Positions 1 through 46,553 of a stretch of DNA of 46,553 nucleotides are shown in pieces; positions within the stretch are counted from its first letter, which is position 1; each line of letters starts with the position of its first letter. Location: the NCBI GenBank assembly GCA_902797395.1, contig CADBSO010000027.1, forward strand, positions 1 to 46,553, given 5' to 3'. The stretch is from an uncultured Spirochaetales bacterium. GTDB taxonomy: Bacteria; Spirochaetota; Spirochaetia; Sphaerochaetales; Sphaerochaetaceae. A program made the position numbers and the translations under genes. Under the pieces are notes generated by a model. It worked only from the letters and a program-made list of their open reading frames with translations. It was not told the origin of the DNA and did no database searches.

Positions 1-98
1 GTATGCCTATCCAAATGGCTTTGCGACCCAAAGCGCGCATATGCGGCGCATATCCGGCGATTGGATATGGCAGAATAAATGTATTCGAACATAGCCAA
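1..98 (+). repeat. Family A dispersed repeat, copy A1 (half-size, at window edge)
   Basis: This segment is almost identical to 44577-44673 and to the reverse complement of 46354-46450. Shared blocks include CCAAATGGCTTTGCGACCC, the palindromic GCGCATATGCG, a small ATATCC...GGATAT hairpin, and the terminal sequence TTCGAACATAGCCAA at 84-98. The left part could continue outside the window. Nothing in it looks coding. Minus-strand reading frames over it also appear at the other copies only because the repeat is shared. Confidence 0.8.
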
Positions 99-244
99 AA
101 GTTGATTGATATGGCAGCTTTTTATGAGAAAACCCGCAAATTCGGAACAGGGGTAAGTTGAGGCAATGTTTTGCTTGTGCTTTTCGTTCTGAAATCGAAT
201 AGGCGGGCTTGTTGCTTGTGATGCCAATCGTAGGCGAAGGCATT

Positions 245-343
245 CGGGATGAGGATTCCGTCGGCTAGGGTTCATGGCGGGATGGGACAATACTTGGTGT
301 ATGACCCGTCTTGCCATGGTCCGGGCAGCGGAATCCTCGCCCG
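245..343. repeat. Long imperfect inverted repeat downstream of pfp
   Basis: GAGGATTCCG at 251-260 is the exact complement of CGGAATCCTC at 329-338. The pairing extends outwards through CGGG/CCCG and inwards through CATGGC (273-278) and GCCATG (313-318). The sequence could form a stem of about 25 bp around a ~35-nt loop. It lies just past the pfp stop codon, so it may act in transcript termination or 3' stability, or it may be a separate repeat element. It lacks the U-run of a classical terminator. Confidence 0.55.
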
Positions 344-354
344 AAGGCCGAGCC

Positions 355-1893
355 TCAGCTTTCGAGCTTGAGAGTAATCGGTATATTAAACTCCTTCACA
401 TCCGTGAATTGTATCGGCCCCGGATATACATACTGATCCGACAACGCAAATGACTCCCTGTTGCTTTCGAACTTCTTAAACGGCTTGCCCTCGAGGTCGA
501 CAAGAGCCTTTTCTATGACCTTCTTTTTTACGCCGTTGCGATTTTCGGTGGTTATCATGGAATTGAGTGGTATTCCGCCGGCTTTCCATTCCTTGATCTT
601 TTCCCCAACATCCTTTATGAAACAGATGTATCCGCTCTTATTGAAGAGCGCCAGGTAGTATGCGCAGAATCCAAGATTGTATGTGTATGTGCAATCGAAA
701 TTGGTCGGGAATCCGCATCTGCCCTCATAGCCCAGGAAGTGGGTCTGATAGTCGAAATCCGGATCATTGAGCTTCTGCTTGACCTTTTCGGCGATTATCT
801 TTTCGCTTTCAACGCTCGATACCTGAACGTTTCCGTGGGGATCGCGCTTTGAGAGGAGCTGGTCCTGATACGTCTCAGGTATGCTTGCGAAAGCCTTCTG
901 GCTCTTTGCTGTAAGCTTGGAGCAGATTTCCTCCTTGCTCATTCCGGCGTTTCCGGCGAGGATCGTGTTCAATTCCTTGATGAGGGCATTGATATCGTCT
1001 ATGAATTCGATTATGCCTTCGGGAACCAGACATACGCCATGCTTCAAACCGGCTTCCTTCCTTTTCTTGACTATATCCGCAATGTATTTTGCGATGGAGT
1101 CGAGATTCATCTTCTTCGCTTTGATCTCCTCGCTGATCAATGTGATGTTCGGCTGGCATTGCAGGGCGCATTCGAGCGCTATATGGGATGCGCTTCTTCC
1201 CATCACTCTGATGAAGTGATAATATTTTCGGCTGCTGGCCGCATCGTTCTCGATGTTTCCAATTGTTTCCGAATACATTTTCGTGGCGCTATCGAATCCG
1301 AAGGTGATTTCGATGTTCTTGTTTTTCAAGTCTCCATCGATGGTTTTGGGAACACCGATTACCGAGATGTCCGCTCCTTTGGACTTGAAGTAGTCATCCA
1401 TTATGGCCGCATTCGTGTTGGAATCGTCGCCACCGATGACGAATATGACATTGATGTCTTTTTTAGCGCAGACCTTGATTATGCTTTCGAACTGCTCTTC
1501 CTTGTCAAGCTTTGTCCTTCCGGTGCCAAGCATGTCGAATCCGCCGTGATTTCTGTATTTGTTGACGAGATTCGCCGTGACCTGCTTGAGGTTTCCCTCA
1601 ACCAATCCGCCTGGTCCGGCTATCGATCCGTATATTACGGATTCGCTTTTCGCTTTCTGAACGGCATCGAAGATTCCGCATATGACATTGTGTCCGCCTG
1701 AAGCGGGACCTCCTGACAGGATCACGCATATGTTCTTGATGCTTCTAAGCGTTTTCTTGTCTGTTTTTCCGTTTCTGAATCTGGCCGCCCCCATGAGTTC
1801 GAACATTTCAGCGTTGTCTCCGGGCTGTCCCTTGAAAACATCCAGCAGGATCGGCGTGTAACCGAGCCTTTCCTTCTCCAAGTTGGAAATCAT
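355..1893 (-). CDS. pfp: Pyrophosphate--fructose-6-phosphate 1-phosphotransferase (long form)
   Basis: This enzyme reversibly phosphorylates fructose 6-phosphate with pyrophosphate instead of ATP in cytoplasmic glycolysis/gluconeogenesis. The N-terminal part has the PPi-binding loop GGPASGGHNVI. It is followed by IGGDDSNT, where the second Asp marks PPi rather than ATP use, the catalytic PKTIDGD motif, and MGRSASH in the sugar-phosphate site. The length of 512 residues fits the long PfpB-like class. The frame stays open upstream to 1998, but those extra residues come from repeat B1. The ATG at 1893 has a strong AAGGAG ribosome site about ten bases upstream and is the better start. The gene diverges from the EF-G-like gene and has its own promoter candidate at 2157-2185, giving a ~250-nt leader that contains the repeat. 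Confidence 0.95.
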   Translation of the reverse strand: MISNLEKERLGYTPILLDVFKGQPGDNAEMFELMGAARFRNGKTDKKTLRSIKNICVILSGGPASGGHNVICGIFDAVQKAKSESVIYGSIAGPGGLVEGNLKQVTANLVNKYRNHGGFDMLGTGRTKLDKEEQFESIIKVCAKKDINVIFVIGGDDSNTNAAIMDDYFKSKGADISVIGVPKTIDGDLKNKNIEITFGFDSATKMYSETIGNIENDAASSRKYYHFIRVMGRSASHIALECALQCQPNITLISEEIKAKKMNLDSIAKYIADIVKKRKEAGLKHGVCLVPEGIIEFIDDINALIKELNTILAGNAGMSKEEICSKLTAKSQKAFASIPETYQDQLLSKRDPHGNVQVSSVESEKIIAEKVKQKLNDPDFDYQTHFLGYEGRCGFPTNFDCTYTYNLGFCAYYLALFNKSGYICFIKDVGEKIKEWKAGGIPLNSMITTENRNGVKKKVIEKALVDLEGKPFKKFESNRESFALSDQYVYPGPIQFTDVKEFNIPITLKLES

Positions 1894-1921
1894 TTTTTTT
1901 GTTCTCCTTGCGAATGAGTGT

Positions 1922-2092
1922 TTGAGGGCATTCCTAAAAACCTTGGAGTTCGGTTTAGCCAATGCGTTTCGGGCCTGAAAATCGTTTGGCAACGGCAAAA
2001 ATACGACAATATCATGCGGCTACCAAGCAGTTTTCCGCCTCTGAAATCCACAGGCGTTCTTTGGACGGCAGGTTTTTGGAAGTGTCCTTGAA
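1922..2092. repeat. Family B dispersed inverted repeat, copy B1 (pfp leader)
   Basis: The left end reads TTGAGGGCATTCCTAAAAACC. The right end, reverse-complemented, reads TTCAAGGACACTTCCAAAAACC, so the two ends form imperfect terminal inverted repeats around ~130 bp. The element lies 28 bp upstream of the pfp start and inside the leader predicted from the promoter at 2157-2185. Its outward reading frames artificially extend the pfp frame. Confidence 0.7.
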
Positions 2093-2156
2093 TTCTGAGC
2101 GCTTCCAAATGATATTGCTCGGAAATAATGCATGGTCTTTGGAAACATTCCCTTTT

Positions 2157-2185
2157 ATTTTATATTATTCTGATGAATTTGTAAA
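2157..2185 (-). promoter_or_regulatory. Sigma70-type promoter candidate for pfp
   Basis: On the minus strand TTTACA (2185-2180) is followed after 17 bases by TAAAAT (2162-2157), pointing at pfp. Transcription would begin near 2150, leaving a long leader that includes repeat B1. The call rests on consensus and spacing only, in an A+T-rich region. Confidence 0.5.
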
Positions 2186-2195
2186 AAACGGCTTA

Positions 2196-2224
2196 TTGAA
2201 TTGCGGTTGGTTTTATGATATCAT
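2196..2224 (+). promoter_or_regulatory. Sigma70-type promoter candidate for the EF-G-like gene
   Basis: TTGAAT and TATCAT are separated by 17 bases and point at the gene starting at 2401. The predicted leader of ~170 nt contains repeat B2. A second A+T-rich candidate around 2140-2170 cannot be excluded. Confidence 0.45.
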
Positions 2225-2228
2225 TTCG

Positions 2229-2322
2229 CAAGGGCATTTCCGAAAACCTGCCGTTTGGAGATTGTCTGCGGTTTTGAAAGGCGCGGGCGAAATCGGACTT
2301 TGTTTTTTCGGAAGCGTTCAAA
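2229..2322. repeat. Family B dispersed inverted repeat, copy B2 (EF-G-like leader)
   Basis: The left end AAGGGCATTTCCGAAAACCTG faces a right end whose complement is TTTGAACGCTTCCGAAAAAAC. The internal block GGCGAAATCGGACTTTG (2286-2302) recurs with one change in copy B4 at 29093-29109. That shows common descent and not chance inverted symmetry. Confidence 0.65.
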
Positions 2323-2400
2323 TAATATCAGGCGATTGCGCGGTAATGCCGTCATCCGTTTGCGTCGGCAGCTTGTGCTTTCGCCGTTGAGGAGAGCTTT

Positions 2401-4482
2401 ATGTCTTTGTCATGCAAAAATCTCAGGAATGTGGCTGTTGCAGGCCATAACGGCACCGGAAAAACGACTTTGGCCGAATCCATTCTGTTCCATGCTGGCG
2501 TCATAGGAAAGAGGGAGAGCGTGGAGTCGGGGAAAACCGTGAGCGATTATACCGATGAGGAGATTTCCAAGAAGATAAGCGTTCACACTTCATTCTCATT
2601 TTTCAAGCATGGGGATGTGACGGTTAATATGCTGGATACTCCGGGCACATCCGATTTTGTCGGCGAGTGCGTGTGCGGTTTCAGAAGTTGTGAGTCCGTC
2701 GTTATGCTTGTTGATTCGAAATTCGGACCGCAGATAGAGACATTCAAGCTTTGGAGAAGGCTGGACAGACGCAATAAGCCCAGGTTGGTTTTCATCAACA
2801 AGATGGATAAGGAGGACTCGGATTTTAATGGGGTGCTTGCCAAACTGACGGAGGCTTATCAAAGCGATTTCATCGTGTTTTCGATGCCCATAGTCGGTTC
2901 TGATGGCAAATATGCGGGCGTTTATGATTTCCTTCATGATAAGGCGTATTCTTTTGCTGACGGACAGAAGGAGAAGGAAATCGGCATTCCGGAGGATCTG
3001 AGGGCGAAAAGGGATGAAGCGTATCAGAAAATGATTGAGAAGGCCGCCGAAAGCGATGACGCTCTTATGGAGAGGTATTTTGAGGACGGCACGCTTTCAC
3101 ATGAGGATGTGTTGAAAGGGCTTGGCGCATGTTATTCTCAGAATTCGTTCGTTCCTGTTATGGCTGGAAGCGCATCTTCGGGTTCGGGGATCGCGGCGCT
3201 TTTGGATTTCATAGCGGATGTCGCACCCAACCCTGACGGGAAGCGCGACTATAAATACGATGATAAAGGCGAGAGGATAAACGCATATATTTCCGAGAAG
3301 GGGCCGTTCTCCGGTTATGTTTTCAAGACCGTTATCGATCAGTTCTCGGGAAAATTGAGCTATGTCAAGGTTGTCACCGGAACTCTGTTCGCGGATACGG
3401 AGTTCTCCAGCACGCTTTCGTCAAAGAAGGAAAAGCCCGGCAAGCTTTACAAGTCCATAGGAAAGAAGCTTGTTGAAGTGCCCGAGCTGGTCACTGGCGA
3501 TATCGGTGTGATCTGCAAGAGCCAGGGGCTTGAAACGAATGCCACACTGGCTTATGGAGCTGTTGACAAGACAGTCTATGCCTCGCTCATGTTCCCGTCT
3601 CCAACGTACAGTCTTGCCCTTGTGGTTCCCAAAAAGCAGGATGAGGTTAAGATCACGGAGTTCCTTAAAAGGATATGCGCGGAGGATATGACATTTCGCG
3701 TTGAATACAATTCGGAGACGCTTGAGACTACGATACACGGAATGGGAGAGGTTCAGATCGGGATGATTCTGGATAAGATCAAGGACAAGCTCAAGATATC
3801 CGTTCAAACCAAATTGCCGGAGATAGCGTACAGGGAGACGATTACAAAGCGTGTTCCGCTTACGGAATTCACCCATAAGAAGCAGACTGGCGGCCATGGG
3901 CAGTTCGCTCGCGTGGTGATTGATGTCGAGCCGTTGCCGAGAGGTGGGGAATACAAGTTCACAAATGTCATTAAGGGCGGAGCTGTTTCCAAGGGCTATG
4001 TTCCAGGAATAGAGAAGGGCCTTCATGATGCGCTTCAGGAGGGCGTGCTTGCACACTATCCAATGGTTGATGTTTCAATAACGCTTCTTGATGGAAAGGA
4101 GCATCCGGTCGATTCGTCGGAAATGGCTTTCAGGATGGCGGCATCCGGCGCTCTCAAGGCTGCGCTGTCAAAGGCGGGCGCTGTGCTTTTGGAGCCTTAT
4201 TCGAAGGTGTGGATATATGTCGAGGAGTCATATATGGGAGATATTCTCAGCGACATTTCGACAAGAAGGGGCAGAGTCATCAACGATGAGAGCCTTGGCG
4301 GCGGCATGCGCAAGATATACGCTGAGTTCCCCGATGCGTCTTTGAGGGATTATCCTATTGCTTTGAAGTCGATTACAAGCGGAACCGCAAGTTTTGATGT
4401 TGAGCCGTCCCATTATGAGATTCTGCAGGGAAAGCTTGCCGAGGACGTCATCAATGCCAGGGCGAAAAGCCAGCAGCAATGA
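2401..4482 (+). CDS. Elongation factor G-like translational GTPase with altered switch motifs
   Basis: The 693 residues follow the EF-G layout: GTPase domain, domain II, and domains III-V (for example TGGHGQFARVVIDVEP and the C-terminal DILSDISTRRGRV). The P-loop AGHNGTGKTT is at residues 14-23 and NKMD at 133-136. The switch I sequence RGITI of true EF-G is absent, and DTPGHVDF is replaced by DTPGTSDF (79-86), which removes the catalytic His. This matches the second EF-G-like class seen in bacteria that also carry a canonical fusA. Its function is unclear; it may be a slow GTPase on the ribosome. GAGGAGA seven bases upstream supports the ATG. It probably heads a transcription unit with fmt. 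Confidence 0.88.
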   Translation: MSLSCKNLRNVAVAGHNGTGKTTLAESILFHAGVIGKRESVESGKTVSDYTDEEISKKISVHTSFSFFKHGDVTVNMLDTPGTSDFVGECVCGFRSCESVVMLVDSKFGPQIETFKLWRRLDRRNKPRLVFINKMDKEDSDFNGVLAKLTEAYQSDFIVFSMPIVGSDGKYAGVYDFLHDKAYSFADGQKEKEIGIPEDLRAKRDEAYQKMIEKAAESDDALMERYFEDGTLSHEDVLKGLGACYSQNSFVPVMAGSASSGSGIAALLDFIADVAPNPDGKRDYKYDDKGERINAYISEKGPFSGYVFKTVIDQFSGKLSYVKVVTGTLFADTEFSSTLSSKKEKPGKLYKSIGKKLVEVPELVTGDIGVICKSQGLETNATLAYGAVDKTVYASLMFPSPTYSLALVVPKKQDEVKITEFLKRICAEDMTFRVEYNSETLETTIHGMGEVQIGMILDKIKDKLKISVQTKLPEIAYRETITKRVPLTEFTHKKQTGGHGQFARVVIDVEPLPRGGEYKFTNVIKGGAVSKGYVPGIEKGLHDALQEGVLAHYPMVDVSITLLDGKEHPVDSSEMAFRMAASGALKAALSKAGAVLLEPYSKVWIYVEESYMGDILSDISTRRGRVINDESLGGGMRKIYAEFPDASLRDYPIALKSITSGTASFDVEPSHYEILQGKLAEDVINARAKSQQQ

Positions 4483-4520
4483 TGCGACGGCTTGAGTCTG
4501 GTCGTTGGGTTGTTTGATTC

Positions 4521-5444
4521 ATGTCAGGAAAGCTTGATATATTATTCGCCGCAAACGATTCCATAGCGTTGAGGACCTTGCAGGAGGTTTGCGGCAGTTT
4601 CAATGTCGTAGGGGTTTTGTCAGGAAAAGGCAGGGCCGAGCCGCAGATATCGGCTTTTGCGAAGGAAATGGGCTTGCCCGTATTGACTCCCGAAAGGCTG
4701 TCGCAGGCCGAAAGGGATCAGGTGTCGGCGCTTGGCGCGAATTTCCTTCTGTCTTTTTCCATATCCCGGATTTTCGGACCGAAGTTCCTATCTCTTTTTT
4801 CCAAGGGCAGCATGAACATACATCCGTCCCTGCTGCCTTCGCTTAGAGGTCCGTCGCCGATACAGTATTCGATTCTGGAAGGATTGGAAAGGAGCGGAAT
4901 CAGTTTTCAGAGCATATCCTTAGGCATGGATGAAGGTGATATTTACCATAGTGTTCTTTTCGATATCGCGCATGATGACGATACGCTGAGCTTGCGCGAA
5001 AAGGTGTCGCTGCTTGCATCGCAGGCGGTATGTGATGTTTTGAGGAATCATCTTGATTCTAGGACCGCGCAATCCGGTGAAGCGTCATATTCCAGACAAA
5101 TATCGAAAGATGACGGCAGGGTTGATTTTCAAAATGATTCCGCAGTGCGGATATCAAGGAAGGTCAGGGCATATTGCATATGGCCTAAATGCTATTGCTA
5201 TTTTAACGGCGAGCTTTTGTTTTTCGAGTCTGTTGAAGCGGACGGAGCGGCCGGTTTGCGATCTGATGCAAAACCGGGGACTATCATTGGGTTTGATTCG
5301 GGGCGCGGATCAATGAATGTGGCGACTGTTGATGGCGTTTTGCGGGTTATGAGATTGAGAAAGGATAAGCGGAAGAGCATGGGAGCCATGGATTTTTACA
5401 ACGGAAATAGAAAGCTGCTGTCTTCCGGTGTTGTTCTGGAGTAG
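4521..5444 (+). CDS. fmt: Methionyl-tRNA formyltransferase
   Basis: Fmt transfers a formyl group from 10-formyltetrahydrofolate to the methionine on initiator tRNA. The 307-residue protein has the catalytic-core stretch with NIHPSLLP, RGPSPIQ and later GMDEGDI, equivalent to the family's SLLPxxRGAAPI and MDxGD motifs. The Asn-His pair of the active site is present. The C-terminal part is the OB-like tRNA-binding domain. It starts 38 bp after the EF-G-like gene without a strong ribosome site. No peptide deformylase gene is next to it, unlike the common def-fmt pair. Confidence 0.93.
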   Translation: MSGKLDILFAANDSIALRTLQEVCGSFNVVGVLSGKGRAEPQISAFAKEMGLPVLTPERLSQAERDQVSALGANFLLSFSISRIFGPKFLSLFSKGSMNIHPSLLPSLRGPSPIQYSILEGLERSGISFQSISLGMDEGDIYHSVLFDIAHDDDTLSLREKVSLLASQAVCDVLRNHLDSRTAQSGEASYSRQISKDDGRVDFQNDSAVRISRKVRAYCIWPKCYCYFNGELLFFESVEADGAAGLRSDAKPGTIIGFDSGRGSMNVATVDGVLRVMRLRKDKRKSMGAMDFYNGNRKLLSSGVVLE

Positions 5445-5453
5445 TTTGCGCAT

Positions 5454-6278
5454 ATGGATTTTTTGCTCGCATTGTGTTATTTTGCGCTGCAGCTGGCGCT
5501 TGTTTTCGGTTTTGTGTTCCTGTTTGGATTCGCTGGTCGCGAATTAAACAGAAGATTCTATCTTAATATGGGAAATGCAGGGAAATACATCTGTTATATA
5601 ACAGGAGCTTTGGCCGTTCCCATTCATGAGTCGTCACACGCTTTGCTCGCTCTCGCATTCAGGCATAAGATCAAGGAATTTCAGCCGTTTAAGATTGACG
5701 AGAAGAACAGGACGCTTGGGTATGTCATCCACGGATATAATAAGAAAAGCCTGTATCAGAACATAGGAAACTTCTTCATTGGAATAGCTCCGATGCTGAT
5801 TATGAGCTTGCTGATATTCTTTCTGGCCATTTTTTTGGCTCCCGGCCTTCTTAATGCTTCTTTGGATTCGTTTTCCGCGCTTCGCAATTCCGCCGGGACA
5901 TCGCAAACGCTTGATTCGTTCAGACGGTTGTGGGCTGTTTTTGCTGATTCGTTCAAGGATTGGAAATTTTATGTTTTCGTATTGCTGAGCATGGTTCTGG
6001 CGCTTCATATGACGCTTAGCAAGGCTGACTTGCGCGGAAGTTCCTCGGGTGTAGTATTCTTGCTGTTCATCATGGTTGTGGTGAATTTGGCGATCTATAT
6101 CACCGATGGCGTTGCGGGAAGCAGGGCTTTTTCAATGTCGGTTGCGCGGTTTGTTTTTCCGATTATCCTTATGATGATGATAGCGAATGTTTTTCTTTTG
6201 ATTGCATTGGGCATATCCGCAATTGTAAAGGCGGCGTCAGTGGCGCGAAGCCGAAACCGTGGTCGCCGCAGGGTCTGA
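5454..6278 (+). CDS. Membrane protein with HEXXH zinc-protease motif (M50-like?)
   Basis: I do not recognise the family firmly. The 274-residue protein begins with a hydrophobic helix (residues ~5-28). A second hydrophobic segment contains the sequence PIHESSHALLALAF, where H58-E59-x-x-H62 matches a zinc-metalloprotease core embedded at the membrane. Further membrane spans lie near 105-135, 165-190, 196-215 and 230-262, and the C-terminus is Arg-rich. This arrangement resembles intramembrane site-2-type or related zincins. A third metal ligand is not obvious; Asn105 in GNFFIGIAP could be part of an NxxPG-like element. The start is 9 bp after fmt, so the two are likely cotranscribed. Confidence 0.6.
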   Translation: MDFLLALCYFALQLALVFGFVFLFGFAGRELNRRFYLNMGNAGKYICYITGALAVPIHESSHALLALAFRHKIKEFQPFKIDEKNRTLGYVIHGYNKKSLYQNIGNFFIGIAPMLIMSLLIFFLAIFLAPGLLNASLDSFSALRNSAGTSQTLDSFRRLWAVFADSFKDWKFYVFVLLSMVLALHMTLSKADLRGSSSGVVFLLFIMVVVNLAIYITDGVAGSRAFSMSVARFVFPIILMMMIANVFLLIALGISAIVKAASVARSRNRGRRRV

Positions 6279-6281
6279 TTC

Positions 6282-6300
6282 GTTTTTAGAGGCGCTCTAA
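6282..6300. repeat. Family B end fragment between convergent genes
   Basis: GTTTTTAGAGGCGCTCTAA closely matches the right end of copy B3 (GTTTTTAGAAGCGCTCTTAA at 27709-27728). Only one end is visible. It lies in the 50-bp gap between the HEXXH gene and prmC. Confidence 0.4.
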
Positions 6301-6328
6301 TGGGCGAAGCGGTTTTCCAGATGCGTGA

Positions 6329-7201
6329 TCATTTCGGAATCGATCCCTTGATTCCTCTGCTTCTGCCCGCGAGATCCTTGAAGATTTCCACTTGTTCGAA
6401 CCCATTTGCAACGGCCAGATCCGCAGCTGCGTTCGTCTGGTCGGGATCCATTTCTATTATAAGGCAGGCTTCGGGTGCCATATGGAACGGTGAGTTTGTT
6501 ATTATTCTCCTCACAATGGCAAATCCGTCATCTTCCGCAATAAGCGCCCGCTTGGGTTCCATTAGCACTTCGGCTTTGAGGCGCGCGTAGGCATTTTTTG
6601 AGACATAGGGAGGGTTTGCGGTTATGATGTCGTATTTGCACCCCTTCATTTTGGCGAACAGATCGCTTTCGATTGCTTTCGCTTCTACGTTTAATGATGC
6701 GCAATTGAGTTCGGCTATTTTCAAAGCTCTTTTGCTTATGTCGCTAAGCGTCAATTCGCATTTTCGCTTTTTCTCCTGAAGATCCTTGGCTATGCTTATT
6801 CCGATGCATCCGGTTCCTGTGCATAGGTCGAGGATGTGAACGGTTCCAGAATGCTTCTCCGCTTGATCGAGGGCTATTTCAACGAGCATTTCGCTATCGC
6901 TTCTTGGAATCAGCGTATGCTTGCTGGTTTGAAAGGAATATTTGTAGAATTCCTTGCACCCGATTAGCGCAGCTGTGCAGTAGCCGTTTTTCCGATCATC
7001 TATCATTCGATGGTATTTTAGAATGGCTTTTCTGCTGATATGGAGTTCCGGATGGGTATAGTATTGCTCTTTGGTGAGATTTGCGCAGTGCAGGAGCAGG
7101 ATCAGGGCATCCAAACGTGATGTGGATTTGTCATTCAGGCCATTTTCCTGCGTAAGCGCGGAGGCGCCGGATTCGAAGATTTCCTTTAATGTGTCAGACA
7201 T
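6329..7201 (-). CDS. prmC: Peptide chain release factor glutamine methyltransferase
   Basis: PrmC methylates the Gln of the GGQ motif in release factors RF1/RF2 using S-adenosylmethionine. The 290-residue protein has the N-terminal helical domain, then LIPRSDSEMLVE (family IPRPDTE), the SAM-binding DLCTGTGCIGISIA, and the catalytic NPPYVS motif. The ATG at 7201 overlaps the end of truB by eight bases. An in-frame ATG at 7213 is an alternative, and the frame is open further but inside truB. It is the last gene of the lon-rbfA-truB-prmC run, all overlapping and probably one transcript. Confidence 0.92.
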   Translation of the reverse strand: MSDTLKEIFESGASALTQENGLNDKSTSRLDALILLLHCANLTKEQYYTHPELHISRKAILKYHRMIDDRKNGYCTAALIGCKEFYKYSFQTSKHTLIPRSDSEMLVEIALDQAEKHSGTVHILDLCTGTGCIGISIAKDLQEKKRKCELTLSDISKRALKIAELNCASLNVEAKAIESDLFAKMKGCKYDIITANPPYVSKNAYARLKAEVLMEPKRALIAEDDGFAIVRRIITNSPFHMAPEACLIIEMDPDQTNAAADLAVANGFEQVEIFKDLAGRSRGIKGSIPK

Positions 7202-7868
7202 CCAATGGGACATATGATGACAACGCGGCTTCATCCAACGGATCCGCGGCATCTTCCAGCTTGTATTTTCCTATTCGGGTTCTCATCAGTTCCTTTGTGT
7301 GACCTTCGATTCCCAGCGCTTGCGCCAAATCATATGATATGGCGCGTATGTAGCACCCTTTTGATACGGTTATGATTGCGGCCAGATAAGGGTAGGAGTA
7401 GCTGATGATGCTGAAATCGTAAATTGTGATTTTTCTTTCCGGCATTTCGAAGTCTTTTCCGCTTCTGGCCATCTGATATGCTCTTTTTCCGTTTATATGT
7501 ATCGCAGAATATTTGGGAGGCGTTTGGATTACGGATCCTGTGAATTTGCTCGAAACGGCTGCTTTGATTTCATCCAGCGTCGGAATACGATCTGAAATTG
7601 CTGTTGTTTCGCCTTCCGGATCCTGCGTATCGGTGCTTTTTCCGAATTCGATCAGCGCCTTGTATTCCTTGTCGCATTCCTGGAACGCATCGAATTTTTT
7701 GGTTGCGCTTCCGCATAGGGCTATCAGCAATCCGGATGCGAACTTGTCTAAAGTGCCGGCATGCCCCGTTTTTTTGTTTATCACCTTTTTTACTCTGTTC
7801 AAAACGCTGAACGAGGTGATGCCGGCCGGCTTGTTCAGAAGCACTATTCCGCTTTTGCTTTCCGTCAT
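7194..7868 (-). CDS. truB: tRNA pseudouridine(55) synthase
   Basis: TruB converts U55 in the T-loop of tRNAs to pseudouridine. At 224 residues it is shorter than the ~300-residue E. coli enzyme, consistent with a reduced C-terminal PUA region. Visible motifs are GIVLLNKPAGITSF near the N-terminus, the catalytic-Asp loop HAGTLDKFASGLL, and the tRNA-binding KEYKALIEFGKSTDTQDPEG. The ATG at 7868 overlaps the rbfA stop as TGATG, with GGGAG upstream, which supports translational coupling. A TTG at 7877 is a weaker alternative. Confidence 0.94.
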   Translation of the reverse strand: MTESKSGIVLLNKPAGITSFSVLNRVKKVINKKTGHAGTLDKFASGLLIALCGSATKKFDAFQECDKEYKALIEFGKSTDTQDPEGETTAISDRIPTLDEIKAAVSSKFTGSVIQTPPKYSAIHINGKRAYQMARSGKDFEMPERKITIYDFSIISYSYPYLAAIITVSKGCYIRAISYDLAQALGIEGHTKELMRTRIGKYKLEDAADPLDEAALSSYVPLDV

Positions 7869-8284
7869 CAGTCGCAAGCTCCCTTTTTCCCATCTTTGCT
7901 TTCGTCGGGATCACTAGCTTGCGGCGCACCCGTTTCGTCGGTTTTTATCTTCTCAAGGAGCTTGTCGATTTCCTCCCTTTGCTTTTCGCTCTCATCGGGT
8001 ACGAAATTCAGCTTGGGCGTTTTTTTCGTTTTTATTATCGCTCCGATTTTCTTCTGAATGAACCCCCTTGATTGATTCAGACCCTCTATGGATTCCATTG
8101 TTTTGGCTTCGTCGAGGATGCTGGATATGTAGACGGTGCATGTGGAATTGTCCGGAGAGAGCGAAACGCGGGTAGGGGAAACCAGCGTTGAGATTTTAGG
8201 GTTCTTGATTTCCCTTTGGACGATGAGAAGTCCGATGCTCTGCAGTATTCTGCTCTCAAGCCTGCCTTGCGAATAACTTGACAT
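7868..8284 (-). CDS. rbfA: Ribosome-binding factor A
   Basis: RbfA is a KH-domain factor that helps 30S subunit maturation near the 5' end of 16S rRNA. The 138-residue protein shows the family's opening with R-x-x-x-I-x-x-x-I-G, then EIKNPKISTLVSPTRVSLSPD and a strand CTVYISSI. The last ~30 residues are a charged Glu/Lys/Asp-rich tail. Its ATG lies within the last 29 bases of lon in another frame, and its stop overlaps truB. The rbfA-truB order is common; coupling to lon is less so. Confidence 0.9.
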   Translation of the reverse strand: MSSYSQGRLESRILQSIGLLIVQREIKNPKISTLVSPTRVSLSPDNSTCTVYISSILDEAKTMESIEGLNQSRGFIQKKIGAIIKTKKTPKLNFVPDESEKQREEIDKLLEKIKTDETGAPQASDPDESKDGKKGACD

Positions 8285-11045
8285 TTGCCGCCTCCTCTGC
8301 TTTGAATGAGAATTCCAGCACTTCCTTTGCGGTTTTAACTGGAACTATATTGAGTCCGTTTTTGATCTCGTCGTCGATATCCGCAAGATCCTTTGCGTTT
8401 TTGAATGGTATCAGGACATCTTTCATGCCGTTTGTTTTCGCTGCGTACAGCTTTTCCTTCAACCCGCCAATGGGCAGGACTTCTCCGGAGAGGTTCAATT
8501 CGCCCGTCATCGCCAGCTTCTTTTTGATCAGCAGGTTTGAATAGAGCGAATAGAAAGCGCATAATATCGTTATTCCCGCCGATGGCCCGTCTTTAGGCGT
8601 GGCTCCTTCCGGAATATGAAGGTGGAAATCGTTCTTCGTGAAGAAATCGTTGTTCGTGCTTATCGAGTGCAAATATGAGAACGCGATATTCACGCTTTCC
8701 TTCATCACATCTCCCAATTGCCCGGTGATTTTGAGCTCGCCTTTGCCTTCCGGTATCGCCACGACTTCGATCTTGAGCGCGCAGCCTCCCGTTGCAGTCC
8801 ATGCCAGACCGAGGCTAGTCCCCGGAATATCGGCCGCAAGGTTGTCTTCCGGATCGAATTTTTCAATTCCAAGATACTTGCGGGCATTCTCCTTGGAGAA
8901 GCTGATCCTGTATTTTGCCTTGTCCGGAGAGTAGTCGGCATCCAACTGGCCTCTGATGAGTTTTTCGAGTTCGATTTTTATTCCTCTGACTCCGGCTTCT
9001 TTAGTATAGCACTCGATTATGTAGCGGATGTCGTCGTCCTTTATCTTGCCGAATGTGACCTTGTTCTCCACTTTGAGCTTCTCGGCGATTTTTTTGAGCA
9101 GGTAATCCTTTACGATGTGGATTTTTTCCCCGGACGTATAGCTTGGAACCTCGATGACTTCCATTCTGTCAAGCAGCGGCGCAGGCATTTCAGAAATGTC
9201 GTTTGCTGTAAGGATGAATATGACATTGCTCAGATCAAGAGGGAAGTTCAGATAGAGATCCGTGAAATTTTTGTTCTGATCCGGATCAAGTATGTTCAGC
9301 AACGTGCTTGACACATCCCCTTGGCTTCTCGAATGGCTGTTCGTGCTCAGCTTGTCGACTTCGTCTATCAGGAACACCGGATTCATGACCTTTGTGGTGG
9401 ATAGCCCTTGTATGATCTTGCCTGGTTGCGCGGCCACATATGTTTTCCTGTGCCCTATGAACTCGGCTTCATCCCGAACTCCGCCTGCTGAGAACCTGAA
9501 GTATTTTCTTCCGAGAGCTTTCGCTATGCTTGATGCGATTGATGTCTTTCCGACTCCCGGAGGTCCCACAAGGCAGATTATCGCACCCGCTTTTTCAGCG
9601 GATATTTGCCGGAGGGAGAGGAATTCGAATATCCTTTTTTTGACATCCTTCATCCCGTAATGGCTCTCATCGATTATTTTTTTGGCGTCTTCGAGCTTGT
9701 AGTCCTCTTCCGAAAACGTGTTGAACGGTATTTTGACTACAGTCTCAAGCCAATCGATGCTTGTGTTGTAATCCGCGCCTTGCTGCATCGGATTTGTTTC
9801 TATTTTCACTATTTCCGAGCATATCTCGTCCTTGATGTCGTCAGAGGCGTCGAGGCTGTTGACGAAATTCACATAGCGGGTTGTTCTGCTGTCTCCGATA
9901 TGCTCTTCGGTGTATTTCTCAAAGTAGGTTTGCTCTGCTTTTTCGTTTTTTCCCTTGCTTCTCTTCGGAATCCTTATTCCTATTCCGGGAAGAAACGGCG
10001 GTCTTCCTATCTCTGCGTTCGCTGGAAGCTCCTGACCTGTTATTTTCTCGAAAAGCCTTCTGGCCTCATCCTCCGTGATGTTTTCCGGATTCGCAAGCAT
10101 ATCCTCTTTGCTGTATCCGTCCGGTTCTGATACGTTTCTCTCCATCACGCTGTTTATGGAATCCAACCCGTTCTCGCTTATGTCCATGTTCAGCTTCTCA
10201 AGGTTTCTGACCGTCCGTCTCCAATTCACCAGCGTTCTGTCGTAGTTTCTGATCTCGTCGTCTATCTTCCTGTTGTTGTCGCTTTCAAGCTTTCTGGCTT
10301 GTTGCCTCATTGTCAGAAGGGTGGTGACGAGCTCGAATTTTTCTCTGAATCTTCCGGGCTCGATGAATTTTTCATAATCTTCCTCGCTCAAGCTCAGAAA
10401 AGGTATGCAGAAATGCAGGAACTTGGTGTAGTTCTCACAGGATTGCATTTCGTCTTTGTTCTCCGGAACGCTGTCGCTTATGGCGTCGTAGAAGTTTATT
10501 CCCTGCCTCGCCGCGATATCGAAGGCTGTGTTGTAAAGCCTTGCGATATCTGATTTCTCTTCGGTTGAGAGCGCGTCGAACAGCTTTTGGCTCGTTTCCT
10601 TGAACGTGACGATCTTGTCTTCCGGAATCTCAAGCTTTTCGATGTATTCCATGTCATCCGCATTCGCTTCTATTTTGAAATCGAACGGATCCACATAGAA
10701 GATGTCGATTATGTCGAACAGGCAGAGAAGCCGATTCCCGATTGGCTTGATTGAGATGATGTTCGCAAGATACATGTTCTTGAAGAACTTCTCATGGACT
10801 ATTGATCGCAGCTTGTTGGCGCTTACCGTGAATTTGACTTTTTCCCGCTTTTCATTCACGAATGATGGCTTGACGAATCTGAGCGCGATCTTGCTTTCGC
10901 CGTGGAGCACATATTTTCTCAGTCTGCTTATGGTCGCCTTATCGTCGATGTTTGTCGAATAGACGGTTTGCGGGAACGGCAGGACATAATTGTTTCTGAT
11001 ATTTATATAGTTGATTTTTCTGGTTGTCTTTTTCGTGTTGGCCAA
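8256..11045 (-). CDS. lon: ATP-dependent Lon protease
   Basis: Lon degrades misfolded and regulatory proteins in the cytoplasm. The 929-residue protein has an N-terminal substrate-binding LonN domain (~1-210), a helical linker, an AAA+ module with Walker A GPPGVGKTS near residue 493 and Walker B FLIDEVDK, and the protease domain. The catalytic Ser is in PKDGPSAG (~821) and the Lys ~43 residues later in GGLKEKLYAAK. The frame is open to 11144, but TTG at 11045 has AAGGAG six bases upstream and begins the conserved region, so I take it as the start. It heads the overlapping lon-rbfA-truB-prmC set, which is unusual company for lon. No HrcA/CIRCE-type heat-shock operator was seen upstream. Confidence 0.95.
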   Translation of the reverse strand: MANTKKTTRKINYINIRNNYVLPFPQTVYSTNIDDKATISRLRKYVLHGESKIALRFVKPSFVNEKREKVKFTVSANKLRSIVHEKFFKNMYLANIISIKPIGNRLLCLFDIIDIFYVDPFDFKIEANADDMEYIEKLEIPEDKIVTFKETSQKLFDALSTEEKSDIARLYNTAFDIAARQGINFYDAISDSVPENKDEMQSCENYTKFLHFCIPFLSLSEEDYEKFIEPGRFREKFELVTTLLTMRQQARKLESDNNRKIDDEIRNYDRTLVNWRRTVRNLEKLNMDISENGLDSINSVMERNVSEPDGYSKEDMLANPENITEDEARRLFEKITGQELPANAEIGRPPFLPGIGIRIPKRSKGKNEKAEQTYFEKYTEEHIGDSRTTRYVNFVNSLDASDDIKDEICSEIVKIETNPMQQGADYNTSIDWLETVVKIPFNTFSEEDYKLEDAKKIIDESHYGMKDVKKRIFEFLSLRQISAEKAGAIICLVGPPGVGKTSIASSIAKALGRKYFRFSAGGVRDEAEFIGHRKTYVAAQPGKIIQGLSTTKVMNPVFLIDEVDKLSTNSHSRSQGDVSSTLLNILDPDQNKNFTDLYLNFPLDLSNVIFILTANDISEMPAPLLDRMEVIEVPSYTSGEKIHIVKDYLLKKIAEKLKVENKVTFGKIKDDDIRYIIECYTKEAGVRGIKIELEKLIRGQLDADYSPDKAKYRISFSKENARKYLGIEKFDPEDNLAADIPGTSLGLAWTATGGCALKIEVVAIPEGKGELKITGQLGDVMKESVNIAFSYLHSISTNNDFFTKNDFHLHIPEGATPKDGPSAGITILCAFYSLYSNLLIKKKLAMTGELNLSGEVLPIGGLKEKLYAAKTNGMKDVLIPFKNAKDLADIDDEIKNGLNIVPVKTAKEVLEFSFKAEEAANVKLFARQA

Positions 11046-11214
11046 AATGATCTCCTTGTCGCGGCTGGCATGGTTTCCGGTTCCGTCTTGAGGCGGCGCG
11101 CGGATTCCGGCCGATAGTCGCAGAAACCGCGGAGATTGTTTCAAAACCGTTTCCGAAATGGCGATTGGCGCAGGACAAGGATTTTTGAAAAACCTCCGTG
11201 ATTACATATGCGTG

Positions 11215-11243
11215 ATATTATATTATATATGAATGCACATCAA
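11215..11243 (-). promoter_or_regulatory. Sigma70-type promoter candidate for lon
   Basis: On the minus strand TTGATG (11243-11238) and TAATAT (11220-11215) are 17 bases apart and face lon, predicting a ~165-nt leader. TATAAT is also available at 15-base spacing. The rest of the 254-bp gap to the next start holds only the divergent promoter and some imperfect palindromes. Confidence 0.4.
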
Positions 11244-11259
11244 AATACAAAGTGCGTTT

Positions 11260-11288
11260 TTGCAAAACGAAAAGAAACGATATATAAT
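11260..11288 (+). promoter_or_regulatory. Sigma70-type promoter for the secreted protein-infA operon
   Basis: TTGCAA is followed after exactly 17 bases by a perfect TATAAT (11283-11288). Transcription would start near 11295, five or so bases before the first ATG at 11300. The promoter probably drives the tight plus-strand series that follows. Confidence 0.6.
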
Positions 11289-11299
11289 CTTTTAGCATT

Positions 11300-11845
11300 A
11301 TGGGAAAATTCAGAATGTTAAAGAGGATGTCGTTGGCGGCGGTGTTGCTTTTCGCGCTTGCGCCTGCGGTTTTTTCGGCGCCCGGTAGCATCACTTTGGT
11401 GAATGGTTTCGACAAGAAGAGCCTGTCGATAAGATGGGTAGGCGTCGGCCGGAATGTTTCGCAGGCGGTGGTTCAGGCGATCGATGGCTTGGAAAGCGAT
11501 TTGGAAAGTGAGATATTCAACAGATGCTCTAAGATTTCAGAAAAGTATTCCGGTGGCGATCTTCAGGCGTTTCTGAAGGGGATATCCGATAACATGAGCG
11601 TGATTAAGAGGGACATGATCAGAAAATCGAAGTGCATTGCCGATTATGAGACGGAAAGCGGTGAGAGCGTTGTGTGGTATTCTTTGGATGCCGGCGCTTT
11701 TGAAAGCATATTCGACAAGTATATTGCCAAATTCGAGGATGATACGGATGCCATGAAGGTGTATACCCAGAGGATTCGGAGCATAAACAGGTTTTTCAGG
11801 AACAAATACGATTTTTCAGATGAAGTGCAGGTGAGAGTGATATAA
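11300..11845 (+). CDS. Secreted or periplasmic protein of unknown function
   Basis: I do not recognise this 181-residue protein. It opens with a clear signal peptide: basic residues, then [12 protein letters not shown], and a probable cleavage after VFSA. The mature part is soluble and mixed alpha/beta, with two Cys residues (in NRCSK and SKCIA). It has motifs such as [15 protein letters not shown] that faintly recall LPP20-like surface proteins, but this is too weak to name. The start may be ATG 11300, which would be nearly leaderless given the promoter, or ATG 11315 just before [10 protein letters not shown]. Its stop codon shares a base with the infA ATG, so it is translationally coupled to an initiation factor. 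Confidence 0.65.
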
Positions 11846-12084
11846 TGAGCGCAGATACGAAGGAAGAGGCCATCGAGGTTACAGGCAAGGTCATAGAAGT
11901 CCTCAGGAACACGACATTCAGGGTTGAGCTTCAGAACGGGCATGTCGTTCTGGCGTACATATCGGGGAAGATGAGGAAGAGCAATATCAAGATAATTCTC
12001 GGCGATATAGTGCGCATAGAGATTTCTCCATATGATCTGGGGAAGGGAAGAATCACCTACAGGGAAAAGAATACGACGATGTAG
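11845..12084 (+). CDS. infA: Translation initiation factor IF-1
   Basis: IF-1 occupies the 30S A site during initiation. The 79-residue protein is a single OB fold with the family core: [18 protein letters not shown], then [14 protein letters not shown], and [21 protein letters not shown]. It is slightly longer at both ends than the usual 72 residues. It starts in TAATG overlap with the upstream secreted protein and is followed by glyA after 13 bases. Confidence 0.95.
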
Positions 12085-12097
12085 CGCATGGGGGTGC

Positions 12098-13549
12098 ATG
12101 ATGTCTGTGAGCAAATTGAATGAGCGCGAGAAGCGGTATGTTGATGGTCTTTTGTCGCTGCTTGAGGAGACTTCGCCATCGGTGAGACAGTTTTATTTGG
12201 AAGAGCTGGAGAATCAGCGCAATACTCTCAAGCTGATAGCAAGTGAGAATTATTCGTCTGTTTCGGTGCAGGCGGCTATGGGTACCCTGTTCACCGATAA
12301 GTATGCTGAGGGCGTGCCTTTTCATAGGTTTTATGCCGGCTGTGAGGTGGTGGATAAGCTTGAGAGCGAATGCGCGGAGGCTTGCCGCCGCTTGTTCGGC
12401 GCCGATTTCGCTTATGTTCAGCCGCATTCCGGCGCGGATGCGAACCTTGTCGCATATTGGGCCATATTGTCTCAAAGGGCCATGGATCCGATTCTTGAGG
12501 AGATAGGTGAGAAGAACATGTCCAAGCTCACGCCCGCTGATTTCACCCGCATTCGCGAGGCTTGTCATAATCAGAGGCTCATGTCTCTTGATTATTACAG
12601 CGGCGGACATCTGACCCATGGGTATAGGATGAACGTATCCGCTCAGATGTTTGATGTCAGGACCTATTCCGTGTCGGAAAAGACGTTCATGCTTGATTAC
12701 GATGACATAGAGAAGGCGGCATTGGAGTTCAAGCCGCTTGTTCTGCTGGCTGGATACAGCGCTTATCCGCGTGCGATAAATTTCAGAAGGCTGCGCGAGA
12801 TAGCCGATAAGGTCGGTGCGGTTTTGATGGTTGATATGGCTCATTTTGCCGGTCTTGTCGCCGGGGGCGTGTTTTCCGGCGATGAGAATCCTGTCGCTTT
12901 CGCGGATATAGTCACAAGCACAACCCATAAGACGCTAAGAGGTCCTCGCGGAGGATTCATATTGGCCAAGAGCCATTTGGCTCCGTTTGTTGAAAAGGGG
13001 TGTCCGCTTGTGATAGGGGGTCCCTTGGAGCATGTGATCGCAGCGAAGCTTGTGGCATTTAAGGAAGCGCTGAAGGATGACTTCAAGACATATGCGGCCA
13101 ATATAGTTCGCAATTCGCGGGCTTTGGCGGCGGAGCTGGTAAGTCAGGGCGTCAGCGTTCTTACTGGCGGAACTGATAATCATATTGTTCTTGTGGATGT
13201 CAATAAGAGCTTCGGACTTACCGGTCGTCAGGCTGAATCCAGTTTGAGGAGCATTGGCATAACGCTGAATAGGAATGCCCTGCCGTTCGATGTGAATGGC
13301 CCGTGGTACACTTCCGGCATAAGGTTGGGATTGGGAGCTTTGACCACGCGCGGTTTTGTGGAAAGCGATATGAAGGAGATAGCTTCTGTCATAAAGCTCG
13401 TGCTTGGCTCTACCAGACCGGCGAAGTCGACATCCAAGGATGGAGTTGTCGGGCTGTCCAAGACGCTTTTCGAATTGGATTCGAAAGCGGAGAGCGAAGC
13501 GAAGGGCAGAATTGCGAAGTTGCTCGAGGGCTATCCGCTTTATTCGTGA
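12098..13549 (+). CDS. glyA: Serine hydroxymethyltransferase (long form)
   Basis: GlyA interconverts serine and glycine, loading one-carbon units on tetrahydrofolate with PLP as cofactor. The PLP-binding Lys is in STTHKTLRGPRGG. Early motifs LKLIASENYSS and NKLIASEN-like sequence, plus YAGCEVVDKLE, match the family. At 483 residues it is ~65 longer than E. coli GlyA. The extra sequence lies between the residues around ILSQRAMDPILEEIG and the catalytic GGHLTHG, as I recall for Treponema and Chlamydia enzymes. Adjacent ATGs at 12098 and 12101 both follow GGGGTG. The longer open frame back to 12032 lies inside infA and is rejected. Confidence 0.95.
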   Translation: MMSVSKLNEREKRYVDGLLSLLEETSPSVRQFYLEELENQRNTLKLIASENYSSVSVQAAMGTLFTDKYAEGVPFHRFYAGCEVVDKLESECAEACRRLFGADFAYVQPHSGADANLVAYWAILSQRAMDPILEEIGEKNMSKLTPADFTRIREACHNQRLMSLDYYSGGHLTHGYRMNVSAQMFDVRTYSVSEKTFMLDYDDIEKAALEFKPLVLLAGYSAYPRAINFRRLREIADKVGAVLMVDMAHFAGLVAGGVFSGDENPVAFADIVTSTTHKTLRGPRGGFILAKSHLAPFVEKGCPLVIGGPLEHVIAAKLVAFKEALKDDFKTYAANIVRNSRALAAELVSQGVSVLTGGTDNHIVLVDVNKSFGLTGRQAESSLRSIGITLNRNALPFDVNGPWYTSGIRLGLGALTTRGFVESDMKEIASVIKLVLGSTRPAKSTSKDGVVGLSKTLFELDSKAESEAKGRIAKLLEGYPLYS

Positions 13550-13576
13550 TTGCCGTTTGGCTTCGGACTTGCGCTT

Positions 13577-14086
13577 ATGGTCGACGATGATTATATGGAG
13601 ACGGGCCGGGTCGGCAGAACCCATGGCGTTGCCGGTTTTTTGAATTTGCGAAGTGATAACACGACAGAGAATCTCCTCGAATCCGGCATTGTTCGCATTA
13701 GGGACAGGCAGGGGACTTTCTTCGATGCTGAGATATCGCAGATAGTCGGATGCGGTGATGGAAGGCTTGTCAGGTTCAAGGGGTATGACACCAAGGAAAA
13801 GGCCGCCGCGCTTTCCGGAGCTTTGATTTTTGTCAGGAGAGAGAATGCCCGCCCGCTTGGGGATGGCGAAACGTATTACAAGGATCTGATCGGGCTTTCG
13901 GTTGTTTTTGAAGGCTCATCCGTTGGCAAGGTCATCAATCTTATCGAGGGAGCGCAGAGCCTGATTCTTGAGATTTTGAAATGTGATGGGAAGAAGGTTC
14001 TCGTACCGTATATGAAGGTCTTTGTTGCCGAGCCGGATGTGAAGGCAGGATCGATTGAATTGTTGAATGGGGGCCTTTTGGAGTGA
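13577..14086 (+). CDS. rimM: 16S rRNA processing protein RimM
   Basis: RimM binds ribosomal protein S19 and assists 30S head assembly. About 169 residues carry the N-terminal barrel motif GRVGRTHGVAGFLNL, then the PRC-barrel half with YYKDLIGLSVV, VLVPYM and a C-terminal GGLLE. The start is uncertain: ATG 13577 is preferred, with ATG 13595 (METGRVGRTHG) and TTG 13550 as alternatives. None has a strong ribosome site. It ends in a GTGA overlap with trmD, the usual neighbour. Confidence 0.9.
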   Translation: MVDDDYMETGRVGRTHGVAGFLNLRSDNTTENLLESGIVRIRDRQGTFFDAEISQIVGCGDGRLVRFKGYDTKEKAAALSGALIFVRRENARPLGDGETYYKDLIGLSVVFEGSSVGKVINLIEGAQSLILEILKCDGKKVLVPYMKVFVAEPDVKAGSIELLNGGLLE

Positions 14087-14826
14087 AAATCACCGTTCTG
14101 ACGCTGTTCCCGCAGATGCTTGACGGGTTTTTCGGAAACTCGATTTTCAAACGGGCGAGGGACAAGGGCCTTGTGGATGTCGAACTGATAGATTTCCGTG
14201 ATTTTTCCGATGATAAGCATAGGAAAGTTGATGATGAGATATATTCCGGCGGCGCGGGATTGCTGCTGAAGCCTCAGCCGTTGTTTGATGCGTTGGATTC
14301 GATTTCCGCAAAGCAAAGCGGGGCGCGTGTGGTGTATCCGTCGCCTTCTGGAAAGAGGTTTGATCAGGCTAAGGCCTATGAACTGAGCCGCGAACATGAA
14401 CTGGTGTTTATTGCCGGACATTACGAAGGCGTTGATCAAAGAGTCATTGATAATTATGTGACCGATGAGCTGAGCATAGGCGATTATGTCATATCTTCCG
14501 GCGAGGTTGCGACGCTTTGCATCATAGATGCCGTGTATAGGCTGATTCCGGGTGTCATAAGCAGTGAAAGCCTTGAGTCCGAAAGCTTTAGCGCCGGACT
14601 TTTGGAATATCCCCAATACACGAGGCCGGCGAATTATTGCAATTTTTCGGTGCCTGATGTATTATTAAACGGAAATCATCGGAGCATTATGCGATGGAAG
14701 AGGGAGAAATCTTTGGAGAAGACCTTTCTGAACCGCCCGGATTTGCTTGAGAAAGCGATTTTGGATGATTTCGACAGGCGTATTATTGATGATTTGAGGA
14801 AGAGGTACGATAATGGATCTGATTAG
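14083..14826 (+). CDS. trmD: tRNA (guanine-37-N1)-methyltransferase
   Basis: TrmD makes m1G37 in tRNAs reading CNN codons, preventing +1 frameshifting. The 247-residue SPOUT-class enzyme shows LTLFPQML near the start, [24 protein letters not shown] and the knot region [13 protein letters not shown]. The catalytic Asp sits in the linker region with RVVYPSPSG and later. The start is GTG, overlapping the rimM stop as GTGA. The gene's end overlaps rplS by 14 bases. Confidence 0.96.
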
Positions 14827-15154
14827 GAAGATTGAGAACGAGCAGATTAAGGATGGTGCGGAGAATTTTAATATCGGTGATACCGTAAAGGTGCATTTCA
14901 AGATCGTCGAGGGCACGACAGAGAGAATACAGGTATTTGAGGGCGTTGTCATTGCGAAGAAGAACAGCGGAATCCGCAGGACGTTCACTGTCAGGAAGAT
15001 TTCCTATGGTGTGGGTGTGGAGAGGATTTTTCCGTTGCATTCTCCGAGGGTCGAGAAGGTCGAGGTCGTCAGGAAAGGTCGTGTCAGGAGAGCGAAGCTC
15101 TATTATCTTAGGGGCAAGGTCGGAAAGGCGGCTAGGATTAAAGAGAAGCTTTGA
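14813..15154 (+). CDS. rplS: 50S ribosomal protein L19
   Basis: L19 sits at the 30S-50S interface. The 113-residue protein has [52 protein letters not shown] and the basic [11 protein letters not shown], all standard. It starts inside the end of trmD, which is the conserved gene order. No ribosomal protein S16 gene precedes rimM here, unlike many bacteria. Confidence 0.97.
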
Positions 15155-15212
15155 TTTTAGTGATTTGAGAATGGTGATTTGAGAATCCGCAAGCTCTTGC
15201 TCGGTACTGATT

Positions 15213-15578
15213 GTGAATAATTCCAAGCAAAAAGGAATGGCGTTCGAGGATAGGGCTTGCGAATATTTGAAGCGCATTGGGTACGATATCGTCCTGCGCA
15301 ATTACAAACCGACGAAATATTCCGAAGTTGATATAATAGCTGTGGATCACGGATGCTTTGTTGGCGTTGAAGTCAAGGGGCTGACGCGAAAGGCTGATGC
15401 TGTTTTCGGAGCGGATTTCATCCGTGCGATGATTTCCAAGCGAAAGATTTTTAAAATAACCTCTGCCCTGAATTTGTATTTGCAATCGTCGGGCGATGTG
15501 AATGCGCAAGCGCGCATTGATGTCGTTTTCATTTCGGGCGGGGATTTGTTTCATTACAAGAATGTCAGCACGCAATAG
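15213..15578 (+). CDS. yraN: UPF0102 family endonuclease-like protein YraN
   Basis: This is a small PD-(D/E)XK-like nuclease fold of unknown substrate, often near rplS. The 121-residue protein has GMAFEDRACEYLKRIGYDIVLRNY, the acidic motif SEVDIIAVD, and the VGVEVKG strand corresponding to the E-x-K catalytic motif. The start is GTG at 15213. The next gene begins inside its last 17 bases. Confidence 0.88.
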   Translation: MNNSKQKGMAFEDRACEYLKRIGYDIVLRNYKPTKYSEVDIIAVDHGCFVGVEVKGLTRKADAVFGADFIRAMISKRKIFKITSALNLYLQSSGDVNAQARIDVVFISGGDLFHYKNVSTQ

Positions 15579-16296
15579 GAATCAGAAGAAGACAAAGATA
15601 AGTCAGGAAGCTCGACGCGAGCAGAAGCGTGAGCAGACAAGCAGGATAATCAAGAAAGTCGCAGGCGGCGCATTTGCAAATGATGACTTGAACGTCTCGA
15701 GAGCGAGAGGGTTTTCGCAGAGAAAGATGCAGGGGTCGTATGAGCCTTCCGAGGGGATGTCGTTCGAGGTGAGTCAGCCTGAACCCAGATGCGCTATTTG
15801 CGGAAAGCCTATTGAGCGGATCGAAACTGCTCTTGTCACCAGAAAGCGGTTTGCGCAGAGCATATTGAACAATGATGCGTCCGATCCTGGAGACTTGCGT
15901 TCGGATTTGGTTTCGGAAAATGGTTGCTGCGGTTCGGATTCGGCTGCGGCGGATGGGATCGAGTCGGATGGGACCGAAGATGGGACCGAACTGGAGCGCG
16001 CGCAATCCATTGCTAGCGACGGTGTCAGCGGCTTTTCCGGCGAATCGGCGGACAATGGTTCGGCCGGGAGGGATTTACGTGATTGTTTCTGCCATTTTGA
16101 TTGCGCTGTTTCATATATCAGATCCAGTCATCAGGTAAAGGCACCTGATAGGATATCATATGTGGGTGGCGGAAATTTCGCCGTATTCAGGTATGGAAGA
16201 AAAAGAAGCGAGTTCACCATTTCGGAAAAGATAGCATTTGAAAGCGAGGAGGATCGTCGTGCGATGCAGGAATACGTGGAAGGGCTTAAAAAATGA
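15562..16296 (+). CDS. Cys-rich putative zinc-binding protein of unknown function
   Basis: I do not recognise a named family. The ~244-residue protein begins with a very basic stretch (RNRNQKKTK and a long Arg/Lys/Glu run). It then has CAICGKPIE, a ~90-residue Ser/Asp/Glu/Gly-rich acidic region likely to be disordered, and CFCHFDCAVSYIR. The two Cys-x-x-Cys / Cys-x-His-x2-Cys clusters could close one zinc site across the disordered insert. A C-terminal region with FAVFRYGRKRSEFTISEKI follows. A basic head and zinc knuckle next to ribosome genes suggest RNA or ribosome binding, which is inference. ATG 15562 overlaps yraN; its stop overlaps coaD as ATGA. Confidence 0.72.
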   Translation: MSARNRNQKKTKISQEARREQKREQTSRIIKKVAGGAFANDDLNVSRARGFSQRKMQGSYEPSEGMSFEVSQPEPRCAICGKPIERIETALVTRKRFAQSILNNDASDPGDLRSDLVSENGCCGSDSAAADGIESDGTEDGTELERAQSIASDGVSGFSGESADNGSAGRDLRDCFCHFDCAVSYIRSSHQVKAPDRISYVGGGNFAVFRYGRKRSEFTISEKIAFESEEDRRAMQEYVEGLKK

Positions 16297-16769
16297 AGCC
16301 TTGTGTGGTTCCTGGAAGTTTTGATCCGCCGACGAACGGTCATGTTGATCTCATAAGAAGGGCGTCGGCGCTGTTTTCCGATGTCATAGTGCTTGTCGCG
16401 AATAATTCCTCGAAGACTTCTCTTTTTACTGTGGAAGAGAGGGTGCTGATGCTGCGTGAGATATTTAAGGACAATGCCAAGATAAGGGTGGATTCCTGCG
16501 ATGGGCTTGTCGCTGCCTATGCAAAGCATATTGGAGCGGATACGCTCGTAAGGGGAACGAGGAATGCAGCGGACTATTCCTACGAGACGGAGATCTATCA
16601 GGTGAATAAGACTATATGTCCTGAGCTTGAAACGGTATTCCTGCCTGCCAGCACTTCGCTTTCCAGCGTTAGAAGCTCCAGTGTGCGCGAATTGGCGCTC
16701 TATGACATGGACGTATCGCTTTTCGTGCCGGATATTGTGAATAGGAAGATAGTGGAAAAGAGGAAATAG
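16293..16769 (+). CDS. coaD: Phosphopantetheine adenylyltransferase
   Basis: CoaD joins ATP and 4'-phosphopantetheine to give dephospho-CoA, the penultimate step of coenzyme A synthesis. The 158-residue protein is the usual size and has PGSFDPPTNGHVDLIRRA with the nucleotidyl-transfer TNGH motif. VRGTRNAADYSYE (family VRGLRxxxDFEYE) and the C-terminal SSSVREL loop follow. It overlaps the Cys-rich gene by four bases. Confidence 0.96.
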   Translation: MKPCVVPGSFDPPTNGHVDLIRRASALFSDVIVLVANNSSKTSLFTVEERVLMLREIFKDNAKIRVDSCDGLVAAYAKHIGADTLVRGTRNAADYSYETEIYQVNKTICPELETVFLPASTSLSSVRSSSVRELALYDMDVSLFVPDIVNRKIVEKRK

Positions 16770-16773
16770 TCTT

Positions 16774-17430
16774 ATGTTTCTTGATGTCAGCGGCATGAGA
16801 GTGCGTGTCGGAAACAGGGCGTTCACATATGATTTTTCCTGCAACCGAAAGGAGTGCATTGGAATATTCGGCCCATCCGGATATGGCAAGACCACATTCT
16901 TTAGGGGTCTTACGGGACTTGAGAAAATGGAATCCGGACGGATAATGCTTGATGGGGCTGATATTTCGAGGGTTCCGGTTCATAAGCGCAAAATCGCTTT
17001 GATGTTTCAGGATTATGCGGTTTTTGATAATCTTACGGTGGAGAGGAATCTCAAATTCGTTCTAATAGCCAACAGGGTCAGGCGGAGCGAATGGGATGGC
17101 ATGATAGGGCGGACATTGGAATTCGTCGGGCTTTCTGATAGGCGGAAGCAAATGGCCGGAACGCTTTCCGGCGGGGAGAAGCAGCGTTTGGCGTTGTCGA
17201 GATGCCTTATAATCCCACCGAAGCTTCTTTTGCTTGATGAGCCTTTCAATAGCCTGGATGTTTCGATAAAAGCCTCCGTTGCTCAGCGGATTGCAGATGT
17301 TCGCGAAAAGTACGATGTTACGATTCTTGCCATAAGCCATGATGATTTTGAGCTCGAATCGCTTTTGGGATGTGATCGCATTGTTAGGATCGAGGATATG
17401 ATTCGGCAAGAGGCGGCGCAGCGGCATTGA
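16774..17430 (+). CDS. ABC transporter ATP-binding protein (orphan, importer-like)
   Basis: The 218-residue ATPase has Walker A GPSGYGKTT, Q-loop FQDYAVFDNLTV, signature LSGGEKQR, Walker B LLLLDEPF and the switch His in ISHDD. The compact size and the FFRGLTGLEKMESGRIMLDGADI region resemble the ATPases of molybdate, thiamine and iron importers, but the substrate cannot be told. No permease or binding-protein gene is adjacent. It follows coaD by four bases at the end of the operon. Confidence 0.85.
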   Translation: MFLDVSGMRVRVGNRAFTYDFSCNRKECIGIFGPSGYGKTTFFRGLTGLEKMESGRIMLDGADISRVPVHKRKIALMFQDYAVFDNLTVERNLKFVLIANRVRRSEWDGMIGRTLEFVGLSDRRKQMAGTLSGGEKQRLALSRCLIIPPKLLLLDEPFNSLDVSIKASVAQRIADVREKYDVTILAISHDDFELESLLGCDRIVRIEDMIRQEAAQRH

Positions 17431-17455
17431 TTATTTTATTCGGATCTTATATAAT
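17427..17455 (+). promoter_or_regulatory. Sigma70 promoter of the SRP RNA gene
   Basis: TTGATT (17427-17432) and a perfect TATAAT (17450-17455) are 17 bases apart. The predicted start near 17461-17463 coincides with the base of the SRP RNA stem. The -35 box overlaps the stop codon of the preceding ABC gene. Confidence 0.75.
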
Positions 17456-17462
17456 ATGAGTC

Positions 17463-17563
17463 GATTGGCAGAACTCGGACTATTATAGGCCTCTGAACCC
17501 CGCCAGGGTGGGAACACAGCAACGGTAGGAGGCACTAAATGAGATCCGATGCTTTTGCCAGTC
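17463..17563 (+). ncRNA. ffs: Signal recognition particle RNA (small bacterial type)
   Basis: The ~100-nt RNA folds as one long hairpin: GATTGGCAGAACTCGGA at the 5' side complements TCCGATGCTTTTGCCAGTC at the 3' side. The tip carries the Ffh-binding elements, with CCAGG on one side and AGCAACGG on the other, closed by GTG-GGAA-CAC with a GGAA tetraloop. A run of seven U follows (17564-17570) as terminator. The RNA pairs functionally with Ffh encoded at 37233. Placement just before dnaX and recR is common in bacteria. Confidence 0.93.
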
Positions 17564-17570
17564 TTTTTTT

Positions 17571-19019
17571 ATGGGGTTCATTTCTACAGCAAATCGCAAG
17601 CGTCCTCAGGATTTTAACGAGTTGGAAGGACAGGATTTTGTCGTTACGACGATAAGAAATGCGATAGAGAACAATCGTTTTGCGCATGCATATCTTTTTG
17701 CCGGGCCCAGAGGGGTCGGCAAGACCACTTCGGCCCGTTTGCTTGCGAAGAGTCTCAATTGCAAGCATGGACCGTCGATACATCCGTGCAATAAGTGCGA
17801 ATCTTGCGTGGGGATTACTGCGTCGTCATCTATAGACTGCATCGAGATAGATGGTGCGTCGAATACATCTGTTGAGGATATACGCAGGATTAAAAGCGAC
17901 ATAATGTATCCCCCTTCGTCGCGGTTCAAGATATACATAATAGATGAGGTTCATATGCTTTCGAATAGCGCTTTCAATGCGCTTTTGAAGACAATAGAGG
18001 AACCGCCTGATTATGTGATATTCATTTTCGCTACGACCGAGATACAGAAGGTGCCCCAAACAATCAAATCGCGATGCCAGTTCTTCAGGTTCAAATCAAT
18101 AGGACAGGATCTTGTCAAAGGCAGGATCAGGAGCTTGTGCGATGAATTGGGCATGTCGATCGATGATCAGTCGCTCTCGTATATTGCTCGCGAGAGCGAG
18201 GGCAGCATGCGTGATGCGTATACGATATTCGACCAGCTCTCATCGTTCTGCGGCAAAAGCATCGTTTTCGGAAAGATAGAAAAGGAGTTGCTGCTTACTC
18301 CATACGAAAAAATTGCGGATATCCTTTCCCTTGCAGTCAAAGAGGACGCCAAGGGCATTCTTGAGACGTTCTTTGATCTTCAGAGAAACGGAGTGCAGAA
18401 TGAGCAGTTCGTAAGCGATTTCGCTTTTTTCATCAGATGCCTTCTCCTGCATAAAAGCGGCATATCCGACAGGGATATGACATATTTTTCGCCAGAGGTC
18501 CTTTCGCGCCCGGATTTCGCATCGCTGACCCCTGATAATCTCAATTTGATACTTGATGATCTTCTGAAATTGTACAGGGATATGAGATATAGTATAAACC
18601 CTGGATTCGATTGCGAGCTGTTTTTGGCGAATTTGGCGCGAATCAGGATGCGCTTGTCGAATTTTGAGATTGCAAAAAGGCTGGCGGCATATGAGCGGTC
18701 ATCTTCCGACGGTGATTCGGATTCCGATTCGGGCGAAGCGGCTGCTACGATTGCTCAGCCTGCGCAAGCGCGGCCGGTCGGAACTGTTTCTCCGACAAGA
18801 CCGGAGAGCGCTGCAAAGAGGGCGGCCAGCAGCTCTCGCGCTGCTTCGCGGCATCAAGCTGATGCTCCATCCGTCAAAGCTCCTGCGCCCGAGCGAGCCG
18901 ATTCTGGCAAAGCGGAGGGTTCCGCAACCGATTCCGATATGGTTGGGGATGTCTCAAATTATGATGTTGCCGCTGAGGATGCCTTTTTTGATGTTTTCAA
19001 GGATGATCTGATCAATTGA
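17571..19019 (+). CDS. dnaX: DNA polymerase III subunit gamma/tau
   Basis: DnaX is the clamp-loader ATPase that also organises the replicative polymerase. The 482 residues have RKRPQDFNELEGQDFVV, Walker A GPRGVGKTTSARLL, a four-Cys zinc module (CKHG, PCNKCESC), Walker B IIDEVHML, and the SRC sensor in TIKSRCQFFRF. After residue ~370 comes a Ser/Ala/Pro-rich linker and an acidic C-terminal tail with AEDAFFDVF. That is a short tau region compared with E. coli. The ATG lies directly after the U-run of the SRP RNA, so there is no separate ribosome site. No slippery A-A-A-A-A-A-G heptamer was seen at the position used for gamma synthesis in E. coli. Confidence 0.94.
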   Translation: MGFISTANRKRPQDFNELEGQDFVVTTIRNAIENNRFAHAYLFAGPRGVGKTTSARLLAKSLNCKHGPSIHPCNKCESCVGITASSSIDCIEIDGASNTSVEDIRRIKSDIMYPPSSRFKIYIIDEVHMLSNSAFNALLKTIEEPPDYVIFIFATTEIQKVPQTIKSRCQFFRFKSIGQDLVKGRIRSLCDELGMSIDDQSLSYIARESEGSMRDAYTIFDQLSSFCGKSIVFGKIEKELLLTPYEKIADILSLAVKEDAKGILETFFDLQRNGVQNEQFVSDFAFFIRCLLLHKSGISDRDMTYFSPEVLSRPDFASLTPDNLNLILDDLLKLYRDMRYSINPGFDCELFLANLARIRMRLSNFEIAKRLAAYERSSSDGDSDSDSGEAAATIAQPAQARPVGTVSPTRPESAAKRAASSSRAASRHQADAPSVKAPAPERADSGKAEGSATDSDMVGDVSNYDVAAEDAFFDVFKDDLIN

Positions 19020-19040
19020 TTCGTCTTGTTTTGCTTGCGT

Positions 19041-19634
19041 ATGAATTTGATTGAAAGCCTTTCTTATGAGATTTCCAAGCTTCCTGGACTTGGCTCCAAG
19101 TCGGCCAGGAGAATCGTTACATTCATGCTGAAGTCAAGTGATGAGTATGTGGTTAATTTGTCAAGGATGATGCTTGATTTGAAGTCCAGAATCGTCAGAT
19201 GTTCCGTATGCGGAATGTATTGCGAAAGCGATGTTTGCGCGATTTGCTCGTCTGCCTCCAGAAAGAGGGATAGGATTTGCGTGGTGGAGGAAACCGAGGA
19301 TGTCAATTCGTTCGAGGAAAGCAGGGTCTTTGACGGATTGTACCATGTTTTATGGGGCAGGATATCCCCATACAATGGAATTTATCCGGAGTCCTTGAAT
19401 ATTGATGCGTTGAAGAAGCGCGCCCTTGGCGGTGAGTTGAAGGAGATAATAATCGCTACGAACCCTGACGATGAGGGTGATGTGACTGCAATGTACATCA
19501 AGAAAATCATATCGGAGGTTTGTCCGGATATTGTGTTTTCGAGGCTTTCAAGTGGTTTGCAGAGCGGATCGGACATATCCTTCGCAAGCTCCAGAGCTCT
19601 TTCCAGCGCATTTGAAAACAGGGTGAGGCTTTGA
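19041..19634 (+). CDS. recR: Recombination protein RecR
   Basis: RecR acts with RecF and RecO to load RecA at gaps. The 197-residue protein has the helix-hairpin-helix SKLPGLGSKSARRI, a four-Cys zinc finger (CSVCGMYC...CAIC), and a Toprim domain starting ICVVEETEDV and ending near GGELKEIIIATNPDDEGD. ATG 19041 gives the usual N-terminus; an upstream in-frame start at 19026 is less likely. The YbaB gene that often separates dnaX from recR is missing here. Confidence 0.94.
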   Translation: MNLIESLSYEISKLPGLGSKSARRIVTFMLKSSDEYVVNLSRMMLDLKSRIVRCSVCGMYCESDVCAICSSASRKRDRICVVEETEDVNSFEESRVFDGLYHVLWGRISPYNGIYPESLNIDALKKRALGGELKEIIIATNPDDEGDVTAMYIKKIISEVCPDIVFSRLSSGLQSGSDISFASSRALSSAFENRVRL

Positions 19635-19668
19635 TAGGGTCGTACGCTGCTTTTGCGCTTTTTTTGAT

Positions 19669-20394
19669 ATGAGAACGATATTTTTGCCGGAAACGGACAG
19701 CACGAATGATTATTTGAAGAGGCACGCTTCGAAATGTCTGGAAGGTTCGGATCGCCAGCCGGTTTGCTGTTATGCTTTTTCGCAAACCAAAGGCCGCGGC
19801 CGCAACGGCAGATCATTTGCAAGTGATGATGGCGGCCTTTATATTTCCTTTTTGCGATTCGGAGAGCTTCCTCCTGCGAATGTGACGTTGGTTTCGAGCG
19901 TCAGGGTGTTGAAGATTTTAGAGGATTTCTTTAATATTGATTTGAAGATCAAATGGGTGAATGATATTCTGATCGGCGGAAGGAAGTGCGTTGGGATTCT
20001 TGCGGAATCCGCGCCTGGTTATCATATTATCGGAGTTGGCATAAATGTCTACAACAGGCTGCCGGATGATTTGTCTGAAAAGGCAGCATCGATTTTGCTT
20101 GATGGCAACCCGGCAACTCATCGCCGCCCTGCCGATCACAAGACTCTTCATGAGCTTGCGTCGAGGCTTGCGGACGGATGGGAACAGGATATTGGCGAGG
20201 ATTGGATGAATTTCTATTGCCTTAGGAGCTCTGTGCTGGGGTCCAGTTGCGTTCTTTCTGATGTTTCCGGGGCGAGGATAGCCGAAGGGGTTGTGGTTGG
20301 TTTCGGAGAGGACGGCAGCATAGTTTTTGATGAACACGGAGTTGTTAGGACATACTGTTCCGGCGAATTGCTCTATTCGTTGGCAAAGGTTTGA
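19669..20394 (+). CDS. birA: Biotin--[acetyl-CoA-carboxylase] ligase (no DNA-binding domain)
   Basis: BirA activates biotin with ATP and attaches it to the carrier protein of biotin-dependent carboxylases. The 241-residue protein begins directly with the ligase domain: ETDSTNDYLKR, the ATP-biotin loop QTKGRGRNGRSF, KWVNDILIGGRKCVGIL and GVGINVYN. It ends in a small C-terminal SH3-like barrel. There is no N-terminal helix-turn-helix, so it cannot repress biotin genes in the E. coli way. Confidence 0.93.
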   Translation: MRTIFLPETDSTNDYLKRHASKCLEGSDRQPVCCYAFSQTKGRGRNGRSFASDDGGLYISFLRFGELPPANVTLVSSVRVLKILEDFFNIDLKIKWVNDILIGGRKCVGILAESAPGYHIIGVGINVYNRLPDDLSEKAASILLDGNPATHRRPADHKTLHELASRLADGWEQDIGEDWMNFYCLRSSVLGSSCVLSDVSGARIAEGVVVGFGEDGSIVFDEHGVVRTYCSGELLYSLAKV

Positions 20395-20434
20395 TTGCCG
20401 CCGTTTTTCGGACGTTTGATCGGAGGTGTGGTTT

Positions 20435-21640
20435 ATGGGTAAGGGTTTTGTGGTGATGCGCTTTGTCGCATCTGTGATGGCGTTTGCTCTTGTGTTTTCG
20501 TGCGGTACGCAGCAAGCATCGAATGCTGCCGCCGGCAGCGAATCGCCGGCAGGATTTGTTTCGGCGGCCAAATCGGTTCCGCTTCCGGCTGCTTCGAAGG
20601 GCATGAAGGGGATGATTTCCTCTCTTGACACCGCCGGAAACGCCATATTGAATATTCCTGTTTCCGATCTTTTGTCGGGAGGTTTTGAGCTTGGCGATGG
20701 AGTTGCCATTGATTTTTCAAATGGATTCAAATTGAAGGATGTGCCGTATTATAACGGTTATTACGGCAAAAACGGCGACCCTCTTCTTCGAGCTCTTCCA
20801 GGCCATAAGTTCGCAGCGGTTTGCATTACGAATGGAAGTCTAAGTGAAGCAGGGGGTCTGAAAGTCGGAGATACTTGCGTAATACGTCTTTCCTCAAAAG
20901 GGAAGTATCATAGAGAGCAGTCCATAAATACGCTTGCCTATTCCGATAAGAGGATTGATTATGAGAGTGATGCCGCTTTTGCGAATTTCAGGAACGTGAA
21001 GGCGGGTGGAATCGGAAAATCCCGATTGTATCGCAGCGCCAGCCCCATCGACAACAGCCGCTCAAGGGCGATATATGCTGATCAGGTCATGCAGGGCGCG
21101 AGGGTTTCATTTGTTTTGAATCTCCAAGATACCAGGTCGGAAGTGAACAAGTATTCGGAAAGCGATGATTTCAGAAGTTCATATTATATGAGGCTGTTTG
21201 ATACAGGCAGGGTGATATTGGCTCCTCTGCCCTCGGATTACGCTTCCGCGGAATTCAAATCCAAGCTTGCTGCCGGGTTGCGCGCTCTTGCGGATTCGAA
21301 TGCAAAGCCGCCATTGCTTGTCCATTGCATTGACGGCAGGGACAGAACGGGGTTCGTCATAGCGCTGTTTGCGGCGCTGATGGGTGCGAGTTATGATGAG
21401 ATAGCGGATGACTATATGGTTTCGTATGCTAATTATCATGGCATAACGAAGGAGAAGGATGCTCAAAGGTATTCGACAATAGCCGCTAATAATATAGATG
21501 TGATGCTCAAGCTTATTGCTGGCGTGAGTGATGTGAGGATGATTTCCGGAGATGATATGAGAAACGGTGCGATGCGTTATCTCAAGGGCCTCGGCCTTAA
21601 TGACGATCAGATTCGGAAGCTTGTTGCTTTGTTGGGATAG
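20435..21640 (+). CDS. Tyrosine-phosphatase lipoprotein
   Basis: A signal peptide with a lipobox-like end (FALVFSC) predicts a lipid-anchored protein in the cell envelope. The C-terminal half contains HCIDGRDRTG, a CX5R active site of the dual-specificity/tyrosine phosphatase type, preceded by RLYRSASPIDNSRSRAIYAD. Such proteins can act on phosphoproteins or inositol phosphates. The N-terminal ~130 mature residues (with GNAILNIP and LGDGVAIDF) look like the beta-barrel domain of SAM hydrolase-like proteins, though this is tentative. The total is 401 residues. ATG 20435 has GGAGGT seven bases upstream, which decides against GTG 20426. Confidence 0.78.
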   Translation: MGKGFVVMRFVASVMAFALVFSCGTQQASNAAAGSESPAGFVSAAKSVPLPAASKGMKGMISSLDTAGNAILNIPVSDLLSGGFELGDGVAIDFSNGFKLKDVPYYNGYYGKNGDPLLRALPGHKFAAVCITNGSLSEAGGLKVGDTCVIRLSSKGKYHREQSINTLAYSDKRIDYESDAAFANFRNVKAGGIGKSRLYRSASPIDNSRSRAIYADQVMQGARVSFVLNLQDTRSEVNKYSESDDFRSSYYMRLFDTGRVILAPLPSDYASAEFKSKLAAGLRALADSNAKPPLLVHCIDGRDRTGFVIALFAALMGASYDEIADDYMVSYANYHGITKEKDAQRYSTIAANNIDVMLKLIAGVSDVRMISGDDMRNGAMRYLKGLGLNDDQIRKLVALLG

Positions 21641-21653
21641 GAGGCTGCGGCAA

Positions 21654-23042
21654 ATGGATTTTTCAGGATTCGAATCTGTTTTCTCCTGGAGATATGCTTC
21701 CAAGGAGATGAGGAGCATATGGTCTGAGGAACATAAGAGGCATCTGCTTCGAAAGGTATGGGTCGCTCTCGCTCGGGCGCAGAACGGTTTTGGCCTTGTG
21801 AGCGATGAGGAGCTTGCGGACATATGCTCGCACGAGGGTGATGTTGATATCGAGCGGAGCCTTGAAATAGAGAAGGAAACGCATCATGATCTTATGGCGG
21901 AGATAAAGGCTTTCAGCGAGCAATGCCCGATCGGAGGCGGCAAGATACATCTTGGGGCTACAAGCACCGACATATTGGATAATGCTGAGGCTATAAGGAT
22001 AAGGGAGTCGTTTGCCTTGGTGATCGCTCGCGTCAGAAGCATTCTTTCTGTTTTGAGCGGATTCATAAGAAAAAATTCCTCTGTGTCCACGATGGCATGG
22101 ACTCATTTGCAGAGCGCTGAATGCACTACGGTCGGATACAGGTTCGCATTGTATGCCGAGGAGTTTCTGAGGGTTCATAGCGAGCTGGATGGCTTCAAGG
22201 TTTTGGGAAAGGGGCTAAAGGGCGCTTGCGGGAACGCATCCAGCTATGAGATACTGCTTGGCGTGGATGGTGCGGAGGATCTGGAGCGAAAAGTTCTTGA
22301 GAACCTTGGAATCGAAGCGTTTGAGGTTACGACTCAGGTATATCCCAGAAGCCAGGATTACCGCATATTGTCGCTTCTGTCGGAAATAGCGCTTGCCTGC
22401 GCGAAAATTGCAATCGACATGCGGATGCTTCAGAGCTCCGGAATAGGCGGTGAGGTCAGAGAGGCTTTTTCCAAAAATCAGGTCGGATCGTCGGCAATGC
22501 CTTTCAAGAGGAATCCGATAAGCATGGAGAAGGTTTCGTCCCTGTGCAGGATGGTTCAGTCTTTTGCGCAGGTGGCGTGGGAGAACGGCGCAAACAGCAT
22601 TTTGGAGCGCACGTTGGACGATAGCGCCAACAGGCGGATCATAATCAGCGGCGGGTTCTTGTGCATCGATGAGATTCTGATTACGGTGGAAAAGACATTT
22701 TCCACTTTGGAGCTTGATCCGGTAGCGATTAAAAACAATCTGGACAAGTTCGGCGTGTATTCGGGAACTGAAGTTCTTATAATGGAGGCTTGCAAGAAAG
22801 GCGCTGATAGGCAGGTTATGCATGAGGAGATCCGAAAGGAGAGCATGAGGTCATATGAAAACCTGCGCGCAACCGGAAGAAACAACCTTGCTGAGCTGTT
22901 GTCGGACAATGAGTATGTTTTGAAATATCTTGATAAAACTACTATAATAAAACATATTGACGCGTATTCATCCTTGAGATTTTCCGAGAGAAGGGCATTG
23001 AGGATTTGCGACATGATCGGGAAGGTTTTGGATGGCGCTTGA
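21654..23042 (+). CDS. purB: Adenylosuccinate lyase
   Basis: PurB catalyses two fumarate-releasing steps in purine synthesis (SAICAR to AICAR, adenylosuccinate to AMP). The 462-residue protein has HDLMAEIKAF, the catalytic-base region HLGATSTDILDNA, and the signature GSSAMPFKRNPISMEKV with the mobile-loop Ser. ATG 21654 follows GGAGGC; the longer frame back to 21567 lies inside the phosphatase gene. It is the first of three closely spaced genes with the NtrC-type regulator and the amidohydrolase. Confidence 0.93.
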   Translation: MDFSGFESVFSWRYASKEMRSIWSEEHKRHLLRKVWVALARAQNGFGLVSDEELADICSHEGDVDIERSLEIEKETHHDLMAEIKAFSEQCPIGGGKIHLGATSTDILDNAEAIRIRESFALVIARVRSILSVLSGFIRKNSSVSTMAWTHLQSAECTTVGYRFALYAEEFLRVHSELDGFKVLGKGLKGACGNASSYEILLGVDGAEDLERKVLENLGIEAFEVTTQVYPRSQDYRILSLLSEIALACAKIAIDMRMLQSSGIGGEVREAFSKNQVGSSAMPFKRNPISMEKVSSLCRMVQSFAQVAWENGANSILERTLDDSANRRIIISGGFLCIDEILITVEKTFSTLELDPVAIKNNLDKFGVYSGTEVLIMEACKKGADRQVMHEEIRKESMRSYENLRATGRNNLAELLSDNEYVLKYLDKTTIIKHIDAYSSLRFSERRALRICDMIGKVLDGA

Positions 23043-23061
23043 TTTGCTGAAGGGTGCGTAA

Positions 23062-24762
23062 GTGAAAGTTTTGGTTGTAGACGATGAAGTCAATTTGAGG
23101 AACACCGTAGTAAAGTTTCTTGAGATAGAGGGTCATGTTGCCATTGGCGCATGCGATGGTCTGGACGGATTGGAGAAGGTCAAGAACGATAATTTCGATA
23201 TCATAATGACTGATCTCAAGATGCCGAGAATGACTGGCCTGCAGTTTCTTGAGAAGCTTAAGGAAATGGGCGTTAGGACTCCTACCATAATGATGAGCGC
23301 ATTCGGAGAGACCAAGGATGCCGTCAATGCGATGAAGCTCGGCGCGAAGGATTACATCGTAAAGCCTCTTGCGCTGGATGAGGTTCTTTTGAGAATCAAG
23401 AACGTCCATGCTATGTTTTGCCTCGAGAACTCCATTAATGCGATCAAGAAGGTACAGGATGATGGCTTCGTCGGCGAGAGCGTTGCGATAAAGAACATCA
23501 AGGCTACTGTCAGCAAGATTTCCAATGTTTCATCAAATGTTCTCATAACCGGTGAGAGCGGAACCGGAAAGGAAGTGCTGGCAAGGTATATCCATAACAA
23601 CAGCCCTATGGCGAATGGTCCTTTTATGGCGATAAACATAGCCGGCGTTCCTGATAACCTGATAGAAAGCGAGTTGTTCGGCTACGAGAAGGGCGCTTTC
23701 ACTGGCGCTACCTCAAGGAAGCTGGGCCTTTTCGAGATGGCTCAGGGCGGTACGGTGTTTCTTGATGAGATAGGCGATGCTACTCCCTCGCTTCAGGTCA
23801 AGCTTTTGAGGGTGCTTCAGGAAAAGAAGATAATGCGCCTTGCGGGAACTGCGGAAATACCTATAAACGTTCGCTTCATATCGGCTACGAACAGGAACAT
23901 CGAGAATGATGTCAAGGAAAAGAGATTCAGAGAGGATTTGTATTTCAGGCTGAATGTGATAAAGATAAATCTTCCTCCGCTCAATCAGCGGACGGGTGAT
24001 ATTCCGCTTTTGGCGAAATACATGATACAGAAGCTCAACAAGAAGATGAGCAAGTCCGTGAAGGATCTTCATCCGATGGCTTTGAAAAAGCTTGAGGAAC
24101 ATAGGTTTTCAGGAAATGTCAGGGAATTGGAGAATCTCATAGAGCGCGCGATGATCTTTTGTACGGATGAGGAATATATACTTCCGGAGATGATTTCGTT
24201 CTCTGCAATAGCAGGCCCTGGCGCAGGTGCGGCCGGCGGAATGTATGGCAATATGCCGCAGGGCGGATATCCTCCGCAGGGAGGATATGGGATGCCGCAG
24301 GGCGGATATCCGCCGCAGGGCGGATATGGGATGCCACAGGGCGGATACCCACCGCAGGGATACGGCGCTGCTCAGGGCTGGCAGAATGGAATGCCCGCAG
24401 GCGCGCCGGGAGGATACAATGCCGGGTATGGCGCCAATTACGGCGGTTATCCGAATCAGGGCTATCCTGGAATGCAAGGTGGCTATAATCCGTCGCATCC
24501 GGGGCAGCCTGCTGGAATGAATATGAATGGGATGCCAGGAGGCGTTGGAATGGCCGGCGGCATGCCGGCTGGCGCCGGAGTGCCGGGAGGCTCGCGTCCG
24601 CAATCGAATGCGGATAGCGGCTCGCTTCTTCTTAAGGATGCTGAAATCGAGAATATCAAGAAAGCGTTGCTTAAGCATGAGGGCAATAGGTCTAAAGCGG
24701 CGGAAGAGCTTGGAATCTCCAGAAGGACGCTTTTGAATAAGATAGAAGAATACGGTCTATGA
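23062..24762 (+). CDS. NtrC-family sigma54-dependent response regulator with PG/Q/Y-rich linker
   Basis: The receiver domain (~1-120) has VVDDE, the phospho-acceptor Asp in [13 protein letters not shown], and KPLALDE. The AAA+ domain (~143-375) has [15 protein letters not shown], the sigma54-contact loop GAFTGA, and [11 protein letters not shown]. The last ~45 residues form a Fis-type helix-turn-helix ([21 protein letters not shown]). Between them, residues ~385-515 are a low-complexity linker of Gly, Pro, Gln, Tyr, Met and Asn. In ordinary NtrC proteins this linker is short. The start is GTG at 23062. No partner histidine kinase is in the window, and its target genes are unknown. The stop overlaps the next gene as ATGA. 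Confidence 0.93.
24253..24366 (+). repeat. 39-bp tandem repeat inside the NtrC-type linker
   Basis: Three in-frame units begin at ATG 24253, 24292 and 24331. The first two are complete and the third is partial. Each encodes [13 protein letters not shown]. The units differ by synonymous changes such as CCTCCG/CCGCCG/CCACCG, so they are not very recent copies. The number of units could vary by replication slippage without breaking the frame. Confidence 0.85.
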
Positions 24763-26309
24763 TATGCGTATTCAATGCAAAGCTGATAGACAATGTCTCA
24801 CCAGCTTCGTATTTGGCGTGTTTGCTTTTGAAAAAAAGCGACCGCAGGTCTTGCTGTGATGGTGAAACCGATGTTTTTTCGAATCATGGCGAGTATGATG
24901 TTTTGAAGATAGTCAGACAGGATCACTTGTTTTCTTCAGAGGAGGCCTTGAAGGCTTGTTCTGATGTTCTGATTGATGACGGCATTGTTCCCGTTATGTC
25001 GGATTTTCGTGGGGATTATGTTTTTCCGTCATTCATAGACTTCCATTGTCACAGCGAATTTTTATACCTTAAGGAACCCGGATCCGAAATCAGGAGAGAT
25101 GACCTCATCAGTGATGAGATTGTCGGAAATTGCGGGGTGTCGGTGTATCCTGTGGCAGGGGACGATTCCCGCAGGCGTGATTTAAAGGAAAATGTGCTAA
25201 GCATACTTGGTGACTGGCCTGAGAATTTGCCCCAATGGAATAGTTTTCGACAGTTTAAGGATATTGCGGATTCCTTGCATATCAGCAACAACTTGATGTT
25301 TCTTCAAGGTCATTCCGCTCTTAGGATCGCCGCAATGGAAGGCAATCCCAATAGAAAGGCGGATAGCAGGGAAATAGCCAGGATGCGGAAAATGCTCGAT
25401 GACTCTCTCTCGGAAGGCGCCATAGGTTTTTCAACCGGATTGTATTATGCCCCTTGCGTATTTGCCGATGACAAGGAGATTCTTGCGCTTCTGGAGGTTG
25501 TTCGCGAGCATGACGCTCTTTTTGCCATTCATAGGCGCGAGGAGGGCAACGATGGATTGAATGCGACTGCTGAAGCCATTTCCTATGCGGGGAAGGCCAA
25601 GGTGCGTCTGCAGATTTCGCACCTTAAAGCCATAGGCGATTCGAATCAGAATCAGATCGGAGGCATTCTTGATATGATCGAGAAAGCCCACTCCGACGGG
25701 ATTGACATCGCTTTTGATCAATATCCGTATGAGTATGGCAGCACAAGCTTGGCCTCTCTTCTCCCCCCTAGGGTTTTGCAGGATGGAGAACAGACGTATA
25801 AGCGCAGGCTTATTGAGGATCGCGCATATAGGGAAGAGGCAAAGCGCCTCATGATGAATCCGTCAGGATTTGAAAGCATAGCCCAGTTGGTCAGTCATGA
25901 TAAGATATTCATACAGTATTCCGATTCTTTTGATGATCTGATTGGAAAGAGCATTGAGCAGATAGCTTCGATGTGGAATGTTGAGACTTTGGATGTGATA
26001 CTGGATATTGTTGCTCGCGAAACCGGAATATGCACTATGCGAGATGTGACTCAGAGCGAAGAGAATCTGATAAGGATAATGTCTCATCCGCTTTCTATTT
26101 TCGGTACGGATGCGCTTTTTGCGGGAAAATTGTGGCATGATCGCAGCCGCAATGCCTCAAGACATATGCTGAGGAGATATTCGGATGCGGTGGGCATTGA
26201 GAATCTGGTGAGGAGATCCACTTCGCAGAGCGCGGATCGTCTTGGATTGAAAGATCGCAGAATAGTGAAGGAAGGCGTGAAAGTCCGTTTGGTCAGGTTC
26301 GGACTCTAA
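24759..26309 (+). CDS. D-aminoacylase / N-acyl-D-amino-acid deacylase-like amidohydrolase
   Basis: This 516-residue metal-dependent amidohydrolase likely removes N-acyl groups from D-amino acids, or is a relative acting on D-peptides. It has the metal-binding [18 protein letters not shown] with the bridging Cys typical of D-aminoacylases, and [19 protein letters not shown]. It also has the His in [28 protein letters not shown], and the late Asp in FGTDAL. No signal peptide is evident. Family members are usually ~480 residues; the N-terminal ~80 residues include an insert ([14 protein letters not shown]). It is coupled to the NtrC-type gene by a four-base overlap. Confidence 0.85.
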
Positions 26310-26438
26310 GGTTTAAAAGGGTCCTCAGGATGATTCGCTAATCAGGTTGATTTCTGAAAAGGATTTTGGTGACAAAAAGCCATTTCGAAAGCATATTTAT
26401 AGCGAAGACCGTTGATTTGGTCTGACAGGAGTTTTATT

Positions 26439-27509
26439 GTGGCGGAGAAAAAGGATAAAAGCGATATAAGCAGGATCAAAAGCGAAAAGGAGATGCTTTT
26501 GGAGGAAGCCAGACTGAAAATTGAGAAGCAATTCGGAAAAGGCAGTCTCATGAAGCTGGGTGAGAATCCTAAGATGGATATAAAGGTCATTCCGTCTGGG
26601 TGTATTCTTCTTGATGATGCTTTGGGTGTTGGCGGATATCCTCAAGGGAGAATCATAGAAATATACGGTCCGGAATCATCGGGAAAAACCACGCTTGCAT
26701 TGCAGGCTGTCGCCCAATCGCAGAAAATGGGAGGCGTTGCGGCATTCATAGATGCGGAGCATGCGCTCGATCCGATTTATGCCAAGAAGATAGGCGTTGA
26801 TATAAATGAGTTGTGGATATCTCAGCCTGATAGCGGGGAACAGGCCCTTGAGCTTGCCGAATCGCTGATAAAGACAGGCGCCATAGATATAATGGTCATA
26901 GATAGCGTTGCCGCTCTTACGCCTATTGCGGAAATCGAAGGGGATATGGGCGATCAGCATGTCGGACTTCAGGCAAGGCTGATGAGTCAGGCTTTGAGGA
27001 AGCTGACATCGCTATTGTCAAAAAGCAATACCACTTTGATATTCATCAATCAGATAAGGATGAAGATAGGCGTCATGTTCGGAAATCCTGAAACGACTAC
27101 GGGTGGAAATGCGCTGAAATTCTATTCGTCGGTGAGGATAGAAGTTAGAAAGGGTGAAGCCATAACAAAGGGTGATGAGGCGATAGGAAACAAGGTCAAG
27201 ATAAAAATCGTCAAAAACAAGGTGGCTCCGCCATTTAGGAAATTCGAAGCTGATTTGTATTTTGGCGAGGGTTTGTCCGAGGAGGCTGCCCTTTCGGATG
27301 CCGCTGTCAGACTTGATGTTCTTCAAAAGAGCGGAAGCTGGTATGCCTACAAGGAGGAGAAGATAGCTCAAGGGCGTGAGAATCTCATACTTTACTTGAA
27401 AGCCAATCCTCAAGTCAAGGAAGAGATTGATCATGCCGTACGAGAGCTGATATTTTCTGATAAGTCAGGAACTGATAAGGCCGTATTGCCATCAGGCTCG
27501 GACCAGTAA
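26439..27509 (+). CDS. recA: Recombinase RecA
   Basis: RecA forms filaments on single-stranded DNA for strand exchange and SOS induction. The 356-residue protein has Walker [22 protein letters not shown], loop L1 [22 protein letters not shown] (in part), [21 protein letters not shown] for L2, and the C-terminal domain. The start is GTG 26439 with CAGGAG upstream, which is better than the open frame back to 26412. I looked for an SOS (LexA) operator in the 130-bp gap upstream and saw none that is convincing. RecX does not follow. Confidence 0.97.
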
Positions 27510-27540
27510 TCGGTTTTGGGCGCTTTTTGGCAGCAGTTCA

Positions 27541-27728
27541 TTAAGGGCGCTTCTAAAAACCTCAGAGTCCGAACCTGCCAGACGCCTTTCCGTCCATAAA
27601 ACCGGCAAAAAGCCTCGAGAACGGTCAGTATTCCTGTTTCCCTTTTTTCTCGGAAAGGAAATTGCCGTTTTCCTGTCTCGAAAATCCGCAGATATTCTCA
27701 AATGACAGGTTTTTAGAAGCGCTCTTAA
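27541..27728. repeat. Family B dispersed inverted repeat, copy B3 (best-preserved ends)
   Basis: The left end TTAAGGGCGCTTCTAAAAACCT and the complement of the right end, TTAAGAGCGCTTCTAAAAACCT, agree at 21 of 22 positions. The 188-bp unit begins and ends with TTAA, which could be part of the element or a 4-bp target duplication. It fills most of the gap between the convergent recA and ankyrin genes. A GCGCT-CTTAAA-AGCGC hairpin straddles its right end. Confidence 0.8.
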
Positions 27729-27748
27729 AAGCGCCGTGGAATCATCAA

Positions 27749-28954
27749 TCAGATGATTGTGCTGAATATGCTGTCTATCATCTTTTCGTTTCCTGTCGCG
27801 GCAGCATAGCTGAACACGCTGTTGCCGTACAGGTCTCTTGCTTTCGTATCGGCGCCTGATTGCACTAGAAGGCTTGCGATTTCGCAGTCACCGCTATCAA
27901 TCGCATACATGAGGGCGCTTTTTCCAGTTATGTCTTTTGCATTCGCATTTGCTTTGGCTTTGAGAAGAGCCTTGATGATTTCAAGCTGGTTTGCTTTCGT
28001 TTGGGAAATGGCGACTATAAGGGCTGTTCTTCCGTAGTCATCAATCGAGTCCGGATTGCAATGAAGATCGATCAGCGCTTTGACGGATTCCGGATTCCCT
28101 TTTCGTACTGCGATTATCAGAGCATTGCCATTGGAGTTGTCCGTATCACTCATGTCTGCGCCTGATCTCGCAAGAAGCCTTATCATTCTTCCTGAAAGCG
28201 GCGACTCCGATCCGGCGGCGTGCAATATGGCCGAAAGCCCGTCCTTGTCCTTGGCTTTCAGATTCGCTCCGGCTTTGATGAGGATTTCCGCAACTTGCGG
28301 ATTCGCATTTTGAACTGCTTTTATCAAAGGTGTGGTTCCGCTCGCGCCGCGGTTCACCATTGCTCCGGAATCGCACAAAGCCTTGATTTTGTTCGGATCC
28401 GCATTTTTGACGCATACGGCATAGTGGAGCGGTGTCAGTCCATCTTCGGATATTTCATTTGCGTTGCATCCAAGAGATGCGAGCAGCCGTATGGTTTCCG
28501 CATTGCCGTGCGCCGCAGCGAAATGCATGGGGGACCATCCGTTGTTGCTCCTGGCGTTGAGATCCGCTCCTCTGCTGGCGAGGAGTCTGATGACTTCATC
28601 GTTGGAATAGCATGCGGCATACATTATTGGAGTCCATCCTGCCGAATCCTTCGCATTGATTTGCGCATGATTATCCAGAAGCAGCCTGACTATGGACGCA
28701 TCGCATTTTCCCGCCGCGATCATCAGCGGCGTAGCATCCATATCGGACTTGGAATTCGGATTGGCGCCGTGCCTTAGCAGAACGGATACATCCTCAAGAG
28801 CGGGACTATCGCAATCGCGCAGGTACTGATGCAGGTTCTTATCCATGGCCGTATGATCAAACCCCGGACCATGCTTGAGCGGGAGGATTTCAGGTGCTGA
28901 AAAGCCGAAGACGCATGACATTGCCAATATAGCAAGGAGAAGTACTTTTTTCAT
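27749..28954 (-). CDS. Exported ankyrin-repeat protein
   Basis: A signal peptide (KKVLLLAILAMSCVFGFSA) precedes about ten ankyrin repeats of ~33 residues spanning ~35-395. Recognisable units include GWTPIMYAACYSNDEVIRLL, GLTPLHYAV and GRTALIVAISQ. Ankyrin repeats bind protein partners, so this is probably a periplasmic or surface scaffold. No catalytic domain is visible. AAGGA nine bases upstream supports the ATG. The 308-bp gap upstream, up to radC, holds repeat B4, a promoter candidate and a 22-bp palindrome. Confidence 0.9.
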   Translation of the reverse strand: MKKVLLLAILAMSCVFGFSAPEILPLKHGPGFDHTAMDKNLHQYLRDCDSPALEDVSVLLRHGANPNSKSDMDATPLMIAAGKCDASIVRLLLDNHAQINAKDSAGWTPIMYAACYSNDEVIRLLASRGADLNARSNNGWSPMHFAAAHGNAETIRLLASLGCNANEISEDGLTPLHYAVCVKNADPNKIKALCDSGAMVNRGASGTTPLIKAVQNANPQVAEILIKAGANLKAKDKDGLSAILHAAGSESPLSGRMIRLLARSGADMSDTDNSNGNALIIAVRKGNPESVKALIDLHCNPDSIDDYGRTALIVAISQTKANQLEIIKALLKAKANANAKDITGKSALMYAIDSGDCEIASLLVQSGADTKARDLYGNSVFSYAAATGNEKMIDSIFSTII

Positions 28955-28968
28955 TTTGCGTTCCTTTG

Positions 28969-29135
28969 TTGGAGGGCGCTTCCGAAAACCTGCTGTTCAG
29001 AAGAATCGCCTGCAGGTGTTTCAGATGCGGAAAACCGCATGGCGTCATCGTATTCTGCCGCTTTCGGATGATTTTTCAAATCTGAAAGCTGTCGGCGAAA
29101 TCAGACTTTGCCCGAGGTTCTCAGGAATGACCTAA
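28969..29135. repeat. Family B dispersed inverted repeat, copy B4 (ankyrin gene leader)
   Basis: The left end GGAGGGCGCTTCCGAAAACCTG is typical of the family. The right end, complemented, reads TTAGGTCATTCCTGAGAACC and is more diverged. The internal GGCGAAATCAGACTTTG (29093-29109) matches copy B2. It ends 14 bp before the ankyrin start and starts at the -10 box of the promoter candidate, so it would make up nearly the whole leader. Confidence 0.65.
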
Positions 29136-29163
29136 AATTACCATAAATTCCCTTTTTTTTCAA
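29135..29163 (-). promoter_or_regulatory. Sigma70-type promoter candidate for the ankyrin gene
   Basis: On the minus strand TTGAAA (29163-29158) and TAATTT (29140-29135) are 17 bases apart, directed at the ankyrin gene. The predicted transcript would begin near 29128 and run through repeat B4. Confidence 0.4.
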
Positions 29164-29251
29164 TCGTTGGGCGGAATCGCTCAGCTATTGGGTAGCGGTA
29201 TGCGCCCGTTTCTTGCGCTGATGCGATGTCTGATTTGATGGTCGGCAAGAT

Positions 29252-29273
29252 ACTTCAATTGATCAATTGAAGT
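29252..29273. repeat. 22-bp perfect palindrome over the radC stop codon
   Basis: ACTTCAATTGA is followed at once by its complement TCAATTGAAGT, with no loop. The radC stop codon (29265-29263) lies at the centre. No U-run follows, so it is not a standard terminator; a protein-binding site is possible. Confidence 0.6.
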
Positions 29274-29961
29274 CCACTGTGTTGTGCTCTGCAAATGAAT
29301 AGTAGTTTCCTCTGCCGAATATGATGTGGTCAATGACCTTTATTCCTATTATCCTGCCGGCTTTCTGGAGCGTTTTCGTTGTGTCGATGTCCGCTTTGGA
29401 CGGATGGACATCCCCCGTGGGGTGGTTGTGCGCGATGATTATGCTTATCGCTCTTGCTTCTATTGCTTTTGAGAACACTTCGCGCGGATGAATCAGCGTT
29501 TGGTTTGCCAAGCCTATGCTTATGACATTCACGCTTGTCGCCTCGTTTGCGGCATTCAACGCTATCATGATGAAGTGCTCTTGCGTTTCTTCTTCATATG
29601 CTTCCAGAATCCTATGGCAGTCGGATGGGCTTTTTATCCTGTTTTTTGTCATGTGCTTTCTTCTGAAAAGCTCAAAACCGGCTATTATGCCGGATGCTTT
29701 TGCCGTTTTTATTCCGCGGACCGCCTTCAAATCGGCGAATATCCTGTCGAGGCTTTCGTTTTGCGATAGCGCTCTGCTCACTTCATTGATGAGAGTGAGG
29801 TTTCTCGCGTTATCGTTGCATATTCCCAACATGAGTTTTATCAGCACTGTATCCGATAGCGAGGCCAATCCGTCGGATTCCAGCTTTTCCCTCGGCAGCT
29901 TCGCGTCTGTTTCGCCGAGCGTGTTCGCGGTTTCCATTTGCTTGTCATCATATTCGATCAT
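29263..29961 (-). CDS. radC: RadC/YsnA family JAB-domain protein
   Basis: The 232-residue protein begins with the family's LPREKLESDGLASLSDTVLI region and a helix-hairpin-helix-like VRGIKTAKASGI. It ends in a JAB/MPN-type metal site, IIAHNHPTGDVHPSKADID (His-x-His...Asp). Despite its name, a role in DNA repair is not established for the family; the JAB fold suggests a metallohydrolase. The start at ATG 29961 is uncertain. ATG 29937 also fits, and the frame stays open to 30051 through a repeat. No other repair gene is adjacent except recA further along. Confidence 0.88.
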   Translation of the reverse strand: MIEYDDKQMETANTLGETDAKLPREKLESDGLASLSDTVLIKLMLGICNDNARNLTLINEVSRALSQNESLDRIFADLKAVRGIKTAKASGIIAGFELFRRKHMTKNRIKSPSDCHRILEAYEEETQEHFIMIALNAANEATSVNVISIGLANQTLIHPREVFSKAIEARAISIIIAHNHPTGDVHPSKADIDTTKTLQKAGRIIGIKVIDHIIFGRGNYYSFAEHNTVDFN

Positions 29962-29969
29962 AATGCTTA

Positions 29970-30072
29970 TATTTGCTTTGAAAACCGCAAATTGTCTCAT
30001 GGGGTTGGTGATTTTGCGTCCTGGAAATTCGCATGAACCCCCAAGCGGCATCTTTTTTGGAAGCGTCCTTTT
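29970..30072. repeat. Family B dispersed inverted repeat, copy B5 (degenerate, radC/glnN gap)
   Basis: The right end TTTTTTGGAAGCGTCCTTTTGAA (30052-30074) is typical. The left partner GCTTTGAAAACCGC (29975-29988) is diverged. The copy lies between the divergent radC and glutamine synthetase genes, close to both start codons. Confidence 0.45.
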
Positions 30073-30120
30073 GAAAAATCTCGCAAAAAAAACGGAAATG
30101 TTGTATCATATGGCGCTATT

Positions 30121-32202
30121 ATGAAACGAGTTCAAAATACAATTTTTGCAATGCAATCCGTCAAGGATTTCGCTTCCTTGTGTTTTACCGATAATGTTAT
30201 TCGCGAGCTCATAGACGCTGAGCATTTCTCCGAGCTTGTGAGGGTCAGGAGCGGCAGGGGCGGAATGTCTAAGGATCTTCTTTCGGTAATGAGCAGGGCG
30301 CTCAGGGATTGGGCGCTTAAGATGGGGGCGACGCATTACATGCATTGGTTCCAGCCGTTGACTATGCATGTTGCGGGGAAGCAGAATAGCCTGATTAAGA
30401 TCTCGCGCGATAACGCCGTATATGATTTGTCGGCCGATGATCTTCTTTTTGGCGAGAGCGATGCGTCTTCCTTGCCTTCCGGAGGACTCAGGAGCACTTT
30501 TGAGGCGAGAGGAGTTTTGGAATGGGATCTTACCTCATTTGCGTTCATAAAGGAATACAGGGGCGGGAGAATATTGTATATTCCGACCAAATTCACCACA
30601 TTCGGCAATCAGGCGCTTGATTTGAAATCACCTCTTTTGTCATCCATATCAAGTCTGCGCAAGAATGCGATTCCCCTTGTCAATCTCGTGAATTCCGCTT
30701 TGGGATTGAAGGAAACGCATGGCATGAGGGTTATGGTTGGACCGGAACAGGAGTTTTTTCTGGTTGATAGGGGGTATTATGAAAAGCGTCCCGATCTTGC
30801 TCTTACCGGCAAGACCGTTTTGGGCTCTGTTGGAACGATAGGCGAGTATTCCGTAGAGCACTATTTCGGAGGCTTGTCCGAGCGTGTGCAGTGCTTTCTT
30901 CAGGATTTGAACAAGAGCCTTTTCAAAATAGGCATCATTCCTTCGACTCAGCACAGGGAAGCCGCGCCCAATCAGTTTGAAGTGGCCCTTCATTATGATG
31001 AGTGCAACATCATTAGCGATAAGAATCTGATAATGCAGGAGATGATGGCGGACATAGCCAGTCATTACGGGCTTGTCGTTCTTTTCGACGAGAAGCCTTA
31101 TGCAGGTGTGAACGGATCCGGAAAACACACCAATTGGTCTGTGGGAATCGACGGCGGCGCGAATCTTTTCTCTCCGGGCGAGACGAGGGAGGAGATGATA
31201 AGGTTTCTTTTCTTTGTAAGCGTTTTCGTTGCGGCTGTGGATGAGTACCAGGATCTTCTCAGGTGTTCGGTGGCTTCGTATTCGAATGATGCCAGGCTTT
31301 CAAAGAAAGAGGCGCCTCCTTGCGTCATGTCCGTGTATCTCGGCGACAATGTGAATGGAATACTGGATTCCGGTTTCGCTGGAATACGCAATGCCAGCAT
31401 ATCCAAGAGAAATGGAATCAATTCGGATAGGAACAGGACATCACCTATTGCATTCACCGGAAACAAGTTTGAATTCAGAGCCACTGGAAGCAGCCAGTCG
31501 ATTTCAACGGTATGCGCTTTCATAAATGCGGCTTTTTCTTCCGTTTGCAAACGCGTTTACGACGAGATGAGCAAGGACGAGGTCAATGCCGACGAGATAT
31601 GCATTTTCGCGGAGAAGCTGTATAAATCGCATTCCAGAATCGTGTATAATGACAATTGCTACTCTCCCGCATGGCTTGAGGAGGCTGCAAGACGCGGGCT
31701 TGAGAAACTCGATACGGCTTTGCAGGCCATACCTGCGTTGACTAGGGATAAGAACGTGCGAATGTTCGAATCGCTTGGCATATTCACAAAGCCAGAGCTT
31801 GAAAGCCGCCGCAATGTGATGGTCTCGGCATATATAAGGGATGTGAGGCTGGAGGCTACCGTAATGGTGGAAATGGTCAACAGGAGCATCATACCTGCAG
31901 TTAGGGATGAGATCAGGAGAAACAGCGAGTGTCTGCAAGTCTCCGATATCGGACCTGTCGGGCAGTTTGATGCCATTAGGAGCGGTTTTGCGGCTCTGGC
32001 GTCTGCGGTTTGCGATTTGGAGAAGGCGCTTCGCAGCCTGGATGGAATTGATGAGTTCAGCTTGGATGACGCTTTGCTTGCTCAGAGCAGGCTGGTTCCG
32101 CTGCTGGACCGGACAAGAGCCATTGCGAACGATCTGGAGAGGCATGTCGATAAGAGGGCCTGGCCGTTTCCATCATATGATGCGCTGCTGTATAAGATAT
32201 GA
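30121..32202 (+). CDS. glnN: Glutamine synthetase, type III
   Basis: The enzyme makes glutamine from glutamate, ammonia and ATP and is the main ammonia-assimilation step in the cytoplasm. At 693 residues it fits the long GSIII class, which forms dodecamers, and not the ~470-residue GSI. Motifs include WFQPLT, GPEQEFFLVD, STQHREAAPNQFEVA, GSGKHTNWSVG and NRTSPIAFTGNKFEFRATGSSQS. The ATG at 30121 follows a TATCAT (30104-30109) by only 11 bases and has no ribosome site, so the transcript may be leaderless. No P-II or ammonium transporter gene is nearby. Confidence 0.96.
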   Translation: MKRVQNTIFAMQSVKDFASLCFTDNVIRELIDAEHFSELVRVRSGRGGMSKDLLSVMSRALRDWALKMGATHYMHWFQPLTMHVAGKQNSLIKISRDNAVYDLSADDLLFGESDASSLPSGGLRSTFEARGVLEWDLTSFAFIKEYRGGRILYIPTKFTTFGNQALDLKSPLLSSISSLRKNAIPLVNLVNSALGLKETHGMRVMVGPEQEFFLVDRGYYEKRPDLALTGKTVLGSVGTIGEYSVEHYFGGLSERVQCFLQDLNKSLFKIGIIPSTQHREAAPNQFEVALHYDECNIISDKNLIMQEMMADIASHYGLVVLFDEKPYAGVNGSGKHTNWSVGIDGGANLFSPGETREEMIRFLFFVSVFVAAVDEYQDLLRCSVASYSNDARLSKKEAPPCVMSVYLGDNVNGILDSGFAGIRNASISKRNGINSDRNRTSPIAFTGNKFEFRATGSSQSISTVCAFINAAFSSVCKRVYDEMSKDEVNADEICIFAEKLYKSHSRIVYNDNCYSPAWLEEAARRGLEKLDTALQAIPALTRDKNVRMFESLGIFTKPELESRRNVMVSAYIRDVRLEATVMVEMVNRSIIPAVRDEIRRNSECLQVSDIGPVGQFDAIRSGFAALASAVCDLEKALRSLDGIDEFSLDDALLAQSRLVPLLDRTRAIANDLERHVDKRAWPFPSYDALLYKI

Positions 32203-32205
32203 CAT

Positions 32206-33414
32206 ATGAGCAGACTGGGGTTGTTCTTGCGTCTGTCTTCGAAGCTTGCCTTGAGGGGCAGGCTTTCTCTTTCCCTGCTTCTCGCTTCGGTATGCCTTCT
32301 CAGTTTCATATTTGTCGTTTCGCTCTCAATGCTTTTGAGTTTGCAGAAAGATCAGATTGATGTTATAAGGGATGTTTTGGATTTTGATTTTCAGGTCTCC
32401 AAGACGGATGAGGCCGAGCGGGTATTGCGGGATTTGAAGGGCGTTGGCGGAATATATTTGTGTTGCGATATTGCCGTTTTCGGCGGCGACTCGGATTCTT
32501 TTTTGAACAAGAGGTTTTGTCCTGCCGAGCTTTTTGACAATAGCAGGTTCCGAAGCAAATTCGATCGTCTTCCCTATGCCTGTCCGACGTCTTCGTTCTC
32601 ATTCGTGTCGTCTTTTCTGCCGGCATTGAAACATGGCGATTCGTTTTATGTGGCAAAAGGCGCGAACGGGCGAGCCAATATATTCAAAGATGATTTCAGT
32701 CGCGCCAATCTTTTCTTGTCTTCTTATGCGATGCTTGATGGCATGGCATTTGAGAACATATTCGTTTCCGATGGCGCAAACGGGACTTCATCTCCTCCCG
32801 AAAACGCCTTGAAGGTCGATTCCTTCGGTTCGGAGAGGTTTTTGAATCCGAAGATAAGGTCGGCTGGCGATTTGTTCTATGGAATATATGCGGATGATTT
32901 CAACCGCGTAGCGAGACAGCTGAGGAGCTCCGGCATTGAATACAGGACCTATATGGGTATAAGCAGGAGCATATGTTCCGCCCTGATGATCGAGCGGGTG
33001 CTGTTCTTTTTCATATTGCTGTTTCTGCTTGTGATATTGGTCGCGCTGATCTACAGGCTGTTCATCAGGTTTCTCGCAGAAGACAGGAGAAAGGCCGCTA
33101 TTCTGATGATCTTGGGAATGGATAGGCGGCAGTCGCTTGGTGTTTTTTCGGTGCCTTGCGCCGCGCTCACGTTCGTTTCTATTGTTTTTGGCAGTTTGAT
33201 GGGCTGTCTGTTCATTACGCGAGATGGAATAAGAAAGTCCGTATTCGATTTTTTGTTCAAATCCATGTCCGGAATGGGATTTCGCGTTTCATATCCTTTT
33301 GTTTGCGTGTTTGTTTTGGTTTCGTCATGCATTGTGCTGGCGATGCATTATGCCATTTTCGCGAAGATGAGCAAGACGGATGTGATTGGAATTGTGAAAA
33401 GCAGGGGGGAATGA
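32206..33414 (+). CDS. FtsX-like ABC transporter permease (first subunit)
   Basis: The 402-residue protein has one membrane span near residues 20-45, a ~215-residue extracytoplasmic domain, and three more spans near 263-290, 310-340 and 355-382. That is the four-span MacB/LolC/FtsX layout. EDRRKAAILMILGMDRR matches the cytoplasmic coupling region. With the ATPase at 33411 and the permease at 34131 it forms a complete exporter of lipoprotein-release or related type. The substrate cannot be told. It begins three bases after the glutamine synthetase stop and overlaps the ATPase as ATGA. Confidence 0.82.
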   Translation: MSRLGLFLRLSSKLALRGRLSLSLLLASVCLLSFIFVVSLSMLLSLQKDQIDVIRDVLDFDFQVSKTDEAERVLRDLKGVGGIYLCCDIAVFGGDSDSFLNKRFCPAELFDNSRFRSKFDRLPYACPTSSFSFVSSFLPALKHGDSFYVAKGANGRANIFKDDFSRANLFLSSYAMLDGMAFENIFVSDGANGTSSPPENALKVDSFGSERFLNPKIRSAGDLFYGIYADDFNRVARQLRSSGIEYRTYMGISRSICSALMIERVLFFFILLFLLVILVALIYRLFIRFLAEDRRKAAILMILGMDRRQSLGVFSVPCAALTFVSIVFGSLMGCLFITRDGIRKSVFDFLFKSMSGMGFRVSYPFVCVFVLVSSCIVLAMHYAIFAKMSKTDVIGIVKSRGE

Positions 33415-34124
33415 GAATGGAATCCGAATGCATTGCGGATTTTGAGCCGGTGTTGAGTTGCAGGGGCGTGTTCAAATCCTTTGATGACGGCTCAGGGAAC
33501 AGGATAAGCATATTGGAGGATGTTGATTTGGATGTTGCTCCTGGAGATTTGATATCCATTTGCGGCAAGTCCGGCAGCGGGAAGTCGACGCTTCTTCATA
33601 TCATATCATCGCTTTTGAAACCGGATTCGGGATGCGTTTTGCTTGATGGAAAGGATGTGTATGCGATGCGTGATAAGGAAATCATGCGGTTGCGGCGGAA
33701 TGCGCTCGGCTTTGTTTTTCAGGACAATATGCTTCTTGAGGATATCACTGTTGAAGAGAACATCATCCTTCCGGCTCAGATTGCCGGTGTTCTGACACCG
33801 GATGTGAGAGCCAGGATCGCCGATCTTGCAAAGGAGATGGGAATAGACGGGATCATGGCAAGACGCGCCGGCCTGATATCATCCGGGGAGAAAAGCAGGG
33901 TTTCGCTTCTTAGAGCCATATCCGTTGGAAAGAGGATCATCTTCCTTGATGAGCCGACCGGAGCTCTTGATAGTGAAAACGCCAGGGCCGTTGAAGAGCT
34001 GATCATAAGCCTTGCCGGAAGTCTTGGCATGGCTTTCGTGTATGTTACGCATGATGATGCGTTTGCGAAACGCGCCGGAAAGCGGTTTGCGATATCCGAA
34101 AAGCGCTTGATAAGAAGAGGCTGA
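33411..34124 (+). CDS. ABC transporter ATP-binding protein (LolD/MacB type)
   Basis: The 237-residue ATPase energises the flanking FtsX-like permeases. It has Walker A CGKSGSGKSTLLH, Q-loop VFQDNMLLEDITVEEN, Walker B IIFLDEPTGALD and the switch His in VTHDD. The signature is ISSGEKSRVSLLRA, where the family's LSGGEQQR has Ser in place of the first Gly and Lys-Ser after Glu. ATG 33411 follows AGGGGGGA and overlaps the upstream stop. A longer frame back to 33156 lies inside the permease. Confidence 0.88.
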   Translation: MRMESECIADFEPVLSCRGVFKSFDDGSGNRISILEDVDLDVAPGDLISICGKSGSGKSTLLHIISSLLKPDSGCVLLDGKDVYAMRDKEIMRLRRNALGFVFQDNMLLEDITVEENIILPAQIAGVLTPDVRARIADLAKEMGIDGIMARRAGLISSGEKSRVSLLRAISVGKRIIFLDEPTGALDSENARAVEELIISLAGSLGMAFVYVTHDDAFAKRAGKRFAISEKRLIRRG

Positions 34125-34130
34125 TGATTC

Positions 34131-35297
34131 ATGGTTAGGAGTTTTCTCAAATCCCTTGTGTTCAAAAGGGCTATTTACGCGGATTCGTGGATCATGCTCC
34201 TTTCGTCATTTGTCTTGTCGTTCGTAATGGCGTTTTCGTTCTCGATGGCTTACTCGCTGATAAGGATAAACCGCTTGTTCCTTTATCAGGACATGATTGT
34301 GGAAAGCGATTTGGATTCCGAACAGAAGGAATATCTTGACAGACTGGCTGATGAGGGCAGGGTCGGGGAATGCAATCTCGTGGGCAATCTCTATGGCGTT
34401 CTCGAGACGAAGGCCGATTTCGGATTCGCGCGTCTTAAGGAAGTTGATTCCGATTATTTTTCAAAGGAGAAGCTCTCGTTGCTTCATCTTGCGCAAGCGC
34501 CGCGTGACAAGCAGGGTTTTGTGATTTCCTCCATCCTGGCGGACCGGCTTCATGTGGCGGAAGGCGATAGGCTGGCCTTTGTGGATTCCTCAAGCGGCAG
34601 GGCAATCGTATATGAGGTCATATCGGTTTTCGAGACAGGCCTGAGCGCTTTTGACGAGAAATCGGCGTTTCTTGTAAGATCGAAGGAGCTGAGAAACGGT
34701 TTGGGGCAGGATAGGATATATTCCGGCTCGCGAAGCTATGAGGTTGTGTTTCCGAATAGCGTATCCATCAGGATGTTCGGAAGATCCGCTTATGACGGAT
34801 ATGACCCTGCTCTGATTCGGGATATATATTCCAGTCCGATTTCGGATAAGGCGGCTATGCCGCGACAATCGCAGGCGCAGATAATCAATTCCGTAGACAG
34901 CATACGCTTTGTTCTGCTTTTGTTCGTTGCGCTCTCGGTTTGCTACGTGTTCGCTTTCATAAGGAACTTCCAGCGGCGATCCGAAAGCGTTGTGAGGACA
35001 TATCGGCTTTTGGGATGCGGCCGGATCGGACTGCTTGAGGGCATATCGCTGCTGTGCATATCGTCAGCGTCCATGCTTACTGGGATGATATCGGGCATGT
35101 TGTTCTGCTGGCTGTTGAAAAGCGTTTTGTCTATGCTTGGGGATTGGGGCATCGTATCGCTGGATTATTATGTTTTGAAATTTCCAATCCGCATTCCGTT
35201 TGGCGATTTGATGATATGTTTTTCCCTTGTCATTGGTGCTTTGGCATTGGCTCGTTTTATTGATTTTTGCATAAAAAAGCTAAAAGGAGTATCATAA
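34131..35297 (+). CDS. FtsX-like ABC transporter permease (second subunit)
   Basis: The 388-residue protein repeats the design of the first permease: one span near 15-40, a ~210-residue outer domain, then spans near 255-280, 298-325 and 350-377. RRSESVVRTYRLLGCGRIGLLEGISLL is the coupling segment. Sequence similarity between the two subunits is low, so the exporter is heterodimeric. It starts six bases after the ATPase stop and ends 21 bp before tRNA-Arg. Confidence 0.8.
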   Translation: MVRSFLKSLVFKRAIYADSWIMLLSSFVLSFVMAFSFSMAYSLIRINRLFLYQDMIVESDLDSEQKEYLDRLADEGRVGECNLVGNLYGVLETKADFGFARLKEVDSDYFSKEKLSLLHLAQAPRDKQGFVISSILADRLHVAEGDRLAFVDSSSGRAIVYEVISVFETGLSAFDEKSAFLVRSKELRNGLGQDRIYSGSRSYEVVFPNSVSIRMFGRSAYDGYDPALIRDIYSSPISDKAAMPRQSQAQIINSVDSIRFVLLLFVALSVCYVFAFIRNFQRRSESVVRTYRLLGCGRIGLLEGISLLCISSASMLTGMISGMLFCWLLKSVLSMLGDWGIVSLDYYVLKFPIRIPFGDLMICFSLVIGALALARFIDFCIKKLKGVS

Positions 35298-35318
35298 TAG
35301 GGTTATCATGGATGACAT

Positions 35319-35392
35319 GTTCCCGTAGCTCAGCTGGATAGAGCATTTCCCTCCTAAGGAAAGGGTCAGGCGTTCGAATCGCCTCGGGGACA
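35319..35392 (+). tRNA. tRNA-Arg (CCT anticodon)
   Basis: The 74-nt cloverleaf has acceptor strands GTTCCCG and CGGGGAC with one G-U pair, D-arm AGCTCAGCTGGATAGAGC, anticodon loop CTCCTAA with anticodon CCT, and T-arm GGCGTTCGAATCGCC. The discriminator is A at 35392. The bases after it are TTT, so CCA is not encoded and must be added by a nucleotidyltransferase. It reads AGG, a codon used very often in this window. Confidence 0.95.
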
Positions 35393-35414
35393 TTTTTCTT
35401 TTTGGGCGCCTGTT

Positions 35415-35454
35415 GGTGGGCGCTTCCAAAAACCTGCTGTTCAAATGCCCTTAA
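35415..35454. repeat. Family B end fragment, copy B6
   Basis: GGTGGGCGCTTCCAAAAACCTGCTGTTCA closely matches the left end of copy B4. It is followed by AAATGCCCTTAA, which looks like an outer right end, as if the interior had been deleted. It lies between tRNA-Arg and the YqeB-RNase H gene, 57 bp before that start. Confidence 0.55.
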
Positions 35455-35511
35455 AGCTTCTCTTTTCAGGCTGCAGCGCTAATACATACTGGCTATTGAG
35501 GTGTGAGACAT

Positions 35512-36810
35512 ATGAGCAAGGTTGTGGTTATCCGCGGAGCAGGTGATCTGGCGAGCGCTGTTGCATTGAGATTGAAAAGGTCCGGATTCGATGTCCTTAT
35601 GTGTGAGATCGAGAAGCCGACTAGCATCAGAAGAACAGTTTGCTATTCCGAATGCATATATCAAGGTGAAATGGAAATAGAGGGCGTGAAAGCCGTTCGG
35701 GTTGATGGAATACCGCAGGCTAGCGATGCTTTCAGATCCGGAATGATAGCTGTCATGGCCGATCCTGCGGCTTCATGTCTGGCTGGCATTGATTGTCTGG
35801 CATTGGTGGATGCGATCCTTGCGAAGAGGAATACTGGAACGAAAAGGAGCATGGCTCCGCTGACTATCGCGCTCGGTCCGGGATTTGTAGCGGGAAAGGA
35901 TGTTCATGCTGTGATCGAGACCAAGCGCGGCCATTATTTGGGAATGGTGTATTATAGCGGATCGGCGTTGAAGAATACAGGCATACCCGGTGATATTATG
36001 GGCTTTTCAGCTGAAAGGGTGATGCATACTCCAGCTGCCGGAGTGTTTCGGAGCGATTTGAGCATAGGTGATTTTGTTCATAAGGGCGATGTCATAGCCA
36101 CAATCGGAGGACAGCCTGTTCTCGCCAAGATAACCGGTGTTCTCAGGGGGTTGCTCAGAAGCGGTCTGGAGGTTCCTGAGGGTTTCAAATGCGCTGATAT
36201 CGACCCGCGGAAGGACGCGGCCGGATATATAAATACCGTTTCGGATAAGGCGAGAGCCATATCGGGAAGCGTTCTGGAATGCATTTTGGAATATGTTTCC
36301 CTAAAGCGAGCGAAAGCTGCTGCCGCATCATCCGGGAACGCGGCTGTCGGGAGAATCGCATCGGACCAGGATTGCGTTGACATTTATGTTGATGGCTCAT
36401 GCAATGCTGATGCGTCCGCAATAGGATATGGGGTTGTCATAATAAGGGATAATCGTGTATACGAGTTTTCGGGAGAGGTCACGGATCCCTCTTATCGTGA
36501 ATTCAGGAACATAGCAGGAGAGATAGAGGCCAGCATGTTTGCTATGAGGTATTGCTTGGACAATGGCATAGGTGGCGTCAGGCTCCATTTCGATTATTCC
36601 GGACTTCGCGATTGGTGTACGGGCGCGTGGAAATGCAGGAATGTTCTCACACAAGGGTATAAGGAATTTTATGATGGCATAAAGGACCGGTTGAGCGTGA
36701 TTTGGGTGAAAGTCGAGGCTCATACGGGCAACAGGTATAACGAATTGGCTGACAAGCTTGCCAAAAAGTGCTTTTCGGATCATGTCGGAGATAGCAAACA
36801 AGAGCAGTGA
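35512..36810 (+). CDS. YqeB/EF2563-type molybdenum-hydroxylase accessory domain fused to RNase HI
   Basis: Residues ~1-265 match the EF2563/YqeB family, linked to selenium-dependent molybdenum hydroxylases. The match includes VVIRGAGDLASAVALRL (Rossmann-like), CEIEKPTSIRRTVCYSE, GPGFVAGKDVHAVIETKRGH and a biotinyl/SAF-like barrel with GDFVHKGDVIATIGG. After an Ala-rich linker, residues ~286-425 are RNase HI. Asp in DIYVDGSC, Glu in AGEIEA, Asp in HFDYSG and Asp in NELADKLAKK give all four catalytic acids. RNase HI cuts the RNA of RNA-DNA hybrids. The 432-residue frame is uninterrupted. GAGGTG upstream supports ATG 35512. No other molybdenum-hydroxylase gene is in the window. Confidence 0.88.
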   Translation: MSKVVVIRGAGDLASAVALRLKRSGFDVLMCEIEKPTSIRRTVCYSECIYQGEMEIEGVKAVRVDGIPQASDAFRSGMIAVMADPAASCLAGIDCLALVDAILAKRNTGTKRSMAPLTIALGPGFVAGKDVHAVIETKRGHYLGMVYYSGSALKNTGIPGDIMGFSAERVMHTPAAGVFRSDLSIGDFVHKGDVIATIGGQPVLAKITGVLRGLLRSGLEVPEGFKCADIDPRKDAAGYINTVSDKARAISGSVLECILEYVSLKRAKAAAASSGNAAVGRIASDQDCVDIYVDGSCNADASAIGYGVVIIRDNRVYEFSGEVTDPSYREFRNIAGEIEASMFAMRYCLDNGIGGVRLHFDYSGLRDWCTGAWKCRNVLTQGYKEFYDGIKDRLSVIWVKVEAHTGNRYNELADKLAKKCFSDHVGDSKQEQ

Positions 36811-37240
36811 GAAATCGGATGATGAGATTCTTTTCGAACTGGAGCATGCCCATAGCAGGCAGGAGGCCAGGGAGATAAGGAGGAAATATGCTGCCAGCAG
36901 GATTACTGGCAGGCAATCCATCAGGCTGCTGTCATCGCTCGAGCGTTTGGGGATGTATTTTCAGATTCTTGTTTTCGCTGTTTATATGTTCGCCGGATAT
37001 GTTTCGTATTCCGAGAGGATAGTTTATGGCCTGTATGACTTGAGCATTGTTTCGGGCGTGTTCATCCTTTTGTTTTCGCTTGTGGGGATAGCGTATGCGA
37101 TTTTCAAATCCGTAAAATCGAAGGCAAGCCCTGTCGGGTTCATATTGTTGTCATTGGTTCGGATTGCGGTTATGCTTGCGCTTGTGAGCATAGAGACCGC
37201 TTTGAAGCTTTTATCAAATGGAGGTTTGTTCAGTGTTTGA
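36782..37240 (+). CDS. Small membrane protein of unknown function
   Basis: I do not recognise this 152-residue protein. About 60 charged, helical residues (EKSDDEILFELEHAHSRQEAREIRRKYAAS) come first, followed by three probable membrane spans near 68-88, 93-115 and 125-147. ATG 36782 lies inside the end of the RNase H fusion, and the gene's stop lies eight bases inside ffh. It is therefore coupled between RNase H and the SRP GTPase. A role in membrane insertion is possible from position only. Confidence 0.6.
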   Translation: MSEIANKSSEKSDDEILFELEHAHSRQEAREIRRKYAASRITGRQSIRLLSSLERLGMYFQILVFAVYMFAGYVSYSERIVYGLYDLSIVSGVFILLFSLVGIAYAIFKSVKSKASPVGFILLSLVRIAVMLALVSIETALKLLSNGGLFSV

Positions 37241-38585
37241 GTCATTAGGCAGAAAAATATCGGGAATCTTCAAGTCGCTTTCGGGCAAAGGCAGAATTTC
37301 CGAAAGGAATATCGAGGAGGCGGTAGAGGAAATCAAGATAGCGCTTCTTGATGCGGATGTGAATTTGCGTGTCGTGAGGAGATTCATCAATTCCACGATA
37401 GAGGAGGCGAAGGGCAAAAAGGTCATAGAAAGCGTGAATCCCCAGCAGATGTTCACGAAAATCGTTCGCGATAAGATAGAGGAGCTTCTCAAGAGCGGAG
37501 GCGAGACCTCTTTGTCGTTGCGAGATCCGTCTCAGACATCGGTTGTTCTTCTTATGGGATTGCAGGGAAACGGAAAGACCACTACGGCTTCCAAGCTTGC
37601 ATTCAAGTTGAAATCCGAAGGGAGGAGGCCATTGCTTCTTGCTTGCGATTTGCAGCGCCCGGCGGCTATAGATCAGCTTGAGACGCTATCGAAGCAGATA
37701 GACGTGCCGATTTTCCTTGATAGGAATGAGAAGGATCCTGTGGCGCTTTCCAAACGTGGTTTGGATTATGCGAAAAAGAATCTCTATGATGTGCTGATAA
37801 TAGACACGGCAGGCCGCTTGAGCATTGATGAGGCGCTCATGAACCAGATAAGGGAGATAAAGGATGCGGTATCCCCATGTGAGAGCCTGTTTGTCGTTGA
37901 TTCCATGCTTGGCCAGATAGCTTGCGATGTCTCCAAGGCATTTAATGATAACGTGCCTATTACGGGTATAGTTCTGACTAAATTCGATAGCGACAGCAGA
38001 GGCGGAGTTGCAATGAGTCTCGCTGGCGTCGTTGGAAAGCCGATCAAATTCATAGGAACCGGTGAGAAGCCTCAGGATCTTGATGAATTTCATCCTGATA
38101 GGGTTGCTAACAGGATACTCGGAATGGGTGATGTTGTCAGTCTTGTTGAGAAAGCAGAGAAGGAGATATCCGAGAAAGAGGCGGATAGGCTTGCTAGGAA
38201 TCTTAAAAGCGGGACATATACAATATCTGATTACCTTCAGCAGCTTGATATGCAGGATAAGATGGGTGGCGCCGGAAAGATACTTTCCATGTTGGGAATG
38301 GGTGCTGTTCTTGATTCCAAAAAACTTGAGCAGGTTAAAAGCGAATTGAAAAGGGAGCGCGCCATAATAGGATCCATGACTGCTGCCGAAAAGGAGAACT
38401 ACAAGATAATAGGGCCGCCGAGAAGAAAGCGCATAGCGAACGGATCGGGGACCACTCAAGCTGATGTTGAGCGCTTCATACGCAAGTTTGAGAAAACCAA
38501 GATGATGATGCAGAAAGTCACGAAAAGCAAGAGGATGCAGGCCGAGCTTGAGAAGCAGTTCGGAAATGCTGATCTTCCGGAATGA
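37233..38585 (+). CDS. ffh: Signal recognition particle protein Ffh
   Basis: Ffh with the SRP RNA (17463-17563) delivers nascent membrane proteins to FtsY at the membrane. The 450-residue protein has the N domain, then the G domain with GLQGNGKTTTASKLA, DLQRPAAIDQL, DTAGRLSIDE and LTKFDSDSRGG. The Met-rich M domain follows (MLGMG, KMMMQKVTKSKRM). The start is GTG 37233 with GGAGG eight bases upstream. The motif GQIACDVSKAF replaces the usual GQDAVNxAKxF, a modest divergence. Confidence 0.96.
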   Translation: MFESLGRKISGIFKSLSGKGRISERNIEEAVEEIKIALLDADVNLRVVRRFINSTIEEAKGKKVIESVNPQQMFTKIVRDKIEELLKSGGETSLSLRDPSQTSVVLLMGLQGNGKTTTASKLAFKLKSEGRRPLLLACDLQRPAAIDQLETLSKQIDVPIFLDRNEKDPVALSKRGLDYAKKNLYDVLIIDTAGRLSIDEALMNQIREIKDAVSPCESLFVVDSMLGQIACDVSKAFNDNVPITGIVLTKFDSDSRGGVAMSLAGVVGKPIKFIGTGEKPQDLDEFHPDRVANRILGMGDVVSLVEKAEKEISEKEADRLARNLKSGTYTISDYLQQLDMQDKMGGAGKILSMLGMGAVLDSKKLEQVKSELKRERAIIGSMTAAEKENYKIIGPPRRKRIANGSGTTQADVERFIRKFEKTKMMMQKVTKSKRMQAELEKQFGNADLPE

Positions 38586-38608
38586 TTCGTCTGTGAAGAT
38601 TGCAAGCC

Positions 38609-38646
38609 AAAAAAAAAAGACCGCCGTTTGTTCGGCGGTTTTTTTT
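38609..38646. terminator. Bidirectional intrinsic terminator between ffh and greA
   Basis: ACCGCCG and CGGCGGT form a seven-base-pair stem around TTTGTT. An A-run (38609-38618) and a T-run (38639-38646) flank it, so it can stop transcription from both convergent genes. Confidence 0.92.
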
Positions 38647-38669
38647 TGCCCTTTGCAGATATTATTCCA

Positions 38670-41324
38670 TCAGCTTATGCTTATTCCCTCGATTTTTCCT
38701 ATTGTGAAAGCGTAATGCGTGTCATTCAGCTCAAACTCGAGTCTTTCGCCACTAGTGTGCCCGTACAGCTTTCTGCCGAGAGGCGAGTTGAACGATATTA
38801 TGTCTCTGTCGGCATCGCTTTCCCATGGGCCGAGTATGGTGAACGTAAGAACGCTTCCATCATCATTGTTGAGTTCTACTTTGCATCCGAATGATATGCT
38901 GGACGGATCTATATCCTCCTGTCTGACGACGAAAGCCTTGGAGATTTCATCTTCAAGGGTGCTTACATTGGCGTTCAGGACTTTCTGCCTGTCCTTGGCG
39001 TATTGGTACTCGCTGTTTTCCCTCAGGTCGCCGAGCTCTCTTGCCTTCGCTATGTCCGCCGCATTTTTGGGAAGCTCAATCTTGAGGAGATTCTCATATT
39101 CCTTCTGTTTTTTGGAATATGAGGCGAAAGTGCACAGGAGTTTTTTCGGAAGCGTATCCTGCTGGGCATTGGATTCGCTGTTTTCAACATCCGGACATTT
39201 TGCGGATATTGCCTTCTTAAGCTTTACTTTCGTTATATCATCTATGCTTTGGTTTCTGTCTATCGACCAATACAGCACGGTGAGGATCGTATTGTCATCG
39301 CATTTGCTTATGAAATCGGCAAGCTTGCCGTTGTCTATCAGGTTCTGGCTGATGTACTTGGCGCTTGGCGATTTTGTGAACGTATGGATTACGTCCAGCT
39401 GTATGGATATCAGATCGAATTCGTTCTGAGAAACTCTGCTCCAGTTTTTCGGATCCGGATACATCTTCATGAAATACGTGAAAAGATCCGGATTCTGCTT
39501 GGAGAGGAAGATGGATTTCTTCATCATTCTCTCTTCAAATGTGGAGTCTCCGTTTTTAGTGAAAATCCTTGTTATGTACGTCATGGGCTGCTTGGTGTAG
39601 AAGTCCTCAAGCTCTTCTTCCCATTTCTCATCGTATTTTCTTATTCCGTCGACGTAATCCTTTTTGATTTCGGCATCCTGAATGTCCATATAGTATTCGG
39701 TCTTCGCATCGTCCGGTATGCTTGCGAACACTTCCTTCTCGGTGTGGTACAGGTGCTTCTGTATCCTTTCGATCCTGTATTTTCCTTTAAGCAGCTCCTC
39801 CAGGAAAAGATATGATACGACATAGTTCTTGCTTATATCATGCGCTTTCAGGAAATTCGTGAAGTATTGGAGCATGCTCTGGAAGCTTTCGGATTCCTGA
39901 TCGCCTTCCGTTTGCAGGAAGAGCCGCGTCGTCTTTATCTTGTTGTAGATGCTGCTCTCGTTTCTGAATTGCCGATATATCTTTTCCTCGTAGGCGATAG
40001 GGGTGTCTCTGACTTCATATTCGTCGTTTTTGTTCTGAACGGTGGATATGTAGTTGTCATCCTTTATTATTTTCTTTATCTCGTCTTGGAACTTGCTGAA
40101 TTCGTTTGCTTTGAGCACGCTTGGGACAAGTTCCGCCTTCATCAGCTTTATCGTGTTGACATCGCTTTTGATGAGCGTGACAAGACCCCATCTCGGATCG
40201 TCAATGAATTTCTGCCTGAGCTTTTCCCTATTGGCGAACTCCTTGAGAACCATTATGTGCCCTTTGTCCAGAATCGAAAGGCTCTTGTTTGCCATTTCAA
40301 TTGACATCTTATGTCCGCGCTTCTCTACGAAATCTATGGTTACAAACTGGTTGCTGACACTCGTTATCCTTCCCAATCCGAAGGTCGAGTGGCTTACGAA
40401 CGCCTTTTCCTCGATTTGAACAAACTTCTCGAATTTGTCTATGGCTTGCAGGACATTGGTTTTGCCCTCATCGAGCAGACCGGAGGATTCGAGGCAGGAT
40501 TCGCATCTTTCCGATTTCCCGTACAGGACCCTGTATTGGTCGACGAGATTCGCCTTGACTTTGGAATTGGCGCCGTCTGGATCGTTCTTCAGCATTTCCT
40601 TGAGAAGGGAAACGGAATATGCCACATTGTCGTGGTTTCTTTTCTCCAATTCCGCGAGAATGAGGTTGATCTTGTCCTTTTCTATGGTCTTCATCGCTCT
40701 TGAGAGCGTGTTGATCATGTATTTCTTGTCGCCGTCGCCGATGATCTCGTCCAACGATATGGAGCAGATCTTCAGCTCCTGGGGGTTGTTTTTGCGTATG
40801 GATCTCTGCACGGCTTTCTTCAGGTCTATTATCGCGCTGTCCCTTTTTCCTTCGCTCAAATGGATTTTTGACAGCTCCTGAAGATGATGCGTATCCAAAA
40901 GGTCCTGGTCGAGGTATTTTTCTATCGCATCCTTTTGCAGCGAGATGTCAGCATCCATCTTTTTCAGAACATTGCATATCAGGCTGAGCGAATTCAGGTT
41001 CTGGTTGTCATAATCGGCTATTGTTTTGGCGAAGAAAAGGGCATGTTCGAACTTATTGGCCTTCATTGACTTGTCAACAAGCGACATCATTGCCCTGTCA
41101 TCGGATTTATTTCTTATCAAGTCGATATCCGCTTTGACGAACTTTGCGAGCGGCTTGTCCAGGTTCTTGGTTTTTTTCTCGAGATTCTGCAGCTCCTTTC
41201 CTGATACGTCCAGTTCGATGACCGAATTGTGCAGCTGTTCATATTCGGATACTTCATACGAAAACAGAGTCGTCTGAGCAATCGCTTCAGAGTCGAGCTT
41301 CTCATTAATTTGTTCTATGTTCAT
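38670..41324 (-). CDS. greA: GreA-type transcript cleavage factor with large N-terminal extension
   Basis: GreA enters the RNA polymerase secondary channel and triggers cleavage of backtracked RNA. Only the last ~150 of 884 residues are the GreA unit: the coiled-coil with ARELGDLRENSEYQYAKDRQ, carrying the catalytic acidic tip, and the FKBP-like domain ending near SPLGRKLYGHTSG. The ~730-residue front part is helical, charged and rich in Lys/Glu/Asp, with TPR-like helical pairs early and a short beta module (FGLGRITSVSNQFVTIDF) in the middle. Long GreA proteins like this are known from spirochaetes and chlamydiae; the extension's role is unknown. ATG 41324 has GAGGT just upstream. Confidence 0.92.
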   Translation of the reverse strand: MNIEQINEKLDSEAIAQTTLFSYEVSEYEQLHNSVIELDVSGKELQNLEKKTKNLDKPLAKFVKADIDLIRNKSDDRAMMSLVDKSMKANKFEHALFFAKTIADYDNQNLNSLSLICNVLKKMDADISLQKDAIEKYLDQDLLDTHHLQELSKIHLSEGKRDSAIIDLKKAVQRSIRKNNPQELKICSISLDEIIGDGDKKYMINTLSRAMKTIEKDKINLILAELEKRNHDNVAYSVSLLKEMLKNDPDGANSKVKANLVDQYRVLYGKSERCESCLESSGLLDEGKTNVLQAIDKFEKFVQIEEKAFVSHSTFGLGRITSVSNQFVTIDFVEKRGHKMSIEMANKSLSILDKGHIMVLKEFANREKLRQKFIDDPRWGLVTLIKSDVNTIKLMKAELVPSVLKANEFSKFQDEIKKIIKDDNYISTVQNKNDEYEVRDTPIAYEEKIYRQFRNESSIYNKIKTTRLFLQTEGDQESESFQSMLQYFTNFLKAHDISKNYVVSYLFLEELLKGKYRIERIQKHLYHTEKEVFASIPDDAKTEYYMDIQDAEIKKDYVDGIRKYDEKWEEELEDFYTKQPMTYITRIFTKNGDSTFEERMMKKSIFLSKQNPDLFTYFMKMYPDPKNWSRVSQNEFDLISIQLDVIHTFTKSPSAKYISQNLIDNGKLADFISKCDDNTILTVLYWSIDRNQSIDDITKVKLKKAISAKCPDVENSESNAQQDTLPKKLLCTFASYSKKQKEYENLLKIELPKNAADIAKARELGDLRENSEYQYAKDRQKVLNANVSTLEDEISKAFVVRQEDIDPSSISFGCKVELNNDDGSVLTFTILGPWESDADRDIISFNSPLGRKLYGHTSGERLEFELNDTHYAFTIGKIEGISIS

Positions 41325-41346
41325 AGCGACCTCGTTAAATTCCGCA

Positions 41347-41504
41347 TTTAGGGCGGTTCCAATAACCCGGGAATCCGGATCCGCCGGACGCAAAACCGGA
41401 AAAAGCCTTGAAACTCATCAGCATATCCGCATTCTACGCTGGTTTTTCATTTTGAAAACCCATCAGCATATCCGAACGGCAGGTTTTTTGGAAGTCCCCT
41501 TTAA
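41347..41504. repeat. Family B dispersed inverted repeat, copy B7 (upstream of greA)
   Basis: The left end TTTAGGGCGGTTCCAATAACC faces a right end whose complement is TTAAAGGGGACTTCCAAAAAACC. Inside, CATCAGCATATCCG occurs twice as a direct repeat (41418-41431 and 41461-41474). It lies 22 bp before the greA start codon, the same geometry as copies B1 and B4. Confidence 0.65.
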
Positions 41505-41673
41505 TTTTTCATCCGCCAGCCTAACATCGTCTTTTCGCCAGTCTGATGCTTGCTCTTGACAAAAAAGCCGACATGTTATTAACATTTAACGCCAAAAAAT
41601 TATCTGTTCATAATATCATTTTTTTCCAATAATTTCAAAACATGCCCGTATTCGATCCATATTTGACATGAAA

Positions 41674-41702
41674 TTGACATTAGATGATTCAATGAATATA
41701 AT
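41674..41702 (+). promoter_or_regulatory. Fully consensus sigma70 promoter upstream of rho
   Basis: TTGACA (41674-41679) and TATAAT (41697-41702) are both perfect and exactly 17 bases apart. Transcription would start near 41709. The first plausible gene on this strand is rho, ~600 bp on, so the promoter serves either a long rho leader or a small RNA. Confidence 0.75.
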
Positions 41703-41708
41703 ATGACA

Positions 41709-41777
41709 ACGATTGCGATGCTTTTTGGGCATCGGGGGTGCTTCAGACTCATTGCAGAAGCCGAATTCTTCGGTTTT
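41709..41777 (+). ncRNA. Possible small RNA or attenuated leader
   Basis: Directly after the consensus promoter come two hairpins: CGATGC-TTTTTGG-GCATCG (41716-41734) and CCGAA-TTC-TTCGG (41761-41773) followed by TTTT. The second could act as a weak terminator, giving a ~65-nt RNA, or as an attenuator of rho. The stem is only five pairs, so this is tentative. No homology to a known RNA is recognised. Confidence 0.3.
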
Positions 41778-41905
41778 GAAGAGATGTTTCCGTAAAAAAT
41801 CCAGAAGCTGTTCGCGGCTTTAGCAGATCAGGCGTCAGAGCGTTTTCGTTCTTTCGACGCGCTTTTGCTTTTTCACCCTTGTGCAATCATTTACAGGAAA
41901 ATCCT

Positions 41906-42092
41906 GGTTCTGTCCGAACAGGCTGCTGATGCGGCAGAGCCGCAGAGCCGAGCGTGCGCCGGAAAGGCTGATGCCGGATAAGGCTTCGCGCTTATTCGAA
42001 TGGCTTTCGCTGCAAGATGCGCATATGCGTCGCATGCCCGGTGATTGGGTATGGCTGAATAGGTGATTGTTCATTTATTCTGACATAGCCGA
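41906..42092 (+). repeat. Family A dispersed repeat, copy A2 (full-size, degenerate)
   Basis: This segment aligns along its length with the reverse complement of 46354-46553. Shared blocks include TGTCCGAA, GGCAGAGCCGCAGAGCCG, GGATAAGGCTTCG, TTCGAATGGCTTTCG (CCAAATGGCTTTGCG elsewhere) and the final GACATAGCC. Its ends are eroded, so it is an older copy. It lies in the long rho leader. Confidence 0.7.
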
Positions 42093-42241
42093 TGGCGTTT
42101 TCAAAAAAAAGAACTGCTATTCGAAAATGCCTGCGGTTTTTTCAAGTGGTTTCCCGTCCTTGAGGTTTGCATGCGTCTTCCGGGCGCAAGGTGTTTGACG
42201 GTAATTCTTGGAACGCGCATATCAGACAACCGGACACGATG

Positions 42242-42261
42242 GAACGAATTATCATTCGTTC
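42242..42261. promoter_or_regulatory. Inverted repeat in the rho leader
   Basis: GAACGAAT and ATTCGTTC form a perfect eight-base inverted repeat around TATC, 46 bp before the chosen rho start. It could be an RNA hairpin or a protein site. If rho starts at an earlier ATG (42239 or 42167) it would be coding. Confidence 0.45.
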
Positions 42262-42307
42262 GGACATGGCCAAATCTTTCACATTAAGGATATACGAGAA
42301 TACGAAT

Positions 42308-44155
42308 ATGGAAAATGAAGAGAAGAAGAGCGTTAGGAGACGTGTGGTGCTGTCGAGCCGCAAGAGAAGCAATGCGGCTTCAGCCGCCGTTGTCGCATCC
42401 GATGATTCGGATGCTTTGGGAGTTGGAAACGAATCGAACTGCGGTTCGGACGGCACGGTATTTTCCGGAATCCCCGAAAATGGCGTTCAGAGGGAAACGG
42501 CAGGCAATTCGGATGCTGTCGCCTCTGCGGACGAGATGAGTCTGTTCGGGGAAGCTTCCGAGAGGGAGAGCGATGGCGATGAGGTTCGTTTTGATTCGCG
42601 TGCCTCGGTCGAATCTCCGGAGTCTTCGTCTGACGATGACTCTCAAATGCAAAAGCCGGAAATCGCGCCTGCATATCCTCGTCGCAGGGTGTCGTCCAGA
42701 TTGTCGGAGCGCTATCAGTCCGATGAGCAGTCGCCCCGATTGAAGGGTTATGCGAAGAGGACATTCGCTGACAGGCCGAAGAGGGGAAGAGCGAATGTGA
42801 GGAATTCCAAGGATATAATGAGGTCGGATTCCGATTTCCAGTTCGAGTCGGACGAGGGGCTTGATTTCAATAGCATATCGCCTGATAAGATAGTGTTCGT
42901 GAACGATTATATAAGCATGCAGATTCCTCAGTTGCGCGAGGTCGCTTGCGAGTTAGGACTGGATAGGGATCGGATTTTCGAATTGAAGAAGCAGGAGCTT
43001 GTTACTGAGATATTGAAGTGCAAGGCATACGCGGGTTTCAATATCAGGTCGGTCGGAACGCTGGAGATACTTCCCGAAGGCAGCTTCGGATTCCTCAGAA
43101 GCGAAATAAACAGCTATCTGCCTGGTCCTGAGGATGTTTTCGTTTCTCCGCAATTGATAAAGTCATATGCGCTTAAGACCGGAGATGTGGTTTCATGCAT
43201 GCTTCGCAATCCTCAGGCCAGTGAAAGGTTTTTCGCAGTGCAGAAGATACTGAGCGTGAACGATTGCGATCCTGCTCTTGCCAGGGGCAGGGTTCCGTTT
43301 GACAGCCTTACGCCTCTTTATCCGGATTCGATTCTGAATTTGGAAGGGATGAAGAATGATATCTCCATGAGGATAGTCAATCTGTTCGCTCCGATAGGAA
43401 AGGGCCAGCGCGCATTGATAACCGCTCCGCCGCGAACCGGAAAGACCATTTTGCTTCAGAAGATCGCGAATGCGATAACGGATAATTATCCGGATATAAA
43501 GCTTCTTGTTCTTTTGGTTGATGAACGACCCGAGGAAGTGACGGATATGAGGAGGAATGTCAAAGGCGAGGTTATAGCGTCTACATTTGATGAGCAGGCC
43601 CAGCGCCATGTGAGCGTTGCGGAAATGGTTATAGAGAAAGCCAAAAGGCAGGTTGAGTACGGCAAGGACGTGGTCATACTTCTTGATTCGATAACCAGAT
43701 TGGCTAGAGCGTATAACCAAACCGCTCCGGCAAGCGGAAAAGTCCTTTCCGGCGGCGTGGACTCCAATGCGCTTCATAAGCCTAAGAGGTTTTTCGGCGC
43801 GGCAAGGAACATTGAGAACGGCGGATCGCTTACCATAATCGCCTCCGCGCTGATAGAAACCGGAAGCAGAATGGATGAGGTCATATTTGAGGAATTCAAG
43901 GGAACTGGAAACTGTGAAATAGTTCTTGACAGGAGGATTTCCGATAAGCGCGTGTATCCTGCTATAAACCTCAAGAAAAGCGGAACGAGGAAAGAGGAGC
44001 TTCTGATAAATCAGGATGACCTTGCCAAGATATGGCTTTTGAGAAATGCGATAAACTCAATGGACGATGTGGATATGACCGAATTTGTCATAGAAAAAAT
44101 GAGGAGATACGAATCGAACCAGATTTTCCTCGGTTCGATGATGAACAGCAAGTGA
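42308..44155 (+). CDS. rho: Transcription termination factor Rho with acidic N-terminal extension
   Basis: Rho is a hexameric RNA helicase that ends untranslated transcripts. Residues ~195 onwards form the normal protein: the RNA-binding domain with [12 protein letters not shown] and [24 protein letters not shown], and the ATPase with [21 protein letters not shown] near residue 375. [26 protein letters not shown] and the secondary RNA loop follow. The first ~190 residues are Ser/Asp/Glu/Arg-rich and probably disordered, making 615 residues against ~420 in E. coli. The start is uncertain. ATG 42308 with GAGA nearby is my choice; ATG 42266, 42239 and 42167 are in frame. Confidence 0.93.
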
Positions 44156-44161
44156 GACTTG

Positions 44162-44190
44162 GAGCGCCTTTTCAAAGGCGCTCTTTCAGT
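44162..44190. terminator. Intrinsic terminator after rho
   Basis: GAGCGCCTT and AAGGCGCTC form a nine-base-pair stem around TTCA, followed by TTT on the plus strand. It ends the rho transcript. It also covers the end of the minus-strand WYL pseudogene. Confidence 0.8.
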
Positions 44191-44992
44191 TTATCTATTG
44201 TTTCCTCCCAGTCTTTTTTCCACTCGGATACGAGCAGATCAGGCTCGAGCGGCACAACATCCGCTCCGAATGTTTTGAGCCAATAGAGGATCTGCTCGAA
44301 TTGAACTGAGGTGAATTCCAAGGTGGTGCAATCGCGCGCATCGTCTTTCTCGAGTATTTGATCATCGGAGTATCGGCTTTGCCTGATGATTTCCCTTGCC
44401 CAATGGGAGTAGAATTCTATTTTGTATTTGAGCCTCCCTTTTTTCGATACGAACGCTCCGAATCTTCCATTCCCGCTCAGATTCTTATAGCTGAAGTCGT
44501 TCGGGAGACTGAACGGCTCATCTGTTAGAACAGCGTTTCTTATCCTGTGTATTGCAAATAGCTTCGTTATGTCGTTCGTGCCTATTCAAATGGCTTTGCG
44601 ACCCAAAGCGCGCATATGCGTCGCATATCCGGCGATTGGATATGGCAGAATAAATGTATTCGGACATAGCCAAAACATACGTCTTTCCGCCATCGAAGGT
44701 GATCTGATAGGGTTGGATTCTGTGCCGCTTCGACTTTTTCATTGTAGAATAGCCGCTCATAGTCGAATTCTATTGCCATGTTCCGTTTGATTCCGGCTAT
44801 GACCGCTTGCCAGATATCCTGATTTGCTTCGGCGTATTTTTTGATGTCTAGGTCTCTGGATATCGTCGGCCGGCTGGTTTCGGGTTTTTCAATGAAGTCG
44901 CTTTGGTTCGGGTATTTTCCGTCTTCTATCATTTCATGCTCAATGCTTATGCGATAGAGCATCGGTCGTGTGAGGCTTTTCATGCCTGGCAT
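44172..44992 (-). pseudogene. WYL-domain transcriptional regulator, disrupted
   Basis: The N-terminal part is a winged helix (YRISIEHEMIEDGKYP...ETSRPTISRDLDIKKY). The WYL ligand-sensing core follows (AIEFDYERLFYNEK, then HRIQPYQITFDGGKTYVLA), and a C-terminal WCX-like part ends the gene (KLFAIHRIRNAVLTDEPF to the end). These pieces lie in three frames. The first shift is at an A5 run (44739-44735). The second break is the family A insertion at 44577-44673, which splits the core after GKTYVLA. WYL proteins are usually ligand-responsive regulators, often of defence or DNA-damage genes; the target here is unknown. The start is likely ATG 44992 or 44983. Confidence 0.85.
44577..44673 (+). repeat. 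Family A dispersed repeat, copy A3 (half-size, inserted in the WYL gene)
   Basis: The 97-bp sequence matches 1-98 at nearly every position and ends in the same TTCGGACATAGCCAA (44659-44673). Because WYL-coding sequence lies on both sides, this is a true insertion and shows the approximate element limits. No clear target-site duplication is visible. Confidence 0.85.
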
Positions 44993-45249
44993 TGCGGTTT
45001 TTGCCTGCAATTTTAGTCAAAATATTTTTTTTATTCAAGTGGCATTTGCTGGTGAAACAGGTTGTTGGATTATGTTTGCATAACTTGAATTTATTTATTA
45101 TTTAATTGAAAAATAAGCAAATAACATATGTTGTATATTAAATTATATTCATGTGGATATTTCTTTTGATTTTGTTTTTACTGCATGATGCCATATGGGG
45201 TTCGGACTTGCTGAAGCAAGCGTCGGTTACTTGCTTATGCATTTCGGCT

Positions 45250-45278
45250 TTGACAATTTTAGTTTAAATCACTATAAA
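45250..45278 (+). promoter_or_regulatory. Sigma70 promoter of the tmRNA gene
   Basis: TTGACA (45250-45255) and TATAAA (45273-45278) are 17 bases apart. The predicted start near 45285 is a few bases before the mature 5' end. The ~280 bp between the WYL gene and this promoter is A+T-rich with no gene that I can see. Confidence 0.8.
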
Positions 45279-45291
45279 GATATGTGAATAC

Positions 45292-45684
45292 GGGGGTGTA
45301 CTTGGTTTCGACGGGGATTCATGTGCATATTCTGGCAGGCAGAGCTGGGCTAACTCTTTAAACTGGTTCGAAACTCTAAATGCAAAGAAGAAAGAAGACG
45401 AGTACGTCGACGAAGCAGAGTTCGCTCTTGCGGCTTAATTGAAAGCTCGACAAAGCGGACCGTTTGCGCATCCGTGTGGCTATGTGACTAATGCGCAGGC
45501 GAGAGAACATCTGTAGCTTTTCATGGCGCTTTTGCGGTTCGGGCGACATGAGAAACCAAGGGCTGCAGGGAAGGGCATGGATGAAGAGGTTTTCCGACAT
45601 CCCCTTTCTTCAAATCGGGAAACTAAGCTTGTAGAGGGGGTATGGCAGGGTTTTCGGACGGGGGTTCGACTCCCCCCATCTCCA
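45292..45684 (+). ncRNA. ssrA: Transfer-messenger RNA
   Basis: tmRNA rescues stalled ribosomes with SmpB and tags the incomplete protein for proteolysis. The 5' end GGGGGTGTACTTGGTTTCGACGG is characteristic. The acceptor strands GGGGGTG and CATCTCC pair with two G-U pairs, and the T-arm is GGGGG-TTCGACT-CCCCC. The tag frame runs from GCA 45382 to TAA 45436-45438 and reads AKKKEDEYVDEAEFALAA. Its ALAA end suits ClpXP or Lon recognition. The discriminator is A at 45684, and CCA is not encoded. The 393-nt length is normal. Confidence 0.96.
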
Positions 45685-46353
45685 TTTTCCGTATTCTGAC
45701 TCGCTGATTTTGTTGTTTTCGGACGCCCGGCAGCCAGCATAGGCTAGCCGTCCATCTTCATTCTGGAGCTCAGCTTCGCCAGAAAGCGGAAAACCGGCAT
45801 GCGCGTATGTTGCAGACTTCAATGGATTCCGGAGGTTTTTTCAAAACGCATTTGATGCTTCACAAAACTCATTTTAGTGGTCTCAAATAACATGGCTTGA
45901 AGATTTGATTTATTAGTTATAATGTGTTACAATTTCAGCGGAAAATATGGAACTGAGGCAAAAAATGAAAAATTAAGAGTGCCGCCTGGCAGCGTTTGAA
46001 AATTTGTTGGGCGGTGTTTGCAGAACATTTCCAAAACCGGCTTTTCGCTGCTTGGCGTGGCCGGAAAACTGATGAGGCCTGTGCCTATCCGAGTGAAAAG
46101 GGAAGCGGAAGCGCTTTCGAGACGTATACTGTAAAAATAAGGGAAGCGTATCAATTGCATGGCGGTTTTCAAACCAAAGGCATGTGATTATGCTGTTTTT
46201 GGGTAGGTAGGAAAGAAGAAGGAATAGGAAGAACTAAAGAACCGTAAATCTTTTGAATTTAAATACGGGGCCCTTGCGCGGGGTTATGGTGAGTCCGAGC
46301 AGGATTTGTTTTCGCGCATATCGGGTTCCGAGGGGTTACAGAAATGAAAAACC
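45685..46353. other. Gene-free stretch after tmRNA
   Basis: I see no supportable gene in these ~670 bases. Short open frames exist but lack ribosome sites and recognisable sequence. A possible promoter (TTGATT, 17 bases, TACAAT) begins near 45907 and points right. A GGAGGTTTTTTCAAAACGC segment near 45830 weakly resembles a family B end. The stretch leads into family A copy A4. Confidence 0.5.
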
Positions 46354-46553
46354 TTGGCTATGTCCGAATACATTTATTCTGCCATATCCAATCGCCGGAT
46401 ATGTGCCGCACATGTGCGCTTTGGGTCGCAAAGCCATTTGGATAGGCACGAAGCCTTATCCTGCATTAGGCTTTTCGCCCCAAAGCGCGCCTCTCCGGCA
46501 CCTCTCCGGCTCTGCGGCTCTGTCCTATCAGTCAAACTTTCGGACATAGCCAA
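46354..46553 (-). mobile_element. Family A miniature element, copy A4 (full-size, perfect terminal inverted repeats)
   Basis: The 200-bp unit starts with TTGGCTATGTCCGAA (46354-46368) and ends with its exact complement TTCGGACATAGCCAA (46539-46553). The left ~97 bp equals the half-size copies A1 and A3. The right half matches part of copy A2. It has no transposase gene, so it would be non-autonomous (MITE-like). The window stops exactly at the terminal repeat, so a target duplication cannot be checked. Confidence 0.75.

Follow-up and report, generated by a model that had tools for sequence, protein, structure and literature searches.

YqeB helps to load selenium into molybdenum enzymes. In C. 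difficile, yqeB is required for the activity of selenium-dependent hydroxylases (PMC11448449). A fusion of this protein has been described in Haloarcula (PMC2276186) and is common in genomes of the family Sphaerochaetaceae, where YqeB often forms the C-terminal part of an XdhC-YqeB protein whose N-terminal partner belongs to the same pathway. RNase HI has also been found joined to an enzyme of a cofactor pathway: the actinobacterial RNase HI-CobC proteins (Rv2228c, MSMEG_4305 and SCO2299) link an N-terminal RNase HI, across a variable linker, to a phosphatase of the B12 pathway, and they are widespread in their order (PMC7466739). The two halves of these proteins function separately in vivo, and drift has been proposed as an explanation (PMC7466739). 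Lastly, some prokaryotic RNases HI carry an N-terminal hybrid-binding (viroplasmin/dsRHbd) domain.

In this work, we analyzed a stretch of 46,553 nucleotides from an uncultured Spirochaetales bacterium (hereafter, the window) in which a single frame encodes YqeB followed by an RNase HI. The resemblance to RNase HI-CobC lies in the combination of a cofactor-pathway enzyme with an RNase HI that, as in M. tuberculosis, is the only one found in its genome (PMC7466739); the order of the domains and the identity of the partner are different, and the YqeB-RNase HI protein was found in one species of those searched. Unlike XdhC-YqeB, the partner of YqeB is here C-terminal and comes from outside the pathway, XdhC being encoded by a separate gene. 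Compared with the hybrid-binding RNases HI, which belong to the same RNase H clade, the N-terminal extra domain is YqeB instead of a hybrid-binding domain. As far as the sequence can tell, the fusion is real, and we consider it rather probable that it is a genuine gene fusion, present in one species among those searched, of two enzymes that work independently of each other. It constitutes a new domain architecture and, beside RNase HI-CobC, a test case for whether fusions of two enzymes are adaptive or have drifted to fixation; its direct medical or biotechnological weight is low.

The fused frame and its surroundings

Positions 35512-36810 of the forward strand make up one open frame of 432 codons, which starts at ATG 35512 with GAGGTG immediately 5' of it and is free of stops on translation. 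The features of the region are as follows:

35318..35393, + strand: tRNA-Arg(CCT), upstream of the fusion
35512..36306, + strand: YqeB (TIGR03309) domain, residues 1-265, a Rossmann-like N-terminal part and then a biotinyl/lipoyl-like barrel
36307..36363, + strand: Ala-rich linker of about 19-25 residues (about 263-288)
36364..36807, + strand: RNase HI domain, residues 285-432, with catalytic D294, E337, D361 and D414 plus H404, without basic protrusion
36808..36810, + strand: stop codon of the fusion, lying within the next gene, which is read in a different frame
36782..37240, + strand: gene for a small membrane protein, sharing 29 bases with the 3' end of the fusion
37218..38585, + strand: ffh (SRP54), overlapping the small membrane-protein gene, with no further gene ahead of a terminator-like hairpin at 38623-38639

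A first-pass annotation of this DNA had described an uninterrupted frame with an Ala-rich linker and no frameshift, and the translation agrees with it on each point. GC3 and codon usage are similar in the YqeB half, in the RNase H half and in the rest of the contig, with no break in composition at the join; the linker itself has a GC content of 65%, against 48% for the window. A search of codons 201-320 for in-frame ATG, GTG or TTG gave TTG214 and TTG259 only; these belong to the YqeB domain, and the linker holds none. A usual start codon could therefore yield the RNase H half only within the fusion protein, and separate translation of this half from an internal start was rejected on the same grounds. 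In the other genomes of the genus, yqeB and ffh lie in other surroundings as judged by synteny comparison, so that there is no empty site with which the locus could be compared. The small membrane-protein gene is an orphan, with no relatives in the 138 other genomes of the family. The fusion gave no match in PADLOC, and a reading of it as an anti-phage defence protein was accordingly rejected.

The YqeB half and the selenium-dependent hydroxylases

Residues 5-260 match the YqeB equivalog model TIGR03309 at 353.6 bits (5.8e-106; model positions 1-255 of 256), well above its cut-off of 220 bits, which settles the identity proposed in the first-pass annotation. In an alignment of 32 sequences that includes the half under study, 57 columns are invariant, and the fused YqeB departs from the conserved columns at 11 of 96 positions as against 14 of 95 for a YqeB of the same genus (L079, genome G137). 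Its identity to other members of the family reaches 59%. The two halves were modelled one at a time, because MAFFT aligned RNase H rows to the tail of YqeB when the whole fusion was used; the AlphaFold2 model of the YqeB half has a mean pLDDT of 90.9, and its C-terminal barrel resembles the biotin carrier (BCCP) domain (Foldseek TMt 0.81 to 9yx4_J), a similarity also noted for YqeB of C. difficile (PMC11448449). At residues 48 and 95 the fused protein has Cys, where Ala and Pro, respectively, stand in all 31 other sequences compared.

That no hydroxylase or molybdopterin gene lies nearby had been pointed out before, and none was indeed recognised in the open reading frame lists of the window. 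From this it had been suggested that YqeB might have a different job here. The rest of the genome argues otherwise: three molybdenum hydroxylases are encoded on other contigs, among them selenium-associated enzymes above the equivalog cut-offs (TIGR03311, 1190 bits, contig C117; TIGR03313, 1251 bits, contig C36), together with SelD (342 bits) and the YedE selenium transporter (448 bits), both above cut-off and near each other on contig C1, and with XdhC on contig C45. Hydroxylases of this type are present in all 139 genomes of the family. The fusion protein used as query finds a match in 129 of them, nearly always on its YqeB half, and in this family the gene for YqeB is often located apart, on a separate contig or in a different neighbourhood. 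The fused YqeB is also the only one found in the genome, with no second copy. Because its usual partners are encoded in the genome, the YqeB half most likely keeps its ordinary function of maturing selenium-dependent molybdenum hydroxylases encoded elsewhere, and a changed function was rejected. Thus, of the interpretation offered in the first-pass annotation, the fusion and both domain identities stand, whereas the altered job of YqeB does not.

The RNase H half and the RNase H repertoire of the genus

Residues 289-419 match RNase_H (PF00075) at 37 bits (4.6e-09; cut-off, 25.8 bits), and the four catalytic acids noted at the outset (D294, E337, D361 and D414) were found together with H404 to be invariant in an alignment of 31 RNases H. 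The half departs from its own clade at none of 23 conserved columns. Its AlphaFold2 model (mean pLDDT 92.6) has the RNase H fold; the top PDB matches are RNases HI with a probability of 1.00, and the nearest solved chain is 2kq2, an RNase H-related protein (1.7e-18). Judged by sequence and models, both halves look functional. An alignment with canonical rnhA products showed that the basic protrusion of the E. coli RNase HI is missing. Archaeal RNases HI also lack this protrusion, which is not a strictly defining feature. No match to the hybrid-binding domain (Cauli_VI/viroplasmin) was obtained in the fusion protein. The RNase H half would act as an RNase HI and clear RNA from RNA-DNA hybrids, although this activity is uncertain because an RNase HI of B. 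subtilis devoid of both the protrusion and the hybrid-binding domain was inactive (PMC1950709).

No RNase HI other than the fused domain was found in this genome, a draft in 148 contigs with 87.5% completeness from which a separate rnhA or RNase HIII gene could be missing; an RNase HII is also present. RNase HI occurs in 126 of the 139 genomes of the family, mostly in the canonical form and at 130-169 bits, but the family's own canonical rnhA was not found in the three genomes of this genus. Its two other species (G137 and G138) have no RNase HI, and encode RNase HII and a second protein (L160 and L161) for which RNase HIII is the best-scoring protein family, at 155 and 147 bits, just below the cut-off of 161 bits. 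Another genome of the family, G063 (95% complete), has RNase HII but no match to either RNase HI or RNase HIII.

In a tree of 60 RNase H domains, the fused domain falls in a group of 26 members (support 100/100) apart from the canonical spirochaetal group (100/100). Its sisters are stand-alone enzymes of Lachnospiraceae and rumen Eubacterium, with a weak support of 92/79. An origin of this half from a phage or plasmid was rejected: only distant matches were obtained, with less than 40% identity among the matches listed, and none in viral contigs. In the same clade, the RNase H of G029 carries a viroplasmin/HBD as extra domain. L107-L121, also of this clade, have an extra domain either N-terminal (L107, L110, L114 and others) or C-terminal (L108, L113 and L115), which gave no Pfam match over the cut-off and is possibly an undescribed hybrid-binding module.

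According to published work, RNase HI and RNase HIII tend to be inherited one without the other, and types of RNase HI take each other's place (PMC1950709). The simplest reading of the present data is that a lost native rnhA was replaced by an RNase HI of another type. The native gene would have been lost in the genus; in one lineage the gap may have been filled by the RNase HIII-like gene, and in the lineage of the fusion a protrusion-less RNase HI of another type would have been acquired and have landed behind yqeB, with a flexible Ala-rich linker coming to connect the two in one frame. This order of loss and gain is inferred from the three genomes of the genus. The join could have been tolerated since an RNase HI with an N-terminal partner still works; selenium chemistry and RNA-DNA hybrids would not have to be functionally linked. 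Members of this small genus cover RNase HI differently, which fits the published idea of RNase H genes replacing one another.

An unlikely alternative is that the YqeB half helps the RNase H to bind its substrate, or regulates it, in place of the missing hybrid-binding domain or protrusion. The extra domains carried at either end by relatives of the same clade (viroplasmin/HBD in G029, others in L107-L121) agree with it, as does the increase of RNase activity in vitro by the fused CobC domain of Rv2228c, as cited in PMC7466739. Nonetheless, the YqeB half retains the conserved YqeB residues and coexists with the hydroxylase system, it holds no nucleic-acid-binding domain at cut-off, and the nearest relatives in the tree, from rumen Lachnospiraceae and Eubacterium, have the same RNase H without any partner, even if this sister relationship is supported only at 92/79.

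We likewise give a small probability to the possibility that the RNase H half has little or no catalytic activity and is a passive tail of a protein in which YqeB alone matters. The inactivity of the B. subtilis enzyme mentioned above and the existence of a family member in which our searches detected neither RNase HI nor RNase HIII (G063) would be in favor of it. However, the catalytic residues of the RNase H half are all in place, as are the other columns conserved in its clade, and this half is the only RNase HI or HIII found in the genome.

Rarity of the fusion and other RNase HI fusions

YqeB joined to RNase H was found in none of the other genomes among the 139 of the family, in none of 393 sampled genomes of the phylum, and in no case by a pattern scan of 84,980 species that reaches close relatives only. 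The fusion is thus seen in a single genome, and is best read as lineage-specific and probably near-neutral. That assembly or binning wrongly put yqeB and an RNase H gene together would be conceivable for a single sighting in a draft metagenome assembly, but we regard it as very improbable: the frame is kept exactly at the domain boundary, codon usage and GC3 run on across the join, both sides look spirochaetal (up to 59% identity for YqeB and 51-58% for ffh), and no second copy of either half was found in the genome.

RNase HI is nevertheless found as a C-terminal fusion in other members of Spirochaetota, where its partners are a Gfo/Idh/MocA oxidoreductase (nine genomes), a CYTH protein (five), DAHP synthase (one) and IspF (one); Pfam confirmed 7 of these 16 proteins, the others being assigned by sequence similarity. 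In these proteins, too, an unrelated metabolic enzyme ends in an RNase HI, but their RNases HI are canonical and protrusion-bearing while that of the YqeB fusion belongs to the other clade. The YqeB-RNase HI protein is probably one of several such spirochaete cases. The first-pass annotation had held that the two activities might be combined in a way not described; no evidence of a functional combination was found, RNase HI follows several other unrelated enzymes in the phylum, and a fusion of a cofactor enzyme with RNase HI is already known from actinobacteria (PMC7466739). A true coupling of the two activities, for instance with RNase H action or the R-loop state tied to selenium/molybdenum cofactor supply, has the physical fusion alone in its favor and is scarcely credible for a fusion confined to one species of those searched, in a phylum whose RNase HI partners are mutually unrelated.

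It is tempting to speculate, at long odds, that C-terminal attachment of RNase HI to unrelated metabolic enzymes exceeds expectation in Spirochaetota because the RNase HI gains stability, dosage or substrate affinity from its carrier, and that YqeB would be the case of a selenium-cofactor protein turned into the arm with which a protrusion-less RNase HI, the only RNase HI of the cell, binds its substrate. Because RNase HI is fused to several unrelated enzymes within one phylum, the question can be tested by comparison.

Regarding the individual fusions, the Gfo/Idh/MocA-type oxidoreductases with a canonical RNase HI (506-573 aa; L126, L129, L130, L131, L134, L144, L145, L147 and L148) come from several genera of one Spirochaetota family (f3), and the CYTH-domain proteins with a canonical RNase HI (323-332 aa; L125, L136, L137, L138 and L139) from two families. 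Both halves were confirmed by Pfam in IspF-RNase HI (L142:1641-2651, - strand) and in DAHP synthase-RNase HI (L146:1300-2874, - strand). On inspection, the long RNase H frames L140, L141, L143 and L149 were not enzyme fusions. In one further genome (L150:389-1198, - strand), a short cupin-like N-terminal domain with no Pfam match is joined to RNase HI. Elsewhere in the window, positions 23062-24762 of the + strand encode a response-regulator-like protein with Gly/Pro/Gln-rich tandem repeats ahead of its C-terminal part.

Follow-up and report, generated by a model that had tools for sequence, protein, structure and literature searches.

The repeat families closest to the one studied here have been described in other bacteria. 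QMITE2 of Coxiella burnetii is an element of ~190 bp with terminal inverted repeats and ~78 copies, which generates 7–11-nt duplications of variable sequence and whose smaller copies resemble REP palindromes (PMC5896051). The Chunjie MITE of Geobacter uraniireducens, as presented in a review, spans 178–235 bp, possesses conserved ends and duplications, and is represented by 38 good and 57 partial copies (PMC10969869). The Correia/NEMIS elements of Neisseria are foldable, high in copy number and of two sizes, ~107 and 155 bp, the difference being an internal segment (PMC2229807). For QMITE2 and Chunjie, copies of uneven size and REP-like remnants have been described before (PMC5896051, PMC10969869). 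Here, we analyzed a window of 46,553 nucleotides, which is the whole of contig C27 of an uncultured Spirochaetales bacterium, and confirmed that its last 200 bp hold a complete MITE (copy A4). By description, the present family resembles QMITE2 in size, inverted ends, duplications, copy number and REP-like small forms; however, small QMITE2 forms are reported to have neither duplications nor terminal repeats, whereas in the present family some short units retain, at an inner end, a duplication of 8 bp. Chunjie, from a different organism, is similar by description in size range and in its partial copies. Correia elements have TA at their termini and 24-bp repeats, in contrast to the GG...CC ends, 13-bp repeats and 8-bp duplication found here. 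The known part of our findings is an ordinary MITE, and the less usual part is that its inner hairpins seem to act as alternative ends. Searches of an open-access library returned no description of the element and no report of inner-end use by a bacterial MITE.

The host assembly is of the metagenome type, with 2.01 Mb in 148 contigs and an estimated completeness of 87.5%. In a protein comparison, the Rho factor encoded in the window was nearest to Spirochaetales/Sphaerochaetaceae, with a best identity of 70% to an isolate labelled RGIG9374 Yak_Abomasum; on this basis the host is taken to be a spirochaete, probably from an animal gut. The same Rho (42308–44155, plus strand) has an N-terminal extension of ~190 residues ahead of its Rho_N domain, and in a 907-residue protein encoded nearby (38670–41393, minus strand) the GreA/GreB domains are confined to the last 155 residues.

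The element is short (~200–240 bp) and non-coding, is bounded by terminal inverted repeats and a target duplication, and occurs in many dispersed copies; it thus shows all the defining MITE features that could be tested here. The element proper of A4 comprises 196 bp, GGCTATGTCCGAA...TTCGGACATAGCC (Table 1). A preceding sequence-only reading had assigned exact 15-bp inverted ends to this copy, and positions 46354–46368 and 46539–46553 indeed match perfectly, but only 13 bp of each belong to the element. Comparison of the flanks of full copies revealed that the repeated unit spans GG to CC, while the two bases beyond it differ among copies. Since the flank identity of 18 full copies peaks at 8 bp, the outer TT/AA were assigned to the target duplication, of which A4 retains only the first two bases (AA) on its right side before the contig stops. 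The internal palindromes that the same reading had pointed out were recovered as arms at 46394–46435 and 46469–46510 with 81% complementarity. Across the window, the 15-bp repeat occurs six times at up to two mismatches, compared with 0.10 occurrences expected.

Table 1. Positions of the MITE copies and their parts in the 46,553-nucleotide window
Feature	Position	Strand	Basis or remark
Copy A1, long variant, left part only	1–98	-	Cut by contig start
Copy A2, full length (188 bp), old	41905–42092	-	Profile and alignment
Diverged solo hairpin, one TIR-like end	42232–42271	-	Directly upstream of rho, without target duplication; family membership tentative
Copy A3, left half of element, right half missing	44575–44673	-	Inside broken WYL-type gene
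Left 8-bp target duplication of A4, AAAACCTT	46348–46355	.	Sequence; length inferred from other copies
Copy A4, complete MITE	46354–46553	+	Element proper GG...CC, 46356–46551
Left terminal inverted repeat of A4, GGCTATGTCCGAA, 13 bp	46356–46368	+	Repeat match, flank comparison
Left terminal hairpin of A4, 34 bp, GGCTATGTCC...GCCATATCC	46356–46389	+	TIR-like site 36(-) at inner end (3 mismatches)
Right terminal hairpin of A4, 36 bp, GGCTCTGTCC...GGACATAGCC	46516–46551	+	TIR-like site 163(+) at inner end (3 mismatches)
Right terminal inverted repeat of A4	46539–46551	-	Repeat match, flank comparison

Three further copies lie in the window. The earlier reading had classed A2 and A4 as full-size and A1 and A3 as half-size forms, and its first pair holds, A4 being complete and A2 full-length though old (75% identity over the aligned part, with three of eight target-duplication bases matching). 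The second pair does not: the contig starts within A1, whose first bases align with a ~234-bp variant bearing a central insert, and A3 is a truncated copy that lacks both the right end and a target duplication. The coexistence of half- and full-size versions was nevertheless borne out by half-size copies with their own duplications elsewhere in the genome. The WYL-domain-type gene around A3 (44160–45010, minus strand) has two lesions, the A3 insertion and, upstream of A3, a frameshift. Plasmid-encoded WYL proteins are weakly similar to the downstream part of the gene, and Pfam returned no match for either part.

Genome-wide, the 15-bp repeat was found 154 times at up to two mismatches, compared with six times for the reversed control. 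A search of the host genome with the 200-bp query yielded 146 first-look candidates and 40 scored places (53 rows less 13 opposite-strand self-palindrome matches), at which the copies were 82–98% identical. A profile made from 12 copies and applied to 298 kb of the 2.0-Mb genome gave 111 matches, or ~108 copies and pieces after three composites were merged. Of these, 18 full and 32 partial copies lie within contigs, and a contig end cuts the other 58. If every cut copy accounts for two contig ends, the elements number at least ~79. These counts lie far above the four copies first noticed and support the view that the family is MITE-like, high in copy number and disruptive to the assembly, its insertions accounting for many of the contig breaks in the host genome. 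Full copies measure ~185–210 bp, with a longer variant of ~232–234 bp that carries the central insert, and the 13-bp repeats are kept across a 20-copy alignment and decayed in the oldest copies. Because the copies are 82–98% identical and some duplications are exact, the most fitting view of the family is that of a selfish element after recent multiplication. A crude ORF call placed 23 of the 111 matches over an ORF and 60 too close to a contig edge; the remaining 28 were intergenic (17 tandem, 8 convergent and 3 divergent), counts that carry no inference on gene context, as many of the called ORFs lay mostly within the element itself.

The target duplication was measured on the 18 full copies that lie within contigs. 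Their left and right flanks were most alike at 8 bp, with a mean identity of 0.757 compared with 0.42 for mispaired flanks, and no peak was seen at 3–7 or 9–11 bp; the 8-bp signal was reached in 0 of 20,000 permutations. The duplication was exact in five copies (e.g. AAAGGTTT and ATTCGATA) and matched at seven or more of eight positions in nine, the other nine, A2 included, matching at six or fewer. From 123 outward ends, a target consensus of WWWNNWWW was derived, in which positions 1, 2, 7 and 8 are 96–97% A/T, compared with 59% at positions 9–40. The alignment of full-size copies thus bears out both the conserved terminal repeats and the 8-bp duplication, and the family is a clean MITE whose duplication and target are firmly measured. 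From the duplication and the target together, which form a DDE-type signature, we infer a DDE-type transposase. Acting in trans, such an enzyme would join the GG...CC ends of each non-coding palindromic copy, 196 bp or ~232 bp in the long variant and with 13-bp terminal inverted repeats, to 8-bp staggered cuts at WWWNNWWW targets, and gap repair at these cuts would produce the duplication observed.

Structural inspection of the A4 interior revealed five GG-starting sites within five mismatches of GGCTATGTCCGAA, namely 36(-), 44(+), 87(+), 102(-) and 163(+), compared with 0.92 expected (6 of 2000 shuffles); at up to three mismatches two sites remained, compared with 0.03 expected (0 of 2000 shuffles). 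The inner ends resemble the outer end because the outer hairpins are palindromes, so that the nested hairpins present degraded copies of the outer end toward the interior. The breakpoints of partial copies inside contigs were compared with these sites. Among 14 right-only copies, eight start at site 163 (L189 and L202 having been assigned there by eye rather than by script), two at site 44 and four elsewhere; among eight left-only copies, two end at site 36, two at site 102 and four elsewhere, and the breakpoint of A3 is not at an inner TIR-like site. These counts omit L051, L174, L175, L212, L153 and L207, in which the apparent break is the long-variant insert or a contig edge, together with one more partial match on L207 and three merged composites, and they include among the right-only copies L198, which by eye is also a composite. 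The associated binomials are generous, as they assume uniform positions and independent copies.

In support of inner-end use, six of the 32 partial inside copies carry a duplication matching at seven or more of eight positions, compared with 0.59 expected (0 of 20,000 permutations). Two of the six are composites that retain both outer ends, and the other four use an inner end: units of 155 bp (8/8), 110 bp (8/8) and 100 bp (7/8), and the 36-bp L201 (7/8). Among these inner-end units, exact duplications flank L022 (left end GGATATGCGCC, TTATTCTT) and L177 (right end CAAAGCC, AAGATTTT), and L197 has a duplication of 7/8. A solo left hairpin at L214 has AAAACTTT on either side with a one-base offset and falls outside the script's duplication count. 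These data are suggestive of inner hairpin ends being used with their own duplications, and from breakpoints and duplications together the transposase probably uses inner ends too, now and then. Pairing of an inner with an outer end would yield the shorter elements of 36, ~100, 110 and 155 bp with duplications of their own, and the 78- and 92-bp forms would arise when the stretch separating two hairpins is lost.

Solitary hairpins provide a further line of evidence. The right terminal hairpin sequence of A4 also occurs alone at other loci, and six of seven solo right hairpins tested were without a target duplication. Their new junctions are target-like all the same, with A/T at 24 of 28 key positions compared with 59% in nearby flanks. 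Some insertion sequences give rise to deletions that begin at a transposon end, and here an inner end that attacks a nearby target would delete the rest of the element and the adjoining DNA, leaving a solo hairpin without duplication. The case for such deletions is suggestive and depends mainly on the sequence of one gene. At L179, a 36-bp solo hairpin lies within a DUF262/GmrSD gene whose two parts lie 816 bp apart in a Kurthia plasmid relative, in one 581-residue gene; at L179 only the hairpin separates them, and protein similarity reaches the hairpin edges. In a second, weaker case, the gene at L189 resembles one on contig C1 exactly as far as the hairpin (30 residues, 53% identity), and the last 39 residues of the C1 relative are missing.

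A serious rival explanation accepts the same MITE and attributes its short forms to passive decay, namely replication slippage or recombination across hairpins, with the transposase using outer ends only. Hairpin-mediated deletion also predicts breakpoints at hairpin edges, and slippage could favor the very same ones since the inner ends are inverted outer-end copies within palindromes. Moreover, a duplication of at least 7/8 is missing from 26 of the 32 partial inside copies. The 78- and 92-bp composites retain both outer ends and exact duplications, as internal deletion predicts. In contrast, neither the duplications at inner-end units (8/8 at L022 and L177, 7/8 at L197 and the 36-bp L201) nor the target-like junctions of the solo hairpins would be expected from slippage. 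We consider passive decay alone a real possibility, if a rather doubtful one. With high confidence, we favor as the overall explanation a MITE family with an 8-bp duplication and nested hairpins whose inner ends are probably used at times. Points against it are the nine full copies with duplications matching at six or fewer positions, the many partial copies and solo right hairpins that carry no good duplication, and the failure to find a transposase with these ends in the regions inspected. A stronger version, in which every hairpin is a usable, weakened end, so that one transposase would generate a mobile ladder from the 196-bp element to the 36-bp hairpin as well as inner-end deletions that leave solo-hairpin scars, is put forward tentatively. 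If inner ends are used, they would offer a concrete route from a MITE to a solitary palindrome and a source of gene-breaking deletions; under the ladder reading, REP-like solitary palindromes would be by-products of DDE transposition rather than a separate family.

The remaining alternatives fit less well. A REP/BIME-like palindrome family spread by RAYT (REP-associated tyrosine transposase) would share the high copy number, the palindromic hairpins and the REP-looking solo 36-bp hairpins; to our knowledge, RAYT/IS200-type movement leaves no target duplication, and the 8-bp duplication and symmetric target present here make this origin very improbable. The predicted folds of the A4 strand are very stable, exceeding those of shuffled sequences by z-scores of -7.1 (DNA) and -8.2 and -9.7 (RNA), which would suit selection for a transcript terminator or for a regulatory RNA with a defined structure. 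Strong folding is, however, to be expected here because any long palindrome folds stably; Rfam covariance models gave no match at E up to 1, and across 20 copies the covariation term was unfavorable (+0.76 kcal/mol), with two-sided changes in only 5 of 49 pairs, so that a selected RNA is scarcely credible. No reading frame is conserved, since none of the six stays open in more than 6 of the 20 copies, and nothing in the Rfam, covariation or reading-frame tests points to a host function of the element. An assembly or binning artefact, e.g. a foreign repeat joined to contig ends, could produce the 58 copies at contig ends and is next to impossible in view of the 18 full and 32 partial copies inside contigs, where duplications tie both flanks.

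No autonomous element with the MITE ends was found in the parts read of this 87.5%-complete assembly. The search for a parent, proposed by the earlier reading, covered three transposase families of the host genome, namely ISL3 at two places, IS1595 at two and IS256 in four pieces, and no MITE repeat flanked any of them. The ISL3, IS1595 and IS256 families make ~8-bp duplications, and ISL3 and IS1595 ends often start with GG. They share the duplication length with the present MITE, but the copies with visible ends in the host genome have other terminal repeats: GGCCTTTCGCTGTTTAGTGTGGGT for ISL3 on C1, GGTGCTTGACTGGTTAAG... for IS1595 on C38, and a different repeat for IS256 on C38. With three sets of visible ends unlike those of the MITE, these host-genome copies give no support to a derivation from ISL3, IS1595 or IS256. 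L175 (2496–3819) carries an insertion sequence of the ISL3 type, which has ends of 24 bp (GGCCTTTCGCTGTTTAGTGTGGGT) and a broken reading frame. TIR sites outside ordinary copies, inspected individually, were solo or diverged hairpins and included no parent. Among 139 family genomes, the pattern WWGGCTATGTCCGAAW matched one relative, in an apparent coding stretch with no partner repeat; this lone match is at chance level, because the reversed control gave five matches in relatives. For type II MITEs, an autonomous partner is not a requirement (PMC10969869).

Outside the host genome, no match to the element was found in plasmids, in 60 relatives (two congeners included) or in 393 class members, and viral contigs contained neither of two exact patterns. 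A search of 138 family members gave no more than two matches, of 24–27 bases (E 0.006–0.0095), which are taken as chance. The relative, family and class samples overlap, and similarity searches of this kind can overlook diverged relatives. The two sampled congeners without the MITE have genomes of ~1.2 Mb and the MITE-bearing genome is 2.0 Mb, which is only suggestive of a tie between MITE presence and larger genome size.

Other repeats accompany the MITE. A second family, seen in the window at 45835–45850 and at L250_L012, L231, L030, L044_L157 and other loci, is marked by the end-like GAGGTTTTTTCAAAACTC and by ...CATTTCAAAATGATGCGAAGCCTATTTTGAACCAGGGC... as its core; its 16-mer was matched 48 times (up to two mismatches) in the 298 kb, often as inverted pairs ~150–200 bp apart, and for 9 of the 48 matches a MITE copy is no more than 60 bp away. 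The GAGGTTTTTTCAAAACTC repeats are probably another MITE family. A third inverted repeat, AAGTTAAGGGCACTTCTAAAAACCT, is present at L186 (5381–5405 and 5531–5555) with arms 125 bp apart, and similar sequences occur at other loci.
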